Assembly (NCBI RefSeq): GCF_029626175.1
Contig: NZ_JARUBM010000002.1
Coordinates: 5,907,001 to 5,971,000, forward strand
Direction of reading: 5' to 3'
Length of the DNA: 64,000 bases
Source: Micromonospora sp. WMMD1082
GTDB taxonomy: Bacteria; Actinomycetota; Actinomycetes; Mycobacteriales; Micromonosporaceae
The notes beneath the pieces were generated by a model. That model made no database searches, was not told the DNA's origin, and was given only the letters and a program-made list of their open reading frames with translations. This document shows positions 1 to 64,000 of this stretch, in pieces. Both the position numbers and the translations under genes were made by a program. How positions within the stretch are numbered: the first letter of the stretch is position 1; each line of letters begins with the position of its first letter.

Positions 1-479
1 TCCTGTGCAAGACCGGACGCGTCCGGTACGCGTGGGTGCCCGGCATCCCGCTGGTGTGGGATGCCGTCGTCACGCTTACCGCGAGCTGGCAGAAGATCTT
101 CAGCGACGATCCGAGGATCGGCTACTGGGCGCAACACATCCAGTACAAGGACGCGATCGCGGCGGGTCAGACCCAGCTCGGGCCGGCCGCGAACCTCGAC
201 CAGATGGAGGCGGTGGTGCGCAACACCTTCGTCCAGGGGGCGCTGTCGATCCTCTTCGCCGTGCTCATCCTCGTCATCCTGGCCGACGCCATCCGGGTCT
301 GTGTGTCCCATCTGCGCAGTGGGCGGACCAGCGACACGGAACATCCGCACGAACCGTCCAAGGTCTTCGCGCCGGCCGGACTGTTCGCCACGGCCGAGGA
401 GAAGCGGATCCAGCAGCTGTGGGCGCAGCACCGCCCCGAGTCGCCGGAGGAGCCAGCGGTCCTGGCTGGTCGCGAGTGA
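1..479 (+). CDS. cstA: CstA-family transporter, C-terminal part (truncated by window edge)
   Basis: The reading frame enters from the left edge and ends with TGA at 477-479, so only about the last 158 residues are visible. The segment VPGIPLVWDAVVTLTASWQK followed by KIFSDDPRIGYW is the well-conserved C-terminal region of the carbon starvation protein CstA, an inner-membrane peptide/pyruvate importer. A hydrophobic helix (ALSILFAVLILVILADAIRV, about 25 residues before a charged tail) is the last membrane segment. The tail is hydrophilic and ends EEPAVLAGRE. The following ybdD-type gene overlaps the stop codon by 4 nt, the usual cstA-ybdD arrangement, which supports the call. The substrate (peptides or pyruvate) cannot be told from this fragment. 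Confidence 0.9.
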   Translation, partial: LCKTGRVRYAWVPGIPLVWDAVVTLTASWQKIFSDDPRIGYWAQHIQYKDAIAAGQTQLGPAANLDQMEAVVRNTFVQGALSILFAVLILVILADAIRVCVSHLRSGRTSDTEHPHEPSKVFAPAGLFATAEEKRIQQLWAQHRPESPEEPAVLAGRE

Positions 480-706
480 GCTGGCCGCGGGCCCGGGGCC
501 GGGCCAGGTCCGCCTGGTCGGCCCTGGCCCGCACCGGCCGGTTCGCCCTGTGGTACGTCAGGGAGGTCGTCGGCGAGAACGACTACGAGCGCTATGTCAG
601 TCATCTGCGGCGCCATCACCCGCAGACCCGACCCGTCCCCCGGGCGGTGTTCGAACGCGACAAGACACAGCGGCTCGAAAGCCGTCCGAACAGCCGCTGC
701 TGCTGA
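476..706 (+). CDS. YbdD/YjiX (DUF466) small protein, CstA partner
   Basis: This 76-residue protein starts at a GTG overlapping the cstA stop codon (GTGA), so the two are translationally coupled. The core LWYVREVVGENDYERYVSHL and the later HHPQTRPVPRAVFER are the DUF466/YbdD signature, and it ends with the typical Arg-Cys-Cys. In enterobacteria, proteins of this family accompany CstA/BtsT transporters and are needed for their transport activity. The same role is inferred here from adjacency. The length (60-80 aa) is normal for the family. The GTG was chosen because the conserved region begins about 26 residues later and the overlap is the standard one. Confidence 0.85.
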   Translation: MSWPRARGRARSAWSALARTGRFALWYVREVVGENDYERYVSHLRRHHPQTRPVPRAVFERDKTQRLESRPNSRCC

Positions 707-780
707 CCGGCCCCACCTGGGCAGAAGTAGCCGACCGGCGGGCACGTCGAGAGCCCTCTTGATCGACTTCGTCCCATAGC

Positions 781-2592
781 ATGACGCGCATGACGCACCC
801 GGTCCCCGGTGCGGCCCGGCCCGCCGCGTGGTGGCTGCGGGTTGTGTTCGCGGTGATCGGCGTGTTCGCTTCGGTGCTCGGCTACATCGGCCTGGAACGC
901 CTGTCGGAGGTGCGGCCGGATGCCATCGCGGACCGCTACGACATCCTCTACTACGACCTGCAACTCTTCTTCCTCAGCGCCGAGCTCTTCGAGGAACCGG
1001 GCCCCTACCCGTGGCAGCTGCAGGTCGCCCGGTTCGTCGCACCGCTGTTCACCCTGCTCGCCGTGGCCGAGGCCGGCCGGCTGCTGCTGGCCGCCGAGAT
1101 CCGCCGGCTGCGCGCCCGCCGCGCCAGCGGCCACGCGGTCGTCTGCGGCGACTCGCAGTTCGCCCACATGCTCGCCGACCGCCTCTACGCCGACGGTGAA
1201 CGCGTGGTCGTGGTGCGCTCCGAGCCGTTCGGGCCGCTGGAGTACCGCCGGCGCCGCTATCTCGGCGTCGTCGGCGACGCCACCAGTGTGGAGGTGCTGC
1301 GCGGCGCCGGCCTGTCGCGGGCGCACACCGTCTACGCCTGCACCGACGACGCCGACCGTAACCACGCGATCGCCAACACCGCCAACCGGCTGATCCAGGA
1401 CCGGCGGCACCCACCCCGGGTGTACGTGCAGGTCCACGATCCCGAGATGTGCCTGTCGTTGCAGGCCCGGCGGCTCGGCGCCGCCGGCTCCAGCCGCCTG
1501 CGGCTGGACTACTTCCACGTCGACGACATCGCCGCCCGCGCACTGCACCGGCACCACCCGCTGCCGTCCGCCCTCAGCCGGCCGACGAAGGTCCTCATCG
1601 CCGGCGAGGGCAGTTTCCGCCGCGCCCTGCTGGTGGAGAGCGCCCGGCACTGGCGCGCACACCGGACCGAGGGCGGCCGGAGCGCCCGGCCGCTACAGGT
1701 GGACCTCGTGGCGCCGGACGCCCGCCGCGAACTCACCCTTGCCGTCTCCCGCTACCCGTTCCTGGCCGACGTCTGCCGGTTGTCCGCGTACGACCGGGAC
1801 ATCGACGGGCTGCTCGGGCTGGACCAGTTCGTCGCCGAGGGCTACGACCGCATCTACATCTGCGCACCGGACGAGATCAGCGGCCTGCAGTTCGCGCTGG
1901 ACACGTCCGCGCTCTGGCGGGGGGCGCAGGGCGCGGTCTTCGTACCGGTCTACCGGCAGGCCGCGCTCGCCGCCGCCTTCCACGGCGACGCCCGCCACGA
2001 CCTGCTCGACGAGGTGCACGGCAAGCTGCGGCTCTATCCGGTGCTGACCCACGCCTGCGATGCCCGACTGATCGCCGAGGACCTTACCGAGCGACTGGCC
2101 CAGCAGATCCACGCCCGGTACCTGCACGCCCAGCATCGGGCCGGGGTGCGCCTCGGCGACGCCCCCGCAATGGTGCCCTGGTCCCGGCTGCCCGAGTCCC
2201 TGCGGCGGGCCAACCGCAGCCATGTCCAGGACATCGCGGCCAAGCTGTTGAACCTGGGTTGCGTCGTGGCACCCCGGCACGGCAGCGCCGGCGACGCCTC
2301 GGCCGCCGGCCGGGCCATCGACGACCGGGTCGAGCAGCTGGCCCGGCTCGAACACGAACGGTGGTGCCGGGAGCGGCGCGGCGACGGTTGGACGTACGGA
2401 CAGCTGCGGGACGAGGCCCGGCGACGGCACCCCGCACTGCGGCCCTGGGACGAGCTGCCCCCCGCCGTCCAGGAGCAGAACCGCGAGGAGATCCGGGCCC
2501 TGCCCGACGTGCTGTCCGACAGCGGGTTCGAGCTGATCCGGCTGAGTCCCGCGGTGCCCGCTCAGTGGGGAGGGCCGGCCGATGGCGCCTGA
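781..2592 (+). CDS. Membrane TrkA-N / RyR domain protein
   Basis: 603 residues. Two N-terminal hydrophobic segments (about 17-40, WWLRVVFAVIGVFASVLGY; and 82-103, VARFVAPLFTLLAVAEAG) flank a short outer loop, as in a minimal ion-channel-like module. They are followed by a TrkA-N/RCK Rossmann fold (HAVVCGDSQFAHMLADRL at about 118-135) and a second Rossmann-like unit (KVLIAGEGSFRRALLVE at about 270). The C-terminus (about 515-590) carries a RyR domain: LARLEHERWCRERRGDGWTY, then RRHPALRPWDELP and a Gln-Asn-Arg-Glu run. In prokaryotes RyR domains occur with TrkA-N, SLOG and effector domains in predicted nucleotide-dependent conflict systems, where they are thought to bind NAD/ADP-ribose-like ligands. 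It overlaps the next gene by 11 nt. The start could be ATG 781 or ATG 790. Domain calls are firm; a sensor/channel role is inferred. Confidence 0.85.
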   Translation: MTRMTHPVPGAARPAAWWLRVVFAVIGVFASVLGYIGLERLSEVRPDAIADRYDILYYDLQLFFLSAELFEEPGPYPWQLQVARFVAPLFTLLAVAEAGRLLLAAEIRRLRARRASGHAVVCGDSQFAHMLADRLYADGERVVVVRSEPFGPLEYRRRRYLGVVGDATSVEVLRGAGLSRAHTVYACTDDADRNHAIANTANRLIQDRRHPPRVYVQVHDPEMCLSLQARRLGAAGSSRLRLDYFHVDDIAARALHRHHPLPSALSRPTKVLIAGEGSFRRALLVESARHWRAHRTEGGRSARPLQVDLVAPDARRELTLAVSRYPFLADVCRLSAYDRDIDGLLGLDQFVAEGYDRIYICAPDEISGLQFALDTSALWRGAQGAVFVPVYRQAALAAAFHGDARHDLLDEVHGKLRLYPVLTHACDARLIAEDLTERLAQQIHARYLHAQHRAGVRLGDAPAMVPWSRLPESLRRANRSHVQDIAAKLLNLGCVVAPRHGSAGDASAAGRAIDDRVEQLARLEHERWCRERRGDGWTYGQLRDEARRRHPALRPWDELPPAVQEQNREEIRALPDVLSDSGFELIRLSPAVPAQWGGPADGA

Positions 2593-3094
2593 TCGCGTAC
2601 CGGTCCGCCTCGGGGTCACCGGCCACATCAACCTGACCCCGGCCACCGAGCGGCTCGTCGCCGACGCGCTCCGCGTCGAGCTGCGCCGGATCAGCGACCG
2701 GCCGGTGCACGGCGTCACCTGCCTGGCGGCCGGCACCGACCAGATCTTCGCCCGCGCGGTCCTGGACAGCGGCGGCACGTACGAGGTGATCCTGCCCGCC
2801 CGGGACTACCGGGACACGATCGGCCCCGCGGGCCGGGCCGCCTTCGACGAGCTGCTGCGCCGGGCGACCCGCGTCATCCACACCGGCTACCGCACCTCCG
2901 GCACCGCCGCCTACGCCGCCGCCAACCGGGAGCTGGTGCTGCGCGTACAGCGGCTGGTGGCGGTCTGGGACGGTGAACCGGGCTGTCACGCCGCGTCGAC
3001 CGACCGGACCGTCCGGTGGGCGCGCCAGCGGGGCATCCCGACCACGGTCCTCTGGCCCCCCGACGCCCGCCGCGCGGCGCCGCACCAGGTCTGA
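2582..3094 (+). CDS. SLOG-fold (LOG/DprA-like) protein
   Basis: 170 residues, starting at an ATG that overlaps the RyR gene by 11 nt, so the pair is co-translated. Visible SLOG features are the N-terminal strand and loop LGVTGHINLTPATERLV, a mid segment with VTCLAAGTDQIFARAVL, the ILPARDYRD motif, and the C-terminal YAAANRELVLRVQRLVAVWDG, which forms the final strand of the Rossmannoid sheet. SLOG proteins include lysine-decarboxylase-like LOG enzymes and DprA. In conflict systems they are predicted to make or sense nucleotide-derived signals. Coupling to a TrkA-N/RyR protein suggests a ligand generator/receptor pair. Substrate and activity are unknown. Confidence 0.85.
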   Translation: MAPDRVPVRLGVTGHINLTPATERLVADALRVELRRISDRPVHGVTCLAAGTDQIFARAVLDSGGTYEVILPARDYRDTIGPAGRAAFDELLRRATRVIHTGYRTSGTAAYAAANRELVLRVQRLVAVWDGEPGCHAASTDRTVRWARQRGIPTTVLWPPDARRAAPHQV

Positions 3095-3150
3095 CGGCGC
3101 CGGGCCCGCGACGGCGGCGCGCTGCGCTGTGATCGGCGGCGCGCGGTCAG

Positions 3151-5757
<2,607 letters not shown>

Positions 5758-5790
5758 CCCGGGTGTCCACCGGGCCCGGACGCCCCCGCG

Positions 5791-6216
5791 TCAGTCACCG
5801 TCGACCTTCTCCGGCACGGCCACGGTGCCCTGCCGGGGCACCGACACCGACTTGATCACCTCGGCCAGGGTCTTCTCCGACACGTCCCGCACGTCGATCT
5901 CGGTGCCGTCCGGGAGGGTCATCCGCAGCCGCTTGCCCCGGTTGCGCTCCTGGTAGCGCTTGATCACCTCGGCCAGGTGGCGGATGTCCGCCGCCGCCCG
6001 CTTGGCCGTCGGCACGGTGAAGACGGCGAGGGCGAGGAGGCCGAAGAGGTAGCTGGCCGTGTCCCGCGTGCCCGGCGCGGCCTCGGTGGCCAGTTCCGTC
6101 GCCTCGACGCCGGAAAGCTCGTTCAGGTGGTCCTTGAGATGGCGTGCCTGCTCGGCCAGTTCCTCGTCGGTGATCGGCCCGTCGGAAACCACCTGCAGGA
6201 TCAATCCATCAGCCAT
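5791..6216 (-). CDS. EACC1-like effector-associated protein
   Basis: 141 residues. It has a polar N-terminal helical part, a Pro-Gly-x-x-Asp turn (APGTRDTASYLFG), a hydrophobic stretch (LFGLLALAVFTVP, about 57-69), an amphipathic helix, a basic RNRGKRLRMTL strand, and a closing DGTEIDVRDVSEKTLAEVI. This order matches my recollection of the effector-associated constant component 1 (EACC1) family, small proteins encoded next to effectors (caspases, trypsins and others) in actinobacterial NTP-dependent conflict systems. It is the upstream gene of a two-gene unit with the caspase-GH13 gene (33 nt gap). Its biochemical role is unknown. Family assignment is from layout, not from a search. Confidence 0.7.
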   Translation of the reverse strand: MADGLILQVVSDGPITDEELAEQARHLKDHLNELSGVEATELATEAAPGTRDTASYLFGLLALAVFTVPTAKRAAADIRHLAEVIKRYQERNRGKRLRMTLPDGTEIDVRDVSEKTLAEVIKSVSVPRQGTVAVPEKVDGD

Positions 6217-6315
6217 GATCCCATCGTGGTCGGTGTCACTACAGCGTGCAAGGGCCTGGACGGCTGGATGTAGGCGCGATCCACGGCGGTGAACCGCGCG
6301 ACGGGTGGCGACCGC

Positions 6316-6942
6316 TCAGACGCCCCGGGCGAACAGCGCCAGGCGCACCCGGTTGGGGCTGCCCGTCTTCGTCATCAGGCTGGTGATGTGGGTCTTCACC
6401 GTGGTGACGCCGATGTGCAGCCGCTCGGCGATCTCGCCGTTGGAGAGCCCCTCGGCGACCAGGTTCAGCACCTGCTGCTCGCGGGCGGTCAGCCCGTCGA
6501 CCGGCGGGGGTGTCTCGGTGCGGGCGTGCACCGCGCGGTGCACCAGGCGACCCAGCACCTCCTGGCTGAACGGGCTGTCGCCGGCCGCGGCCCGCCGCAC
6601 GCCGTCCAGCAGATCGGCCGGCGGTGCGTCCTTGAGCAGGAAACCACAGGCGCCGGCGGTCAACGCCGGATAGAGATGGTCGTCGTCGCCGAACGTGGTC
6701 AGCACCAGGACCCGGATGCCGGGCCGGTCGGCGAGGATCCGGCTGGTCGCGGAGATCCCGTCGACGCCCGGCATGCGCAGGTCCATCACGACGACGTCGG
6801 GGACGAGCCGGGCGGCGAGGGAGATCGCGTCGCGACCGTTGTCGGCCTCGCCGACGACCTCGATGTCGGGCTGTGCCTCGCAGAGCATGCGCAGGCCCGC
6901 GCGGATGAGATGCTGGTCGTCGACCAGCAGGACACGGATCAT
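6316..6942 (-). CDS. NarL/FixJ-type response regulator
   Basis: 208 residues: receiver domain (about 1-120; IRVLLVDDQHLIRAGLRML with the acidic pocket, phospho-acceptor Asp in DVVVMDLRMPG, conserved Thr in LVLTTFGDD and Lys in GFLLKDAPP) and a LuxR-type HTH (about 143-205; LTAREQQVLNLVAEGLSNGE, then VKTHITSLMTK). Its ATG overlaps the TGA of the upstream histidine kinase gene by 4 nt, so they form a two-component pair with the kinase first. Genes of this class in actinomycetes control varied envelope, antibiotic and stress responses. The target is not evident, though the ABA4-like and membrane-protein genes lie just upstream on the same strand. Confidence 0.93.
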   Translation of the reverse strand: MIRVLLVDDQHLIRAGLRMLCEAQPDIEVVGEADNGRDAISLAARLVPDVVVMDLRMPGVDGISATSRILADRPGIRVLVLTTFGDDDHLYPALTAGACGFLLKDAPPADLLDGVRRAAAGDSPFSQEVLGRLVHRAVHARTETPPPVDGLTAREQQVLNLVAEGLSNGEIAERLHIGVTTVKTHITSLMTKTGSPNRVRLALFARGV

Positions 6943-8192
6943 GCCGGCTCCGCCGCGCGCGGCCCGACGGCGGCCTCGTCGTCCGGCGATGGCGGGGACG
7001 GTGTGCCGCGGGGCGACGGGGGCGACCCGGAGGTCGGGGCGGGCAGCACGGTGGCGACCCGCCAACCCGCGCCGGTCGGCCCGGCCGTCAACTGCCCACC
7101 GAGCACCTCGACCCGTTCGCGCATTCCGGTGAGGCCATGGCCGCCACCGGCCGGCACCGTGACCGGCACCCAGCCGTGCCCGTCGTCGACCACCTCCCAG
7201 CGGACGGCCCCGTCGACCACGCCGACCGACAGGCGCGCCACGGCGGACGTCCCCGCGTGCTTGGCCACGTTGGTCAGCGACTCCTGGGTGAGGCGCAACA
7301 CCGCCAGGCCCCGCACCGCGTCGAGCGAACCGACCGCCGGGTCGATGTCGGCCTCCACGGTGACACCGGCCTGGCGGGCCCGGTCGATCGCCGCGCCGAG
7401 GGCGGCCGGCAGGGCGGCCGGCTCGATGGCGGTCAGCGCCGCGTCGCCGCGTACGCCGTCGGGGTCGCGCAACACCGCCACCAGCCGGCGCAGGTCGGCC
7501 AGCGCCGCGGCGCCGGTGCCGTGCACGTCGTCGAAGACCGCCCCCACCCGGGGATCCAGGTCGGTCAGTACGTGCCGGGCCACGCCGACCCGCAGCACCA
7601 TCGACGCCACGTGATGCGCGACCACGTCGTGCAGCTCCCGGGCGATGGCGCTGCGTTCGTCGGCGCGGGCGGCGCGGCTCTCCGACTCGCGCCGGCGCTG
7701 CTCCTCCGCCACCCGCTGCCGCGCCTGCTGACCGAGTTCCCGGGTGGTCCGGATGACCAGCCCGAGCAGCAGCGGAATGCCGACCTCCAGCAGCAACCCG
7801 AACACACCGGAGAGGAAGAGCGGCAGCGGGTCGCCGATCGAGTCGGTGAGGTCGACCGCGGCCAGCAGCCCGGCGGCGAGCCAGATGGTCCGGCTCCGGC
7901 GGGCCCGCATGGTCAGCTCGAACAGCGCCCAACTGGCCCCCACCTGGTTGACCAGGAAGTCGTCGACGAGGCAGATCGCGACCGCCAGCAGCGCGGCCTG
8001 CGCCACCAGGTTGACCAGCGGCCGGCGGTGGAACCCGAGGCCGACGGCGAACGCGAGCGCCGCGAGGATCGCCTGCGCGGTCGTCGGCGCGCCCACGGCA
8101 CCGAAGGCCAGATATCCCAGGCCGGACAGGACGAGCAACACCATCCGCGCGAGGGACTCGCGCGCGTCGAACAGTCGCCTCAGCCGGCCCAC
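6939..8192 (-). CDS. NarL/DesK-family sensor histidine kinase
   Basis: 417 residues. Five or so hydrophobic segments fill residues 15-155 (for example VLLVLSGLGYLAFGAVGA and LFLSGVFGLLLEVGIPLLLG). A coiled region (ARQRVAEEQRRRESESRAA) leads into the HisKA_3 dimerisation helix with phospho-acceptor His in IARELHDVVAHHV. The ATPase domain shows the N box (LTQESLTNVAKHAG) and G box (VVDDGHGW, GGGHGLTGMRERVE). The C-terminal tail is Pro/Ser-rich. It is partner of the LuxR-type regulator, overlapping it by 4 nt. The membrane sensor has no recognisable extracellular domain, suggesting it reads a membrane-related signal (inference). Confidence 0.92.
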   Translation of the reverse strand: MGRLRRLFDARESLARMVLLVLSGLGYLAFGAVGAPTTAQAILAALAFAVGLGFHRRPLVNLVAQAALLAVAICLVDDFLVNQVGASWALFELTMRARRSRTIWLAAGLLAAVDLTDSIGDPLPLFLSGVFGLLLEVGIPLLLGLVIRTTRELGQQARQRVAEEQRRRESESRAARADERSAIARELHDVVAHHVASMVLRVGVARHVLTDLDPRVGAVFDDVHGTGAAALADLRRLVAVLRDPDGVRGDAALTAIEPAALPAALGAAIDRARQAGVTVEADIDPAVGSLDAVRGLAVLRLTQESLTNVAKHAGTSAVARLSVGVVDGAVRWEVVDDGHGWVPVTVPAGGGHGLTGMRERVEVLGGQLTAGPTGAGWRVATVLPAPTSGSPPSPRGTPSPPSPDDEAAVGPRAAEPA

Positions 8193-8197
8193 GACGG

Positions 8198-8653
8198 TCA
8201 GCCTAGGCGGTGCGGGTCGGGGTCACGAGTGGCCGGCGACGGCGCCCATCGGGGACGGACGGCCAGGTAGGCGGCCAGGCCGAGCGGCCCCAGCAGGATC
8301 GTCAGCACCAGCACCGGCGCCATCACCAGTGCCGGGATCTCCCGTTCCCGGCTGTCCAGCCACGCCCACCGGCCGACGAACAGGTCGAACGCGATCATGT
8401 GGGCCCAGGCCGCCGCCGCGCCGTCGGCGCCGCTCAGCAGCTCCCGCACGCCGTCGAGGGTCGGGGAGGCCACGACCGGCAGCAGCTCCCCGAGCGCCGG
8501 GAGCACCAGGATCGCGTAGATCGCGACGACCGGCGCCACGATCAGCGGCGACCGGATGATCCGTGCCGTCACCGCCCAGTTGGGCAGCAGGATCATCAGC
8601 GCCCAGAAGGGCGCGGCCACCGCGAACGTCAGCGTGAACAACGTACCGCTCAC
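8198..8653 (-). CDS. ABA4-like (DUF4281) membrane protein
   Basis: 151 residues with four hydrophobic segments. It begins VSGTLFTLTFAVAAPFWALM and includes the family-typical GAAAAWAHMIAFDLFVGRWAW and LTILLGPLGLAAYL. Members of this family resemble the plant ABA4 (neoxanthin synthesis) protein, but bacterial versions have no proven function. The GTG start overlaps the stop of the upstream membrane gene (GTGA), so the two are coupled. It ends 5 nt upstream of the histidine kinase start, so all four - strand genes may be one transcript. Confidence 0.75.
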   Translation of the reverse strand: MSGTLFTLTFAVAAPFWALMILLPNWAVTARIIRSPLIVAPVVAIYAILVLPALGELLPVVASPTLDGVRELLSGADGAAAAWAHMIAFDLFVGRWAWLDSREREIPALVMAPVLVLTILLGPLGLAAYLAVRPRWAPSPATRDPDPHRLG

Positions 8654-9678
8654 TGGTGCACCTCCTCGCGTCCGTCGCCCGCAGTCGCCACCGTCATCGC
8701 CATGGCCGGTGCCGGCGGTGTGGCCGTGGCCGGCGCGGTCACGGTGACCGGTGCCGTCGTCGTGGCCGCTGGGGCCCGGCGGCCCGCCAGCACCCCCGCG
8801 ACGGCGGCTGCGGTGGCCGCCACCAGCGCCGCCGCGACGGCCAGGGTGAGCGCGTCCGGCCGCAGCAGCGGCTGCCCGCGCAGGGCCTGCCAGGTGAACA
8901 GGATCGTCGACGCGCCGTACGCGAGGCCCGCGACGAGCAGCAGCCGCGCCCGGGTGCGCTCGTCCAGCCGGCCCCCGGAGAACCGACCCAGCAGGAGCGC
9001 CAGGATGGGCAGCGCCTGCAACCCGTGCAGCCCGACGAAGTGCCCGATCCGCAGGTCCCCGCCGATGGTGCTCCAGCCGACCAGCGGCAGCCCCGGCCCG
9101 CCGTCCGGTACGCCGACGCTGTGTGCGCCGGCGATGCCCTCGACGGCGGGCGCCTGGCCGGGCATGGTCATCGGTATCGCCACCAGCATGCCGAGCAGCG
9201 CCAGGCCGAGCCCCAGGCGCACCGCGTACCGGGCGGCCCGGTCCGCGATCGGCTGGCGCAGCACCGCGACGCCGATGACGACGTGCGCGGCGAACAGCAC
9301 CATGATTGCCGTACCCATCAGCAGCCACAGTACGGCGTTCAGCTCGCTGGTCTCGTTGTAGTGACTGGTGGTGCCGCGCAGCACCTGCCCGACGATGACG
9401 GCCATCTCCACCACCCCCATGGCGACCACGACGGTGGCCGCCCACTCCGCGATCCGGCTGCGGCGGCGCAGCAGCGAGAGCATCCAGGCCAGGGTGATGC
9501 CGTACAGCACGAAGGACACCGAGAACTTGAACGGCTTGAGCCAGATCGGCACACCGGTCAGGACCCGCTGATCGGCGACGATGCCGACCGCGCAGACGAC
9601 GGCGAGCACCGCCATCGCCGAGACGAAGACCATCAGCGGGCGGTGCCAACGCGCCCGCCCGGAAAGGTTGGTAGTCAT
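8650..9678 (-). CDS. Polytopic membrane protein of unknown function
   Basis: 342 residues, about eight hydrophobic segments (for example PLMVFVSAMAVLAVVCAVGI, VSFVLYGITLAWMLSLL, LALLGMLVAIPMTMPG, LALAVAAALVAATAAAVAGV) and an Ala/Thr/Pro-rich tail (TTTAPVTVTAPATATPPAP). The soluble loop with VGWSTIGGDLRIGHFVGLHG and the LQALPIL segment is characteristic of an uncharacterised actinobacterial family I cannot name. It is the first gene of a coupled unit with the ABA4-like gene. It is divergent from the CBS-BON gene, and the 197-bp gap between them holds an 18-bp inverted repeat. Confidence 0.75.
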   Translation of the reverse strand: MTTNLSGRARWHRPLMVFVSAMAVLAVVCAVGIVADQRVLTGVPIWLKPFKFSVSFVLYGITLAWMLSLLRRRSRIAEWAATVVVAMGVVEMAVIVGQVLRGTTSHYNETSELNAVLWLLMGTAIMVLFAAHVVIGVAVLRQPIADRAARYAVRLGLGLALLGMLVAIPMTMPGQAPAVEGIAGAHSVGVPDGGPGLPLVGWSTIGGDLRIGHFVGLHGLQALPILALLLGRFSGGRLDERTRARLLLVAGLAYGASTILFTWQALRGQPLLRPDALTLAVAAALVAATAAAVAGVLAGRRAPAATTTAPVTVTAPATATPPAPAMAMTVATAGDGREEVHQ

Positions 9679-9778
9679 GCTTCCGATGCTGGTGCGGGCA
9701 GGCGCGGACGTCGCCCGACCGCGGGCCACGGTTGCGGCCGGTTGTCGGGCCGTCCGCGGCCGGTGGTCGGGTCGTCCC

Positions 9779-9796
9779 CTCCTACCCCGGTAGGAG
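9779..9796. promoter_or_regulatory. 18-bp inverted repeat in a divergent promoter region
   Basis: CTCCTACCCCGGTAGGAG has two 8-bp arms (CTCCTACC and GGTAGGAG) around CC. It lies 101 bp upstream of the membrane protein start and 80 bp upstream of the CBS-BON start. Its position and symmetry fit an operator for a dimeric regulator, perhaps the neighbouring LuxR-type protein. No binding protein can be assigned from sequence. Confidence 0.45.
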
Positions 9797-9875
9797 AGGT
9801 CCAACGCCCCTGCCGGCGACATATGCGGTGGTGGCAGGCTGGAAGTGGGTAAGTGACGGGGGTAAGGAGGAGGCG

Positions 9876-10610
9876 ATGACCACCAACACCCTGAAGAAGA
9901 GACAGTGGACGGTCGAAGATGTGATGACGCGCGACGTCGTGTCGGTGGCGGCCGACACGTCGTACCGCGAGGTTGTCGACGCGTTGGTGAACAGCGGCGT
10001 GAGCGCGGCGCCGGTGGTCGACGCGGAGGGCCGGGTCCTCGGCGTCGTATCCGAGGCGGACCTGTTGCACAAGGTCGAGGCCGCGGGGGAGGAGCGGGAG
10101 CGCCGGCTCGTGAGCGGCCTGCGCCGCCTGGCGGCGAAGGCGCGGGCCACCGTCGCCGCCGACCTGATGACCGCGCCGGCGATCGTGGTCGAACCCACCG
10201 CGTCCGTCGTCGCGGCGGCCCGGCGGCTGGAGGCGGAGCAGATCAAGCGGATGCCGGTCGTGGACGCCGAACGGCGGCTCGTCGGTGTGGTGTCCCGCCG
10301 GGACCTGCTGCGGATCCACACGCGGGCGGATGCGGAGATCCGCGCCGACATCGTCGAGAACGTGCTGCGCGGCCTGTGGGTCGACCCGAGCGCCGTCGAG
10401 GTCGGTGTGGTGGACGGCGTCGTGACGCTGTCCGGCACCGTCGAGAGTCGTAGTCTCGCCGGCATCGTCGCCGACCACGCGGCAAAGCTCGCGGGCGTCG
10501 TCGACGTGGTCGACCGGTTGACCTGGGAGCGGGACGACACGGAGCTGATCGGCTCGCGCGGCTTCGCGTTCGGCACCGCCGAGCGCCTCATGCGACCCTC
10601 GCGCGACTAG
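9876..10610 (+). CDS. CBS-CBS-BON domain protein
   Basis: 244 residues. The start is ATG 9876, preceded by a strong ribosome site (AAGGAGGAGG). Two CBS motifs (about 11-62, VEDVMTRDVVSVAADTSYRE to VVSEADLL; about 93-145, ADLMTAPAIVVEPTASV to VVSRRDLL) form a Bateman module likely to bind an adenine nucleotide. A BON domain follows (about 152-218, DAEIRADIVENVL then VDGVVTLSGTVES), usually a phospholipid- or protein-binding fold. No signal peptide is present, so it is cytoplasmic. Such CBS-BON proteins are common in actinobacteria, often near stress or hypoxia genes. The ligand and partner are unknown. Confidence 0.9.
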   Translation: MTTNTLKKRQWTVEDVMTRDVVSVAADTSYREVVDALVNSGVSAAPVVDAEGRVLGVVSEADLLHKVEAAGEERERRLVSGLRRLAAKARATVAADLMTAPAIVVEPTASVVAAARRLEAEQIKRMPVVDAERRLVGVVSRRDLLRIHTRADAEIRADIVENVLRGLWVDPSAVEVGVVDGVVTLSGTVESRSLAGIVADHAAKLAGVVDVVDRLTWERDDTELIGSRGFAFGTAERLMRPSRD

Positions 10611-10620
10611 ATTCGGGCCG

Positions 10621-11631
10621 GTGCCAGTAGTTCGGGCGGTGGCAGCTGAGCGGTTCCCGGCCCGGCGGGCGGCGGGCCGGGGCCCCGGCTGGTGCCGGGG
10701 CGACTGCCACGTGCACACGGTGCTCTCCCACGGCGCGGACCTGGCCCCGGGGCAGCTCGCCGTCGCCGCCCGCGCCCTCGGGCTGGACTTCGTGGCCACC
10801 ACCGAGCACAACACCTCGGCCGGGCACGGCGCATGGGGCCCGTACGCGGGCGATGACCTGCTGGTGATCCTGGGACAGGAGGTCACCACCCGCACCGGGC
10901 ACTGGCTCGCCCTCGGCCTCGATCCCGGGCACCAGGTCGACTGGGCGTACGGCGTCCGGGACGACGTCATCGACCGGCACCTGGCACAGGTACGCCGGCC
11001 GGGTGGACTCTGTGTGGCCGCACACCCGTACGCGCCGTACCCGTCCGGGGTCCTGGGGTATCCGTACCGCTGGTTCGACGCGATCGAGGTGTGGAACGGG
11101 CAGTGGAGTTCGGACCTGCCCTGGAACGCCGACAACGAGGCGGCGTTGGCCGAGTGGGGCCGCAACCTCGCCTACGACGTCCACGAGGGACGGTGGTGGC
11201 CGGCGGTCGGCAACAGCGACGCCCACCTCGCCGGCCAGCTCGGCACGCCGCACACGGTGGTCTTCGCCGAGGAGCTGAGCACCGACGCGGTGCTCGCGGG
11301 CCTGCGCGCCGGCCGGAGCTGGATCGCCGGATCGGCCGCCGTCGGGCTGGAACTCACCGGGTCGGCCGCCGACCGCGTCGCGGGCATCGGCGAACGCCTG
11401 GACTCCGGCGGCGAACCGGTCACCGTACGCGTGCAGGTGTCCGGGGTGCCCTCCGGCGCCGTCAGCCTGCACACCGAGCACGGCGTCGTGCACCGGGAAC
11501 GGCTCCCGGCCGGCGGGGCGGGCTCGGTCGAGTGGCGCACCACCGCGCGGGACAGCGGCTTCGTCCGGGTCGAGGTACGCCACCCCGACCGCCAGATGGC
11601 CGCCCTCACCAACCCCGTCATCCTGGCCTGA
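10621..11631 (+). CDS. CehA/McbA-type PHP metallohydrolase
   Basis: 336 residues, GTG start 10 nt after the CBS-BON stop. Metal-binding PHP motifs are visible in order: GDCHVHTVLSHG (about 27-38), FVATTEHNT, a central Glu in ILGQEVTT, VAAHPYAPYPSG, and VGNSDAHLAGQLG. These match the CehA/McbA subgroup of PHP phosphoesterase-like hydrolases (di- or trinuclear metal). The C-terminal 100 residues form a beta-rich domain seen in this subgroup (VTVRVQVSGVPSGAVSLHTE). Known members hydrolyse carbaryl or phosphodiesters. The natural substrate here is unknown. No signal peptide is seen. Confidence 0.85.
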   Translation: MPVVRAVAAERFPARRAAGRGPGWCRGDCHVHTVLSHGADLAPGQLAVAARALGLDFVATTEHNTSAGHGAWGPYAGDDLLVILGQEVTTRTGHWLALGLDPGHQVDWAYGVRDDVIDRHLAQVRRPGGLCVAAHPYAPYPSGVLGYPYRWFDAIEVWNGQWSSDLPWNADNEAALAEWGRNLAYDVHEGRWWPAVGNSDAHLAGQLGTPHTVVFAEELSTDAVLAGLRAGRSWIAGSAAVGLELTGSAADRVAGIGERLDSGGEPVTVRVQVSGVPSGAVSLHTEHGVVHRERLPAGGAGSVEWRTTARDSGFVRVEVRHPDRQMAALTNPVILA

Positions 11632-11694
11632 CCCGCTCACCCGCCGCCGGCCCCCCGACGGCAGGATCCGACGGCCGGTATCTACAGTCGGGCC

Positions 11695-12138
11695 GTGAGC
11701 ACCGACAGGGGCGTGCGAGCGGTCTACCCCGGCAGCTTCGATCCCTTCACCCCGGGGCATGTGGATGTGGTGAGCCGGGCACGCGACCTCTTCGACGAAG
11801 TGGTCGTGCTCGTCGCGGTCAACAGCAGCAAGCATCCGGGCACCGACGAGCAGGAGCGGGCGGCCGCTGTGCGGGCCGTGCTGCCGGTCGAGTGGACCAC
11901 CGTCACCGTTGCCGCCTGGCGCGGGCTGACCGCCACCTACTGCCGTCGCCACGGGGCAGGCGTGATCGTTCGCGGCGTGCGTAACACCACCGACCTGCAG
12001 ACCGAGTACCGGCTCGCCGCGATGAACCAGTCGCTGGGCGTGCCCACGGTGTTTCTTCCTGCGCAGCCCGAGCTGGCCGCGGTGTCTTCGACGGTGGTGC
12101 GCACGCTGGGGACGTCACCGTTGTCCACGCGGCCGTAG
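11695..12138 (+). CDS. CoaD-like nucleotidyltransferase (pantetheine-phosphate adenylyltransferase family)
   Basis: 147 residues, GTG start. Adenylyltransferase motifs are present: VYPGSFDPFTPGHVDVV with the (T/H)xGH-type nucleotide site (11-27), the pantetheine/ATP loop VIVRGVRNTTDLQTEY, and the C-terminal VSSTVVRTL (ISSTxVR motif). The standard enzyme converts 4'-phosphopantetheine and ATP to dephospho-CoA. It is about 12 residues shorter than usual CoaD and reads NSSKHPG instead of the normal NxxKxxLF around the first loop. It is also not beside rsmD/recG, so it may be a paralogue of the housekeeping copy. Confidence 0.75.
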   Translation: MSTDRGVRAVYPGSFDPFTPGHVDVVSRARDLFDEVVVLVAVNSSKHPGTDEQERAAAVRAVLPVEWTTVTVAAWRGLTATYCRRHGAGVIVRGVRNTTDLQTEYRLAAMNQSLGVPTVFLPAQPELAAVSSTVVRTLGTSPLSTRP

Positions 12139-12177
12139 CCGGCCCCGGCCGCGTCGGGCGTCAGCGCACCCAGGCGG

Positions 12178-12816
12178 TCAGCGCACCGAGGCGTACGCCA
12201 GGGGTGCGCTGACCCCGCCCCACGTGCCGGTCAACGTGCCGCCCAACGCGGCGGCGCCCGAGGCGGGCACGATGCCGGGGCGGCGGATCACGCCCAGCTC
12301 GACGGTGTCGGTGACGATGACCGTCGGGTCGCCGTCGACGACCCGGCGTACCGCCCCGACGTCGGGCAGCCCGGCGCCACCGGGGGCATCGTTGGCGATC
12401 TCCATGCTCGGCAGGCGCACCTCGCGCCGGCCGTCGACCTCGAAGTATTCCTCCGCCTGCCCGGCGCCGGCGAGGACCGCACCGGCCAGCGCGGCAGCGT
12501 ACACCGGGTCGACGGGCGCGTCGTAGACCCAGCGTGTGCCCAGCACCGAGTGCTCCACGGTGCCCACCAGCCAGCCGTCGGTGCTGCCCAGCGGCGCATC
12601 ACGGTAGGTCAGCGGCACCTGGTGCACCGGCCCGTCGCCGGCGCGGACCAGCAGCGTCTCGATCCCGACCTCGCCGGCCGGGTCGTCGAACCGGTACGCG
12701 GCCACGCGCACCACCTCGGCGCCGGAATCCCCCTCGTACCAGTCGCGGGTCGGCAGCCAGGTCGCCAGCAGTTCGAGTTTGGTGGGGTGCAGCTCGGCCC
12801 GATGCAGTAATGCCAT
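12178..12816 (-). CDS. Maltokinase N-terminal cap-like domain protein (function unknown)
   Basis: 212 residues. The opening ALLHRAELHPTKLELLATWL and TRDWYEGDS match the CG0192-like/maltokinase N-cap family, in which a small beta-rich domain similar to the N-terminus of mycobacterial maltokinase stands alone. The Val/Gly-rich middle (RWVYDAPVDPVYAAALAGA) and the C-terminal GGTLTGTWGGVSAPLAY are also typical. No catalytic motif is visible. Either of two ATGs (12816 or 12825) could start it; 12816 was chosen. It lies alone between the CoaD-like gene (convergent) and a TM2-like membrane gene. Confidence 0.65.
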   Translation of the reverse strand: MALLHRAELHPTKLELLATWLPTRDWYEGDSGAEVVRVAAYRFDDPAGEVGIETLLVRAGDGPVHQVPLTYRDAPLGSTDGWLVGTVEHSVLGTRWVYDAPVDPVYAAALAGAVLAGAGQAEEYFEVDGRREVRLPSMEIANDAPGGAGLPDVGAVRRVVDGDPTVIVTDTVELGVIRRPGIVPASGAAALGGTLTGTWGGVSAPLAYASVR

Positions 12817-12925
12817 GCGCCGCATCGTACGCACCGCCCCCGACGTGCGTGGCCGCTGCCGACGACGACGGCAGCGTCCGGCGCGCGGGCTCGGGGGCCG
12901 ATCGCGCGGGGGAGCCTGCGCGGGC

Positions 12926-13312
12926 TCAGGCGCCGATGGCGCGCAGGTTGTGCTGGTCGACGGCGCGCGCCGCCAGTACGGCACCGCCGGCGAGGTAGGC
13001 GAGCCAGGTCAGCGGCATGGTCACCAGGCCGACGGCGAGGAAGATCAGCGCGAAGTTGATCCAGAACAGCACCCAGAACGAGACCATGAGGACGATGCCG
13101 GTGACGACGCGGCCGGCGTAGATGCTGCCCACGCCGAAGATGCCGAAGATGCCGAGGATCAGCTCCAGGGCGATCGCGGCGCCGGTCGACTTGGGCGCGG
13201 CGACGACGACCGCCGGCGGCCAGTGCACCGGCGGCGCCGCGGCGTACGGTGCGGGCAGCTGCGGGGTGCCCGGCAGGCCCTGCCGCTGGTGGTACGGGTC
13301 CTGGTAGCTCAC
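12926..13312 (-). CDS. Small TM2-like membrane protein
   Basis: 128 residues, GTG start. A Pro/Gln-rich N-terminus (YQDPYHQRQGLPGTPQLPAP) precedes two or three hydrophobic segments (IALELILGIFGIFGVGSIYAG; GIVLMVSFWVLFWINFALIF; TMPLTWLAYLAGGAVLAARA). The GIFGVGSIYAGRVVTGIVLM hairpin has the Gly/Tyr-rich turn of TM2-domain proteins. The function of this type is not known. It is separated by about 160 nt from the divergent VOC gene. Confidence 0.7.
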   Translation of the reverse strand: MSYQDPYHQRQGLPGTPQLPAPYAAAPPVHWPPAVVVAAPKSTGAAIALELILGIFGIFGVGSIYAGRVVTGIVLMVSFWVLFWINFALIFLAVGLVTMPLTWLAYLAGGAVLAARAVDQHNLRAIGA

Positions 13313-13471
13313 CCTGCCAGTGTCGCCGCGGCACGGCGTCGCGTCACCCCCCCGCTCGGCGCGTTCTGCACCGCCGACCGGCGCCGCCGCGAACCACGCC
13401 CAACCGGCCGGTGGGGGTGTGTGGGGGCCGGGGGTGGGTACGCGTGGGCTTTCCGACGGGGGGAGCCGGGG

Positions 13472-13945
13472 ATGGGCGACGGGGCACCGGACTACTTCCA
13501 GCCCGAGGGCGGAGTGGTCCTGACCCACCTGCTGATCGTGCGCGACGTGGACCGCTCGCGGGAGTTCTACCGGCGGGTGCTGGGCGCGACGGTGGTACGC
13601 GAACGTCAGCCGGCGATCCTGCGCTTCCACAACAGCTACATCGTGATCAACGACGAGGGTGGTCCCACCGACGACAAGCCGACCGTACGGGCGCAGGCGC
13701 CGGCGGATTCGGACACGCTCAGCGGTGCGATCAACATCCGGGTCACCGACGTGCACGCGGTCTACGAGCGGTGGCGCGCCCGCGGTGGGGAGTTCCTGAC
13801 CGCGCCGAAGGACCACGGTGTGGAGATCCGCTGCTACCTGCGGGATCCGGACGGCTACCTGATCGAGGTCGGTCAGGCGACCGGCATTCTCGCCGAGCAG
13901 GGCCGCGTCGCCGGGCCGGGCGACGCGGGCCGCACCGCCGCCTGA
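13472..13945 (+). CDS. VOC-family (glyoxalase/bleomycin-resistance-like) protein
   Basis: 157 residues. Start ATG 13472 follows a Gly-rich ribosome site (GGGGGGAG). Two beta-alpha-beta-beta-beta units are seen: LTHLLIVRDVDRSREFYRRV with GATVVRER, then GAINIRVTDVHAVYERWRAR with YLRDPDGYLIEVGQ. The metal ligands expected of the fold (His in LTHLLIV, Glu in YLIEVGQ) are present. The substrate is not predictable: members include glyoxalase I, dioxygenases and antibiotic-binding proteins. It precedes a Dps gene by 36 nt, so both may belong to one oxidative-stress transcript. Confidence 0.85.
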   Translation: MGDGAPDYFQPEGGVVLTHLLIVRDVDRSREFYRRVLGATVVRERQPAILRFHNSYIVINDEGGPTDDKPTVRAQAPADSDTLSGAINIRVTDVHAVYERWRARGGEFLTAPKDHGVEIRCYLRDPDGYLIEVGQATGILAEQGRVAGPGDAGRTAA

Positions 13946-13981
13946 GCGCCCACCGAGCATCCGAGCATCGAGGAGGGGACC

Positions 13982-14557
13982 ATGACCCAGCAGAAGCAGG
14001 AATCGGACAGCCAGCCCCGGCTGCACCAGCACGGCCGTGAGATCCAGGCGTTCGGCAGCGTCCGGCAGTTGCCCGTCGCCCTGTCCTACAACAGCCGGAT
14101 GTACGCCTGCGAGCGGTTGAACCTGATCCTCGCCGACACCCGCATCCTGCACTCGCTGTACAAGAAGCACCACTGGCTCATGCGGGGGCCGACCTTCTAC
14201 CAGCTTCACCTGCTGCTCGACAAGCACGCCGACGAGCAGCTCGAACTCGTCGACATGGTGGCCGAGCGGATCCAGACCCTGGGCGGGATCGCCGTGGGGG
14301 ATCCGCGCCACGTGGCCGAGCTGACCCGGATCCCGCGCCCACCCAACGGTGCCGAGGAGGTGCCGGCGATGCTGTCGCGCCTGCTGGAGGCGCACGAGAC
14401 GATCCTCACCGATGCGCACGACGCGGCGGCGCGGGTGGCCGAGGCCGGCGACGACGGCAGCAACGACCTGCTGGTGTCCAACGTCATCCGGACCAACGAG
14501 CTACAGACCTGGTTCATCGCCGAACACCTCGTGGACACGCCGATCGTGTCGGTGTGA
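13982..14557 (+). CDS. dps: Dps-family ferritin-like DNA-protection protein
   Basis: 191 residues. The four-helix Dps core begins at about 40. The intersubunit ferroxidase motif is complete: KKHHWLMRGPTFYQLHLLLD (His63/64, His76, Asp80) and DEQLELVDMVAERI (Glu85 region). N-terminal extension 1-38 is Gln/Arg/Asp-rich and may contact DNA. Dps oxidises Fe2+ with hydrogen peroxide and forms a 12-mer that shields DNA. Ribosome site GAGGAGGGG lies just before the ATG. The enzyme-like VOC gene is upstream in the same direction. Confidence 0.92.
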   Translation: MTQQKQESDSQPRLHQHGREIQAFGSVRQLPVALSYNSRMYACERLNLILADTRILHSLYKKHHWLMRGPTFYQLHLLLDKHADEQLELVDMVAERIQTLGGIAVGDPRHVAELTRIPRPPNGAEEVPAMLSRLLEAHETILTDAHDAAARVAEAGDDGSNDLLVSNVIRTNELQTWFIAEHLVDTPIVSV

Positions 14558-14590
14558 CGGCCCGCAGCTGGGACGAGCGGCGGGAGGAAC

Positions 14591-15370
14591 TCAGGCGGGG
14601 TGGGGCTCGGTGCTGCGTTCCCGCTCCCACATCGAGGCCATCTCGTCGAACGCGTGTTCCATGATCTGCTTCATGGCCCGCCGCGCGCTCTCTCCGTCGC
14701 GTCGCTGGATCGACTGCGCGACATCGGCGTGCAGTTGGAGCGCCTGCTCGTGCGGGTGGTGCGGCATGAGGTGGTAGTGGTGCCGGCCGGTCAGCACCTC
14801 GGCCACCAGCTGCTGCAGCTTGATGAACATCTCGTTGCCCGAGGCGCGTAGCACCCGCTGGTGGAACTCGATGTCCAGGCCGAGGAAGCGCTCCTCGTCG
14901 CCGGCCTTGCCGGCGGCCCACATCTTGGCGGCCAGGCCGACCAGATCGCTCGCCTCGTCGTGGTCGACGCGGTGCGCGGCGAGCCAGGCGGCGTGCGGCT
15001 CCACCGCGGTACGCAACTCGGTGATCGAGCGGAGCTGGGCGATGCGCCCCGCCGAGGCGAGCCGCCAGCGGATCACCTGCGGGTCGAAGACGTTCCAGTC
15101 GCCGGCCGGGCGGATCATGACGCCGACGCGCCGACGGGTCTCGATGAACCCCATCGACGCGAGCACCCGGAGCACCTCGCGGACCACCGAGCGGGACACC
15201 GCGTAACGCTCGACCAGCTCGTCGATGTTGAGCACCGCCCCGGGGGCCAGGTCGCCGCCGCAGATGGCGGTGCCGAGGTGGTCGAGGACGCGCCCGTGCA
15301 GCCCGGCCTCGACAGGGGCGGTCTGGGCCGGCGCGGCCCCCGGCGAGGTCAGATCCACGCCTTGGATCAT
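14591..15370 (-). CDS. GntR/FadR-family regulator of the aldonate cluster
   Basis: 260 codons if the ATG at 15370 is used. Winged-helix HTH at about 20-85 (LHGRVLDHLGTAICGGDLAP, then YAVSRSVVREVLRVLASMGF) and an all-alpha FCD sensor domain (ELRTAVEPHAAWLAAHRV, FLGLDIEFHQRVLRASGNEM with metal-type Asp/His, and a later DVAQSIQRRD). It is divergent from the ABC transporter/dehydratase operon and is the obvious local regulator, by analogy with DgoR-type FadR proteins. The effector would be an aldonate or its keto-deoxy product. A 20-nt direct repeat at 15347-15394 overlaps its start region and could hold operators. Translation could begin upstream, as the frame is open to 15529. Confidence 0.85.
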   Translation of the reverse strand: MIQGVDLTSPGAAPAQTAPVEAGLHGRVLDHLGTAICGGDLAPGAVLNIDELVERYAVSRSVVREVLRVLASMGFIETRRRVGVMIRPAGDWNVFDPQVIRWRLASAGRIAQLRSITELRTAVEPHAAWLAAHRVDHDEASDLVGLAAKMWAAGKAGDEERFLGLDIEFHQRVLRASGNEMFIKLQQLVAEVLTGRHHYHLMPHHPHEQALQLHADVAQSIQRRDGESARRAMKQIMEHAFDEMASMWERERSTEPHPA

Positions 15371-15394
15371 ATCAGTTAGGTCTACCCCTTGTAT
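15347..15394. promoter_or_regulatory. Imperfect direct repeat in the FadR/ABC-operon divergent region
   Basis: Two similar 20-nt segments, at 15347-15366 (GTCAGATCCACGCCTTGGAT region) and 15375-15394 (GTTAGGTCTACCCCTTGTAT), are spaced 27-28 nt apart. The second also contains the near-palindrome CTTGTATAAG (15388-15397). This lies between the FadR gene and the solute-binding protein gene, where operators for both would sit. If read as protein in the FadR frame it gives a repeated IQGVDLT, which seems less likely than a regulatory role. Confidence 0.4.
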
Positions 15395-15498
15395 AAGTCT
15401 GCTTTTTCGGCCTAGCATCCCGATGTTAAGCGGATGTAAAAGGCCGAGGTCGATGCCCTTCCCCCGGGGCGGTGACCAGGACAGAAGGAGAGACGGAC

Positions 15499-16785
15499 GT
15501 GGGACGTCGATCGACAATTGGGACATCACTGGCGGTAGTTGCCGCCATGGCCCTGTCCGCCTGTGGCGGCGGTGCCGACAGCGGCGCCTCGGATACCGTG
15601 CAGGTGACGCTGGTCAACCACGTCTGGACCGAGAACATCCGGAAGGCGCTGCCGGAGTTCGAGCGGGAGACCGGCCTCAAGGTCGAGGTCACCCAGCTCG
15701 GTGAGGACCAGCTCTCGGACCAGTACAACGTCAAGCTCAACGCGGGCGCCAGCGACATCGACGTGATGATGTACCGCCCGCTGCAGGAAGGCCGGCTGTT
15801 CGCGAAGAACAAGTACCTCGCGGACCTGACCGACCGCGCCAAGGAGAGCGCCGACTTCGGCCTGGACGACTTCCAGGCCGCGCCGCTGGGCGCCACCACG
15901 TACGAGGACAAGGTGGTCGGCATCCCGATCATCACCGAGCAGCAGGTCCTCTACTACCGCAAGGACCTCCTGGAGAAGTCGGGCTTCACCGCCCCGCCGC
16001 AGACGCTCGACGAGCTGAAAACCCAGGCGGCGAAGATCGAGGCGGACAACCAGGGCGTGGCGGGCTTCGTCGCCCGCACCGGCAAGGCCGCCGCCGTCAC
16101 CCAGTTCTCCAGCTTCCTCTACAGCTTCGGCGGTGACTTCGTCGACGCCGAAGGCAAGGCCGCCGTCAACAGCGACGCCGCCAAGCAGGCGTACGCCTAC
16201 TACGGCGGGCTGCTGCGCGAGCACGGCCCGGCCAACGTCAGCACCGACATGAGCTGGTCCGAGGCGATGGCGATCTTCACCCAGGGCCAGGCCGCCTTCT
16301 ACCCGGAGGCCAACTCGCTCTACAAGAACGCCACCGACCCGAGCAAGTCGAAGGTCTCCGAGACCGTCGGGTTCGCGCCGTTCCCGGCCGGTCCGGCCGG
16401 CTCGAAGCCGTACAACATCCCCTCGTGGGGTTTGGCCATCAACGAGGGCTCGGAGAACCAGACCAACGCCTGGAAGTTCATCGAGTGGGCCGCCGGCAAG
16501 CAGCAGACGCTGGAGCAGCAGAAGGCCGGTGTGCCGGGTGCGCGTACCTCCGTCTGGGAGAACCCGGAGGGCATCTCGACCTACCCGCAGGACATGGCCG
16601 ACGCGATCACGGTGAGCCTCGCCAACGGCGTGGGCCACGACCGGCCGCTGGTCGAGCGGGTGGCGCAGGCCCGGGAGATCGTCGGGCAGCCGATCGTCGA
16701 CGCCATCACCGGCAGGGACGCGGCGGCGGCAGCCGACACCGCCAACCAGGGGTTCCAGAAGTTCCTGGACGACGAGGCCCGCTAG
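15499..16785 (+). CDS. Sugar ABC transporter substrate-binding lipoprotein
   Basis: 428 residues. GTG 15499 was chosen for its ribosome site (AGAAGGAGAGA, 8 nt upstream) and because the signal peptide follows at once: VGRRSTIGTSLAVVAAMALS then the lipobox LSACGGG. The mature part is a type 1 extracellular solute-binding fold (VTLVNHVWTENIRKALPEFE; the later WSEAMAIFTQGQAAFYPEAN; KPYNIPSWGLAINEGSENQT). It heads an operon with two permeases and aldonate-catabolic enzymes, so the ligand is probably an aldonate, uronate or a derivative. No ATPase gene is in the cluster; a shared MsiK-type ATPase elsewhere would be needed. Confidence 0.92.
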   Translation: MGRRSTIGTSLAVVAAMALSACGGGADSGASDTVQVTLVNHVWTENIRKALPEFERETGLKVEVTQLGEDQLSDQYNVKLNAGASDIDVMMYRPLQEGRLFAKNKYLADLTDRAKESADFGLDDFQAAPLGATTYEDKVVGIPIITEQQVLYYRKDLLEKSGFTAPPQTLDELKTQAAKIEADNQGVAGFVARTGKAAAVTQFSSFLYSFGGDFVDAEGKAAVNSDAAKQAYAYYGGLLREHGPANVSTDMSWSEAMAIFTQGQAAFYPEANSLYKNATDPSKSKVSETVGFAPFPAGPAGSKPYNIPSWGLAINEGSENQTNAWKFIEWAAGKQQTLEQQKAGVPGARTSVWENPEGISTYPQDMADAITVSLANGVGHDRPLVERVAQAREIVGQPIVDAITGRDAAAAADTANQGFQKFLDDEAR

Positions 16786-16793
16786 GCCCGAGC

Positions 16794-16830
16794 GCGGGGG
16801 TGGTGGCGCCGACGGCGCCACCACCCCCGC
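16794..16830 (+). terminator. Perfect 17-bp hairpin between binding-protein and permease genes
   Basis: Arms 16794-16810 and 16814-16830 (GCGGGGGTGGTGGCGCC and its complement) around a GAC loop. It lies 8 nt after the binding-protein stop. Such an intercistronic hairpin usually stabilises the upstream mRNA or partly terminates, giving much more binding protein than permease. No U-tract follows. Confidence 0.75.
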
Positions 16831-16855
16831 CCGGCCTTCCCATCACGGAGATCTG

Positions 16856-17803
16856 ATGCCAGCAGTCACCGCCCCCAGCAGGGCGCCCAGCGGCGCCTCC
16901 GTCATGCCCGACACGCCCGGTTGGGCGCGTTGGGCCAACGACCATCGCAAGTGGCTCTTCGCGACCCCGGCCATGGCCTTCGTCGCCGCGCTGATCATCT
17001 TTCCGCTCGCCTGGACGGTCTACCTCAGCCTCACCGACGCCTCGGGGTCCGTCCGCGCCGAGTCGGAGTTCATCGGCTTCCGGAACTACGTCGACGTCCT
17101 CACCGACACCGGCCGGTTCTGGCCCGCGGTGGCGCGTACCGCGGCGTTCACCGGCGTCGCGTTGTTCTTCGAGGTCGTCCTGGGTATGGCGATCGCCCTG
17201 CTGCTGTGGCGCCCGTTCCGGGGCGAGAGGTGGGTGCGGGTCGCCATCCTCCTGCCGCTGGTCGCCACCCCGGTCGCCGTCGGCATGATGTGGCGGCTCA
17301 TCTTCGACCCCAACATCGGCCTGGCCAACCAGGCGCTCGGGTGGATCGGCATCGGCCCGCAGCCGTGGCTCGCCGGTCAGCACACCGCGCTGCCCACCAC
17401 GATCTTCATCGACATCTGGCAGTGGATGCCGATGGTGGTGCTGATCCTGCTCGCCGGGTTGACCTCGCTCTCCGACGAGCCGCAGGAGGCGGCGATGATC
17501 GACGGCGCGAGCGCCTGGCAGCGCTTCCGGCACGTCACCCTGCCGCTGCTGATGCCCACCGTGATCGTCGCGATCCTGCTGCGCGGCATCGACGCGCTGA
17601 AGACCTTCGACATCCTGTACGCGACCAAGGGCCGCGGCGGCGGCTCGTTCCACGAGGTGGAGACCCTCAACGTGTACGCGTACGGCCTGAGCTTCGACTA
17701 CAACGAGTACGGCCTCTCCTCGACGGTGCTGATCCTGTTCTTCCTCATCATCATCGGCTCGATGTGGCTGCTCACCTCCCGCAGGAAGGGGGCCGGGCGA
17801 TGA
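16856..17803 (+). CDS. ABC sugar permease, MalF-type
   Basis: 315 residues with six membrane segments (for example WLFATPAMAFVAALIIFPLA, TAAFTGVALFFEVVLGMAIA, VLILFFLIIIGSMWLLTS). The cytoplasmic EAA loop is visible as EPQEAAMIDGASAWQRFRHV followed by TLPLL, the ATPase docking site. The N-terminus is about 30 residues longer than usual and polar. Its stop overlaps the ATG of the second permease (ATGA). Together with the next protein it forms the membrane channel for the substrate bound by the lipoprotein. Confidence 0.93.
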   Translation: MPAVTAPSRAPSGASVMPDTPGWARWANDHRKWLFATPAMAFVAALIIFPLAWTVYLSLTDASGSVRAESEFIGFRNYVDVLTDTGRFWPAVARTAAFTGVALFFEVVLGMAIALLLWRPFRGERWVRVAILLPLVATPVAVGMMWRLIFDPNIGLANQALGWIGIGPQPWLAGQHTALPTTIFIDIWQWMPMVVLILLAGLTSLSDEPQEAAMIDGASAWQRFRHVTLPLLMPTVIVAILLRGIDALKTFDILYATKGRGGGSFHEVETLNVYAYGLSFDYNEYGLSSTVLILFFLIIIGSMWLLTSRRKGAGR

Positions 17804-18615
17804 AGCCACGCACCGGGTTCCGGGTATTCCGCGCCGTCGCGCTGGTCGTCGTGGTGCTCTCGCTGGTGGCGCCGCTGATCTGGATGATCGCCGCGTCCTT
17901 CAAGACCAACGTGGACATCTACGACTCCAGCAAGGCGCTGGTCTTCACGCCGACGCTGGACAACTACGGCACGGTGCTGCAGCAGGCCAACTACGTCCAG
18001 TTCATCGTCAACAGCCTCTGGGTGGCCTTCGCGGCGACGGCGCTGTCGTTGCTGCTCGGCGTGCCGGCGGCGTACTCGATGAGCCGGTTCAACATGCGCA
18101 AGTCGGCGCTGGTGGTGCTCATGGCCCGGGTCATCCCCGGTGTCTCGCTGCTGGTGCCCTGGTACTACGTCTTCTCGAACCTGCGCCTGGTCGGCGGCTT
18201 CAGCGTGCTGATCCTCAGCCACATGTTCGTGTCGCTGCCCCTGATCGTCTACATCATGATGGGCTTCTTCGACGGCCTGCCGGAGGAGTTGGAGGAGGCG
18301 GCGCTCGTCGACGGCCTTACCCACATCGGCGCGTTCCGCCGGATCACCCTGCCGCTGTCCGTGCCGGGCATCGCCACTGCGGGCATCCTGTCCTTCATCT
18401 TCTCCTGGAACAACTTCATGTTCGCCCTGGTGCTCTCCGGCCGGAGCACGAAGACGCTGCCCGTGGCGATCTTCGACTTCGTCGGCTACGCCAGCATCGA
18501 CTGGGGCGGCCTGATGGCGGCGACCACCGTGGTCACCCTGCCGATCATGGTGATCGCGCTGTTCGTGCAGAAGTACATCGTCTCCGGGCTCACCGCCGGC
18601 GCGACGAAGGGCTGA
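17800..18615 (+). CDS. ABC sugar permease, MalG-type
   Basis: 271 residues, six membrane segments (VVVVLSLVAPLIWMIAASFK at the start; LMAATTVVTLPIMVIALFVQ near the end). The EAA motif reads LEEAALVDGLTHIGAFRRIT followed by LPLSVPGI. The ATG overlaps the stop of the first permease by 4 nt. The C-terminal FVQKYIVSGLTAGATKG is the classic end of MalG-type permeases. It ends 6 nt before the galactonate-dehydratase-like gene. Confidence 0.93.
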   Translation: MKPRTGFRVFRAVALVVVVLSLVAPLIWMIAASFKTNVDIYDSSKALVFTPTLDNYGTVLQQANYVQFIVNSLWVAFAATALSLLLGVPAAYSMSRFNMRKSALVVLMARVIPGVSLLVPWYYVFSNLRLVGGFSVLILSHMFVSLPLIVYIMMGFFDGLPEELEEAALVDGLTHIGAFRRITLPLSVPGIATAGILSFIFSWNNFMFALVLSGRSTKTLPVAIFDFVGYASIDWGGLMAATTVVTLPIMVIALFVQKYIVSGLTAGATKG

Positions 18616-18621
18616 GGCGAC

Positions 18622-19770
18622 ATGACCACCATTGCCCGCGTCGAGACCTTCCTCGTCGCACCCCGCTGGCTGTTCGTCCGGGTGGAGACCACCGACGGCA
18701 TCGTCGGCTGGGGCGAGGCGACCTGCGAGGGCCGCTCCGAGACCGTACGCACCGCCGTGGCGCAGCTCAGTGAGCTGTTGATCGGCCGGGACGCGCTGCG
18801 CATCGAGGACCACTGGCAGGTGCTGACCAAGGGCTCCTTCTACCGGGGCGGCCCGATCCTGGCCAGCGCCGTCGCCGGCCTCGACCAGGCGCTGTGGGAC
18901 ATCGCCGGCAAGCGGTACGGCGCGCCCGTGCACCAGCTGCTCGGCGGGCCGGTCCGGGACCGGATCCGGGTCTACGGCTGGGTCGGCGGTGACGAACCCG
19001 GCGAGGTCCGTGAGCAGATCGCCGCCCGGGTCGAGGCCGGGCTGACCGCCGTGAAGATGAACGCCTCCGGGCGGATGAGCCCGCTCGCCTCCGTCGCCGA
19101 ACTCGACGCGGTGGTGCAGCGGGTGGCCGCCGCCCGGGAGGTGCTCGGCGACGACCGTGACGTGGCCGTCGACTTCCACGGCCGGTTCACCCTCGCCAAC
19201 GCCCGTCGGGTGGCGCCGCTGCTGGAGCCGTACCGCCCGCTGTTCCTGGAGGAGCCGGTGGTGCCGGAGAACTCCCACCTGATCGGCGAGTTCGTCCGCT
19301 CCACCACCACGCCCGTCTCCACCGGGGAGCGGCTCTACAGTCGCCAGGAGTTCCTGCCGGTGCTCCAGGCCGGCATCGCGGTGGCCCAGCCGGACCTCGC
19401 GCACGCCGGCGGCATCACCGAGGTACGCAAGATCGCCGCGTTGGCGGAGGTCTACGACGTCCAGCTCGCCCCGCACTGCCCGCTCGGGCCGATCGCCCTG
19501 GCCGCCTGTCTCCAGGTCGGCTTCGCCACGCCGAACTACCTGATCCAGGAACAGAGCATCGGCATCCACTACAACCTCGGCGCGGAGGTGCTCGACTACT
19601 GCGTCGACCAGCAGCCGTTGACCTTCGTCGACGGGTACGTGCAGCGCCTCACCGCGCCCGGCCTCGGCATCGAGATCGACGAGCAGGCGGTACGCGCGGC
19701 GGACAAGCGCGGCCACGCCTGGCGCAGCCCCACCTTCCGGCACCTCGACGGCTCGTACGCGGAGTGGTGA
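18622..19770 (+). CDS. dgoD: D-galactonate dehydratase-type enolase-superfamily enzyme
   Basis: 382 residues. N-terminal capping domain and mandelate-racemase-like barrel. Metal ligands are seen in VAVDFHGRFT, LFLEEPVVPEN and STGERLYSR. The catalytic His occurs in QLAPHCPLGPIALAACLQ. The sequence WRSPTFRHLDGSYAEW at the C-terminus is typical of DgoD, which dehydrates D-galactonate to 2-keto-3-deoxygalactonate. It is followed by the aldolase gene with a short overlap/gap around the stop (TGGTGATCATG). Presence of a second dehydratase downstream suggests the operon handles more than one aldonate. Confidence 0.85.
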   Translation: MTTIARVETFLVAPRWLFVRVETTDGIVGWGEATCEGRSETVRTAVAQLSELLIGRDALRIEDHWQVLTKGSFYRGGPILASAVAGLDQALWDIAGKRYGAPVHQLLGGPVRDRIRVYGWVGGDEPGEVREQIAARVEAGLTAVKMNASGRMSPLASVAELDAVVQRVAAAREVLGDDRDVAVDFHGRFTLANARRVAPLLEPYRPLFLEEPVVPENSHLIGEFVRSTTTPVSTGERLYSRQEFLPVLQAGIAVAQPDLAHAGGITEVRKIAALAEVYDVQLAPHCPLGPIALAACLQVGFATPNYLIQEQSIGIHYNLGAEVLDYCVDQQPLTFVDGYVQRLTAPGLGIEIDEQAVRAADKRGHAWRSPTFRHLDGSYAEW

Positions 19771-19772
19771 TC

Positions 19773-20411
19773 ATGACTCTGGATCTCACCGCCGAACTCG
19801 CCTCGACCCGCCTGCTGGCCATCATTCGGGGCACCGACACCGCCGCCGCGATCGCGGCCGGCACCGCCCTGCTGGCCGAGGGCGTGTCGATCATCGAGGT
19901 GGCGCTGACCACCCCCGGCGCGTTGCGGGCCGTCGAGGCGCTGCGGGCGGCCGCCCCGGCGGGCGGCCTGGTCGGCGCCGGCACGGTGCTCACCGGCGCC
20001 GACGTGGCCGACGCGGCCGCGGCCGGCGCCCAGTTCGTGGTCACCCCGGCCGTGGTCGAGTCGATCGGCGAGGCGGCCCGCCGTGGCCTGCCGGTGGCCG
20101 CCGGCGCCCTCACGCCCACCGAGGCGTACACGGCGATGCGGCTCGGGGCCAGCGCGGTCAAGCTGTTCCCGGCCTCGGTGGGCGGGCCGGCATACCTCAG
20201 GGCGGTGCGCGACCCGTTCCCGGACATCCCGTTCGTCGCGGTCGGCGGGGTGGGCCCGGCCGAGCTGCCCGCCTACCTGGCGGCCGGGGCGATCGCGGTC
20301 GGCGTCGGCGGGCCGCTGGTGGGCGACGCCGCCTCCGGCGGCGATCTCGACGCGCTGCGCGAGCGGGCCCGCGCCCATCTCGCGGCGATCGGTCGCACGG
20401 CGGCATCATGA
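19773..20411 (+). CDS. KDPG/KDPGal aldolase
   Basis: 212 residues from ATG 19773; an in-frame GTG at 19764 is possible. It is a class I Eda/DgoA-type barrel: STRLLAIIRGTDT, catalytic Glu in IIEVALTTPGA, phosphate loop GAGTVLTGADV, and the Schiff-base Lys in GASAVKLFPAS, then VAVGGVGPAELPAYLAAGA. It splits 2-keto-3-deoxy-6-phosphogluconate (or -galactonate) into pyruvate and glyceraldehyde-3-phosphate. It overlaps the kinase gene by 4 nt. Confidence 0.92.
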   Translation: MTLDLTAELASTRLLAIIRGTDTAAAIAAGTALLAEGVSIIEVALTTPGALRAVEALRAAAPAGGLVGAGTVLTGADVADAAAAGAQFVVTPAVVESIGEAARRGLPVAAGALTPTEAYTAMRLGASAVKLFPASVGGPAYLRAVRDPFPDIPFVAVGGVGPAELPAYLAAGAIAVGVGGPLVGDAASGGDLDALRERARAHLAAIGRTAAS

Positions 20412-21412
20412 GCGCGCGGAGCACTGACCCGAGCGAGCGAATCGACCAGACGGACGGGCCGGGCGGCATCGACCTGCTCACCGTCGGCGAGGCGCTGGTG
20501 TCGCTGCGCTCGCCCGGACCGCTGGCCGGTGGTGGGACGCTGAGCATGCACCTGGCCGGTGCGGAGTCGAACGTGGCGATCGGCCTGGCCCGGCTCGGTC
20601 ACCGGGCCGCCTGGGTCGGCCGGGTCAGCGACGACGAGCTGGGTGAGTTCGTGCTGCGCCAGTTGCGCGCCGAGGGCGTGGACACGGCCGCCGTCCGCCG
20701 GGATCCGGAGCGGCCGCCCGGCCTGATGTTCCTGGAGCGGCGGACCGCCGACGTGTCCCGGGTGCGCTACCACCGGGCCGGCTCGGCGGGCTCGGCGCTG
20801 ACCGTCGAGGACCTGCGCGCCCCGCTCGCCGCCGGCCCCCGGCTGCTGCACCTGACCGGGGTGACCCCGGCGCTGTCCGACAGCGCCCGGGAGGCCGCCA
20901 GCTGGGCCGTGCGTACGGCGGCCGGGGCGGGCATCCCCGTCTGCCTCGACGTGAACTACCGGGCCGGCCTGTGGTCACGCGAGACGGCCCGGGCGACCCT
21001 GTCCCCGCTGGCCGGGTACGCCTCGGTCGTCGTCGCCTCCGCCGACGAGCTGGATCTCGTCGCCGGGCCCGGTGCCGACGAAGCCGACGCGGTCGCCGGC
21101 CTGCTGCGGCGCGGCGTGCGGACGGTGCTGGTCAAGCTCGGCGCCGACGGCGCCCGCGCGTACACCGGCGACGGTGTCACGCACGTCGCGGCGGTGCCGG
21201 TGACCGCCGTGGACACCGTCGGTGCCGGCGACGCCTTCACCGCGGGCTACCTCTCGGGGCACCTCGACGGGCTGGACCTCGTCGACCGGCTCCGCCGCGC
21301 GGTGACCCTGGGCGCCTTCGCGGTCGCCGGCGACGGCGACTGGGAGGGCCTGCCCCGCCGCGACGAGTTGTCCCTGATCGCCGGCAGCGTGGCCGGCACC
21401 ACCCTCCGCTGA
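20408..21412 (+). CDS. PfkB-family 2-keto-3-deoxy sugar-acid kinase
   Basis: 334 residues, ATG overlapping the aldolase stop (ATGA). PfkB signatures: the N-terminal [20 protein letters not shown] and the C-terminal [17 protein letters not shown], which holds the catalytic Asp and anion hole. The sequence is closest in style to KdgK (2-keto-3-deoxygluconate/galactonate 6-kinase): [20 protein letters not shown]. Its place between dehydratase, aldolase and mannonate dehydratase makes a KDG/KDGal kinase role very likely. Residues 1-20 are polar and variable, so a downstream start is possible. Confidence 0.88.
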
Positions 21413-21438
21413 GTACATCCTGCGAGAAAGGCACCCTC

Positions 21439-22668
21439 GTGAAGATCGTCGCTGCCGACGTCATCGTCTCCAGCCCGGACCGCAACTTCGTCACCTTGAA
21501 GATCACGACGGAGGACGGCATCACCGGCCTGGGTGACGGTACGCTCAACGGCCGTGAACTCTCCGTCGCCTCGTACCTGCGCGATCACGTGGTGCCGTTG
21601 CTGCTCGGGCGGGACGCGCACCGTATCGAGGACGCGTGGCAGTTCCTGTACCGCTCGGCGTACTGGCGGCGCGGGCCGGTCACCATGGCCGCCATCGCCG
21701 CGGTCGACGTCGCGCTCTGGGACATCAAGGCCAAGGCCGCCGGAATGCCGCTCTATCAGCTGCTCGGCGGCGCGTCGCGCACCGGCATCATGGCGTACGG
21801 CCACGCCTCCGGCCGCGACCTGCCGGAGCTGTTCGACTCGATCCGCGCGCACCTCGACCTCGGCTTCCGGTCGATCCGGGTGCAGACCTCCGTGCCCGGC
21901 ATCAACGCGGTGTACGGCGTCGCCACCCAGCCCAGCGCCGACGGCAAGCGCTACGACTACGAGCCGGCCCAGCGCATCCCGCTGCCGGCCGAGGAGGACT
22001 GGGACACCCGCGCCTACCTGCGTCACCTGCCCGGTGTGTTCGAGGCGGTCCGCAACGAGTTCGGGCCGGAGCTGCCGCTGCTGCACGACGGGCACCACCG
22101 GATGACCCCGATCCAGGCCGCGAAGCTCGGCAAGGCCCTCGAACCGTACGACCTGTTCTGGCTGGAGGACTGCACCCCGGCGGAGAACCAGGAGGCGCTG
22201 CGGTTGGTCCGCCAGCACACCACCACGCCGCTGGCCATCGGCGAGATCTTCAACACCGTCTGGGACTACCAGACCCTGATCCGGGAGCAGCTGATCGACT
22301 ACGTGCGCTCCGCGGTCACCCACACCGGCGGCATCACCGCGATGCGCAAGCTGCTCGACTTCGCCGCGCAGTACCAGATCAAGTCGGGCATCCACGGCCC
22401 CACCGACATCTCGCCGGTCGGCATGGCCGCCGCCCTGCACCTGGACCTGGCCATCCACAACTTCGGCATCCAGGAGTACATGCGCCACGGTGCGCTCACC
22501 AACGAGGTGTTCCGGCAGTCGTTCACCTTCGCCGACGGCTACCTGCACCCGGGCGAGCAGCCCGGCATCGGTGTGGAGCTGGACGAGGAGGCGGCCGCGC
22601 GCTTCCCGTACCAGCCGGCGTACCTGCCGTTCAACCGGCTCAAGGACGGCACCGTTCATGACTGGTGA
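21439..22668 (+). CDS. manD: D-mannonate dehydratase (ManD-like, enolase superfamily)
   Basis: 409 residues, GTG start. Features of the ManD group: [20 protein letters not shown] at the N-terminus, [11 protein letters not shown], the metal/acid-base segment [35 protein letters not shown], and [18 protein letters not shown], ending with the family-typical [10 protein letters not shown]. It dehydrates D-mannonate (some relatives D-gluconate) to 2-keto-3-deoxygluconate. The aldolase and kinase upstream and the gluconokinase downstream (11-nt overlap) complete the route. Some ManD-like proteins have very low activity, so the real substrate needs assay. Confidence 0.87.
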
Positions 22669-23215
22669 CCTGCCGACCCGGCACGTCGTGGTGATGGGTG
22701 TGTCCGGTGCGGGCAAGACGACCGTGGCGCGGGGGGTGGCCGGGCTGACCGGGCTGACCTTCGCCGAGGCCGACGAGTTCCACTCGGAGGCGAACGTGGA
22801 CCGGATGCGGGCCGGCGTGCCGCTGGACGACGCCGCCCGCTGGCCGTGGCTGCGGGCGCTGGCGGACTGGATGACCTCGCGCCACCGGGAGGGGGTGTCG
22901 ACGGTGCTGGCCTGCTCGGCGCTCAAGCGCTCCTACCGCGACCTGCTGCGGCAGGGCCCGCCGAGGGTGGACTTCGTGCACCTGCACGGGCCGACCGAGG
23001 TCATCCGGGACCGGATGTCGCTGCGCGCCGGCCACTACATGCCGGAGAGCCTGCTCGACTCGCAGACCGCCACCCTGGAGCCGTTGTGGCCGGACGAGCC
23101 GGGCCTGGTCCTGGACCTCCAACTCCCCACCGAAACGCTGATCACCGCCACCATCACCCAGCTGGCCCTACCCCGCCTGACCATCCCCGCCACCCCACCC
23201 GTCAACCCCCGCTGA
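22658..23215 (+). CDS. gntK: Gluconokinase (GntK/IdnK type)
   Basis: 185 residues. P-loop [19 protein letters not shown] at 10-28. Then the [19 protein letters not shown] substrate segment, [17 protein letters not shown] and [11 protein letters not shown], all diagnostic of gluconokinase, which makes 6-phosphogluconate from gluconate and ATP. The start ATG lies inside the ManD gene (11-nt overlap). The Pro/Thr-rich tail ([10 protein letters not shown]) is extra. It is the last gene of the aldonate operon. Confidence 0.92.
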
Positions 23216-23225
23216 CCCCCTCCCA

Positions 23226-23335
23226 CCCCACCCCACTCCTCGTCGATCTTGCGCTTGTTGTCACGACAAAAGCCGCACAAGGTGCTATCCGCCGACCGGA
23301 AGTGCAAGATCGGCGGCGTGAGGAGCGGGGTGGGG
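23226..23335. repeat. Long imperfect inverted repeat (REP/MITE-like)
   Basis: The left arm 23226-23255 (CCCCACCCCACTCCTC then CGATCTTGCGCTT) pairs with the right arm 23301-23335 (AGTGCAAGATCG then GAGGAGCGGGGTGGGG). The interior holds TTGTTGTCACGACAAAAGC. The termini resemble dispersed palindromic repeats I recall from Micromonospora intergenic DNA with CGATCTTGC-type ends. It fills most of the gap between gluconokinase and the acyl-CoA ligase and could also act as a terminator. Confidence 0.65.
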
Positions 23336-23447
23336 TAGCACGGGGGTGGTGGGGGTGGGTGGGTTTGGTGGTTTTGAGGGTTTCTCGGGCGGTGGGCGGT
23401 CACCATCGAGCAGAGGGTCCGGGGGATGCGATGGCAGGTGGGCGGGA

Positions 23448-25277
23448 GTGCGGGAGACAGCGGTCGAGCCGATCGTCAACGGCGATGACGCCAGCCTGGC
23501 GGAGCAGGTGTGGCGCAACGCGGCCGAGGATCCGGACGCGGTGCAGTTCGTCCGCCCGGACCCGGACCCCCGTTCGTGGCCGGTCCGCCGCTCCGGACGC
23601 GGCGGCGCCCTGCCGGTGACCTGCCGGCAGTTCCGCGACGACGTGCTCGCCGTGGCGCGCGGCCTGCTCGCCGCCGGGGTCGCCCACGGCGACCGGATCG
23701 GGTTGCTCAGCCGCACCCGTTACGAGTGGACGCTCGTCGACTACGCGCTCTGGTCGGTCGGGGCGGTGACGGTGCCGATCTACGACACCTCCAGCGCCGA
23801 CCAGATCCGCTGGATCCTCGATGACTCCGGCGCGATCGGGTGCGTGGTGGAGACCGCCGACCACGCCGTCACCGTGGCCGACCTGCGGCGGGACCTGCCA
23901 CAGTTTCGGCAGACCTGGCGCATCGACGCCGGCGAGCTCATCGAGCTCGCCGCGCGGGGCCGGGCCGTCGACGCCGCCGAGGTGGACAGCCGCCGTCGCG
24001 CGGTGACCGGTGCTGACGTCGCCACCATCGTCTACACCAGCGGCACCACCGGCCCGCCGAAGGGCTGCGTGCTGACCCACCGCAACATCTCCGCCGACAT
24101 CGGCAACGCCACCGCCGTGCTACCGCAACTGCTGCATCCGGGCGCGTCGACGGTGCTGTTCCTGCCGCTGGCGCACGCCTTCGCCCGGCTGATCCAGGTC
24201 GGCATGGTGCACACGCGCGCCACGATGGTGCACAGTGCCGACGTCTCCGCGGTGCTCGACCAGCTGCGCCGGTTCCGGCCCACCTTCATCCTCGCCGTGC
24301 CCCGGATGTTCGAGAAGATGCACGACCAGGCCCGGCACACGGCCGAGGACGCGAACCGGGGGTGGCTGTTCAGCCTCGGCGAAACGGTGGCGCTGCGGTA
24401 CAGCCGGGCCCTGGACACCACGCGCGGACCGGGAGCGCCGCTGCGCCTGGCTCACCTGCTGTTCGACCTGGTCGGTTACCGCAGGCTGCGCGCGGCGCTC
24501 GGCGGGCGGTGCCGGATGGCCATCGTGGGCGGCGCGCCGCTGGGGGAGCGGCTCGGGCACTTCTTCCGGGGCGCGGGCATCACCGTGCTGGAGGGGTACG
24601 GGTTGACCGAGACCTCTCCGGCGCTCACGGCGAACCTGCCGACGGCGATGCGGATCGGCACGGTCGGCCGGCCACTGCCCGGAGTGCGGATCCGCATCGC
24701 CGACGACGGCGAGGTCCACGCCCGTGGCGAGGTGGTGTTCCCTGGCTACTGGAACAACCCGGAGGCCACCCGGGAGGCGTTGATCGAGGACGGGTGGCTG
24801 CGCACCGGCGACCTCGGCCAGCTCGACGATGACGGCTTCCTGCGGATCACCGGCCGGACGAAGGAGATCATGGTCACGGCCGCCGGCAAGAACCTCGCGC
24901 CCGCGCCGATCGAGGAACGCATCCGGGCGCATCCGCTGGTCAGCCAGGTGATGCTGGTCGGCGACGGGCGTCCGTACGTCGCCGCGCTGGTCACCGTGGA
25001 CCCGCAGGCGTGGCAGCGGTGGCGGGACCAGCACGGGCACTCCGGAGCGTCCGTGTCCGCGCTGCGCGAGAGCCCGCAGTTGCGGGGTGAGATCCAGCAG
25101 GCGGTCGACCGGGCCAACCGGACCGTCTCCCACGCAGAGCAGGTCAAGACCTTCCGGATCCTGCCCCGCGACCTCACCGAGGCCGACGGGGAGCTGACCC
25201 CCACCCTAAAGATCAAGCGGGACGCCGTGCAGAAACACTTCGCCGACGACGTCGCCGCCCTGTACCGCGGCCACTAG
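23448..25277 (+). CDS. Long-chain acyl-CoA synthetase (AMP-binding)
   Basis: 609 residues, GTG 23448; other starts are possible up to 23346. Adenylate-forming motifs: P-loop IVYTSGTTGPPKGCVLTH (about 190), LEGYGLTETSPALTAN, LRTGDLGQLDDDGFLRITGR with the hinge, and the C-terminal catalytic Lys in ELTPTLKIKRDAVQ. The pattern fits the FadD15/ACSL-like long-chain group: it activates fatty acids to acyl-CoA. It is convergent with the SGNH hydrolase gene; the two stop codons share CTAG. Confidence 0.9.
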   Translation: MRETAVEPIVNGDDASLAEQVWRNAAEDPDAVQFVRPDPDPRSWPVRRSGRGGALPVTCRQFRDDVLAVARGLLAAGVAHGDRIGLLSRTRYEWTLVDYALWSVGAVTVPIYDTSSADQIRWILDDSGAIGCVVETADHAVTVADLRRDLPQFRQTWRIDAGELIELAARGRAVDAAEVDSRRRAVTGADVATIVYTSGTTGPPKGCVLTHRNISADIGNATAVLPQLLHPGASTVLFLPLAHAFARLIQVGMVHTRATMVHSADVSAVLDQLRRFRPTFILAVPRMFEKMHDQARHTAEDANRGWLFSLGETVALRYSRALDTTRGPGAPLRLAHLLFDLVGYRRLRAALGGRCRMAIVGGAPLGERLGHFFRGAGITVLEGYGLTETSPALTANLPTAMRIGTVGRPLPGVRIRIADDGEVHARGEVVFPGYWNNPEATREALIEDGWLRTGDLGQLDDDGFLRITGRTKEIMVTAAGKNLAPAPIEERIRAHPLVSQVMLVGDGRPYVAALVTVDPQAWQRWRDQHGHSGASVSALRESPQLRGEIQQAVDRANRTVSHAEQVKTFRILPRDLTEADGELTPTLKIKRDAVQKHFADDVAALYRGH

Positions 25278-26137
25278 CTGGCGCTGCCGAGCCAGCCCGC
25301 GACGAGGTCGGCGACGACTGTGCCGCCGCGATCGCTGAGATGGACGTGGTCGGTCAACACACGCAGGCCGTTGCCGTCGGCGATCTCGTCCCAACTGTTG
25401 CGCAGCACGTATCGCTCGAAGGCGACGTAGAAGGCCAGCGGGAAGCTGAAGTCGTAGCCGGCGGCAGCGTCCTCCCGCCCGTGCAGCAGCGCGGTGAGCT
25501 GTTCGTGCAGCGGAAGGTACGCCAGCTGACGCGTGATGGTGACCTCCCGGATCGTGGCGTTGTAGCGTTCCAGCTCCTGATTGCGGGCAGAGTCGAGGTC
25601 CTCGCCGAGAGGTGGAAGGGAGAGCAGGGCGATCCGCGCGGTGGTCGTTGCCCGGAGGTGATCGACGATGGCCTCCAGGTTCGCCCGGTACCGATCCGGC
25701 CCGACATCGCCCAACACGTCGTTGGTGCCGATCAGCAGCGCCACCGCGTTTGGACGGCAGGACACCACGTCGGCGTCGAGGCGCTCCCGCAGGTCCTGGC
25801 TGGTGTTGCCGTTGCGGCCGGCGTTGACGAAGGTGTAGCCGGCCGCGCCGAGCCGCCCACGAAGGGCGCCGACCCAGTCCGCGCTCAGCGAGCCGTGGGT
25901 CAAACTGGCCCCGGCGGCGACCACTACCTGGTCCGTGTCACCGGGGCGGCCCTGAGCGCAGAGCTGGCCCGGCGACCCTGCGGGAGACCGGAGAAATGCG
26001 GGATACGCCAGCGCTGCGACGGCCGTCACGGCGGCGACGACCACGGTGAGTACCGGCACGACGATCCGTCGCCAGCGTCGCCGGGATGCGGTCGGTGGGC
26101 TGGTGGGTCGAGGATCGGGTTCGCGGGTGGCGGTCAT
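25274..26137 (-). CDS. SGNH/GDSL hydrolase, membrane-anchored
   Basis: 287 residues. A basic N-terminus and one transmembrane/signal segment (IVVPVLTVVVAAVTAVAALA at about 24-43) export the rest. SGNH blocks: block I VVVAAGASLTHGSLSAD (nucleophile Ser; GDSL is replaced by GASL), Gly/Asn block NAGRNGNTSQDL, block III LLIGTNDVLG, and block V DHVHLSDRG with Asp and His. Likely an esterase or lipase acting outside the membrane. It is separate from the neighbouring genes, converging with fadD. Confidence 0.87.
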   Translation of the reverse strand: MTATREPDPRPTSPPTASRRRWRRIVVPVLTVVVAAVTAVAALAYPAFLRSPAGSPGQLCAQGRPGDTDQVVVAAGASLTHGSLSADWVGALRGRLGAAGYTFVNAGRNGNTSQDLRERLDADVVSCRPNAVALLIGTNDVLGDVGPDRYRANLEAIVDHLRATTTARIALLSLPPLGEDLDSARNQELERYNATIREVTITRQLAYLPLHEQLTALLHGREDAAAGYDFSFPLAFYVAFERYVLRNSWDEIADGNGLRVLTDHVHLSDRGGTVVADLVAGWLGSAS

Positions 26138-26161
26138 CAGCGTGTTCCTTCGTCGTGCCGG

Positions 26162-26794
26162 TCAGTGGGCGACGGAAACGGCGTGCCGGCTCCAGGCCGG
26201 CTCGTGCAGGCAGCGCAGCAGGCAGGCGGCCAGGTCGGCGCGGGTCAGCTGGAATCCACCGCGCACGTTGCGGTCCAGCGCGGTGCGATAGCTGCCGGCG
26301 GCGGGCCGGTCGGTGAGCCGGGGCGGGCGGAGCAGCGTCCAGTCCAGGCCGCTCCGAGCCACGATCTCCTCCATCCGCAGCATGTCGGCGAACGCGTGCC
26401 GCAGGATCCGACCGAGTACCGGTTTGACCAGTAGCCGGGTCAGCGGATCGTCGCCTTCGCGGTGCATGCCACTGGCGCTGACCACGACCAGCCGCCGCGT
26501 GCCGCTGGCGCGCATCGCCGCAACGGTCGCGGTGGCCGTGTCGGCGGTCACGGTGGTGGGTTTCCGGCTGTCGCGGGTGCCGATGGTGGACAACACCGCG
26601 TCTGTGCCGGTCAGCAGGGGCGCGAGCGCCTCGGCGGTGAGTGTGGACAGTGGCCGCACGGCCAGTCCGGACTGATTCTGGTCGAACCGGTTCGGGTCGC
26701 GCACCACGGCTGTCACGCGGTGACCGGCGACGATGGCCTGATCAACCAGGTGCCGGCCGGTGCGCCCGGTGGCACCGAGGATCGCGAGGTGCAT
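26162..26794 (-). CDS. NmrA/SDR-type NAD(P)-binding protein
   Basis: 210 residues. Glycine motif LAILGATGRTGRHLVDQA at the N-terminus, VVVSASGMHREG in the middle and LDWTLLRPPRLTD, as in NmrA-like or atypical SDR proteins (flavin-reductase/anti-silencing group). No Tyr-x-x-x-Lys catalytic pair is visible. It is divergent from a TetR gene, with a palindromic operator in the 60-bp gap, so it is the probable target of that regulator. Confidence 0.87.
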   Translation of the reverse strand: MHLAILGATGRTGRHLVDQAIVAGHRVTAVVRDPNRFDQNQSGLAVRPLSTLTAEALAPLLTGTDAVLSTIGTRDSRKPTTVTADTATATVAAMRASGTRRLVVVSASGMHREGDDPLTRLLVKPVLGRILRHAFADMLRMEEIVARSGLDWTLLRPPRLTDRPAAGSYRTALDRNVRGGFQLTRADLAACLLRCLHEPAWSRHAVSVAH

Positions 26795-26809
26795 CGCCCC
26801 TCCCTCTAG

Positions 26810-26827
26810 TTAGCGAGCACTTACTAA
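26810..26827. promoter_or_regulatory. TetR-type palindromic operator
   Basis: TTAGCGAGCACTTACTAA has symmetric ends and inner pairs (TTAG..AG..CT..CTAA) and sits between the divergent NmrA-like and TetR genes, 15 bp upstream of the first and 28 bp upstream of the second start. TTAGTAAG-type half sites are common for TetR repressors of this kind, so this is the probable operator for both directions. Confidence 0.75.
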
Positions 26828-26855
26828 CCATTAGGATCGGGTACGAACCGAGCTG

Positions 26856-27476
26856 ATGTCAACGGAGAGGGTGCTGGTAATGGCCGCGACGACCCGGGAC
26901 CGCATCCTCGACGCCGCCGCGCGGGTCATGCGGGAACGTGGGCTGGCCAACGCCACCACCCGCCAGATCGCCGCGACCGCCGGCTACTCCGAGGCGGCCC
27001 TCTACAAACACTTCGCCAGCAAGACGGAGCTGTTCGTGGCGGTGCTCAACGAGCGCGTGCCCGGTGAGTTCGGCGCGCTGCTGGGCGGGCTGGCCACCCG
27101 AGCGGGCGCCGGCAGCGTCCGCGACACCCTGTGCGAGGTGGCCTCCGCCGCGATCGACTTCTACGCGTCCACCTTCCCGATCGCCGCGTCGATCTTCTCC
27201 GAACCGCAACTGCTGGCCGCGCACCGCGACGCGCTGCGCGCCCGCGGCGCAGGCCCGCAGCGCGTCAACGACGCGATCGCCGGCTATCTCCGTGCCGAAC
27301 GTGACCTCGGCCGGATTCGGGCGCAGGCCCACCCCGACCGCGTCGCCGCCCTGCTCGTCGGCGCCTGCTTCCAGCGCGCCTTCCTGCACCACCTCATCGT
27401 CGAGCTGGCCGACGAGCACGAGCAGTTCGCTGCGGGCGTCGTCGACGAACTGCTCGCCGGCCTGCGTCCTAGGTGA
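26856..27476 (+). CDS. TetR-family regulator
   Basis: 206 residues if ATG 26856 is used; ATG 26880 (MAATTRDRIL) is an equally good start. HTH: RDRILDAAARVMRERGLANA then TTRQIAATAGYSEAALYKHF. The C-terminal ligand domain includes FYASTFPIAASIFSEPQLLA, VAALLVGACFQRAFLHHLIV. It is expected to repress itself and the divergent NmrA-like gene through the operator at 26810-26827. Its stop overlaps the end of the convergent YhhN gene by 8 bp. Confidence 0.92.
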   Translation: MSTERVLVMAATTRDRILDAAARVMRERGLANATTRQIAATAGYSEAALYKHFASKTELFVAVLNERVPGEFGALLGGLATRAGAGSVRDTLCEVASAAIDFYASTFPIAASIFSEPQLLAAHRDALRARGAGPQRVNDAIAGYLRAERDLGRIRAQAHPDRVAALLVGACFQRAFLHHLIVELADEHEQFAAGVVDELLAGLRPR

Positions 27477-28113
27477 GCCCGGTCGGTCGGCGGGTGCCCT
27501 CGGCCCGCGCCGACCAACCTGTGGTGATCAGCAGCAGGGCGGCGCTGTAGGTCGACATCACGAGCACGCCGTGCGCGGGCAGCGTCGTTCCGGCCGCGCC
27601 GACGCCGATGATCAGGTCGGAGACCAGGAACAGCGCGCCGCCGACGGCGACCCGGAGGTTGACGGCGGTGGCGGCCGCCGCCATCAGGATCAGTGCCAGG
27701 CTGTACCCGAGCACGGGCAGCCGCAGCGGGCCCAGTTGCGACCACAACAGTGCGTTCGCCACCGCCCACAGCGCGAGGTACCCGGCCACCGGCACCAGCG
27801 ACGGCCGGCGGTGACCGACGAACGCGGTGATGAACGCCAGCTGGGTGCCGAGGAAACAGCCCATCCCGATCAGGAACGCGGTGTCGCCGGGGACCAGCAG
27901 GGCGATGTCTCCGGCGGTGGCGAAGAGCAGCCCGACCGCCACCGGGCCGGCCGTCGCGGATACCCGCCACAGCCAGGCCAGCAGCAGCGGCGCCAGCAGT
28001 GGCTTGGCCACCCACTGCACCGGCGTCGCCGCGGTGGCGACCGCGACCAGTTCGACGGCCACCACCACAGCGAACACCCACAGCAGCGCGGTGCCCCGCG
28101 CCGGGCGGCTCAT
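27469..28113 (-). CDS. YhhN/TMEM86-family membrane protein
   Basis: 214 residues with eight short membrane helices (LLWVFAVVVAVELVAVATA; VAVGLLFATAGDIALLVPGD; FLIGMGCFLGTQLAFITAFV). The AGDIALL and the later FLVSDLIIGVG carry the conserved Asp residues of the YhhN/TMEM86 family; the human members hydrolyse lysoplasmalogens. The bacterial substrate is unproved. Its ATG overlaps the stop of the sterol-desaturase gene (ATGA), so it is coupled to it. It ends against the TetR gene. Confidence 0.85.
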   Translation of the reverse strand: MSRPARGTALLWVFAVVVAVELVAVATAATPVQWVAKPLLAPLLLAWLWRVSATAGPVAVGLLFATAGDIALLVPGDTAFLIGMGCFLGTQLAFITAFVGHRRPSLVPVAGYLALWAVANALLWSQLGPLRLPVLGYSLALILMAAAATAVNLRVAVGGALFLVSDLIIGVGAAGTTLPAHGVLVMSTYSAALLLITTGWSARAEGTRRPTGLT

Positions 28114-28937
28114 CGGGCCGGCTGCCAGCCGGGACGGCCCAACAGGTAGCCGAACCTGTTCCGCCAGGTCGTCGCGGCGCGTAGGTCCCGCCAGATCGCC
28201 GCGTACTCGTGCGTGGCCACCCGCAGCGGGTTGTAGGTGCCGATGTTCGTGGTCAGGCCGTACCGGACCGCGGCGCCCTCCGGCTGGAAGGTGCCGAAGA
28301 GCCGGTCCCAGATGATCAGGATGCCGCCGTAGTTGCGGTCCAGGTACTCGGCGTTCGAGCCGTGATGCACCCGGTGGTGCGAGGGCGTGTTGAAGATCAA
28401 CTCGATCGGCCGGGGCAGCACACCGACCCGCTCGGTGTGCAGGAAGAACTGGTACAGCAGGCTGATCGACTGCTGAAGGAAGATCATCCACGGCGGGATG
28501 CCGAGCAGGGCCAGGCCGAGCCAGAACGGCAGCGAGGTCATCGGCGTCCAGCTCTGTCGCAGGGCCGTCGAGAAGTTGAAGAAGACGCTGGAGTGGTGCA
28601 CCACGTGCCCGGCCCAGAAGAGCCGGACCTCGTGATGCGCCCGGTGGAACCAGTAGTAGGCAAAGTCATCGGCGAAGAACAGCAGCACCCACACCCACCA
28701 GTCGCCGGGGGAGAGGCTGAACGGGGAGATGGTGTACGCGGCGGCGTACAGGCCGATGGTCAGCAGCTTCCACGGCACGCCGATGACCTGGCTGCCCGCG
28801 CCCATGGTCAGGCTGGTGGCGGTGTCGCGGGCCTCGTAGCCACGCTCGGCGTCGTCGGGCGCGAACCGGTACGACAGCGCCTCGACGGTGATGAGCAGCA
28901 GGAACGCCGGGACGGCGTAGAGCACGGCGGGGATCAT
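28110..28937 (-). CDS. Sterol desaturase / fatty-acid hydroxylase family membrane enzyme
   Basis: 275 residues with hydrophobic segments and the full di-iron His-box set: WFHRAHHEVRLFWAGHVVHH (boxes 1-2) and HHRVHHGSNAEYLDRNYGG (box 3). Members hydroxylate or desaturate sterols or lipids and many are involved in ether-lipid (alkylglycerol) cleavage. The YhhN neighbour, whose mammalian homologues act on ether lysolipids, makes a role in ether-lipid/plasmalogen turnover attractive (inference). Its ATG overlaps the stop of the FadR regulator by 4 nt, making a three-gene operon. Confidence 0.88.
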   Translation of the reverse strand: MIPAVLYAVPAFLLLITVEALSYRFAPDDAERGYEARDTATSLTMGAGSQVIGVPWKLLTIGLYAAAYTISPFSLSPGDWWVWVLLFFADDFAYYWFHRAHHEVRLFWAGHVVHHSSVFFNFSTALRQSWTPMTSLPFWLGLALLGIPPWMIFLQQSISLLYQFFLHTERVGVLPRPIELIFNTPSHHRVHHGSNAEYLDRNYGGILIIWDRLFGTFQPEGAAVRYGLTTNIGTYNPLRVATHEYAAIWRDLRAATTWRNRFGYLLGRPGWQPAR

Positions 28938-29650
28938 GCCCGACTGTCCTTTCTGGTGGGGGTGGTGAGCGTCGCGGTGAGCAGGGACCGGGCCTGCTCG
29001 GCGGCCTCGGCGTCCCGGCCCTCGGCGATGGCCGCGGCCAGCCGCCGGTGCCCGGTGACGTCGAGCAGCTCGGTGGCGCGCCGCTGCGGCGGCACCTCGG
29101 CCACCGCCAGCGCGCCGGCCACCAGGCTGTTGAAGGCCAGCAGGTACGCGGTGTTGCCGCAGCCGTCCAGGATGTGCCGCCACAGGGCGATGTTGGCCTC
29201 ACCCATCGCCGTCAGGTCGGGCGCGAGGCCGGCGAACTCCTCGACCGCCTGCACGATCCGCCGACGTGCCGCGTCGTCGGCGCGGCGGGCGCAGAGCCGG
29301 GCGGCGTCCACGCCGACGCAGGCACGCATGTCCATCATGTCGCGGACCAGCGTGGCGACCGGGAGGACGTCGCCCGAGCGCACCAGCGACAGGGCGAGAT
29401 CCAGTCCCGCGTGTATCCGCCAGTCCAGCACCCGGGTCGCCCCGCCCTGGCTGACCCGCACCAGACCCAGCTGCTGCAACCGGCGCAGCGCCTCGCGTAC
29501 GGCGTGCCGGTTCACCTGGAACGCCGTGGCCAGCTCCCGCTCGCCGGGCAGGCTGTCGTCGGTGCGGTAATCGCCGCTGACGATCGCGTCGCGCAGCTGC
29601 CCGAAGACGAGGTCGGAGACGGAGGCGCGGGTGACGGGGACGAATGCCAT
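28934..29650 (-). CDS. GntR/FadR-family regulator
   Basis: 238 residues from ATG 29650. The HTH (VSDLVFGQLRDAIVSGDYRT, PGERELATAFQVNRHAVREA, then LQQLGLVRVSQGGATRV) and an FCD domain are present. It is the first gene of an operon with the sterol-desaturase-like and YhhN genes. A FadR-type operator (29686-29700) lies just upstream of its start, so it very likely represses its own operon. The ligand is probably a lipid-derived acid (inference). Confidence 0.88.
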   Translation of the reverse strand: MAFVPVTRASVSDLVFGQLRDAIVSGDYRTDDSLPGERELATAFQVNRHAVREALRRLQQLGLVRVSQGGATRVLDWRIHAGLDLALSLVRSGDVLPVATLVRDMMDMRACVGVDAARLCARRADDAARRRIVQAVEEFAGLAPDLTAMGEANIALWRHILDGCGNTAYLLAFNSLVAGALAVAEVPPQRRATELLDVTGHRRLAAAIAEGRDAEAAEQARSLLTATLTTPTRKDSRA

Positions 29651-29685
29651 GCCGGCAGTGTGGTGCAGCACACATCAACCCGTCA

Positions 29686-29700
29686 ACTGGTTGGACCAGT
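29686..29700. promoter_or_regulatory. FadR-type palindromic operator
   Basis: ACTGGTTGGACCAGT: CTGGT and ACCAG arms around TGG, with the flanking A/T also symmetric. It lies 36 bp upstream of the start of the FadR gene; TGGTnGGACCA-type sites are typical of this regulator family. It is also about 107 bp upstream of the divergent secreted-protein gene. Confidence 0.75.
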
Positions 29701-29806
29701 GTTCTCTCGCCCGTCTCCGGCGACACGCCCAGCGTCCTGTGACCAGGGTGTCGCGGTGGGTTAGGCTGCGCTCGCAACGGGTGGTGGTCGGGCACGGGAG
29801 GCGCCG

Positions 29807-31252
29807 GTGACGAGTCGACGGCGCGGCCGCCTCGTCCGTGCGGCGCTACGGCTGGGCTTCCTGACCGCGATCGCGGGCGGGGCCTGGGGCGCCTACGACG
29901 TGGCGACGACGACTCCCGCCCACGCCGCCGAGACACCGCCGGCAGCCACTCAGGACGGTCCGGCGGCCACGTCGGACAGACCGGGCGGCCTGGCCGGCGA
30001 CCTGATCCGGGCCATTCTCACCCCGGTGCTCGCCCCCGACCGGCCGGCGCGCGACGCACCCCGGCCGCCATCGGCCGACCCGGCCGCGCCCGCCACGCCG
30101 TCCGACACGTCGGCACCCACCCCACCGCCCGGCCATGCTGCACCGCCCGGCCATGCTGCACCGCCCGGCCAGGCTCCGCCGGCCGTTGGCGGGCCGCCGG
30201 AGCAGCCGGGCGGGCGTCCCGGTGGCGCGCCGCACGATGGCCCCGGGGCGCCGCCGCCCACCGACACCCCCGCCCCCGGGCGGTCGCCGGGGGGCACGCC
30301 GCCGGGTGACCCCGCGCCGCCGCCTGCCGGCACGCCATCGAAGGAGCCGGCGCCGCCTACCGGCACGCCACGGATGGCGCCGGCACCGTCGGACCTGTCG
30401 CCGTCGGACGCGGTGCTCCCCGGCGCGTCGTCGCCCCCGGTCGCTCCCGATCCGTCCGCCGCTGTGCCGGCACCGGATCGGCGATCCGGGTCGGCCGCGA
30501 GCCGGGACGACGGCCGGGTCGCAAAGGCGGTGGCGGGCCTGGTCGCGCCGCTGACCGACGTGGTGCGCGACGAGGTCGTCGCCCCGGCAGCGGCCACCGT
30601 GGGACCGTTGGTGGATCCGCTCGTCGCCCTGTTGGAGCAGCTTCTCGGTCCCGCGTCGCCGCTGGTCGATGCGATCGTGGCCGGTCTGGATCCGTTCCTG
30701 CAGGATCTGGCGCCGATCCTCGGTCCGCTCGACCCGCTGCTCGACCTGCTGGATCCCGTCGTCGCCCTGCCCGAACCGTCGCCACCGGCGGCCCCGCCCG
30801 CGCCGGATCAGCCCGCGCCCGACCAGCCCGCACCGCAACCCGCCCCGGATCTCACCGGGCCGCCGCTGACGGTGCCGCCGGCCGACACCACCCCGCCAGG
30901 TGAGCTGGAGCCGGCCGATGCCATGCCGGGCATCGTGGAGCCGGTGCGGTCCGCCGCCGCCTCGCACCGGTCCGCGTACCCATCGGCGTCCTGGTCAGGC
31001 GACGAGAGCGCCACCGGCGACGACGGACCGGACACGCTGGACCGGCAGGGCGAGCGCACCCGAGGCCCGGCACCCGTATCGCCGGCCCCCGGCATGAGCG
31101 GCGCCGAGCCGACCCCGACCTCCCATGGCGGCACCGCCGATGCCGCCCCGGCCGGCTGGGCACCGCCGCCGGTCCAGGGCCGGGTGACCCGGCCGGCCCG
31201 TACGGGGTACCGCCCCTCCCGATCTCCCCGCCCGCGGAGCCGGCCGGCCTGA
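29807..31252 (+). CDS. Large Pro/Ala-rich secreted protein of unknown function
   Basis: 481 residues, GTG start preceded by GGGAGG. A basic signal peptide (RRRGRLVRAALRLGFLTAIA, then cleavage near PAHAAET) exports it. Residues 45-230 are Pro/Ala/Gly-rich with short repeats (PPGHAAPPGHAAPPGQ; an 18-bp DNA repeat). A central block (about 245-325) is quite different, a run of Leu/Val/Pro/Asp units (LVDPLVALLEQLLGP, LVDAIVAGLDPFLQDL, LGPLDPLLDLLDPVV) that probably forms amphipathic helices. The tail is again low-complexity and basic. No anchor or enzyme motif is visible. I do not recognise the family. Confidence 0.7.
   Translation: MTSRRRGRLVRAALRLGFLTAIAGGAWGAYDVATTTPAHAAETPPAATQDGPAATSDRPGGLAGDLIRAILTPVLAPDRPARDAPRPPSADPAAPATPSDTSAPTPPPGHAAPPGHAAPPGQAPPAVGGPPEQPGGRPGGAPHDGPGAPPPTDTPAPGRSPGGTPPGDPAPPPAGTPSKEPAPPTGTPRMAPAPSDLSPSDAVLPGASSPPVAPDPSAAVPAPDRRSGSAASRDDGRVAKAVAGLVAPLTDVVRDEVVAPAAATVGPLVDPLVALLEQLLGPASPLVDAIVAGLDPFLQDLAPILGPLDPLLDLLDPVVALPEPSPPAAPPAPDQPAPDQPAPQPAPDLTGPPLTVPPADTTPPGELEPADAMPGIVEPVRSAAASHRSAYPSASWSGDESATGDDGPDTLDRQGERTRGPAPVSPAPGMSGAEPTPTSHGGTADAAPAGWAPPPVQGRVTRPARTGYRPSRSPRPRSRPA
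30123..30176 (+). repeat. Three tandem 18-bp units inside the Pro-rich gene
   Basis: The unit CACCGCCCGGCCATGCTG is present twice exactly (30123-30140, 30141-30158) and a third time with changes (30159-30176). It encodes APPGHA. Copy number could vary by slippage. Confidence 0.9.
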
Positions 31253-31418
31253 CCGGACGGTGGTCACACGCCACGGCGCCACGTCCTGGGACGGGCCGCC
31301 CGGCGTGCCTCCGGACGGCGGCCGTACGCGGTCGAACGTCACCGGACCGTGCCCGCGCCCGCCGCGCGGCGCCGGACCGACTCCGCCTTCGCTGACTTCG
31401 CCTCACCAGGAGTTTTCC

Positions 31419-32126
31419 ATGCACGTCACTCTGCCGGTCCACCGTGCCCGATGGTGCGACCTCGACTGGATCGTCGACCTTGTCACCGCTGCCGCCGCGC
31501 CGACCGCCCTCGGGGCGTGGCTCGTGCCCGACGAGCGGCGGCGACCCGCCGTGATCGCCGCCGTGGCCCGCATCTGGACCGAGCACGCCCTGCTGTTCGG
31601 CGACGCGTTCCTGCTCAAGGACGGGACCGCCGCCACCGTCTGGTTCCACCGTTACCGCCCGATCCCGCCCCCACCGCGCTACGACGAGCGACTCGACGAC
31701 GCCTGCGGCGACCACGCGGTCCGGTTCCGCTGGCTCGATCACACCCTTGCCGTGCGGCGACCCGACGAGGCACACAACCACCTGGCGTTCCTCGCCGCAC
31801 CGCCGGACGCCGACCGGGCCGCCCAGGCCGAGGCGGTTCTCGTCGGTAGCCAGCGGTGGATGGACAACCTCGGGCTGCCGTCGTACGCCGAGGTGCACAG
31901 CGGCGACGACGTACGCCTCTACCATCGGCTCGGTTACCGCGACCGGCACCGCCGGGCGCGGCCCGGCGGGGTGACGGTCGACCTTCTCTGGCGGCCGGTG
32001 CCCTCGGTGCGGCTCGAACCGACCAGCGGCCCGACGCCACCGGTGGATTCGGCCGGTGAGCCGGAGTCGGCCCGGCCGGCCGTGGCGGCCGACGCCGGGG
32101 GAGGAGGTGCGCGGGCCTGCCGGTGA
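31419..32126 (+). CDS. GNAT-family N-acetyltransferase
   Basis: 235 residues from ATG 31419 with ribosome site CAGGAG. The first 190 residues have GNAT layout (LPVHRARWCDLDWIVDLVTA; HNHLAFLAAPPDADRAAQAE; WMDNLGLPSYAEVHSGDDV; LYHRLGYRDRHR). The acetyl-CoA loop Arg/Gln-x-x-Gly-x-Gly/Ala is not clearly recognisable, so the pyrophosphate-binding site is weak. The C-terminal 45 residues are low-complexity. Similar proteins are annotated as GNAT acetyltransferases in many actinomycetes. The substrate is unknown. Confidence 0.7.
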   Translation: MHVTLPVHRARWCDLDWIVDLVTAAAAPTALGAWLVPDERRRPAVIAAVARIWTEHALLFGDAFLLKDGTAATVWFHRYRPIPPPPRYDERLDDACGDHAVRFRWLDHTLAVRRPDEAHNHLAFLAAPPDADRAAQAEAVLVGSQRWMDNLGLPSYAEVHSGDDVRLYHRLGYRDRHRRARPGGVTVDLLWRPVPSVRLEPTSGPTPPVDSAGEPESARPAVAADAGGGGARACR

Positions 32127-32186
32127 CGGCCCGCCGCATCGGATCGGGGTACGGTCTCGGTCGGCCGCCCGGGTACGTCGGTGGGC

Positions 32187-33377
32187 TCACGGGTCGGGCA
32201 GCAGGGGCATCTCCGGGCCGGTGTCGTGGCCGAGCAGCACCGCGCGGGTCACGGCGGTCGTGCCGAACCGTTCGCGGATCGCGTCGACCGCCGTGTCCAA
32301 CTCGGCCGCCGGGTCGGCGTGCCAGGGCAGCGTGAGCTGGACGTGCCCGGTGCCGAGGTTGCCGACCGCCACGCCGATCAGGGTGATGCCGCGCCGCTCG
32401 ATCTCGGGCGACGCTGTCCGCAGCAGGGCACGGGCGGCGCCGAGCACCGTCGCCGTCTCCGCGGTCGGCTTGGCCAGGGTGCGCGCCCGGGTGGCCCGGG
32501 TGTAGTCGGCGAAGCGCAGCCGCAGGGTGATGGTCCGCCCGGCGCGGCCGGCTGACCGCATCCGGCGGGTGACCCGGTCGACCAACCCGGCGAGGATCGC
32601 CTCCAGCTCGGCGGGGTGCTGCCCGGCCGGGCCCAGCGCGTGCTGGGCGCCCATCGACCCGCGCCGGCGGCCCACCTGCACCGGGCGCGGGTCACGGTGG
32701 TGGGCCAGGGCGTGCAGGTGACGGCCGGCGCCACCGCCGAGCAGCGACACCAGGGTCGCCTCGCCCAGCCGGGCGACGTCACCCACCGTATGGATGCGAT
32801 GCTGCCGCAGCGTCGCGGCGGTCACCGGCCCGACGCCCCACAGCCGTTCGATCGGCAGCGGGTGCAGGAAGGCATGTTCCCCGGCCGGCGGCACGACCAG
32901 CAGGCCGTCCGGCTTGGCGACGCCGCTGGCGACCTTGGCCAGGAACTTCGTCCGGGCCACCCCCACGGTGATCGGCAGGCCGACGCGCTCGCGGACCACC
33001 CGGCGCAGCTCGGCGGCGACCTCGGCCGGCGGCCCGGCCAGGCGGCGCAGGCCGCCGACGTCGAGGAACGCCTCGTCGATGGAGAGCCCTTCGACCAGCG
33101 GGGTGGTCTGCCGGAAGATGTCGAACACCGCACGGCTGGCCGCACTGTACGCGGACATCCTGGGCGGGACGACGACCGCCTCCGGGCAGAGCCGGCGGGC
33201 CTGCGCACCGCCCATGCCGCTGCGTACGCCCCGGGCCTTGGCCTGGTAGCTGGCGGCCAGCACCACGCCGCCGCCGACGAGCACCGGCCGGTCGCGCAGC
33301 CGCGGATCGTCGCGCTGCTCGACCGAGGCGTAGAACGCGTCCAGGTCGGCATGCAGGATGGTGGCCTCGCCCGACAC
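32187..33377 (-). CDS. dinB: DNA polymerase IV (Y-family)
   Basis: 396 residues from GTG 33377. Y-family motifs: ILHADLDAFYASVEQRDD with catalytic Asp residues, VLAASYQAKARGVRSGM, GLSIDEAFLDVGGL with the second catalytic Asp-Glu, LPITVGVARTKFLAKVASG, and the HhH segment LWGVGPVTAATLRQHRI. The little-finger domain follows (about 235-340). It does error-prone translesion synthesis. The GTG at 33377 was preferred to GTG 33395, because the SOS-like box at 33388-33403 would otherwise overlap the coding region. Confidence 0.93.
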   Translation of the reverse strand: MSGEATILHADLDAFYASVEQRDDPRLRDRPVLVGGGVVLAASYQAKARGVRSGMGGAQARRLCPEAVVVPPRMSAYSAASRAVFDIFRQTTPLVEGLSIDEAFLDVGGLRRLAGPPAEVAAELRRVVRERVGLPITVGVARTKFLAKVASGVAKPDGLLVVPPAGEHAFLHPLPIERLWGVGPVTAATLRQHRIHTVGDVARLGEATLVSLLGGGAGRHLHALAHHRDPRPVQVGRRRGSMGAQHALGPAGQHPAELEAILAGLVDRVTRRMRSAGRAGRTITLRLRFADYTRATRARTLAKPTAETATVLGAARALLRTASPEIERRGITLIGVAVGNLGTGHVQLTLPWHADPAAELDTAVDAIRERFGTTAVTRAVLLGHDTGPEMPLLPDP

Positions 33378-33387
33378 GCGGCCATCA

Positions 33388-33403
33388 TCGCACACATGTA
33401 CGA
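33388..33403 (-). promoter_or_regulatory. LexA/SOS-like box upstream of dinB
   Basis: On the - strand the sequence TCGTACATGTGTGCGA matches the actinobacterial SOS consensus TCGAAC-N4-GTTCGA at 10 of 12 defined positions. It is 10 bp upstream of the dinB GTG. LexA repression and DNA-damage induction are predicted. Confidence 0.6.
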
Positions 33404-33426
33404 ATGGCGCGGGTGGTGGCCGCCGG

Positions 33427-35802
33427 TCACCCGCCGCCGGTCACCCGCCAGTACTCGCCGGCCAGGGGCAGCATCTCCCAGGCCAGCCAGGCGGTCGCGA
33501 CCAGCACGGCGGCGAGAACCGCGACGGTCGGTCCGCGTACGTGTCGAGCTGAGCGGATCTCGCCGCCGGCCGGCCGCGCTTCCTCGGCCGGCCGCACATC
33601 GGGCCGCAGCGCCGCCGCCGCTATCACGAACCCCACCAGCGGTACGGCCGCCAGCAGCACGCCCTGCACGATGATCCAGTGGGCGACCCGGGAGATCTCC
33701 ACCGCCGACGGCACCGGCAGGCACCACCCCGGATCCGTCACGTCGGCGAGGCAGTAGGCCGGCACGCCCAACATGACGTACCCGCCGGTGGCGAGCAACC
33801 CGCTGACCACGGCGGCCAGCACCGACCCGGCGGGGCGCAACCGGCCACGCCCGAACGCCAGCACGAGCACCGCGACCGCCACGGCCAGCGATCCGACCGC
33901 GATGACGGTGTTGCCGAGGACCGTGACGTACGGCTCCCCGGCTGTCCCGGACGGTGGCTCGCTCCGGACGCCGACGGGTAGCACCCGCGGGGCCAGCACG
34001 GGCAGCGCCGCGGCTGCCACGGCCGCGACGGCCCCGGTGCCCAGCCCGACGAGGATCGCCCGGCGCAGCGGTGCCGTGACGTCGGCACGTCGCCGGGCGG
34101 CCAGCACCGGCACCAGCCACAGGAGCGCCAGCGCCGGCAGCGTCAACGGGTGGAACACGAAGTGGGTGGCCGGGCCCAACTGGCCGCCCACGATCGCCGC
34201 CGTCGCCGCGTACCAGCCGGGATCGGGACCGGTGGCGGGTCCGGTGCCGGGACTGAACGCGAAGCCGTACGAGAGCCGGCTGAGCGGCAACCAGACCATC
34301 AACGCGGTGCCCGCGACCAGCGCGGCGGTGGCCACGGTGGCCGGCGGCGTCCACCGGCTGGGTCGGCCGCCGGCGTCAGCGGCTCGGGCCGCGGCGTCGA
34401 CCCACGCCCCCAACAGCACCGCACCGGCGGCCAGCACCGCCGCCGCGACCAGCCACGAGTCGAGTCCGCCGATTCCGGGCAGGCCGGTGGCGGAGGTGAC
34501 CTGTTGCAACGACAGCAGGGTGCCCGCCAGAAAGGCGGCGGCGAGCACGACCGGCCCGCCGAACCACATCGGCACCCGCCGCGCCTCGTCGGCCCGCGCG
34601 GCGACGTTCTGCCACAACGTCACCGCCAACAACCCACCGAGCCACGGTCCGACAAACAGGCCGAGCAACGCGATTCCGAGCCGCGCATCCAGGCCGAATC
34701 GGAGCCCGGCGGTCACGGACAGGTCGGCGGTCAGGGCGCCGGCCGGCAACCCGGCGGCGACCAGCACACCGTACGCGGGCACCAGCAGCGTCGTGGGGTC
34801 GCGGACCGTTCGCAGCCGGTCGGCCGGTAGTGGATGGGTGCCCCATCGGCCGTACCACCGCCGGGGTGGTGGCAGGCGCCCCAGGACGCGGGCGAGCGCA
34901 CCGTCCGAGGTGGTGTGCCCGGCAGCGAACGCGTCGGCGTGTCGTTCCCGGATGCGCAGCAGCGCGTTACGCACGCCGTACACCAGGACGGTCATCACCA
35001 GCAGTGCGGCGAGCGTCCTGAGGGTGGTCCGCCCGAGCGGCTCGCCGGGGACTCCGAGCAGGCCGGGAAACAGCGCCAGCACCAGCCGGGGGAGGATGGC
35101 CACGGCCAGGAACGCCCACCAGACGGCCATCGTCAGATAGGTCAGGTCCACGTCGCGGTTGCGCAGATGCGCCAGCTCGTGCCGGACGACCGCCCGGAAG
35201 GCCGGCGGATCGGTGCGCCGCAGCAGCACCAGACCGGCGTCCAGCTGTACGCACCGACGGCCCGGCAGCCCGAACGCCTGCCCGCCGGTGGTGCGTCGGC
35301 GCGGGGCCAGCAACCAGCGTGGGGCGCGGGTCAGACCGGCTTCCCGGTAGAGCTGGTCCAGTTCGCCCACCAGCGCCGGCGCGGCTGTCGAGTCGATCCG
35401 ACGCAGCCGGCGGCGGTGGATGAGCCACTGCGGATGGGCGAGGTAACCGATGGTGGTCACCACGGTCAGCGTGCCCAATCCGGCGGCCGCCCCGACGTAC
35501 TGGCCGGCGAAGGCCGGCCGCAGGCAGGCGCGGAACTCCCGCTGCACCGCGGCGCGGTCAGCGTCGGTGATGGTGCCCTCGGCGGCCAGCCGCGCCACCG
35601 CGTCCTCGAACGCCGCCCCGCACTCGGCGGTCCGCCGTTCGAAGCGTTCCACCACCCCCGGTAGGTGGAACGGAAGAAGAAGGAAGAGCTGTAGGCTGGC
35701 GGCGATGACCGCCCCGACCAGCAGGGCGAACCAGACGGCGGTGGCGTGCGGACGTACGGCTGGACGGTCGTGGCCTGGGCTCGACGGAGCCTGGGGGCTC
35801 AG
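33427..35802 (-). CDS. M48-like metalloprotease with many membrane segments
   Basis: 791 residues if translation begins at the CTG at 35802, which overlaps the upstream stop (CTGA) and has a strong ribosome site (GGGGAAGGAG, 5 nt away); no ATG/GTG exists nearby in frame. N-terminal membrane helix (VWFALLVGAVIAASLQLFLL), a second at about 108-125, then the zinc motif VVRHELAHLRNRDVDL and the later RERHADAFAAGH that supplies the third-ligand region. The C-terminal half is a long polytopic membrane domain (about ten segments), unlike the short M48 HtpX. It probably cleaves membrane or periplasmic proteins. It is coupled to the 158-aa gene upstream. Confidence 0.8.
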   Translation of the reverse strand: MSPQAPSSPGHDRPAVRPHATAVWFALLVGAVIAASLQLFLLLPFHLPGVVERFERRTAECGAAFEDAVARLAAEGTITDADRAAVQREFRACLRPAFAGQYVGAAAGLGTLTVVTTIGYLAHPQWLIHRRRLRRIDSTAAPALVGELDQLYREAGLTRAPRWLLAPRRRTTGGQAFGLPGRRCVQLDAGLVLLRRTDPPAFRAVVRHELAHLRNRDVDLTYLTMAVWWAFLAVAILPRLVLALFPGLLGVPGEPLGRTTLRTLAALLVMTVLVYGVRNALLRIRERHADAFAAGHTTSDGALARVLGRLPPPRRWYGRWGTHPLPADRLRTVRDPTTLLVPAYGVLVAAGLPAGALTADLSVTAGLRFGLDARLGIALLGLFVGPWLGGLLAVTLWQNVAARADEARRVPMWFGGPVVLAAAFLAGTLLSLQQVTSATGLPGIGGLDSWLVAAAVLAAGAVLLGAWVDAAARAADAGGRPSRWTPPATVATAALVAGTALMVWLPLSRLSYGFAFSPGTGPATGPDPGWYAATAAIVGGQLGPATHFVFHPLTLPALALLWLVPVLAARRRADVTAPLRRAILVGLGTGAVAAVAAAALPVLAPRVLPVGVRSEPPSGTAGEPYVTVLGNTVIAVGSLAVAVAVLVLAFGRGRLRPAGSVLAAVVSGLLATGGYVMLGVPAYCLADVTDPGWCLPVPSAVEISRVAHWIIVQGVLLAAVPLVGFVIAAAALRPDVRPAEEARPAGGEIRSARHVRGPTVAVLAAVLVATAWLAWEMLPLAGEYWRVTGGG

Positions 35803-36275
35803 CGCGACTCCTTCCCCAGCATGCCCCGCCCGACCACCGCGTCGGCGACGAGCGTCGCCCGCTCGGGTTCGAATCCACCGCGCCGGGCGACCTGCTCGAC
35901 GATCCGGTGGACCTCCGTCCATTCCTGGACGGTCAGCTCCAGCGGTGCGGTCTGTGGTTCGGCTGGCTTACCCCGGAAGAGGCGGCGTAGCGCGTCGGCG
36001 GTGACCCGATGCCCCCGACGCACTCCCACGCCGACGACATAACGCACGGCTTCGGTCATCGCCGCCAGCGCGACCGGAGTCAGCAGCACCACAAGTTCGG
36101 GCAGGCCGAAGGCGAGTGGACCGCTGCGGTGGTCTGCGTTGGCGTATCCGGCGGGGTCGGCGAAGTGCGCCTCGGCCAGCAGCTGGAACAACTCCTCGTC
36201 CTCGCCGGGGGAGGTGGCGCGCACGATCGGCCAGGCGAGGTCGCGGAGCAGGTCCTGATCCGTCTCCAGACCCAC
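35799..36275 (-). CDS. Uncharacterised 158-aa partner of the M48-like protease
   Basis: GTG start. The protein has an acidic N-terminus (GLETDQDLLRDLAWPIV), a hydrophobic segment (LPELVVLLTPVALAAMTEAV, about 60-80), a basic stretch and helical C-terminal region (TVQEWTEVHRIVEQVARRGG). No family is recognised. Its stop overlaps the protease start, so the two proteins are made in a fixed ratio and likely work together, perhaps as adaptor or inhibitor. The single hydrophobic segment suggests membrane association. Confidence 0.7.
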   Translation of the reverse strand: MGLETDQDLLRDLAWPIVRATSPGEDEELFQLLAEAHFADPAGYANADHRSGPLAFGLPELVVLLTPVALAAMTEAVRYVVGVGVRRGHRVTADALRRLFRGKPAEPQTAPLELTVQEWTEVHRIVEQVARRGGFEPERATLVADAVVGRGMLGKESR

Positions 36276-36365
36276 GCCACACCTCCACCGCCCGCCGGCC
36301 CAGCCGCCGTCTACAGTAGAGCAAGGTGCGGGCGCTCCGGTCCCGGCGTGTCGGCCTTCGGACGA

Positions 36366-37940
36366 TCAGCGCTGGGCGGTCGGTGACGGGGGAGCGCTGC
36401 CGCCCTGGGGTGCCTCGGTGGACATCAGCTCCACGATCGCCTTCCGGTCGGCCGCCGACGGCAGGCCCCAGCCGGGCCGGTACCCGTACACCTCGCGCAG
36501 TGGGGTGGCGGTGGTCCGCCCGCCGAGGATCTCGACGGCGTCGGTGTCGATCAGGCCCGGGTGCTCCACCCCGCACGCCTCGGCAACCTTCATCAGGTCC
36601 CGCCGCAGGGTCTTCACGTAGTGCGCGGCCCGGACCGCCTTCGACGTCGGGTCCAGGCCCCGCGCCAGCCAGGCGTTCTGGGTGGCCACGCCGGTGGGGC
36701 AGGTGTCGGTGTGGCACTTCTGCGCCTGGATGCAGCCGATCGCCAGCATCGCCTCCCGGCCGGCGGCCACCATGTCGCAGCCGAGCGCGAAGGCGACCAC
36801 CGCGTTGTCGGGCAGGCCGAGCTTGCCGGAACCGATGAAGACCACCTGCTCGTGCAGGTCGCGCTCGGCGAAGATCGGGTAGATCCGGGCGAAGCCCTGC
36901 TGGAACGGCAGGGACACGGAGTCGGTGAAGATCAGCGGCGCGGCGCCGGTGCCACCCTCGCCGCCGTCGACGGTGACGAAGTCGACGCCCCGGCCGGTGT
37001 CGCGCATCAGGTCGGTCAGCTCCGTCCAGAACCCGAGGTCGCCGACGGCGGACTTGATGCCGACCGGCAGGCCGGTCTCGGCCGCCAGCAGTTCCACCCA
37101 GTCGAGCAGGCTGTCGCAGTCGGAGAACTCCGCGTGCCGGGACGGGCTGACGCAGTCCCGCCCCACCGGGATGCCCCGGGTCGCGGCGATCTCCGCCGAC
37201 ACCTTGGCCGCCGGCAGCAGGCCACCGAGGCTGGGCTTGGCGCCCTGGCTGAGCTTGACCTCCAGGGCCCGTACCGGGGCACCGGCCACCACGTCCCTGA
37301 GCCGGGCCAGGTCGAACCGGCCCCGGTCGTCGCGGCAGCCGAAGTACGCGGTGCCGATCTGCAGGATCAGCTCCCCACCGTTGCGGTGGTACGGCGACAG
37401 GCCGCCCTCGCCGGTGTTGTGCAGGCACTCGGCGATCGCCGCGCCCCGGTTCAACGCCTCGACCGCCCGACCGGAGAGCGAACCGAAGCTCATTCCCGAG
37501 ATGGTCACCACCGACGCCGGGCGGAACGCGCGGGCGCGTCCCCGGGCGCCCCCGAGCACCTTCGCCGACGGCAGCCGCACCTCGTGCCCGACCGTGGGGG
37601 CCGACGGCGGCACCGCCCGACCGAAGGTGCGGTGCTTGATGATCGGGTACCCGGGCGTGTACTCGATGTCGTTGTCGGTGCCGAACCCGAAGTAGTTGTT
37701 CTGCCGCTTCGCCGAGGCGTACACCCAGCGGCGCTGGTCGCGGGTGAACGGGCGCTCCTCGTTGTTGCCGGCCACGACGTACTGCCGCAGTTCCGGCCCG
37801 ACCGATTCCAGCAGATAGCGGGCGCGACCCAGCAGCGGGAAGTTACGTCGCAGCGCGTGTTCGCGTTGCAGCAGGTCACGGGCAGCGAGGGCGGCGATCG
37901 CGGCGACGGCGGCGGGTACGGCGTGGCGGGCCCATCTCAT
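36366..37940 (-). CDS. FMN-binding glutamate-synthase-like protein
   Basis: 524 residues with one N-terminal hydrophobic helix (AVPAAVAAIAALAARDLLQR). The Glu_synthase FMN barrel is clear: SVVTISGMSFGSLSGRAVEA, LHNTGEGGLSPYHRNGG, VKLSQGAKPSLGGLLPAAKV, FVTVDGGEGGTGAAPLIFTD, and the cysteine cluster AIGCIQAQKCHTDTCPTGVA. The last resembles the 3Fe-4S/FMN site of GltS. Amidotransferase and GltD parts are missing, so it is not a glutamate synthase in the classical sense; stand-alone forms are common but unassigned in function. Confidence 0.85.
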   Translation of the reverse strand: MRWARHAVPAAVAAIAALAARDLLQREHALRRNFPLLGRARYLLESVGPELRQYVVAGNNEERPFTRDQRRWVYASAKRQNNYFGFGTDNDIEYTPGYPIIKHRTFGRAVPPSAPTVGHEVRLPSAKVLGGARGRARAFRPASVVTISGMSFGSLSGRAVEALNRGAAIAECLHNTGEGGLSPYHRNGGELILQIGTAYFGCRDDRGRFDLARLRDVVAGAPVRALEVKLSQGAKPSLGGLLPAAKVSAEIAATRGIPVGRDCVSPSRHAEFSDCDSLLDWVELLAAETGLPVGIKSAVGDLGFWTELTDLMRDTGRGVDFVTVDGGEGGTGAAPLIFTDSVSLPFQQGFARIYPIFAERDLHEQVVFIGSGKLGLPDNAVVAFALGCDMVAAGREAMLAIGCIQAQKCHTDTCPTGVATQNAWLARGLDPTSKAVRAAHYVKTLRRDLMKVAEACGVEHPGLIDTDAVEILGGRTTATPLREVYGYRPGWGLPSAADRKAIVELMSTEAPQGGSAPPSPTAQR

Positions 37941-38029
37941 CCCGCCACACTTTCCGCCGCCCCGCCGGATCAAACCTGCCGCCGGGCGGGGTCCGCTGCC
38001 GGCGCCGCAGGTCACGTCGGGTACGGCGG

Positions 38030-39163
38030 TCAGCGCCGGGTGAACGACCGCCGCACCACACCACCGACGATCGCGCACCAGGTGTCGGTGTCGACCGCGC
38101 CGCTGCGCGGCAACCCGTGCAGGTTCTGTAGGTCCTGCACCGCCCGGCGGGTGGGCCGGTCGAAGCTGCCGGTCACCGTGACGTCGGCGTACCCCTTGAG
38201 GTGCAGCAGGTACTGCACGGCGGTGACCGGCAGGCCGGCGGCGTCGCCGCGCAGCCGCGGCGCGAGCGTCTCCCACGTCCCGGCGGTCAGCGTGGCGTCG
38301 ACGTCGACCGGCAGGCCGTTGCGGGCCTGCCAGTCCTGCACTGCCGCGACGGTGGCCGCGTCGAACACGCCGGTCGGTTCGACCGGGTAGCCGTGGTGGG
38401 CGAGCAGGTACTGCACCACCTGCACCGGCGGGGCGTTGACGAAGCGCCACAGGTCCGGCCAGCGCCGGACCGGCACGTCGCGCAGGCTGGTACCGAGGGC
38501 GCGGAAGACCTGGCGGCGCAGCGCCGGGAACTGCCGGTAGAAGGCCGCGCCGGGGCACTGGGTGGTACGGAAGTCCCAGTGGCCGAAGATGTCGTGCGCG
38601 TGCAGCCCGTACCGCCGGCAGATGGTCACGCAGAGCCGCACCAGCGAGTCCAGCAGCGCCTCCGGCGGCGTCTCGTCGACGTACGTCCCCTCGTTCTCGA
38701 TGCCGATGGCCCGGCCGTTCTCGCCGGGGCAGTGCGCGGAGATCATCTGCCGGTCGCCGGCCCGCAGCCGTTCCAGGCTGCCGCGCCGGCCCTCCAGCAC
38801 GTACCCGCCCCGGCTGATGGTGAAGTGCTGGCCGGTGTCCGACCAGCCGTTGCCGTCGATGTGCAGGTCCTGGCACTCGCGGGCCAGCCGCACGGCCTGC
38901 TCCCGGGAGTGGTCGGTGACGTTCGGGAACGCCATGTGGTGCACGATGATCTTGTTGGTCGGGATCTCGCTGACCGCCAGCGGGGACGTCGGTGGCCGGG
39001 CGCCCCACCCGTCGCAGCTGATGATCCAGTCGAGGTCCGCGCCCTGGTCGGCCCGGGCGGGGGCGGCCAGGGCGAGTTCGGTCCCGACGACGGCGACCGT
39101 GGCGGCGCCGAGCCCGGCGCGCAGCAGCGTCCGGCGGTCCAGTTCGGTGTGGTCGGCATGCAT
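38030..39163 (-). CDS. Tat-exported PGRP-type N-acetylmuramoyl-L-alanine amidase with PG-binding repeats
   Basis: 377 residues. A twin-arginine signal peptide (LDRRTLLRAGLGAATVAVVG, cleavage near ARADQ) exports the protein folded. The amidase_2/PGRP domain (about 45-210) has zinc ligands in IIVHHMAF and GHWDFRTTQCPG, with the catalytic site around RAIGIENEGTYV. Two C-terminal peptidoglycan-binding-like repeats follow (about 240-295, 310-365: VVQYLLAHHGYPVEPTGVFD; AVQYLLHLKGYADVTVTGSF). It is likely to remodel its own wall or degrade that of others. Ribosome site GGAGGAGACGCC precedes ATG. Confidence 0.9.
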   Translation of the reverse strand: MHADHTELDRRTLLRAGLGAATVAVVGTELALAAPARADQGADLDWIISCDGWGARPPTSPLAVSEIPTNKIIVHHMAFPNVTDHSREQAVRLARECQDLHIDGNGWSDTGQHFTISRGGYVLEGRRGSLERLRAGDRQMISAHCPGENGRAIGIENEGTYVDETPPEALLDSLVRLCVTICRRYGLHAHDIFGHWDFRTTQCPGAAFYRQFPALRRQVFRALGTSLRDVPVRRWPDLWRFVNAPPVQVVQYLLAHHGYPVEPTGVFDAATVAAVQDWQARNGLPVDVDATLTAGTWETLAPRLRGDAAGLPVTAVQYLLHLKGYADVTVTGSFDRPTRRAVQDLQNLHGLPRSGAVDTDTWCAIVGGVVRRSFTRR

Positions 39164-39360
39164 GGCGTCTCCTCCACGGACCGTGTGAAAACCAGCTTCA
39201 ACTTAAGTGTGTGGTGTGGAGGATATTGCCACGCTCGGCTCCGGCGCCAGAGGTCGACGCAGCTGCACTCGTCGATCCCACCGGGCCGGCACCGGCCATC
39301 CGCGTGGGCGGAGGTCGACCCGGATGACGTGTGTCCTGTGTCGACTGTCAGGATTGCGGC

Positions 39361-40104
39361 ATGACGGTCAGATCTGCCGGCAGGGTTGCCCTGGTCACGG
39401 GCGGGAGCCGGGGTATCGGCGCCGCCGTCGCGCGTCGGCTCGCCGAGGACGGCATGCACGTCGCGTTCACCTATCGCACCGCGGAGGAGAGCGCGAAGAC
39501 CGTCCTGGCCGACGTCGAGGCGTACGGCCGTACCGGCCTGTCGATCAGAGCGGACAGTGCCGACGCGGCGGCGGTGGTCGGTGCGGTCGAGCAGACCGTC
39601 ACCGAGCTGGGGCGGCTGGACGTGCTGGTCAACAACGCGGGGGTGTTCGCGGGCGGGCCGATCGAGTCGGTCAGCCTGGACGCCCTCGACCGGGCCGTCG
39701 CGGTCAACGTGCGCGGGGTGTTCCTCGCCACCCAGGCGGCGGTCCGCCACATGGGCGAGGGCGGGCGGATCGTCAACATCGGCAGCAGCTTCGCCAGCCG
39801 TGTCCCGGCTCCCGGGGTGAGCGCGTACGCGATGACCAAGAGTGCCGTCAACGGACTGACCCGGGCGCTCGCCCGCGAACTCGGACGGCGCGGGATCACG
39901 GTCAACCTGATCCTGCCCGGCTCGACCGACACCGACATGAACCGGGCGGACAGCGCCGGCGCGGACGCGCAGCGGGCCCAGATCGCCCTCGGGCGGTACG
40001 CATCGCCGGCCGACGTGGCGGCGACGGTCAGCCACCTGGTGGGTGACGGTGGACGGCACATCACCGGCGCGTCGATCGCCGTCGACGGCGGCGCCACGGC
40101 CTGA
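39361..40104 (+). CDS. SDR-family 3-oxoacyl-ACP-reductase-like protein
   Basis: 247 residues, ATG 39361; an earlier in-frame ATG at 39331 is less likely. Cofactor motif VALVTGGSRGIGAAVARRLA, NNAGVFAGG, active Ser142/143, Tyr156 and Lys160 (SAYAMTKSAVNG), then GSTDTDMN. It resembles FabG-like NADPH reductases; the actual substrate is open. The convergent MFS gene is separated by an 18-bp bidirectional terminator. Confidence 0.92.
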   Translation: MTVRSAGRVALVTGGSRGIGAAVARRLAEDGMHVAFTYRTAEESAKTVLADVEAYGRTGLSIRADSADAAAVVGAVEQTVTELGRLDVLVNNAGVFAGGPIESVSLDALDRAVAVNVRGVFLATQAAVRHMGEGGRIVNIGSSFASRVPAPGVSAYAMTKSAVNGLTRALARELGRRGITVNLILPGSTDTDMNRADSAGADAQRAQIALGRYASPADVAATVSHLVGDGGRHITGASIAVDGGATA

Positions 40105-40119
40105 GCCAGGCGGTGACGC

Positions 40120-40165
40120 GCATCGTCCACCCGCCGCGCGTCGGTGAGCGGCGGGTGGACGATGC
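40120..40165. terminator. Bidirectional terminator between SDR and MFS genes
   Basis: Arms 40120-40137 (GCATCGTCCACCCGCCGC) and 40148-40165 are perfect complements (18 bp) around a 10-nt loop. It begins 15 nt after the SDR stop and ends 3 nt before the MFS stop, in the gap between convergent genes. Confidence 0.88.
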
Positions 40166-40168
40166 GGG

Positions 40169-41725
40169 TCAGTGCCGAAGCTCGTGCTCGTGCTCTGCGG
40201 CGAGATCGTTGTTCGCGGCCGCGCCCCGAAGTGTGACCAGGGCCCAGATCGCGGCGAGGACCATCACCCCCGCACCGGCGGCACCGGTGACGGTGATCGC
40301 TTCGGTGAACGCGTGCCTGGAGATGTCGAGGATGGAGGCTCCGGTCGGGCCGCCGACCTCGGTGGCCACCAGCAGCGCCTCCGCCATCGTCGAGGACACC
40401 CGATCGGCAAGGCTCGCCGTCAGGTCGAGCGCACCGGTTCCCGCGGTGACGACCCTCGTGTACCAGGCGACGAGCACCCCGCCCAGCACCGCCGTGCCCA
40501 GCGTCGTGCCGATCTCGTACGCGGTCTCCGAGGTGGCGGCGGCCTGCCCGGCGCGTTCGGGCCTGACGGAACTCATGATGATGTCGTTGCTTAGACCCAA
40601 CCCGATGCCCGCGCCCAGCGAGACCAGCGCGAGTGAGGTGGCGATCAGGGCGGGGCTCGACGTCGGCGACAGGAAGATGGTCAGCCCGAAGCCGACGGCG
40701 GCGATCAGGAGCCCGGCGGCGATGACGTAGGCGGGGAGGAAACGCTTGACCAGAGCCGCCGCGACGAACGCGGCGATGGCGGCGAGGAACGCCTGGGGCA
40801 GCAGCCAGACGGACGCCTGGAGCGGGCTGAGGCCGAGTACGAGCTGAAGGTGCTGGATGAGTGCCACCAGCGCGCCGACCATCGCGAAGATCGACAGGAG
40901 ATCCCCGACGACGGCTCCCCGGAAGTAGCGCACCTTGAACAGCCTGACCTCCATGAGCGGGGTGGGCAGCGTGAGCTGTCTGCGGACGAACAGGACGACC
41001 GCGATCAGACCGACGACGACGCCGGCGACGCCGAGAGCGATGTCCTTGCCGCCGGTGAGGTTCTTGATGCCGTAGACCACGCCGATCATGCCGGCAAAGG
41101 AGAGCGCGACGCTGAGAATGTCGATCTTGTGCAGCTCCGGGTTGCGGCTCTCCGGCAGCAGGAGTGGGCCGAGGACGAGCAGGAGCAGCATGACCGGGAT
41201 GTTCATCAGGAACGCGGCCTGCCAGCTGAACGTCTCGATGACCCAGCCGCCGGCGATCGGCCCGACCGCCGCGCCGACCGAGGCCATCGCTGCCCACACG
41301 GCCATCGCGTAACGCCGCTGCTGCCGGTCGAGGAACATGTTGCGGACCAGTGACAGCGTCGACGGCATCATGATCGCACCGCCCACGCCCAGCAGTGCGC
41401 GAGCACCGATCAGCAGCCACGGCGAGGTGGCCATCGCGCCGAGGACGGAGGCCATCGCGAAGACGACCGCACCGATGAGCAGGTTCCGTCGTCGACCGAA
41501 CCGATCGCCCACGGTGCTCATCGCCACGAGCAGGCCGGCGAGGACGAGGGAGTAGATGTCGATCATCCACAACTGCTCGGTGCCCGTGGGGCTCAGCTCG
41601 GCGGAGATCGCGGGCAGGCCCAGGATCAGGACGGTGCCGTCGATCGTGATCAGCAGCAGGGGCAGGGCGAGCACGGCCAGACCGATCCAGCTCCGGGCGG
41701 TGGCCTTGGGAGGGGCGTCGTTCAT
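40169..41725 (-). CDS. MFS multidrug-type exporter (DHA2 family)
   Basis: 518 residues, start ATG 41725. About 14 membrane segments (for example IGLAVLALPLLLITIDGTVL; LIGARALLGVGGAIMMPST; GAAVGPIAGGWVIETFSW; LVSLGAGIGLGLSNDIIMSS). The D/E-x-x-x-G-R-R loop is VGDRFGRRRNLLIGAVVF, and motif C GAAVGPIAGGW is typical of antiporters. It is likely a proton-linked drug exporter. A palindromic operator identical in type to that before the neighbouring TetR gene lies 52 bp upstream. Confidence 0.92.
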   Translation of the reverse strand: MNDAPPKATARSWIGLAVLALPLLLITIDGTVLILGLPAISAELSPTGTEQLWMIDIYSLVLAGLLVAMSTVGDRFGRRRNLLIGAVVFAMASVLGAMATSPWLLIGARALLGVGGAIMMPSTLSLVRNMFLDRQQRRYAMAVWAAMASVGAAVGPIAGGWVIETFSWQAAFLMNIPVMLLLLVLGPLLLPESRNPELHKIDILSVALSFAGMIGVVYGIKNLTGGKDIALGVAGVVVGLIAVVLFVRRQLTLPTPLMEVRLFKVRYFRGAVVGDLLSIFAMVGALVALIQHLQLVLGLSPLQASVWLLPQAFLAAIAAFVAAALVKRFLPAYVIAAGLLIAAVGFGLTIFLSPTSSPALIATSLALVSLGAGIGLGLSNDIIMSSVRPERAGQAAATSETAYEIGTTLGTAVLGGVLVAWYTRVVTAGTGALDLTASLADRVSSTMAEALLVATEVGGPTGASILDISRHAFTEAITVTGAAGAGVMVLAAIWALVTLRGAAANNDLAAEHEHELRH

Positions 41726-41776
41726 GAGAATCCCTACTCGGAGGTCTATGGGGTGGTGGTCGCGACCGAGTCTACA

Positions 41777-41788
41777 GACCATCTGGTC
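41777..41788. promoter_or_regulatory. TetR operator upstream of the MFS exporter
   Basis: GACCATCTGGTC: a 12-bp palindrome (GACCA-TC-TGGTC). The same pattern is found upstream of the TetR gene (42555-42566), and in both promoters the gene-proximal or distal flank reads CGGTT, so the sites share AGACCAnnTGGTCGGTT. The arrangement predicts repression of the exporter by the neighbouring TetR. Confidence 0.8.
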
Positions 41789-41940
41789 GGTTAACCAACA
41801 CGTCGACTACTGCTGTGCAGCATGCATGGTCTGCCGAGGGTCGGGAATACGGGCGGGAGACCGCACGACGCCGTCGAGGGCGTAAACACCCCACCGTGGT
41901 GGGAATGCGCCCTTCTGGCACAGGCGTATCTACGGGAGTG

Positions 41941-42522
41941 TCAGATGGGCGTGGGGAAGGTGCCGTCGGTGGCCAGCTCAAGCAGCAGGCGGCGGGCCGG
42001 TGCGATGCTCGCCTCGTCCTCTTCCCCGTACAGGACGGCGATGGCGATCCCCTCGGCGGCCCGGCGCACGATCAGGATGCGTTCGGTGCTGAGCCCGTCC
42101 AGCGCGAACTGCTCACCCCACCAGGCGCCGTGCTCTTTCAGGACCGCGGCGACTGCGGGGATCGCGTAGAGACCGCTCCAGATCGGCGCCGCGGTGAAGT
42201 CGCGCGCGGCCACCGCGTCCGCACTTCCCGCGCAGAGTGCGCGAACGTACGCGCGGAGCATCTTGCCGGGGTAGTTCTCGGACAGGTCGAGGTGGCGGAG
42301 AACCGCCTCCCGGAACCGTTCGTGCGCATCTTCGACCACGGCGATCACCAGCTGATCCCGATTGTCGAAGTGGTGGATCAAGCCACTCTTGGACACTCCG
42401 GCGACCGAGGCGACCTCGGCCAGGGTGACCGCGGCGCCCTTCTCCAGGATCACCTGGGTGGCCGCATCCAGCACCGCACGCCGCGTGCGCTCGGTGTTGC
42501 GCGTCTGTCGCCCCTCAGCCAC
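41941..42522 (-). CDS. TetR-family repressor of the MFS exporter
   Basis: 193 residues from GTG 42522 (DPVAEGRQTRN). HTH: RRAVLDAATQVILEKGAAVT then LAEVASVAGVSKSGLIHHFD. The C-terminal domain (IWSGLYAIPAVAAVLKEHGA) is of the QacR/AcrR ligand-binding sort. The same 12-bp palindrome occurs before it and before the MFS gene, so self-repression and exporter control are predicted; the inducer is probably an exported compound. Confidence 0.9.
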   Translation of the reverse strand: MAEGRQTRNTERTRRAVLDAATQVILEKGAAVTLAEVASVAGVSKSGLIHHFDNRDQLVIAVVEDAHERFREAVLRHLDLSENYPGKMLRAYVRALCAGSADAVAARDFTAAPIWSGLYAIPAVAAVLKEHGAWWGEQFALDGLSTERILIVRRAAEGIAIAVLYGEEDEASIAPARRLLLELATDGTFPTPI

Positions 42523-42554
42523 CGGATCACCCGCCCCGCGTCGACACTGCAACC

Positions 42555-42566
42555 GACCAACTGGTC
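42555..42566. promoter_or_regulatory. TetR autoregulatory operator
   Basis: GACCAACTGGTC, palindromic, 32 bp upstream of the GTG start of the TetR gene. See the matching site at 41777-41788. Confidence 0.8.
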
Positions 42567-42594
42567 TACAATACAACACGGGTGAACGGCAAGG

Positions 42595-43011
42595 TCATTC
42601 GCCGGTGGAGGCCCTGCGTGCCGTGAAGCGTGCCTGCGCATCGACGACCGCGTCGGCGTACCTGGTGGCCCAGGTGCCCATCATCCGCATCGGTTCCAGC
42701 AGGGCGCGACCCGCCTCGGTCAGCGCGTAGTCCACCCGAGGCGGCGCTTCCTGATAGGGCCGGCGTTCCACCAGGCCGTTGTACTCCAGCCGGCGCAGCG
42801 CGTCGTTGAGCACCTTCGGGCTGATCCCGCCGATCCGGGTGAGCAGCGCCGCCGGTCGCGCCGGCCCGTCGGCGGCGATGGTGAAGACCACGACGCTGTC
42901 CCAGCGGTTGCCGAGCACCTCGAACGCCACCCGGGCCTGGCAGTCGGAGGTGTAGCCGTCGCGTCGATCGGCGGAACCATCCACGCTCCCATCCTGCCCC
43001 AGGCGTCGCAC
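42595..43011 (-). CDS. HxlR-family regulator
   Basis: 138 residues; true start may be a little downstream. The core TSDCQARVAFEVLGNRWDSV and GGISPKVLNDALRRLEYNGL, with the wing PPRVDYALTEAGRALLEPM, is characteristic of HxlR/MarR-like winged helix proteins, which often sense redox or quinone stress through a Cys. A Cys (TSDCQ) is present near the N-terminus in the usual position. It is divergent from an F420-reductase-like gene and likely controls it. Confidence 0.88.
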   Translation of the reverse strand: MRRLGQDGSVDGSADRRDGYTSDCQARVAFEVLGNRWDSVVVFTIAADGPARPAALLTRIGGISPKVLNDALRRLEYNGLVERRPYQEAPPRVDYALTEAGRALLEPMRMMGTWATRYADAVVDAQARFTARRASTGE

Positions 43012-43094
43012 ACCAATCGGTCTGCATCGCCGCGACTACCGTCCGGCCCGACGGACCGCGGAGTTGCCGTGGGGCGTGGAACGGAGGGCAACGG

Positions 43095-43745
43095 GTGAAG
43101 ATCGGCGTACTGGGAACGGGCGGGATGGCGGCGGCGCTCGGTGGCGCGTGGGTGGCGGCCGGGCACGAGGTGGTGATCGGCGGCCGAGATCGGGAGCGGG
43201 CGCGACGGACCGCCGACCGCGTTCGCGCCGCCGGGCACGGCGGTCTCGGTGCCGCGGCGCGCCACGGCCAGGCGGTCCTCGTGGCGGTGCCGGCGGTTGC
43301 GGCGCCGCAGGTGGTGACCGACGTGGCCGGGATACTCGCCGGGCGGACGGTCATCGACTGCACCAACCCCCTGGTGCCGACCGGAGACGGGCCGATGCTC
43401 GACACGGGCGCCGCCGGGTCGGTGGTGCGGCAACTGGCGGGCGCCGCCCCCGATGCCCGCCTGGTCAAGGCGTTCAACCTCTGCCACGTCAGCGTCTGGA
43501 CGCTGCGTCCCCCGACGTTCGAGGGGGTGCCGCTGGCCGTGCCCTACTGCGCTGACCACCCCGGCGCCGCCGCCGCGACGCAGACCCTGATCAGCTCGAT
43601 CGGTTGTACGCCCGCGCCGTGCGGCGGGCTGGCGCGGGCGGCCTACCTGGAGGCGACCGCGGCGCTGGCGATCGGGCTCTGGTGGGCGGGCGGGCAACCG
43701 CGCGCCGCTTTCCCCTCGCCGGCGGAGGCGCCGCCGGTCACCTGA
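43095..43745 (+). CDS. F420-dependent NADP reductase-like (NADPH-dependent F420 oxidoreductase) protein
   Basis: 216 residues, GTG start with ribosome site GGAGGGC. Dinucleotide fold KIGVLGTGGMAAALGGAWVA, then GHEVVIGGRDRERARRTADR. Middle motif VIDCTNPLVPTG and LVKAFNLCHVSVWTL match the Fno-like family (NADP_oxidored_F420). It would use NADP(H) to reduce F420 or a related substrate. Divergent from the HxlR gene and convergent with the DinB_2 gene (8-bp stop overlap). Confidence 0.85.
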   Translation: MKIGVLGTGGMAAALGGAWVAAGHEVVIGGRDRERARRTADRVRAAGHGGLGAAARHGQAVLVAVPAVAAPQVVTDVAGILAGRTVIDCTNPLVPTGDGPMLDTGAAGSVVRQLAGAAPDARLVKAFNLCHVSVWTLRPPTFEGVPLAVPYCADHPGAAAATQTLISSIGCTPAPCGGLARAAYLEATAALAIGLWWAGGQPRAAFPSPAEAPPVT

Positions 43746-44493
43746 GGACGGGTGTGCCGGTAGACGAGGAGCCCTGATGCTGCGCGTCGAGGTCACGGAG
43801 CGCGTAGCGGAGATGCTCCCACTCCTCGTCGAAGATCACGTGAAGGCAGTCCAGGACCGACGCCTCGTGCTCGGGTGACCAGGCGGTGGGCCGAGGCTCG
43901 GCGAGCAGCTGCGGCGTGACGGTCGCGAGGAAGTCCCGCACGATGGCCTGCCGCTCGGCACGCACTTGGAGCACCTCGGCGAAGGTCGGCTGCTCCGCCA
44001 CGAATATCGACATGTCGAAGCCATCGGTCTCGTACTCGCTGTGTGGCTGGCCGAGCGGGTGGAAGGGCTGTGGCAGACGCAGGGCCGCCTTGCCCAGCCA
44101 GGCGTCGGTGGCGAACGCGAGGTGGCGCAGCGTCTGCGCGAACGACCACTCGCCGTCGACCGAGACGTCGACGGCGCCCTCGGGCATGGACATGACCCGG
44201 TCGACCGCGGCCGCCCAGGCCCGTTCGGTCGCGGCCCACGCCGCGCCAAGGGTGCTGGGCTCCGTCGCCTGCTTCAGCTCGCGCCCCGGGAACCGCCGGT
44301 TGAGCTCCGCCTCGACGAGCGGCGCGACGTCGACGCCGTTGACCAGGAGTGCGCCGTCGGCCAGCCACGGTGCGTCGATATCGAGCCCCCGCACGTCGAC
44401 GCCACGCATCACCGCGCCGGCCAGCGTCGACCTGCTGAACCGCGCACCCCGCAGATCCCGGTCGACGAACGTTGCGACAGTGTCCTGGACCAC
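43738..44493 (-). CDS. Pentapeptide-repeat and DinB_2 domain protein
   Basis: 251 residues. The first 50 residues contain pentapeptide-like units (RDLRGARFSRSTLAGAVMRG and VDVRGLDIDA). The rest is a DinB/YfiT-like four-helix domain with putative metal His residues (TLRHLAFATDAWLG; VLDCLHVIFDEEWEHLRYAL) and a WSFAQTLRHL helix. DinB_2 proteins include mycothiol-dependent transferases; the short pentapeptide head is unusual. Start at GTG 44493 is likely. Confidence 0.78.
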   Translation of the reverse strand: MVQDTVATFVDRDLRGARFSRSTLAGAVMRGVDVRGLDIDAPWLADGALLVNGVDVAPLVEAELNRRFPGRELKQATEPSTLGAAWAATERAWAAAVDRVMSMPEGAVDVSVDGEWSFAQTLRHLAFATDAWLGKAALRLPQPFHPLGQPHSEYETDGFDMSIFVAEQPTFAEVLQVRAERQAIVRDFLATVTPQLLAEPRPTAWSPEHEASVLDCLHVIFDEEWEHLRYALRDLDAQHQGSSSTGTPVLR

Positions 44494-44770
44494 GGCGTCC
44501 CTCCATCCGGTTGGCGATCGCGGCGATGCTAGCGCCCGGGTCCGACAACCCGAGCCCGACGCGGCCGGGCCGGCGGCGGCGGGCATCGCGCGGCGCGGGG
44601 ATCCGGAGTGGCACGCCGACCCGATGGCGATCGCGTGAACTCTTGAGGCCCACGACTACGGCTGAGGTTTCCCGCAGATAGGGGGCTTTGTTCAGATTAA
44701 TCAGGAAGGGTCGATTTCTGTCGGTCAAGCCCGACCGGCGTCGTCCCGACGACTCAACGGAGATTAGCGC

Positions 44771-46660
44771 ATGTTGATGTCCTCAACGCGAGTACGCAGC
44801 AAACTCCGCGTCGCCCTGACCGTCCTCACCGCCGCAGCGGTCGCGGGTGCGACCGCCTCGACCGTCCCCACGTCCGGCGCGATGGCGAACCGGACGGCGA
44901 AGACCTGGAACGAGACCGCCTACCGAGGCCACGTCGAGGTGGTCCGCACCCCCGGCGGCCCGACCGACCCCGCCCACCTGACCGGCCGGGTCTTCGTCGA
45001 CCGGAACCGCGACAGTGCCAGCGACCCGAACGAGCGCGGCCTCGCCGGTGTCGTGGTCTCGAACGGCCGCGACGTCGTCACCACCGATCGCCACGGGCGC
45101 TACCGGCTCCCGGTGTACGACAACATGACGGTCTTCGTCACCCAGCCGTCCGGCTACCAGGTGCCGGTGGACGAGTTCAACGTGGCGCAGTTCCACTACC
45201 ACCACCTGCCTCAGGGCTCGCCGGCGCTGCGCTACGGCGGCATCGCGCCGACCGGTCCCGTGCCCTCCGCGGTGAACTTTCCCCTGGTGGAGAGCGATCT
45301 GACCAGGTCCCGGGAGCAGCACTGCGTGATCGCGGGCGATCTGCAGACGTACAACCAGACCGAGGTAAAGTACGCCCGCAGAGGGGCGATCGGCGACCTC
45401 GCCAAGCGCCACGACTACCAGGGCTGCGGTAGCCTGTTCATCGGCGACGTCGTCGGTGACGACCTGTCGCTCTACCCGGACGTGAAGAGGCTGACGCGGC
45501 TCACCAACGGGCCGGCCCGCTTCCTGCCCGGCAACCACGACCTCGACTTCGACGCGACCTCGGCCGAGCACTCGTTCGACACGTTCCGCGCGCAGCTCGC
45601 CCCCGCGTACTACTCGTACGACGTCGGCAACGTGCATGTCGTGGCGCTCAACACCGTGCGCTACCCCTGCACCCCGGACGTCGACAACCCGGACGGTACG
45701 CGGCCCAGCTGCAACGACCCGGTCAACCAGCCCCGATACAACGGCCGGCTCGACGAGAACCAGCTCGCGTGGCTGGCCCGTGACCTGGCCACGGTCGGCC
45801 GCGACAAGCTGGTCGTGGTCGCCAGCCACATCGGGCTGCTGAACTTCGCCGACGAGGGCAGCCCGATCCACCAGGTCGACCAGGTGCGCGAGGTGCACGA
45901 TCTGCTCAAGGGCCGCAAGGCCGTCGCCGTCGCCGGGCACAGCCACTCGATCGAGAACATGAAGACCGGTGACTCCGTCCAGGGCTGGCGTGACCTCTTC
46001 GGCGTCGACGGGCTGCCGTTCCCGCACATCACGGCCGGGGCCATCGCCGGCGACTGGTATTCCGGCGAGGTGACCGACAGGGGCTACCCGACCGCACTCC
46101 AGCGTGACGGCGGCCGGCCCGGTGTGCTCACCCTCGACATCAAGGGCAGCTCGTTCAAGGAGCGGTTCACGGTGACCGGCGAGAGCGACCGGGTGCAGAC
46201 GCAGCTGGGCATCAACAGCCCGGCCTACCGCGAGTGGTACGTCGCGCGGGCCGCCTGGAACGCCCAGCCGCAGGGTCCTGCGCCGGAACTCGGCGACCCG
46301 CACCTGATCGACCGCGTGGACCTTGCCGGGACGACCTGGCTCACCACCAACTTCTTCGTCGGTGCCACCGGCTCCACCGTCAGGGTCGCCATCGACGGCG
46401 GTCGGGCACGGTCGGCCGCCCGTACCCAGCCGATGCGCGGCGAGGACCAGCTGGTCGGTCCGGAGTGGTCCGACCCGACTGCCGTCGCGCAGCAACTGGT
46501 CCACGGCGGCAGTCGGGCGGACCGGTCGATGCACCTGTGGCGGTTCGCGCTCCCCGCCGACCTCGCCGACGGCCGGCACCGCGCCGTGGTCACCGCCACG
46601 GACTCGTACGGCCGCCAGTTCACCGACGTCCTGCACTTCCGCGTCGTCGCACAGCGATAA
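44771..46660 (+). CDS. Secreted calcineurin-like metallophosphoesterase
   Basis: 629 residues with a signal peptide (VRSKLRVALTVLTAAAVAGA, cleavage near TASTV). A small beta domain (about 70-120, LTGRVFVDRNRDSASDPNER, carrying a Ca-like/SdrD-like repeat) precedes the metallophosphoesterase core: CVIAGDLQTYNQTE, FIGDVVGDDLSL, PARFLPGNHDLDFD, VVVASHIGLLNF and AVAVAGHSHSIE supply the dimetal ligands. A C-terminal beta region and metallophosphoesterase C-terminal domain follow. It probably removes phosphate from extracellular substrates. Upstream DNA is AT-richer (about 44685-44735), consistent with a promoter. Confidence 0.9.
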   Translation: MLMSSTRVRSKLRVALTVLTAAAVAGATASTVPTSGAMANRTAKTWNETAYRGHVEVVRTPGGPTDPAHLTGRVFVDRNRDSASDPNERGLAGVVVSNGRDVVTTDRHGRYRLPVYDNMTVFVTQPSGYQVPVDEFNVAQFHYHHLPQGSPALRYGGIAPTGPVPSAVNFPLVESDLTRSREQHCVIAGDLQTYNQTEVKYARRGAIGDLAKRHDYQGCGSLFIGDVVGDDLSLYPDVKRLTRLTNGPARFLPGNHDLDFDATSAEHSFDTFRAQLAPAYYSYDVGNVHVVALNTVRYPCTPDVDNPDGTRPSCNDPVNQPRYNGRLDENQLAWLARDLATVGRDKLVVVASHIGLLNFADEGSPIHQVDQVREVHDLLKGRKAVAVAGHSHSIENMKTGDSVQGWRDLFGVDGLPFPHITAGAIAGDWYSGEVTDRGYPTALQRDGGRPGVLTLDIKGSSFKERFTVTGESDRVQTQLGINSPAYREWYVARAAWNAQPQGPAPELGDPHLIDRVDLAGTTWLTTNFFVGATGSTVRVAIDGGRARSAARTQPMRGEDQLVGPEWSDPTAVAQQLVHGGSRADRSMHLWRFALPADLADGRHRAVVTATDSYGRQFTDVLHFRVVAQR

Positions 46661-46680
46661 CCGTTCTCCTCACCCGTCTT

Positions 46681-46715
46681 CCGGGCCGCCACCGTCGCAC
46701 CGGTGGTGGCCCCGG
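46681..46715. terminator. Hairpin after the phosphoesterase gene
   Basis: Arms 46681-46694 (CCGGGCCGCCACCG) and 46701-46715 (CGGTGGTGGCCCCGG) pair with one or two mismatches around a 6-nt loop, 20 nt after the stop codon. Confidence 0.6.
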
Positions 46716-46792
46716 GCGGCGAAACCGTCGGGCTGATCGCCCGCCGCCCGGCCGGACCGGGCTGCCGCGAGACGCATCGCTACGCTGCCGGC

Positions 46793-47338
46793 ATGGACGT
46801 CGAGAAGCGCCTGCGGCGTACCCGCGGGTGGTTGTGGATCGTGGTGGTGGGCCTGCTGCTGAGCGGGGTGACCGCGTTCCCGCTCGAGATCGAGCTGCGC
46901 TGGCTGCTGCGGGCGGTCGACCCGTTCGCCGACCAGTTCCCGGCGCTGGTCGGCTGGATCGAGCGGGTCCACATCGGGCTGGTCGAGACCGGTGACCGCT
47001 ACCCGTTCATGCGGTACGGCACCGACTGGCTCGCGTACGCCCACCTGGTGCTCGCGGTGGCGTTCTGGGGGCCGCTGCGCGACCCGGTGCGCAACGTCTG
47101 GGTGGTCCAACTCGGCATCATCGCCTGTGTCGGGATCGTGCCGCTGGCGCTGATCTGCGGGCCGATCCGGGAGATCCCGTGGTTCTGGACGATGGTGGAC
47201 CTGTCCTTCGCCGTCGGGGCGTTCCCCCCGCTGTGGTTCGCGTACCGGCACATCCGGGCGATCGAGGCGCAGCGGGCCGACCCGGTGGGCCCGGACCGAC
47301 GGTCGACGTCAGAGGTCTCGGGATCGGCGCGTCCGTAG
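46793..47338 (+). CDS. Four-helix membrane protein of unknown function
   Basis: 181 residues. Four hydrophobic segments (WLWIVVVGLLLSGVTAFPL; LAYAHLVLAVAFWGPL; VVQLGIIACVGIVPLALICG; FWTMVDLSFAVGAFPPLWFA). The ATG at 46793 is chosen because the first helix begins shortly after it. Conserved-looking residues are Glu/Arg in EIELRWLLRAVDPFADQ. I do not recognise a family, although similar hypothetical proteins are widespread in actinobacteria and bacteroidetes. Confidence 0.7.
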   Translation: MDVEKRLRRTRGWLWIVVVGLLLSGVTAFPLEIELRWLLRAVDPFADQFPALVGWIERVHIGLVETGDRYPFMRYGTDWLAYAHLVLAVAFWGPLRDPVRNVWVVQLGIIACVGIVPLALICGPIREIPWFWTMVDLSFAVGAFPPLWFAYRHIRAIEAQRADPVGPDRRSTSEVSGSARP

Positions 47339-47409
47339 TGACCAACGGCTCCGCGTCCGCCGGCTGTTGGCGTCGGGTGCCGCGCCGTAGAGCGGCCACG
47401 CCGGGCCTG

Positions 47410-48165
47410 TCAGGCAACGTCAGGATGGTCCGCGGGAATGCGGTAGACGGACACGTGGGACCGCGACTCCGCGGTGAACTCGGCACCGGCCCAGTCCGCG
47501 TGCCTGGCTTCCAGCTCGAACCCGGCCAACTGAGCCATGAGATCGAGTTCGGCCGGCCAGATGTAGCGGTGCGGGCTACGGAACAGCCCGGCCTGCCGGC
47601 TGTCGTCGAACGAGAAGTGGTGCGACACGACGTGCTGGCGAAGGACGTCGTAGGTGTCCAGACCGATGTATCCCGGCCGGGCAGCGAACACCATGGCCTG
47701 CTGTCCGGGTGGGAGTTTGCGCAGCTCCGGCACCCAGAGCTCGATCACGAAGCGGCCACCGGGTAGGAGATGGCGCGCGGCGTTGTGGAAGCACGCGACC
47801 TGTTCGGCCTGGGTGAGCAGGTTGGAGATCGTGTTGTAGACCAGGTAGACGAGCGTGTACTTCCCCGGCGCGGTGGCTGACGCCATGTCACCGGTGATCA
47901 CCGGGATCGACGCCTCGTCGGCCTTCGTCCGCAGCTGGGCGATCATCGGAGGGGACAACTCGATGCCGGTGACGGGCACTCCTCGCTCGGCGAGCGGTAC
48001 CGCTACCCGGCCCGTGCCGATGGCGAACTCGAGCGCCGGCCCGCCACCCGCCAGACCGGCGAGGCGGTCCACGGCCGGTCCCAGGACCTCGCGGGCGAAC
48101 ATGCCGGTGCCCGGCGTGTCATAACGCTGGGCGGCCTCGACGTCCCAGATCTCCTCCTGACGCAT
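47410..48165 (-). CDS. Class I SAM-dependent methyltransferase
   Basis: 251 residues. SAM-binding motif I ALEFAIGTGRVAVPLAERGV, motif II VTGIELSPPMIAQL, then VYLVYNTISNLLTQAEQVAC and LLPGGRFVIELWVPELRKL. The core is a Rossmann-like methyltransferase with a mixed lid (WPAELDLMAQLAGFELEA). The substrate is unknown. It is a single gene between convergent and divergent neighbours. Confidence 0.88.
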   Translation of the reverse strand: MRQEEIWDVEAAQRYDTPGTGMFAREVLGPAVDRLAGLAGGGPALEFAIGTGRVAVPLAERGVPVTGIELSPPMIAQLRTKADEASIPVITGDMASATAPGKYTLVYLVYNTISNLLTQAEQVACFHNAARHLLPGGRFVIELWVPELRKLPPGQQAMVFAARPGYIGLDTYDVLRQHVVSHHFSFDDSRQAGLFRSPHRYIWPAELDLMAQLAGFELEARHADWAGAEFTAESRSHVSVYRIPADHPDVA

Positions 48166-48333
48166 GCCGCCACGATCCCCCAGCCGTACGGGCCGGTCCA
48201 ACGACTTTCGGTCACGCTCCGCGCGGATCGTCAACACCGCGTGCTCGGCGTCGGCGACCGGGGGTGTTTTTGGGGCGGACCAGCCGGGTAGGTCGGGCCG
48301 GACGACGCACCCGCCCCCTGGGAGGACCATCCG

Positions 48334-49389
48334 ATGCGAGACAACTTCGGTGATGCGGCGGGGGACACCCTCCGCTCGATACTTCTCTTTCTGCCCAAGG
48401 CCGTCGCCTTCGTGGCGATCCTGGTCGTCGGCTGGCTGATCGCGAAGGCGGTCCTGAAGCTCGTGGACCGGCTGCTCGAACGGGTCGGCTTCGACCGCGC
48501 GGTCGAGCGGGGCGGGATCCGCCGGGCACTGGCCCGATCCCGCTACGACGCCAGCGACATCGTCGCCCGGCTGGCCTACTACGGCATCCTGCTGCTCACC
48601 CTCTACCTGGCGTTCGGGATCTGGGGGCCGAACCCGATCTCCGATCTGATCGCCGGGGTCATCGCCTGGTTGCCCCGCGCCTTCGTCGCGATCGTCATCG
48701 TGGTCGTCGCCGCCGCCATCGCGAGTGCGGTCAAGGACATCATCTCCGGTGCGCTCGGCGGCCTGTCGTACGGCCGGCTGCTGGCCACCGTCGCCTCCGT
48801 GTTCATCCTCGGTCTCGGCGTGATCGCCGCGCTCAACCAGATCGGCGTCGCCACCGCCGTGACCACGCCGGTGCTGATCGCGGTGCTGGCCACCGTCGGC
48901 GGCATCCTCGTGGTCGGCGTCGGCGGCGGTCTGGTGCGGCCGATGCAGAGCCGCTGGGAGTCCTGGCTATCCCGCGCCGAGCAGGAGTCGCGGACCATCG
49001 CCGAGCACGCCCACGCCTACTCCGCCGCCCGCCGCGACACCGCCGAGCGCTCCGCCGACCCGACCCCCGGCACCCCGACCCCCGGTACGCCCACCGTCTA
49101 CACCACGACCCCGGCCGGGCCCGCGGTGGCCACGTCGTCCGGGCCGGTGACCGGCGAGCCGGACGGCGTCACCACGTCCACCACCGGCTCCCCGGTGGTG
49201 GACGACCCGGAGGCGACCCAGGTGGTCACCGCACCCGGCATCGACGCCGACCCGACCACGCCGCTGCCGCGCCAGGACGACCCGGACACCACCCAGGTCA
49301 CCTCGCGCGCTCCGGACGTGCCGGCGCAGCGCAGCGCCGACGACAGCGACTCGACGATGGTCCTGCCGAGAACCGACGACCAGCGCTGA
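48334..49389 (+). CDS. Mechanosensitive-channel-like/CmpX-type membrane protein
   Basis: 351 residues. Membrane segments at about 17-40 (LLFLPKAVAFVAILVVGWLI), 82-102 (LAYYGILLLTLYLAFGIW), 120-140 (FVAIVIVVVAAAIASAVKDI), and 170-205 (ILGLGVIAALNQIGVATAVT). The pattern with conserved TM-helix repeats (RLAYYGILLLTLYLAFG, LPRAFVAIVIVV) is the TM_helix (PF05552-like) family related to small mechanosensitive channels. A long low-complexity acidic/Thr-Pro C-terminus (about 225-351) is probably cytoplasmic and disordered. Followed by a 16-bp hairpin terminator. Confidence 0.82.
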   Translation: MRDNFGDAAGDTLRSILLFLPKAVAFVAILVVGWLIAKAVLKLVDRLLERVGFDRAVERGGIRRALARSRYDASDIVARLAYYGILLLTLYLAFGIWGPNPISDLIAGVIAWLPRAFVAIVIVVVAAAIASAVKDIISGALGGLSYGRLLATVASVFILGLGVIAALNQIGVATAVTTPVLIAVLATVGGILVVGVGGGLVRPMQSRWESWLSRAEQESRTIAEHAHAYSAARRDTAERSADPTPGTPTPGTPTVYTTTPAGPAVATSSGPVTGEPDGVTTSTTGSPVVDDPEATQVVTAPGIDADPTTPLPRQDDPDTTQVTSRAPDVPAQRSADDSDSTMVLPRTDDQR

Positions 49390-49396
49390 GCGGCCC

Positions 49397-49434
49397 GCGG
49401 CGGGACGGAACCGGAGGCGGTTCCGTCCCGCCGC
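49397..49434. terminator. Rho-independent-type hairpin
   Basis: Arms 49397-49412 (GCGGCGGGACGGAACC) and 49419-49434 are perfect complements (16 bp), loop 6 nt, 7 nt after the membrane-protein stop. No long U-tract, as usual in high-GC actinobacteria. Confidence 0.82.
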
Positions 49435-49581
49435 CGCGTTCCGGCGGGGCCGTGGCGCACCGCCGCGCAAGCTAACATCACCGTCATGACCTGGCGACAT
49501 TGATGCACCCGCCGAGGCCGTGGGCCGCCTGCGGACGCCGTGACACCGCGTCCGTCACCCGTCCCACCCCGGAAGGCCTCG

Positions 49582-50868
49582 ATGACCCCGACCTCACCGC
49601 GTGCCCGCCGCCTGGCCGGCACGCTCTACGCGTACGCGTTCCTCACCGACCTGGTCCTGCTCTATCCGGTGTACGCGCTGCTGTTCGCCGATACCGGCCT
49701 GTCGGTCGGGCAGATCTCGTCGCTGTTCGTCATCTGGTCGTTGGCCGGCATCGCGGTGGAGGTGCCCTCCGGCGCGTGGGCCGACGCGACCTCCCGACGG
49801 CGGCTGCTCGGCCTCGCGCCGCTCTGCACCGCCGCCGCCTTCGCCCTCTGGACGCTCGCACCGTCCTATCCCGCGTTCGCCGCCGGTTTCGTTCTCTGGG
49901 GAGCCGGCGGAGCGCTCGCCTCCGGCGCGACGGAGGCCCTGGTCTTCGACGAACTCGACCACCTCGGTGCGGCGGACCGGTACGCCCGCGTCATCGGCCG
50001 GGCGCGTACCGCCGGCACCGTCGGGGTGCTCGTGTCGATCGTGCTGGCCAGCCCGGCGCTCGCGCTCGGCGGCTATCCGGCGGTCGGCGCGGCCAGTGTG
50101 GTGGCCTGCCTGCTCGCCGCCGCCGTCGCCACCCGCCTACCCGAACACCGGGCAGGGTCGACGGACCTCACCGGCCACACCCGGGACGCTCCCGGCGAGG
50201 CGGACGAACCCGGCTGGTGGACCGGTCTGCGGGCGGGCGTCGCCGAGGCCCGTGGCAACCCGGCGGTACGCGGGGCCGTGCTGCTCGTCGCCGTGGTCAC
50301 CGCTGTCTGGGGTGCGCTGGACGAGTACACCCCGCTGCTGGTGCGGGACACCGGAGTCGCCCTGACGACGGTGCCGCTGCTGCTCCTGGTCGTGACGGTC
50401 GGGCAGGTCGCCGGTGGCCTGCTCGCCCCGGTCGGTCAGCGGCTACGCATCCCCGGGTACGCGGTGCTGCTGGCCGGCTCGGCGCTGGCCCTGGCCGGTG
50501 GCGCGTTGCTGGCCCATCCGGCCGGGTTCCTGCTGGTGGCGGTGGCCTTCTGCGGTCTCCAACTCGCCTCGGTGCTGGCCGACGCGCGCCTACAGGCCCG
50601 GATCGGTGGGCCGGCCCGGGCCACGGTCACCTCGCTGGCCGGGATGGGCACCGACCTGACGATCATCGCGGTGTACGCCGGGTACGGTCTGGTCGCCACC
50701 CTGGCGGGGCATCCGGCGGCGTTCGCGGTCGCCGCCGTGCCGTACCTGGTGGTCGCGGCGGCGCTGGTGATCCGCCCGGCGGGTCGTCGGGGGCCGTCCG
50801 CGCCCGTGACGGCGCCCCCGGCTCGGGACGACCTGGTTTGGCCCCACCCGCCGGGACGGCCCACCTAA
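49582..50868 (+). CDS. MFS transporter
   Basis: 428 residues from ATG 49582 (ribosome site GGAAGG). Twelve hydrophobic segments (AYAFLTDLVLLYPVYALLFA; ISSLFVIWSLAGIAVEVPSG with WADATSRRRLLG as motif A; VLLVVTVGQVAGGLLAPV). Similar proteins are annotated as MFS transporters near resistance genes; the substrate is unclear. It runs toward a basic histone-like gene on the - strand. Confidence 0.88.
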   Translation: MTPTSPRARRLAGTLYAYAFLTDLVLLYPVYALLFADTGLSVGQISSLFVIWSLAGIAVEVPSGAWADATSRRRLLGLAPLCTAAAFALWTLAPSYPAFAAGFVLWGAGGALASGATEALVFDELDHLGAADRYARVIGRARTAGTVGVLVSIVLASPALALGGYPAVGAASVVACLLAAAVATRLPEHRAGSTDLTGHTRDAPGEADEPGWWTGLRAGVAEARGNPAVRGAVLLVAVVTAVWGALDEYTPLLVRDTGVALTTVPLLLLVVTVGQVAGGLLAPVGQRLRIPGYAVLLAGSALALAGGALLAHPAGFLLVAVAFCGLQLASVLADARLQARIGGPARATVTSLAGMGTDLTIIAVYAGYGLVATLAGHPAAFAVAAVPYLVVAAALVIRPAGRRGPSAPVTAPPARDDLVWPHPPGRPT

Positions 50869-50957
50869 GCGGCCGTGTCGATGTCCTCGATCGTTGCCCG
50901 CAGCCCGCCGCAGGCCGGCCGGGGGCGTCGGCGCAGTTCCCTCGGGCTCCTGGTCGG

Positions 50958-51431
50958 TCAGCGGGATCCGGTGCGGGCGCCCCGGCGGCTGCCGAACGAC
51001 TCCATCGTGGTCGCCCGCTTCGTCGGCGTCCTGCTGGCCGCGCGGGACCGGGAGGCCGTGGCCTGCGTGGCCGCGGTCTTCCTGGTCGGCGCCCGCTTCG
51101 TGGTCGCCTTCGCGCCCGGCGCCCTCGTGCCCGGTGCCTTCGTCGTGGCCTTCGCGGCCGGGGCCTTCTTCGCCGCCGCCTTCTTCGCCGGGGCCTTCTT
51201 CGCGGCGGTCGCCTTGGCGGTGGGCCGGCGGGTCGGGGTGGTCGTGGCGGAGACGGCCTTCTTGCGGGCCACCCGCGCGCTCGTCGGGGTCGGCTTCCCG
51301 CCCGGTGTCTTCGCGGCCGTCGCCCCGGTGGCCCGCTTCGCCGCCGTGGCCACCTTCTTCGCGGCCACCTTGCCCGGCGGCGGGGCCTTACCCGCCCCGG
51401 TCTGCTTCCTGGACCGTGCTGCCTGCGCCAT
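50958..51431 (-). CDS. Lys/Ala/Thr-rich histone-H1-like protein
   Basis: 157 residues, start ATG 51431 with ribosome site GAGGAG. More than half of the residues are Lys, Ala, Arg or Thr: repeated KKAPAKKAAAKKAPAAKAT, KRAPTRKTAATQATASRS, ARKKAVSATTTPTRRP. No folded domain is visible. Such tails resemble the C-terminal DNA-binding region of bacterial Hup/HU proteins and eukaryotic H1, and similar short proteins occur in actinomycetes. A role in nucleoid compaction is inferred. The - strand was preferred because of the ribosome site and the H1-like composition; the opposite strand is open too. Confidence 0.68.
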   Translation of the reverse strand: MAQAARSRKQTGAGKAPPPGKVAAKKVATAAKRATGATAAKTPGGKPTPTSARVARKKAVSATTTPTRRPTAKATAAKKAPAKKAAAKKAPAAKATTKAPGTRAPGAKATTKRAPTRKTAATQATASRSRAASRTPTKRATTMESFGSRRGARTGSR

Positions 51432-51521
51432 CGTCGCTCCTCGGGAGTCTGCCGTGGGCGACGGTCTTCCCGGCGCCCCGGCGGTCAAACGCACGTGCCC
51501 GACGGTCGAACGCGTGCGGGG

Positions 51522-52130
51522 TCATGAGGCCCGGGTGGCGAAGACGATGACGTTGTCGACGTACTCGCCGCTGCTCCGGTCGAACCGGCCGCCGCAGGTG
51601 ATCAGGCGGAGCCTGGCCGTGCCGCCGGAGCCGTAGACCAGGTCGGTGGGGAAGCGGTCCTTGGGGTACGCCTCGACGCCCTCCACGGCGAAGTGGACCA
51701 CGCTGGCGTCGTCGCGGCTGATCTGGACGGTGTCGCCGGGGCGCAGCCGTCCGAGGTCGAAGAAGACGGCCGGGGAGTTCCGGGAGTCCACGTGGCCGAC
51801 CAGGACCGCGTTGCCGATCTCGCCGGGGCTGACCCCGGGGCGGTACCAGCCGGCGACGGCCGGCCGATCCAGCGGTGGCACCTCCAGCGCCCCGGCCTCG
51901 TCGGCGGCGACGGGCACGAGTGGTGCGCGTACGCCGATGGCCGGGATCCGGACCTCGACGGGGGTGGCGCGGGGCAGCGGCGGCAGGCTCGGCGCGGTCA
52001 CCGCGCGGTGCGGGGCGCCGTCGGGTTGCGGCGGCCCGGCCGGCAGCCGGGTCAGCCCCGCGCCGACCAGCGCGAGGCCGGCCACCGCGAGGAACGCGAG
52101 CAGGATGCGGCCCAGGTGGTACGCCCGCAC
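51522..52130 (-). CDS. Class F sortase
   Basis: 202 residues. A short N-terminal membrane anchor (ILLAFLAVAGLALVGAGLT) and then the sortase barrel: VRIPAIGVRAPLVPV, GNAVLVGHVDSRNSPAVF with His113, LRLITCGGRFDRSSGEYV with Cys179 and Arg185. Class F sortases of actinobacteria attach secreted proteins to the wall. The neighbouring secreted protein (52212-52703) is its likely partner although no LPxTG motif is apparent in it. GTG start. Confidence 0.9.
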   Translation of the reverse strand: MRAYHLGRILLAFLAVAGLALVGAGLTRLPAGPPQPDGAPHRAVTAPSLPPLPRATPVEVRIPAIGVRAPLVPVAADEAGALEVPPLDRPAVAGWYRPGVSPGEIGNAVLVGHVDSRNSPAVFFDLGRLRPGDTVQISRDDASVVHFAVEGVEAYPKDRFPTDLVYGSGGTARLRLITCGGRFDRSSGEYVDNVIVFATRAS

Positions 52131-52211
52131 GGGAGCCTCCGATCGCCGGTGCCCGCACCGTGCTGCACGGTGCGGGCACCCGCCGCGGGATGGATGGAGT
52201 GTGGTCGTGGG

Positions 52212-52703
52212 TCAGCGCGTCGCGGCGATGGTCGCGTGCCGGCGACGGCGGGCCAGGATGACGGCACCGCCGAGCGCGGTGGCGAGCAGGGTGGCACCGG
52301 TGGCCAGGGTTCCGGCGCCGTCGTCGCCGTCGCGGCCCCCGGCCTGCGCACCGCCGATCGGGGTGACCGTGAAGGTGGCGCCGCCGTCGGGCGTACCGTC
52401 GCCGCAGGTGGCCGCCACCGTGTACGTGCCCAGGGTGAACCCGGCGGTGAACAGTTCGGCGCTCAGTCCGCCACCGGCGGCGGCGGTGGTCGAGCGGACG
52501 TTCTGGTCGCGGTCCGGCCCGGTGACGCGGAAGATCGCGTCGCCGGATGCCGGGTTGCAGTTGGTCGCGGTGAGTACGACGGTTCCGCCGACCGGCGTGG
52601 TCGACGGCGACACCGTCGTGTCGGCCAGCGCGGTGCCCGGCAGCAGCAGCGCGCCGAGGGCAAGGCTGCCCGCCGCCGGTACGAGAACTCTTGTTGCCTT
52701 CAT
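52212..52703 (-). CDS. Secreted membrane-anchored surface protein
   Basis: 163 residues. Signal peptide KATRVLVPAAGSLALGALLL (cleavage near ALAD), an Ig-like beta domain (about 28-115, TVSPSTTPVGGTVVLTATN; YTVAATCGDGTPDGGATFTV; two Cys pairs possible), a Gly/Asp-rich linker and a C-terminal hydrophobic helix with RRRRH (TLATGATLLATALGGAVILARRRR), the arrangement of sortase substrates. The LPxTG motif is replaced by GAGTLATG or missing. It is 82 nt upstream of the sortase gene, on the same strand. Confidence 0.78.
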   Translation of the reverse strand: MKATRVLVPAAGSLALGALLLPGTALADTTVSPSTTPVGGTVVLTATNCNPASGDAIFRVTGPDRDQNVRSTTAAAGGGLSAELFTAGFTLGTYTVAATCGDGTPDGGATFTVTPIGGAQAGGRDGDDGAGTLATGATLLATALGGAVILARRRRHATIAATR

Positions 52704-53014
52704 ACGCGTCTTCCCTCACTTTTCGTCCGCTGACTGCTGGGACGTCGTTCGGGTGGCCAACTCCGTGACTAGCACCGGTGTGCCCAACACTAGGTGGGAT
52801 GGGACCTCGATCCGGTGAAAATGAGAAATCCTCGTTGCCGTCCCGTGTCCTCCCGGGAGACGGAGGCGTCGCCGAAGGACCGGGCTCGGGTCCGGCGGGT
52901 GCGGCATCACGTCGATGCCCGGTGTGCTCACCCCGTCACGGCTGCACGATTCGTCGTACCCCGGATGTCGAGCGCGGCCTCCGGTGGCGCCCGGACGTGT
53001 GGCAGCGTGATCGG
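52704..53014. other. 311-bp gap between divergent genes (surface protein and lycopene cyclase)
   Basis: I find no confident gene. On the - strand the ribosome site GAGGGAAG precedes the surface-protein ATG. An 8-bp palindrome CACCGGTG occurs at 52773-52780, and the segment around 52820-52840 is AT-richer (GAAAATGAGAAATC). Short open frames here lack coding signals, so it is most likely regulatory DNA. Confidence 0.5.
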
Positions 53015-54271
53015 ATGCACGCCCCGCCGGTCGACGTCGATCTCGCCCTGGTCGGTGCGGGCGGCGCCGCCTCGCTGGTGCTGGCCGCGCTGGCCCGCCA
53101 CCGCGTACGCGACCTGCGGATCGCCGTCGTCGACCCGGTGCACCGGCGTGGCCAGGACCGGACGTGGGCCTTCTGGGACCGCCCGGGCAACGACCTGGAC
53201 GAGCTGCTCAGCGCCAGCTGGTCGCGGGTCGAGGTGATCACGCCCGGCACGCACCAGGCCCTGGACCTGGCCCCCCTGAGGTACGCGATGCTGCGCTCCG
53301 GCCCCATCTACGACCGCGCTGCCGAGGCGGAGCGGCGTCTCGGCGTGACCCGGATCGTCGCCGGTGCCGAGACGCTCGACGACGACGGCGAGCGGGTGCT
53401 GGTGCGTACCGTCGGCGGCCGGCCGGTGCTGCGGGCCCGCTGGGTGCTGGACTCCCGGCCGCGACCGCCGCGGCGCCCCGGGCGGACCAACTGGTTGCAA
53501 CACTTCCGGGGCTGGTGGCTGGCGGCCGACCGGCCGGTCTTCGACCCGGAACGGGCCGTGCTGATGGACTTCCGCACCCCGCAGCCGGCCCGGGGCGTCT
53601 CCTTCGGTTACGTGCTGCCGGTGGACAGCCGGTATGCCCTGGTCGAGTACACCGAGTTCGCACCCGATCTGCTCACCGGCGCGGCGTACGACGCGGCGCT
53701 GGCCGGCTACCGGGACCTGCTCGGTCTCGATCCGGCCCGGCTCACCGTCACCGAGGTCGAGAACGGGGTGATCCCGATGACCGACGGCCCGTTCGTGGCC
53801 CGCCCCTCACCCCGGGTGGTACGCCTCGGCACGGCCGGTGGCGCCACCCGCCCCTCGACCGGCTTCACCTTCTCCGCCATGCACCGCCAGGCCGAGCAGG
53901 TAGCCCGTGCGGTAGCCGCCGGACGGCCGCCGGTGCCGGCGCCCGCGTACCCCCGCCGGCACCGCTGGATGGACGCGGTCGCCCTGCGGGCGCTGGACCG
54001 CGACCTGGTCGGTGGCCCGGAGTTCTTCGGCCGGCTCTTCGCCGGCAACCCGGCGCAGCGGGTGCTGCGCTTCCTCGACGGCCACACCAGCGTGGCCGAG
54101 GACCTGGCGGTGATGCGCTCCACCCGGCTGCGGCCGATGCTCACCGCCACCGTGGCCGATGCCGCCGGCCGGCTCCGCGACCGGCTCGCGCCGGGGCACC
54201 GTCCGGAGTGGACGGTGCCGCCACCCGTCGGCGGCCCCGACCCCCCGAGCGTCGGCGGCCCGGTTCACTGA
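53015..54271 (+). CDS. Lycopene cyclase (CrtL/CrtY-type)
   Basis: 418 residues. The N-terminal FAD/NAD motif VDLALVGAGGAASLVLAALA, the segment QDRTWAFWDRPGN that is diagnostic of lycopene beta-cyclases, VLDSRPRPPRR, FRGWWLAADRPVFDPERAVL, MDFRTPQPARGVSFGYVLPV and the late RPSTGFTFSAMHRQAEQ all match the CrtY/CrtL family, which cyclises lycopene to gamma/beta-carotene. No phytoene synthase or desaturase gene is in the window, so the carotenoid pathway must be completed elsewhere. The stop codon is inside a 27-bp tandem duplication. Confidence 0.9.
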   Translation: MHAPPVDVDLALVGAGGAASLVLAALARHRVRDLRIAVVDPVHRRGQDRTWAFWDRPGNDLDELLSASWSRVEVITPGTHQALDLAPLRYAMLRSGPIYDRAAEAERRLGVTRIVAGAETLDDDGERVLVRTVGGRPVLRARWVLDSRPRPPRRPGRTNWLQHFRGWWLAADRPVFDPERAVLMDFRTPQPARGVSFGYVLPVDSRYALVEYTEFAPDLLTGAAYDAALAGYRDLLGLDPARLTVTEVENGVIPMTDGPFVARPSPRVVRLGTAGGATRPSTGFTFSAMHRQAEQVARAVAAGRPPVPAPAYPRRHRWMDAVALRALDRDLVGGPEFFGRLFAGNPAQRVLRFLDGHTSVAEDLAVMRSTRLRPMLTATVADAAGRLRDRLAPGHRPEWTVPPPVGGPDPPSVGGPVH

Positions 54272-54301
54272 GCCGGCGTCGGCGACCCGGTCACTGAGCC
54301 G
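54249..54301. repeat. 26-27-bp tandem duplication across the 3' ends of two convergent genes
   Basis: Units 54249-54275 and 54276-54301 (GCGTCGGCGGCCCGGTTCAC...TGAGCCG and a near copy with one deletion and one change). The first copy supplies the lycopene cyclase stop; the second supplies the convergent GNAT gene end. Confidence 0.85.
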
Positions 54302-54830
54302 CGTCACCGCCGGCCGCGGACGGGTGCCCGGCGTCGGCGGCGAGCGCGTGCAGTCGCTCCCCGTCCAACCGGAGCACGTCGAGTTCGTCGAGGGTGCGGG
54401 CGTGCAGCCGTCGATAGAAGCGCAGGGCCGGGTCGTTGGTGCGCAGCACCCACCATTCCAGGCGGGCGCAGCCGCGCGCCACGGCCAGCGCCGCCAGGTG
54501 GGCCAGCAGGGCCCGGCCGACGCCGTTGCCGCGCTGCTCCGGCCGCACGTACAGGTCGTCCAGATGGATGCCTGGCCGACCGGCCACCGTGCTGTAGGTC
54601 GGGTAGTAGAGCGCGAAACCGACCGGCTCGCCCGCGACGGTGGCGACCACCGCCTCGGCGGCCGGGTGGGCGCCGAACAGGGCGCGCGCCACGTCCGCCG
54701 GCTGTGCCGTCACCTCACCGGGGAAACCCTCGGCCTCGGTCAGCTCGACGATGAAGCGGTGCAGCACTTCGGCGTCACCCGGCTGCGCCGGCCGGATCAA
54801 CAGCCGGGTGTCGGCGACAAGATTGCTCAC
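54291..54830 (-). CDS. GNAT acetyltransferase, SSAT-like
   Basis: 179 residues, GTG start. The domain runs over the whole length: LLIRPAQPGDAEVLHRFIVE, GFALYYPTYSTVAGRPGIHL then DDLYVRPEQRGNGVGRALLA (acetyl-CoA loop), ARLEWWVLRTNDPALRFYRR. This is close to spermidine/spermine (diamine) N-acetyltransferases, so polyamine or amino-group acetylation is the likely activity. It converges with the lycopene cyclase. Confidence 0.9.
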   Translation of the reverse strand: MSNLVADTRLLIRPAQPGDAEVLHRFIVELTEAEGFPGEVTAQPADVARALFGAHPAAEAVVATVAGEPVGFALYYPTYSTVAGRPGIHLDDLYVRPEQRGNGVGRALLAHLAALAVARGCARLEWWVLRTNDPALRFYRRLHARTLDELDVLRLDGERLHALAADAGHPSAAGGDAAQ

Positions 54831-54901
54831 CCGGTCGACTGTAGGGCCCCACCGGCGCGGCCGGGTGCCCGCCGGCGGGGAGGCTTCGGTAGGTTGGCCG
54901 G

Positions 54902-55381
54902 ATGGTGGACGAGACGGCCGGCCCGGTGGTGCGGATCTGGACCGACGGCGCGTGCAGCGGCAACCCCGGGCCGGGCGGCTGGGGTGCGCTGCTGCGCTAC
55001 GGCTCCCACGAGCGTGAACTGCGCGGCGGCGAGGCGAGCCCGACCACCAACAACCGGATGGAGCTGACCGCCGCCATCGAGGCGCTGGAGAGCCTGACTC
55101 GCCCGGCCACCGTCGAGCTGCACACCGACAGCACGTACGTGCGCAACGGCATCACCAGTTGGCTGGCATCCTGGAAGCGCAACGGCTGGCGGACGGCGGC
55201 AAAGCAGCCGGTGAAGAACGCCGACCTGTGGCAGCGGCTGGAGGCGGCCTGCGCCCGGCACCGGATCACCTGGCTGTGGGTGAAGGGGCACAACGGGCAC
55301 CCGGAGAACGAGCGGGCCGACGCGCTGGCCAACCAGGGGATGACCGAGGCCCGGACCACCCCCGCGGGCGCCCGCCGCTGA
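54902..55381 (+). CDS. rnhA: Ribonuclease HI
   Basis: 159 residues. The catalytic DEDD set is present: Asp15 ([18 protein letters not shown]), Glu54 ([15 protein letters not shown]), Asp76 ([14 protein letters not shown]), Asp140 ([10 protein letters not shown]), plus a His (KGHNGH). It cleaves the RNA strand of RNA-DNA hybrids. The length is normal. ATG start with GG-rich upstream. Confidence 0.95.
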
Positions 55382-55443
55382 CGGTCGAGCGGCCGGCCCT
55401 CGTCGGGCACGATGGAGCGAGGACCCGGCACACCGGAGGGAAC

Positions 55444-56436
55444 ATGGTGCGATCGCGGCCGTCCCAGCCCACCCTCGCCGACGTGGCCCGCGCGGCGGGA
55501 GTGTCGACGGCCACCGCCTCGCGGGCGCTCAACGGCACCGGCCCGGTCTCCGCGCCGGTGCGCGAGCGGGTGCGGCGGATCGCGGCCGACCTGTCGTACG
55601 TGCCAAACCCGCTGGCCGTCTCCCTGGCCCGCCGACGCGGGCACCGGGTGGTGATCGGCGTCGTCGCGACGCACGCCCAGATGCTCACCGACCAGTATGT
55701 GGCCCGGCTGGTCGGTGCCGCCGCGCGGGAGGCCGACGCGCACGGCCTCGGGGTGTCGACGCGGTGGCTGCGCCCCGGTGACGTCACGCCCGTCGCCGAC
55801 GCCGCCCGCGACCGTGGCGTACACGGGTTGCTGCTGGTCAACCACAGTCTCCAGCTGCTCGACGCGGTGCCGGTGGCGCTGCGTGGCCGCGTCGCCGTGG
55901 TGGGGCCCGGCTTCGGCCGGGTCGCCGCACACGACGTGGACACCCGGGCGGCGATGCACGCCAGCCTGCGGCACCTGATCGACGGTGGCCGGCGGCGGAT
56001 CGCGATGCTGACCGGGCCGGGATGGGTGCCGAGCATGCGGCAGCCGGTCGCGGCGTACCGGGCGAGCATGCGCGAGCACGGCCTGCCCGTCCGCACGGTG
56101 ACCGGCGGGTTGAGCCTGGAGACCGGCGCGGCCGGGGCACGTCGGGTGTTGCGGAGCTGGCCGGACACCGACGCCATCGTGGCGATCACCGACGTCACCG
56201 CGCTGGGCGCGCTGCGGGAACTGGCCGACTCGGGCCGCCGCGTCCCCGACGACGTGGCCGTGGTCGGCTTCGACGACGTGCCGCTGGCCGCGCTGGGCCG
56301 CCCGGCCCTGACCACCGGCACCCACCCGGTGGAGCGGATCGCGGCCGGTGCCCTGCGGTGCCTGCTCGACGGCACCGCCGCCGCCGAGGCCGAGGTGGTG
56401 CATCCCTCCACGCTGGTGCCGCGGCAGAGCGCCTGA
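55444..56436 (+). CDS. LacI-family transcriptional regulator
   Basis: 330 residues. HTH at residues 8-55 (QPTLADVARAAGVSTATASR, ALNGTGPVSAPVRERVRRIA). The periplasmic-binding-like ligand domain extends from 65 (RVVIGVVATHAQMLTDQYVA) to the end (PALTTGTHPVERIAAGAL). A LacI-type operator sits just after its stop, before a GNAT/NAT/FMN-reductase run, and is its likely target. Ligand probably a sugar or related metabolite. Confidence 0.92.
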   Translation: MVRSRPSQPTLADVARAAGVSTATASRALNGTGPVSAPVRERVRRIAADLSYVPNPLAVSLARRRGHRVVIGVVATHAQMLTDQYVARLVGAAAREADAHGLGVSTRWLRPGDVTPVADAARDRGVHGLLLVNHSLQLLDAVPVALRGRVAVVGPGFGRVAAHDVDTRAAMHASLRHLIDGGRRRIAMLTGPGWVPSMRQPVAAYRASMREHGLPVRTVTGGLSLETGAAGARRVLRSWPDTDAIVAITDVTALGALRELADSGRRVPDDVAVVGFDDVPLAALGRPALTTGTHPVERIAAGALRCLLDGTAAAEAEVVHPSTLVPRQSA

Positions 56437-56451
56437 CGTCGGCACTTGCGG

Positions 56452-56465
56452 TGAAAGCGCTTGCA
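56452..56465. promoter_or_regulatory. LacI-family operator
   Basis: TGAAAGCGCTTGCA: palindromic with the central AGCGCT and half sites typical of LacI/GalR proteins. It is located between the LacI gene and the GNAT gene (18 bp before the latter's ATG), so the downstream genes are expected to be controlled by it. Confidence 0.75.
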
Positions 56466-56482
56466 CACCGTACGGTCCGGGC

Positions 56483-57166
56483 ATGGACACGACGGGGAGA
56501 CGCCCGCATCCGGTGATTCGACCGTACCGGGGCGAGGACCACGACGAGGTGTACGACATCTGCGTACGCACGGCCGCCGCGGGTGGCGACGCCCGGGGGA
56601 TGTACGCCAGCGACGACCTGATGCCCGATCTCTTCGCCGGCCCGTACCTGCACCTCGAACCGGAGCTGGCCTTCGTGCTCGCCGACGGGGCGCGGGTCGT
56701 CGGGTACGTGCTCGGCACGGCGGACACCCCCGCCTTCGTCCGCGCCTACCGGGACAGCTGGATCCCCCGGCTGGCGCACCGCTACCCGGCACCGGTCCGG
56801 CCGCCCGCCACACCCGACGAGGAGATGATCGCCCTGCACCACCGGCCGGAGCGGATGCTGCTGCCGGAACTGGCCGGCTACCCGGCCCACCTGCACATCG
56901 ACCTGCTGCCGGAGTACCAGGGCGCCGGGCACGGTCGTCGCCTGGTCGAGGTCTTCCTCGCGGCGGTGGCGCGCGCCGGGGCGCGGGCACTGCACCTCGG
57001 TATGGCGACCGCCAACGTGCGCGCCCGCGGCTTCTACGACCGGTTGGGCTTCCACGAGATCCCGGTGCCCGATCCGGGTCCGGTGACCTATCTGGGGCGC
57101 CCGACCCGCAGCTCACCGGCGGGGTCGACGAACGGCGGCGGGCTCGCCCCGGAGGTGTCACGGTGA
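56483..57166 (+). CDS. GNAT acetyltransferase, O-GlcNAcase-HAT-like
   Basis: 227 residues from ATG 56483. The layout IRPYRGEDHDEVYDICVRTA, LHIDLLPEYQGAGHGRRLVE with the acetyl-CoA Q/R-x-x-G-x-G/A loop, and MATANVRARGFYDRLGFHE matches the acetyltransferase domain found at the C-terminus of O-GlcNAcase and its bacterial relatives. Its substrate is not known. It is the first gene downstream of the LacI operator and its stop overlaps the arylamine NAT start (GTGA). Confidence 0.87.
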   Translation: MDTTGRRPHPVIRPYRGEDHDEVYDICVRTAAAGGDARGMYASDDLMPDLFAGPYLHLEPELAFVLADGARVVGYVLGTADTPAFVRAYRDSWIPRLAHRYPAPVRPPATPDEEMIALHHRPERMLLPELAGYPAHLHIDLLPEYQGAGHGRRLVEVFLAAVARAGARALHLGMATANVRARGFYDRLGFHEIPVPDPGPVTYLGRPTRSSPAGSTNGGGLAPEVSR

Positions 57167-58032
57167 CCGTCGAGAGTCGCCCCACCGTGCCGGTGCCGGC
57201 CGCGGAACCGGACGACGGGTGGCAGCGCGAGCCGCTCGACCTACCCGCGTACCTGGCCCGGATCGGCCACCGGGCGAGGCCGGCGGTGGGCGTGGCGACC
57301 CTGGTGGCGCTGCACCGCGCCCACGTGGCGGCGATCCCGTTCGAGAACCTCGACATCCCGCTGGGGCGGGGGGTGAGCGTCGAGCTGGCCGCGATCCAGG
57401 CGAAGCTCGTCGGGCGGCGGCGCGGCGGCTACTGCTTCGAGCACGGCCTGCTCTTCGCGGCGGTGCTGGACCGTCTCGGCTTCGCCGTCACCCGGCTGCT
57501 CACCCGCACCGGCGACCCGGCCGTGCACCCGCGTCCCCGCTCGCACCTGGTGCTGCGGGTCCGGCTCGGCGACGCCGACTGGCTGGCCGATCCCGGGTTC
57601 GGCTCCGGACTGCTCGAACCGGTCCCGTTGCTGCACAACCGGGTGCACCGGCAGGGGCAGTGGCGGCTGCGCACCTGGCGCGGCGCCGACGGCGGCTGGC
57701 GGTTGCAGCAGCGGGGGACCGCCGGCTGGGAGACCCTCTACACGCTCTCCGCCGAGGCGACGTACCCGGTCGACGTGGCGGGCGCCAACCATCTCACCGC
57801 GACCAGCCCCGGCTCGCCGTTCGTCGGGCAGCCGGTCGTCGTGCGCAAGGACGACGACCAGGTGCGGCGGCTCGTCGGTCGGGAGTACACGGTCGAGCGG
57901 GCCGACGGCAGCACCGTCACCCGCGCCGTCGCCGACGCCGAGCTGGGCCCGGTCCTGGCCGAGTTGGGCGTCGACCTGCCCCCGGCCGACCTCGCCGTAC
58001 TGGCCCGATCGACCACCCATCCAGAGAGGTGA
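57163..58032 (+). CDS. Arylamine N-acetyltransferase
   Basis: 289 residues, GTG start overlapping the upstream stop (GTGA), ribosome site GGAGGTG. The catalytic triad is Cys91 (RRGGYCFEHG), His128 (RPRSHLVLR) and Asp143 (WLADPGFG). Family-typical AIPFENLDIPLGR and PTHPER-like end. It acetylates arylamines or hydrazines (isoniazid-like) with acetyl-CoA, or acts in secondary metabolism. Coupled to the GNAT gene upstream and, after 5 nt, to the flavin reductase downstream. Confidence 0.93.
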   Translation: MTVESRPTVPVPAAEPDDGWQREPLDLPAYLARIGHRARPAVGVATLVALHRAHVAAIPFENLDIPLGRGVSVELAAIQAKLVGRRRGGYCFEHGLLFAAVLDRLGFAVTRLLTRTGDPAVHPRPRSHLVLRVRLGDADWLADPGFGSGLLEPVPLLHNRVHRQGQWRLRTWRGADGGWRLQQRGTAGWETLYTLSAEATYPVDVAGANHLTATSPGSPFVGQPVVVRKDDDQVRRLVGREYTVERADGSTVTRAVADAELGPVLAELGVDLPPADLAVLARSTTHPER

Positions 58033-58037
58033 TCCAC

Positions 58038-58604
58038 ATGACCGACGTGCCGATCCGACTGGCAGTCATCATCGGCAGTGTCCGGGCCGAGCGGACGGCG
58101 CCGCGCGTCGCGGACTGGCTGCTCGCCCGGCTCAAGTGCCACGCCGACCTCGACATCGACCTGCTCGACCTGGCCGGGCTGGACCTGCCGGCGGCGATGG
58201 ACGGCACCGGCGACGCCCGCGTCTTCGCCGACCGGATCCGGCAGGCCGACGCCTACCTGGTGCTCACCCCCGAGTACAACCACGCCTACCCGGGACCGTT
58301 GAAGACCGCCATCGACAGCGCCAACCAGGAGTGGTGGGCGAAGCCGGTCGCCTTCGTCTGCTACGGCGGCACGTCCGGCGGCCTGCGCGCGGTCGAGCAG
58401 CTGCGACTGGTCCTCGCCGAGCTGCACGCGGTGACCCTGCGGCACACGGTCTCCTTCCCCAACGTGTGGGAACGGTTCGACGCCGAGGGCGGCCTGCGGG
58501 ACGCCGCGCGGGCCGAGGAGCAGCTGGACACCCTGCTGGCCGGTCTGCGCTGGTGGTCGGCGGCGCTACGCACGGCGCGCGCCGCCGCCCCGTACCCCGG
58601 CTGA
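58038..58604 (+). CDS. NADPH-dependent FMN reductase
   Basis: 188 residues, ATG 58038 with a GAGAGG ribosome site. The flavodoxin-like fold reads IRLAVIIGSVRAERTAPRVA with the phosphate-binding loop, then VLTPEYNHAYPGPLKTAIDS (FMN isoalloxazine loop), and FVCYGGTSGGLRAVEQLR. It reduces FMN/quinone-like acceptors with NADPH. Third gene of the LacI-controlled run. Confidence 0.92.
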   Translation: MTDVPIRLAVIIGSVRAERTAPRVADWLLARLKCHADLDIDLLDLAGLDLPAAMDGTGDARVFADRIRQADAYLVLTPEYNHAYPGPLKTAIDSANQEWWAKPVAFVCYGGTSGGLRAVEQLRLVLAELHAVTLRHTVSFPNVWERFDAEGGLRDAARAEEQLDTLLAGLRWWSAALRTARAAAPYPG

Positions 58605-58629
58605 GTTCACCCGTCCTGGTGACCGAGAA

Positions 58630-60324
58630 TCAGTGCGCGCCCAGGCGGGCCAGCGGTTCGACCAGCTCGCGCTCCTCGTAGGACAGATGCGACAGGAGCG
58701 TGTCGCTGAGCAGGTCCACCGCGGCCCGCAACTCGGCCATCCCGTCCGGGGCGGCGACGAAGGCGACCAGCGCGCGGTCGACGCCCTCCAGCACGTCGTG
58801 GATGGCGTGATGCTCCTCCACGAGCCGGTCGATGACCGGCTTGAGCCGCGGGTCGGCCCGCCGCAGGTGTGGAAAGAGCGACCGATCCTCGATCGTGTGG
58901 TGGGTGGTCACCACCCGGCAGTACGACTCGCAGTAGGTGCCCAGCGTCCACTTGTTCTGCCGCATCGTCATCGTGTTGATGTGCGAGCGGGCGGCGCCCA
59001 CGTCGATCAGCCCGGCGGCGACCTGCTCGACGAGATCGTGGATCTGGGCCAGTTCGGCCCGTAGCCCGTCGTGCACGTCGATCAGGTGCTGCGCGCCGGC
59101 CTGCTCGTGCGCCGTGTAGGTGCGCGCCGGGTCGGGTGCCGGCCCCGTCGGTCGGGCCGACTCGTCCCACACCCGCACGTCACTGCGGCGTACGCCGTCG
59201 TCGGGTGTCGGCACCACCGCGAACGGCCCCGCCCCGCTCCAGCCCCGACGCCCCACCGACCGCCCCGCGGCACCGGCCCGTGTCGCGGCCGAGGTTCCTC
59301 CGGTGGCACCGGCCCGTGCCGTGGCCGAGGTCCCCTCGGTGTTGCCGGCCGTGCCGCGCGTGCCGCCTGCGCCCGTGCCGTCTGGGTCGCTCGCGTGGGC
59401 CCCGACGGCCTGCCCATCCTTACCGGCCGGGCGGGTGGAGCGTTCGGCGGCGACCAGTTCCCGGGTGGCCGGAGCCACCTCGGCGGCGAAGCGCCGCAGG
59501 TCGTCCGGGTCGTCACTGCCGAGGATGAACGTGCTGATCCCCTCGGTCAGCGCCAGGTCGGCGAGTTCCTCGGCCCACTGCTCGGCCGGGCCGTCCAGCG
59601 GGCCGCGGCCGGTCGCCGCGAACCGCCCGTTGACGTTGAGCAGCCGGCGTACCTCGGTCGGGGACCGGCCGGCCCCGGCGGCGGCCTCGTCGATGATCGC
59701 ATTGCCCCGGGCCAGGTCGCCGGGTTGCAGGTAGGCCAGCGAGGGAAGCCAGCCGTCGGCCCGACGCCCGGTCAGCGCGAGCATGCGGGGCTTGTAGGCG
59801 CCGAGCCAGATGCCCACGTCGTGGGCGGGAGCCGGCCCGCGCTTGGCGCCGACCGCCCGGTGGAACTCGCCCTCGACCCGTACGCCGCCACGGGCGTCGG
59901 CGGCCCAGATCTGCCGGATGATCTCGATCGCCTCCGTCAGGGCCTGCACGCCCTGCCCGGGGGAGAGGCGCCGCCCGCCCATCGCCTCGATGGCGTCCCA
60001 GAACGCGCCGGCGCCGAGGCCGAGTTCCATCCGGCCGTCGCTGAGCAGGTCGAGGCTGGCCACGGCACGGGCGAGCACGGCGGGTGGGCGCAGCGGCAGG
60101 TTGGTGACGTTCGCGGCGAGGCGTACGCGTTCGGTCCGGGCGGCGACGAAGCTGAGCAGCGTCCAGGTGTCCAGGAAGGCCGGCTGGTACGGGTGGTCCT
60201 GGAAGGTGACCAGGTCGAGCCCGACCTGCTCGGAGAGCAGGGCCAGGCGCACCGGCCGGGCCGGGTCGGCGTTGCCGGGCGTGAGGAAGGACCCGAAGGT
60301 CAGCGGGTGCCCGTAGTCGCTCAT
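58630..60324 (-). CDS. Fusion of LLM-class (luciferase-like, F420/FMN) oxidoreductase and hemerythrin HHE domain
   Basis: 564 residues. Residues 1 to about 295 are an LLM TIM-barrel (HPLTFGSFLTPGNADPARPV; LVTFQDHPYQP; GRMELGLGAGAFWDAIEAMG; WLGAYKPRMLALTGRRADGW). A low-complexity Gly/Ala/Thr linker (about 310-385) leads into a hemerythrin-like domain with iron-type His/Glu residues (AGAQHLIDVHDGL; VVTTHHTIEDRSLFPHL; LVEEHHAIHDVLEG; LSHLSYEERELVEPL). Combining a flavin/F420 reductase and an oxygen- or NO-sensing di-iron module in one chain is rare. It is divergent from a MarR regulator and likely controlled by it. Confidence 0.88.
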   Translation of the reverse strand: MSDYGHPLTFGSFLTPGNADPARPVRLALLSEQVGLDLVTFQDHPYQPAFLDTWTLLSFVAARTERVRLAANVTNLPLRPPAVLARAVASLDLLSDGRMELGLGAGAFWDAIEAMGGRRLSPGQGVQALTEAIEIIRQIWAADARGGVRVEGEFHRAVGAKRGPAPAHDVGIWLGAYKPRMLALTGRRADGWLPSLAYLQPGDLARGNAIIDEAAAGAGRSPTEVRRLLNVNGRFAATGRGPLDGPAEQWAEELADLALTEGISTFILGSDDPDDLRRFAAEVAPATRELVAAERSTRPAGKDGQAVGAHASDPDGTGAGGTRGTAGNTEGTSATARAGATGGTSAATRAGAAGRSVGRRGWSGAGPFAVVPTPDDGVRRSDVRVWDESARPTGPAPDPARTYTAHEQAGAQHLIDVHDGLRAELAQIHDLVEQVAAGLIDVGAARSHINTMTMRQNKWTLGTYCESYCRVVTTHHTIEDRSLFPHLRRADPRLKPVIDRLVEEHHAIHDVLEGVDRALVAFVAAPDGMAELRAAVDLLSDTLLSHLSYEERELVEPLARLGAH

Positions 60325-60371
60325 CTCGGCGTTCCTTCCGGTTGGGCGGCGGCGGTCACCGCACCTCCGCG

Positions 60372-60405
60372 ATGTTATTGCGTACAGAACATCATTGCCC
60401 AATAA
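60372..60405. promoter_or_regulatory. AT-rich inverted repeats in the LLM/MarR divergent promoter
   Basis: Two overlapping symmetric patterns: ATGTT...AACAT at 60372-60392 and TTATTG...CAATAA at 60375-60405. They are markedly AT-rich compared with surrounding DNA. The location midway between the start codons (about 48 bp from one and 29 bp from the other) fits MarR operators. Confidence 0.6.
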
Positions 60406-60433
60406 AGTATGTGATCTGCGATAACCTGGGGGG

Positions 60434-60982
60434 ATGACCGGTGCGCAGGCCAGCGACCCCCATCCCGACCCGATCAACGAGGATCTCGGGTGGATGCTCG
60501 GCGTCGTCTTCCGTGCCTACGTCCGCGCCGCCGACCACGCCGTCGGCGACCTGCCGGGCGGGCCCCGGGGCTACCAGGTGCTCACCGCGGCCGACCGGCA
60601 GCCCGCCCGCAACCAGGGCGCGATCGCCGAGGAACTGGGCATCGACCGCACCGTGCTGACGTACCTGATCGACGACCTGGAACGCGACGGGCTGGTGGTC
60701 CGGCGACCCGACCCGGCCGACCGGCGCAGCCGCCTGGTCACCCTCACCGAGGCCGGCCACGAGGCCGCGCGACGCCGGCGGGAGGCGCTCCGGACGGTCG
60801 AGTCGCACCTGCTCCGGGCGCTGCCTCCCGAGGAGGCCGTGACGCTGCGGGCGCTGCTGCAACGCGTGGCCTGCGCGGCGCAGGCGCTCGACCCGCTCAC
60901 CGACCTGTGCCAGGTGGTCGAGGAGGCGGTGGAGCGGCCACCCGCCGGCCGGGGTGGCCGCCACCGGCCGGCGCGCACCTGA
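60434..60982 (+). CDS. MarR-family regulator
   Basis: 182 residues, ATG start after GGGGGG. wHTH: QGAIAEELGIDRTVLTYLID then DLERDGLVVRRPDPADRRSR with the wing DRRSRLVTLTEAG. It is expected to bind the AT-rich inverted repeats between itself and the LLM-hemerythrin gene, sensing a small phenolic or oxidant. The C-terminus is extended and basic (GRGGRHRPART). Confidence 0.92.
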   Translation: MTGAQASDPHPDPINEDLGWMLGVVFRAYVRAADHAVGDLPGGPRGYQVLTAADRQPARNQGAIAEELGIDRTVLTYLIDDLERDGLVVRRPDPADRRSRLVTLTEAGHEAARRRREALRTVESHLLRALPPEEAVTLRALLQRVACAAQALDPLTDLCQVVEEAVERPPAGRGGRHRPART

Positions 60983-61037
60983 CGGCGCCAAGTCGCCGGG
61001 CACCGGCGGCGTGGTGCTCCCCGTACCGTGCGGGGCT

Positions 61038-61640
61038 ATGCGGATCACCAAGTACACGCACTCCTGCGTCCGGCTCGAACATGACGGTCGCGTCCTCGTC
61101 ATCGACCCCGGCACGTGGAGCGAGCCGCGCGCCCTGGTCGGCGCGGACGCCGTACTGGTCAGCCACGAGCACGTCGACCACATCGACGTGCTCCGGCTGG
61201 CCGGCCTCGGGGTGCCGGTCTTCGTGCCGGAGGGCGCCGCCCTGCCGGACCTGGCGCCGCTGCCGGTGACCCGGGTCCGGCCGGGCGAGCGGTTCACCGC
61301 CGCCGGTATCGAGGTCACCGCGGTCGGCGGCCGGCACGCCACCATCCACGACGGGCAGCCCGACTGCGCCAACCTCGGCTACCTCGTCGCCGACGCGGTC
61401 TACCACCCGGGCGACTCGTTGCACCCGCCCGGTCGGCCGCTGCGGACCCTGCTGGTGCCGGCGCAGGCGTCCTGGCTCAAGCTGACCGAGGCGATCGACT
61501 TCGCCACCGGGATCGGCGCGCCCGAGGTCTTCCCGATCCACGACGCCCAGCTCAACGAGCGCGGCCTGGCCAGCGTCAACGGCTGGTTCGGCGAGACGGT
61601 GCCCGGCTACCGGTACCTCGCCCCCGGCCAGACCGCCTGA
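61038..61640 (+). CDS. MBL-fold metallo-hydrolase
   Basis: 200 residues. N-terminal RITKYTHSCVRLEHDGRVLV, metal motif VLVSHEHVDHIDVLR (HxHxDH), GGRHATIHDG, VYHPGDSLHPPGR, and late FPIHDAQLNERG. This is the UlaG/UPF0173-like group of metallo-beta-lactamase-fold hydrolases. The substrate is unknown. The last codons are duplicated downstream (see repeat). Confidence 0.9.
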   Translation: MRITKYTHSCVRLEHDGRVLVIDPGTWSEPRALVGADAVLVSHEHVDHIDVLRLAGLGVPVFVPEGAALPDLAPLPVTRVRPGERFTAAGIEVTAVGGRHATIHDGQPDCANLGYLVADAVYHPGDSLHPPGRPLRTLLVPAQASWLKLTEAIDFATGIGAPEVFPIHDAQLNERGLASVNGWFGETVPGYRYLAPGQTA

Positions 61641-61674
61641 CGGTGCGGCCGGTCCGGGCCAGACCGCCTGACGG
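61626..61674 (+). repeat. 18-bp duplication of the MBL gene end
   Basis: GGCCAGACCGCCTGACGG occurs at 61626-61643 (with the stop codon) and again at 61657-61674. Confidence 0.9.
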
Positions 61675-61765
61675 CCCGGCCCGGACGGGCCGCGCCGGGT
61701 GGACCCCGCCGCTCCGCCCCGGCCATCGACGAGGGCACCGCGATCGTCGCCTCGGTCCGTCGCGC

Positions 61766-61861
61766 GCGGTAGGTCGGGGCCCGGTCAGGTCGTCGCGGGC
61801 GGTAGGTCGGGCCGGTCGGTCACCCCGGGCGGTAGGCCGGGCCCGGTCAGGTCACTCCCGG
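61766..61861. repeat. Three tandem 30-33-bp units near the end of the NB-ARC gene
   Basis: Units start GCGGTAGG and end GG: 61766-61798, 61799-61828 (shorter by 3), 61829-61861. The third overlaps the stop of the NB-ARC/TPR gene. It could be slippage-derived or a regulatory/transcript-end element. Confidence 0.8.
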
Positions 61862-64000
61862 GCGGGATTCGGGGGAGCGCTCGCCACCGAGGCGGGCATC
61901 CGCCACCCGCTGACCGTCCTCGTCGCCCGCCAACTCGCAGATTGCCGCCGCGTCCACCCAGTGGCGGCGGGCCTCGTCGTCGTCGCCGAGCGCCGCCGCC
62001 GCGTCACCCAGATGCAGCAGCGTCCGGCCCAGCCCGGCGTCCGGACGGCCGCCCTCGCGCAGCCGCCGGCTCTCGGCCAGCAGCCCGTACGCCTGGCGGG
62101 CCTGCCCCGGTGCCACGCCCAGCAGCGCCGCCCCCGCGTTGAGCAGCGCCGCCGCCCGGTTGGTCGGGTCGCCCACCGTCTCGTACTCGCGCAGCGCGGC
62201 CCGCCACGCCTGCGCCGCGTCGAGGTGCTCGCCCATCGCGGAGTGCACCAGCACGAGGTTGGTCAGCGCCGCCGCGTAGCCGCGCGAGTCACCGAGCGAG
62301 CGGAACGTGTTCGCCGCCCGTACCAGCAGGTCGTGGGCGGCCTCCAACTCGCCGCGCGCCAGCCTCGCCGCACCCAGCCCGAGATCGCTGAGCGCCTGAC
62401 CGGCCCGGTCGGCACCCGCGCGGTGCCGGCGCGACAGCTCCAGATGCTCCACCGCCTCGTCGGTGCGGCCGAGGTCGAGCAGGGCCAGGCCGAGATTCAT
62501 CCGCGCCTGCGCGGTGCCGCGCCGCCCCCGCCCGGCCACCGCGAGACTGAGCGCGGCCACCGCGCCGTACGGGTCGTGCCGGCGCCGCCGCAGCACCCCC
62601 AGCTCGTTGTGCGCCCAACCGGCGATCTCGGGCCGGTCCTGGGCGCTGGGATTGGCCAGCACGGTCTGGCACACCTCCTCCCACTCGTCCCGCCGCTCGA
62701 CGTGGGCGAGCCACCCGCACAGCGCCACGGCCAGCCGGAACCACCAGTCCCGCACCCGTCGCGGCAGCGCCTCCACCGCGCCGGCCGGCACCTTCACCAC
62801 CGCCAGCAGCAACTCCTGATGCAGGTCGAGCCAGCCGTACGGGTCGTCGTCGGGCAGCCGGTGATCCCGGTCGAGCACGCCGGCCATCCCCAGCCCGGCC
62901 ATGTGCTGCTCGGCCCGGCGGGCCAGGTGCCGGGTCAGCCGGGCCTGGACGGTGACCCGACGGTGCACCGGTTCGGCCTCCCGCAGGTGCATCCGGGCGT
63001 ACGCGGCGAGCAGCGGCCGGACCTCGTACCGGTCGCCGGGCGCGCCGACGACGAAGGCACCGTCGGCGAGTTCGTCCAGCAGGGCGGCGATCCGGTGCGG
63101 CCGGCGACCGGCGAGCGCGGCGATGGTCGCCCGGTCCAGCGGCACCGGGCTCAGCGACAGCAGCCGCCACAACCGGCGGGCCTGCCCACTCAGCGCGTGG
63201 TACGCGGTGTCGCGCGCGGTGACCAGCCCGGTCACCGGCGAGACGCCGACCCGCTGGTGCGGCGGCGTGTCGGCGGCGCGACGCAACGCGTGTAGCACGT
63301 CGGCGTGCCGCCAGCCGTGCTGCGCCGTACGCCGCCCGAGTTCCGTCACCGTGCGCGGCTGCCGCCCGCACAACTCCACGATGGTGCGCACGGCCGGGTC
63401 GGTGCGCGGGTCCGGGCGGTGCGGGCGCGCCACGGCCGTGGCCGCACCGGCGTCCGCGAACATCTCCACCGCGTCACCGACGTCCGGTTCGGCCAGCCAG
63501 TACGCCACCACCCCGTCCACCGCGGCGAGCCGGCCGGTGCCGGCGAGCAGCAGCCGGCAGTCCCGGGCGGTCGGCGGCAGCAGCGGCCGGACCTGGGCCG
63601 GACTGTCCACGTTGTCCAGCACCAGCAGCACCTTGCGGCCGTCGAGCTGGCCGCGCAGCTCGTCCGCGGCGTCGGCGAGGTCGTCCGGCCGGCCGGAGCG
63701 CGGGGCGGCGGTGCCGAGGATGCGGGCCAGCGCGGTCAGGACCTGCCTCGGCGAGCGGGCCCGGCCGCCCCGGCGCAGGTCGAGGTAGAACTGCCCGTCG
63801 GGGAAGTCCGTCCGGCTCAGGTTCGCCGCCTGGATGGTGCACCAGGACGTGCCGACGGCGCGCCGGCCCACCACCGCCACCGCGTGCTCCGGGGCGAGCA
63901 TGGCGACCACGGCCTCGGCCTGGCCCCGCCGGCCGGTGTATCCCGCCGGCCACGGCAGCGTGGGTGCGCTGCTGGTCGCCGCGGTCTCGCCGTCGTCGTC
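61847..64000 (-). CDS. NB-ARC/TPR protein, N-terminus beyond the window (partial)
   Basis: At least 717 residues are in view; the frame is open to the right edge. It starts within the NB-ARC entry motif (LPWPAGYTGRRGQAEAVVAM, compare the usual FTGR-x-x-E). The P-loop region is VVGRRAVGTSWCTIQAA: the Walker A lysine and the G-K-T of a normal P-loop are missing. Walker B KVLLVLDNVDSPAQVRPLLP is intact. The winged-helix ARC region (ALSGQARRLWRLLSLSPVPL) follows, and then about eight TPR-like repeats (AQARMNLGLALLDLGRTDEA; AAALTNLVLVHSAMGEHLDA; GRTLLHLGDAAAALGDDDEA). Proteins of this sort are SARP-less AfsR-like signal transducers; ATP hydrolysis is doubtful here. Confidence 0.82.
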   Translation of the reverse strand, partial: DDDGETAATSSAPTLPWPAGYTGRRGQAEAVVAMLAPEHAVAVVGRRAVGTSWCTIQAANLSRTDFPDGQFYLDLRRGGRARSPRQVLTALARILGTAAPRSGRPDDLADAADELRGQLDGRKVLLVLDNVDSPAQVRPLLPPTARDCRLLLAGTGRLAAVDGVVAYWLAEPDVGDAVEMFADAGAATAVARPHRPDPRTDPAVRTIVELCGRQPRTVTELGRRTAQHGWRHADVLHALRRAADTPPHQRVGVSPVTGLVTARDTAYHALSGQARRLWRLLSLSPVPLDRATIAALAGRRPHRIAALLDELADGAFVVGAPGDRYEVRPLLAAYARMHLREAEPVHRRVTVQARLTRHLARRAEQHMAGLGMAGVLDRDHRLPDDDPYGWLDLHQELLLAVVKVPAGAVEALPRRVRDWWFRLAVALCGWLAHVERRDEWEEVCQTVLANPSAQDRPEIAGWAHNELGVLRRRRHDPYGAVAALSLAVAGRGRRGTAQARMNLGLALLDLGRTDEAVEHLELSRRHRAGADRAGQALSDLGLGAARLARGELEAAHDLLVRAANTFRSLGDSRGYAAALTNLVLVHSAMGEHLDAAQAWRAALREYETVGDPTNRAAALLNAGAALLGVAPGQARQAYGLLAESRRLREGGRPDAGLGRTLLHLGDAAAALGDDDEARRHWVDAAAICELAGDEDGQRVADARLGGERSPESRPGVT

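What the first reader, a model, noticed from the sequence alone, without database searches (positions are those of the whole stretch)
781..6216. Candidate nucleotide-triggered conflict system: TrkA-N/RyR + SLOG facing EACC1 + caspase-pseudoGH13
Four adjacent genes carry parts that in published genome surveys mark NTP/nucleotide-signal-dependent conflict or cell-suicide systems: RyR and TrkA-N (ligand sensing), SLOG (ligand generation or sensing), EACC1-like and a caspase effector. They form two tail-to-tail coupled pairs 57 bp apart. This combination, with a fused glycosidase-like module, is to my knowledge not described as a system. Predicted model: SLOG makes or binds a nucleotide signal, RyR/TrkA-N membrane protein senses it, caspase kills or remodels.
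Basis: partly seen in the sequence, partly recalled or inferred. Interest (0 to 1): 0.92.

Follow-up and report, generated by a model that had tools for sequence, protein, structure and literature searches.

The report
Bacterial caspase fused to dead enzyme
Four neighbouring genes in a soil bacterium that were read as one suicide or defence system look like two separate pairs that became neighbours once; the interesting part is a caspase-like protease joined to a sugar enzyme that has lost its catalytic residues but is still conserved.

Summary
The genes are there, but as two independent modules. RyR/TrkA-N plus a SLOG-like gene is one unit (directly paired in at least 71 of 89 places in the family). 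EACC1 plus caspase-GH13 is the other, a member of the published EACC1-caspase 'System 4' (Kaur et al. 2020). The units touch in 7 of 13 caspase-GH13 loci, one clade on the tree, which fits one insertion of the EACC1-caspase cassette. The proposed four-gene nucleotide-to-caspase pathway is therefore not supported. New here: the caspase's C-terminal module is a trehalose-synthase (TreS) domain without nucleophile (D to L/V), acid/base (E to W) and NHD histidine (to G) in 13 of 13 copies; 17 of 17 stand-alone relatives fetched keep them. Within the genus the dead domain is about as constrained as the caspase (mean dN/dS 0.135 and 0.112). The window's RyR domain keeps the His/Trp/His ligand pattern but has Asn at a catalytic Asp position, suggesting a sensor. 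Best reading: a membrane-tethered, protease-gated decoy or scaffold beside an unrelated nucleotide-sensor pair.

The parts
781..2592 (+). RyR/TrkA-N protein, 603 aa: two hydrophobic segments (about residues 21-39 and 85-103), TrkA-N at 120-227, RyR at 513-584 with H525, W528, H550 and N567
2582..3094 (+). SLOG-like protein, 170 aa, overlaps the preceding gene by 11 bp; SLOG fold not confirmed
3151..5757 (-). Caspase fused to pseudo-trehalose synthase, 868 aa
5038..5757 (-). Caspase part (residues 1-240): H80 and C130 kept; EF-hand-like loop D187-E198
4783..5037 (-). Faster-evolving linker (residues 241-325), candidate region for self-cleavage (inferred)
   Evidence: mean dN/dS 0.281; alignment
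3172..4782 (-). Pseudo-TreS (GH13) part, residues 326-862: L520 for the nucleophile Asp, W562 for the acid/base Glu, G629 for the NHD His
5791..6216 (-). EACC1 protein, 141 aa, one hydrophobic segment at about residues 53-71, 5' partner of the caspase
6316..8192 (-). Response regulator and histidine kinase that mark the other side of the inferred insertion; not part of either module

Best explanation
Two independent two-gene modules that became neighbours once in one clade of Micromonospora and kin. Module 1 (EACC1 + caspase-pseudoTreS) is a variant of the EACC1-caspase System 4: a small membrane protein keeps a caspase-like protease off; when it is triggered the caspase becomes active, possibly with Ca2+ in its EF-hand-like loop, and cuts itself or a target. 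The C-terminal module is a TreS barrel that is maintained but has lost its catalytic residues; it most likely acts as a binding decoy or oligomerising scaffold, not as an enzyme. Module 2 (RyR/TrkA-N + SLOG-like) is a membrane protein whose TrkA-N and RyR domains bind NAD- or ADP-ribose-type nucleotides; the window's RyR pocket looks like a binder rather than a hydrolase. Shown: gene content, recurrent pairing, independence of the pairs, conserved loss of the catalytic residues, constraint on the dead domain within the genus. Inferred: membrane topology, triggering, cleavage, decoy or scaffold role, nucleotide ligand.
For: EACC1 directly 5' of the caspase in 11 of 12 fetched non-window loci; RyR + SLOG-like in all 6 of those 12 that have RyR there; SLOG-like beside RyR in 20 of 20 RyR loci that I chose away from the caspase. 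SLOG-like directly 3' in 71 of 89 RyR places, 28 of 29 in the genus. Adjacency to caspase-GH13 in 7 of 13 loci, one change on the tree. Insertion point seen by comparison with L082. Catalytic residues lost in 13 of 13 fused, kept in 17 of 17 stand-alone relatives with a fetched locus and in the genome's second TreS-like protein L002; caspase His/Cys kept in 12 of 12 with that region. Mean dN/dS 0.112 caspase, 0.281 linker, 0.135 pseudo-TreS over 45 pairs of ten genus sequences. Closest solved structures are TreS: 5h2t 2.3e-166, 3zo9 1.1e-160, the latter putting L520 at D230 and W562 at E272 (counted by hand). H525/W528/H550 match the spacing of RyDEP H75/W78/H100, with N567 at D117. Kaur et al. 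[quoted passage not shown]
Against: No experiment. Decoy/scaffold is not separated from a sensor role. Across genera the constraint looks weaker: dN/dS against G212 is 0.290 caspase, 0.530 linker, 0.375 GH13, against G031 0.615, 1.092, 0.643 (NG86 is crude at this divergence and GC content). 18 of 89 RyR places had no SLOG-like gene directly 3' in the rows entered, and 16 of 16 loci from other families had none. Two of 15 family rows (L095, L096) lack H525 and H550, so the RyR pocket is not kept throughout. RyDEP itself was not fetched; its residues were mapped by spacing. The hydropathy scan that marks the EACC1 segment (1.59) also marks a stretch inside the GH13 barrel (1.53), so the membrane call is weak. 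Structure prediction failed and was then off. In the seven-genome clade the four genes stayed together, so a secondary link there is not excluded. The SLOG assignment is not confirmed.
Confidence: 0.5

Rival explanations
1. One four-gene system: the SLOG-like protein makes or binds a nucleotide signal, RyR/TrkA-N senses it and the caspase executes.
For: All four are adjacent in 7 genomes, the pairs 56 bp apart in the window, and have stayed together within that clade.
Against: 6 of 13 caspase-GH13 loci lack an adjacent RyR; RyR + SLOG-like occurs in many genomes without the caspase; adjacency is one change on the tree.
Confidence: 0.1
2. The pseudo-TreS is a sensor: it still binds a sugar or glucan and gates the caspase by ligand.
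For: Fold conserved; His of motif I, Arg of motif II and the third Asp kept (motif names recalled); constraint within the genus.
Against: Besides the catalytic residues, other positions invariant in the 17 stand-alone relatives are changed in the fused copies, e.g. Y to R at 384 and Y to E at 390 in the window protein.
Confidence: 0.2
3. The pseudo-TreS is a decoy for maltokinase Pep2, the known partner of mycobacterial TreS.
For: TreS forms tetramers that bind Pep2 (PMC6509496, passages); two of three contact residues named there, Arg-312 and Pro-503, are kept in the window protein (counted by hand).
Against: The third, Arg-534, is Gln in the window protein. The only Mak_N_cap match in the genome is a CG0192-related protein, not a recognisable Pep2.
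Confidence: 0.05
4. The GH13 part is decaying baggage of a fusion, without function.
For: Catalytic residues are lost in 13 of 13; the G141 copy is itself broken; dN/dS is higher against the two copies from other genera.
Against: dN/dS 0.135 within the genus and no internal stop in 12 of 12 copies examined.
Confidence: 0.03

Closest known systems
EACC1-caspase two-gene 'System 4' (Kaur et al. 2020, PMC7159879; section 33, part 1 of section 35 and passages read)
   Same: 5' EACC1 gene, 3' gene with N-terminal caspase and a variable C-terminal module; actinobacterial; NF047832 met
   Different: C-terminal module is a trehalose synthase without catalytic residues; the words GH13, amylase and trehalose do not occur in the main text. 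The paper speaks of up to 50 C-terminal domains; its source data were not seen
Trehalose synthase TreS (GH13; PDB 5h2t, 3zo9)
   Same: The whole domain aligns end to end
   Different: Nucleophile, acid/base and NHD His lost; fused to a caspase
RyR (R12) domain proteins, incl. phage RyDEP (PMC13232231; outline and parts 1-2 of 6 of the text read)
   Same: Ligand His/Trp/His pattern and spacing in the window protein
   Different: Asn at the catalytic Asp position; fused to TrkA-N and a membrane-like region; paired with a SLOG-like gene
Thoeris (TIR signal maker plus effector; starts of abstracts in the listing)
   Same: Possible use of NAD-derived nucleotides
   Different: No TIR match in the window proteins scanned; the genome's one TIR_2 match is about 4.45 Mb away along the contig

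Membership tests
EACC1-caspase System 4 | 5' gene for an EACC1 protein | tested here: met
   8 of 10 family members match PF19953 at E<=0.1, best 1e-5; the window's own is below the cut-off; directly 5' in 11 of 12 fetched non-window loci
EACC1-caspase System 4 | single TM helix in EACC1 | tested here: inconclusive
   one hydrophobic segment at 1.59, but the same scan marks a stretch inside the GH13 barrel at 1.53
EACC1-caspase System 4 | 3' gene with N-terminal caspase of the EACC1 type, catalytic dyad intact | tested here: met
   NF047832 142.4 bits, cut-off 140; His/Cys kept in 12 of 12
EACC1-caspase System 4 | variable C-terminal module | tested here: met
   pseudo-TreS here; of the genome's four other NF047832 matches (three over cut-off), one has WD40, one nSTAND1-WD40, one DUF4429, one no further Pfam match at E<=0.001
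EACC1-caspase System 4 | anti-invader function | not testable with these tools
   predicted in the paper sections read
Trehalose synthase (GH13) | catalytic Asp, Glu and NHD motif | tested here: not met
   L or V, W, and NGD in 13 of 13; treS_nterm 607 bits, cut-off 678
RyR domain (PF02026) | profile match and ligand residues | tested here: met
   66.3 bits, cut-off 27.4; H525, W528, H550 in the window protein; H525 and H550 are missing in 2 of 15 family rows
RyDEP-type glycosidase | His-Asp catalytic dyad | tested here: not met
   N567; Asp in 0 of 15 family rows, 12 of 16 rows from other families of the class; mapped by spacing, RyDEP not aligned
SLOG superfamily | profile match or significant profile-profile similarity | tested here: inconclusive
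Known defence systems in PADLOC | models of the library | tested here: not met
   only a GlgB-labelled model and a generic caspase model matched, both to the caspase-GH13 protein
Thoeris | TIR gene with effector at one locus | tested here: not met

The most novel reading that the evidence does not exclude
A bacterial guard: a caspase whose pseudo-trehalose-synthase half mimics a metabolic enzyme, so that an invader molecule or a disturbed glucan/trehalose state that engages the mimic switches on the protease; in one clade a nucleotide-sensing RyR-SLOG membrane pair has been brought beside it as a second input.
Probability: 0.15. Interest if true: 0.8.

Novelty: new variant of a known kind. Interest (0 to 1): 0.45.

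Why it matters
It is a concrete, testable case of the printed prediction that bacterial caspase and related systems borrow inactive copies of cellular enzymes. The inactive copy recurs in 13 of 300 genomes of the family, its active relatives have solved structures, and the lost residues are defined, so decoy, scaffold and sensor roles can be told apart at the bench. The RyR part links a cellular membrane protein family to the kind of pocket that phages use against ADP-ribose signals.

Tried and rejected
One four-gene system: rejected on neighbourhood and tree. Pep2 decoy: no recognisable Pep2 in the genome. Functionless remnant: disfavoured by dN/dS within the genus; the higher ratios against G212 and G031 were left out of the means because they are other genera, and are given under evidence against. 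Sugar sensor: kept as a rival because some pocket residues are kept and others lost. RyR + SLOG-like beside signal NTPases: seen in several places, but no background rate was computed, so it is not used as evidence. LOG proteins as SLOG reference: no signal. The consensus scan found no promoter-like site, and none of its three terminator-like sites lies between the two pairs. NCBIfam gave nothing useful for the SLOG-like family.

Literature: ten searches, listings seen. No held paper has at least two of 'RyR domain', 'TrkA-N', 'SLOG'. None of the 5 papers holds 'trehalose synthase', so none pairs it with 'caspase domain', 'EACC1', 'pseudoenzyme' or 'conflict system'. Burroughs et al. 2015, recalled as a source for SLOG/RyR systems, is not held and was not seen; so novelty of the RyR-SLOG pair is not claimed.

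Rows dropped or merged: three short RyR fragments (G027, G109, G136) were left out, two split matches (G121, G208) were joined as coordinates only, and only part of the SLOG rows was entered (that list was itself cut), so 71 of 89 is a lower bound. G141 was left out because its copy is broken. The 17 stand-alone relatives are those for which one search gave a locus, the best-scoring GH13-only matches.

Full report
Observation. The window lies in a 7.44 Mb genome. Named relatives that share the caspase-GH13 gene at 75-95% over the searched segment are nine: Micromonospora phaseoli, lutea, andamanensis and craterilacus, two unnamed Micromonospora, Verrucosispora sediminis, a Micromonosporaceae bacterium and Actinoplanes subtropicus. 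The four ORFs are at the stated places. RyR and TrkA_N are well above cut-off, caspase and GH13 are clear, EACC1 is weak in the window but supported by its relatives. The SLOG label stays inconclusive.

Two modules, not one. A search of 300 genomes of the family found 13 places with the caspase-GH13 protein (one, G141, without the caspase's N-terminal part) among 122 genomes with any match at E<=1e-140; the rest are GH13 only. RyR/TrkA-N was found in 87 of 300 genomes at E<=1e-30. In 7 of 13 caspase-GH13 loci RyR is 519-584 bp away; in 2 it is far away (43 kb, 2.4 Mb) and in 4 no RyR was found. EACC1 is directly 5' in 11 of 12 fetched loci besides the window; G141 is the exception. The SLOG-like gene is directly 3' of RyR on the same strand in at least 71 of 89 places, 28 of 29 in the genus. 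On a tree of 21 RyR proteins the seven beside the caspase need one change (support 80/99). In G280 (L082) the order is FxSxx-type TPR family, F10, AAA family, RyR, SLOG-like, response regulator, histidine kinase; in G217 (L068) the same AAA, F10 and TPR families lie on the RyR side, while EACC1-caspase and a BNR-type gene sit between SLOG-like and the kinase (domain scans were run on one member of each family). The simplest reading is one insertion of an EACC1-caspase cassette. G171 and G175 carry the cassette beside the same two-component genes without RyR, so later loss of RyR-SLOG there is also possible.

Outside the family. In 394 genomes of the class, which include only two others of the genus among those listed, the caspase-GH13 protein was found in the window's own genome alone at E<=1e-175, while RyR/TrkA-N was found in 39. 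No SLOG-like gene was detected in 16 of 16 class loci fetched; a diverged copy could be missed.

The dead enzyme. The fused GH13 has L (12 of 13) or V (G031) for the nucleophile Asp, W for the acid/base Glu in 13 of 13, and NGD for NHD in 13 of 13; 17 of 17 stand-alone relatives with a fetched locus keep all three, as does L002, the genome's second TreS-like protein. L002 is itself below the treS_nterm cut-off (581 bits, against 607 for the fused protein), so its activity is not assured either. Alignment to PDB 3zo9 puts L520 at D230 and W562 at E272 (counted by hand; the catalytic roles are recalled). Of 387 columns invariant in the 17 relatives 157 are kept in all fused copies. Mean dN/dS over 45 pairs of ten genus sequences is 0.112 for the caspase, 0.281 for the linker and 0.135 for GH13; against the other-genus copies G212 and G031 it is higher in all parts (GH13 0.375 and 0.643). 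So the domain looks catalytically dead, yet maintained within the genus.

The caspase. H80 and C130 are kept in 12 of 12 copies with that region, and a loop D187-x-D189-x-N191-G-x-I-x-x-x-E198 of EF-hand type is kept in the 12 (Ca2+ binding is inference).

The RyR domain. A May 2026 preprint (PMC13232231; outline and parts 1-2 of 6 of the text read) reports that phage RyR-domain proteins bind or cleave 2'/3'cADPR, with H75 and D117 catalytic and W78 and H100 in binding. In the window protein H525, W528 and H550 have the same spacing and N567 stands at the Asp position. Asp is absent in 15 of 15 family rows and present in 12 of 16 rows from other families of the class. Two of the 15 family rows lack H525 and H550, so the pocket is not kept in every member. 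A binder is the best guess for the window protein; it rests on spacing, since RyDEP itself was not aligned.

Compared with what is known. EACC1-caspase is System 4 of Kaur et al. 2020: a two-gene system with up to 50 C-terminal modules, proposed to deploy its effector by self-proteolysis. The same paper names inactive versions of cellular enzymes among the effectors of several of its systems and suggests decoys. GH13, amylase and trehalose are absent from its main text; its source data were not seen.

Mechanism. Most likely EACC1 holds the caspase at the membrane; a trigger frees the caspase, which cuts in the faster-evolving linker or elsewhere; the pseudo-TreS, whose mycobacterial relatives are tetramers (PMC6509496, passages), serves as scaffold or decoy. 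None of these steps is shown. The RyR-SLOG pair is a separate, probably nucleotide-sensing, membrane module.

Noticed in passing
window 12178-12984 (-): A CG0192-related protein with the genome's only maltokinase N-cap (PF18085) match, about 6 kb from the EACC1 gene; no sign that it is a real Pep2.
   Followed up: partly
L078 (G141) 6223-10203: Broken copy of the caspase-pseudoTreS gene: N-terminal caspase part and EACC1 missing, frame change near the C-terminus.
   Followed up: partly
L085, L087, L090, L095, L096: RyR-SLOG pairs lie next to DUF4062-NACHT-HEAT genes (Pfam run on L087 and L090 members), in L095 and L096 with two genes between, one of the SCO2521 type in L095; no background rate computed.
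   Followed up: partly
L093, L094, L082, L083: RyR-SLOG pairs lie near ParA-(TIR)-STAND-TPR genes (scanned in L093 and L083); the L083 one matches the FxSxx-COOH system TPR protein.
   Followed up: partly
L081 (G150) 4252-7407: A BTAD-STAND-TPR regulator gene stands divergently beside the RyR-SLOG pair.
   Followed up: no
L195 2474-6688: A long protein whose N-terminus looks TIR-like by eye stands beside a RyR/TrkA-N gene without SLOG.
   Followed up: no
window 5164-5199 (-), residues 187-198 of the caspase: EF-hand-like loop inside the caspase domain, kept in 12 of 12 copies aligned.
   Followed up: partly
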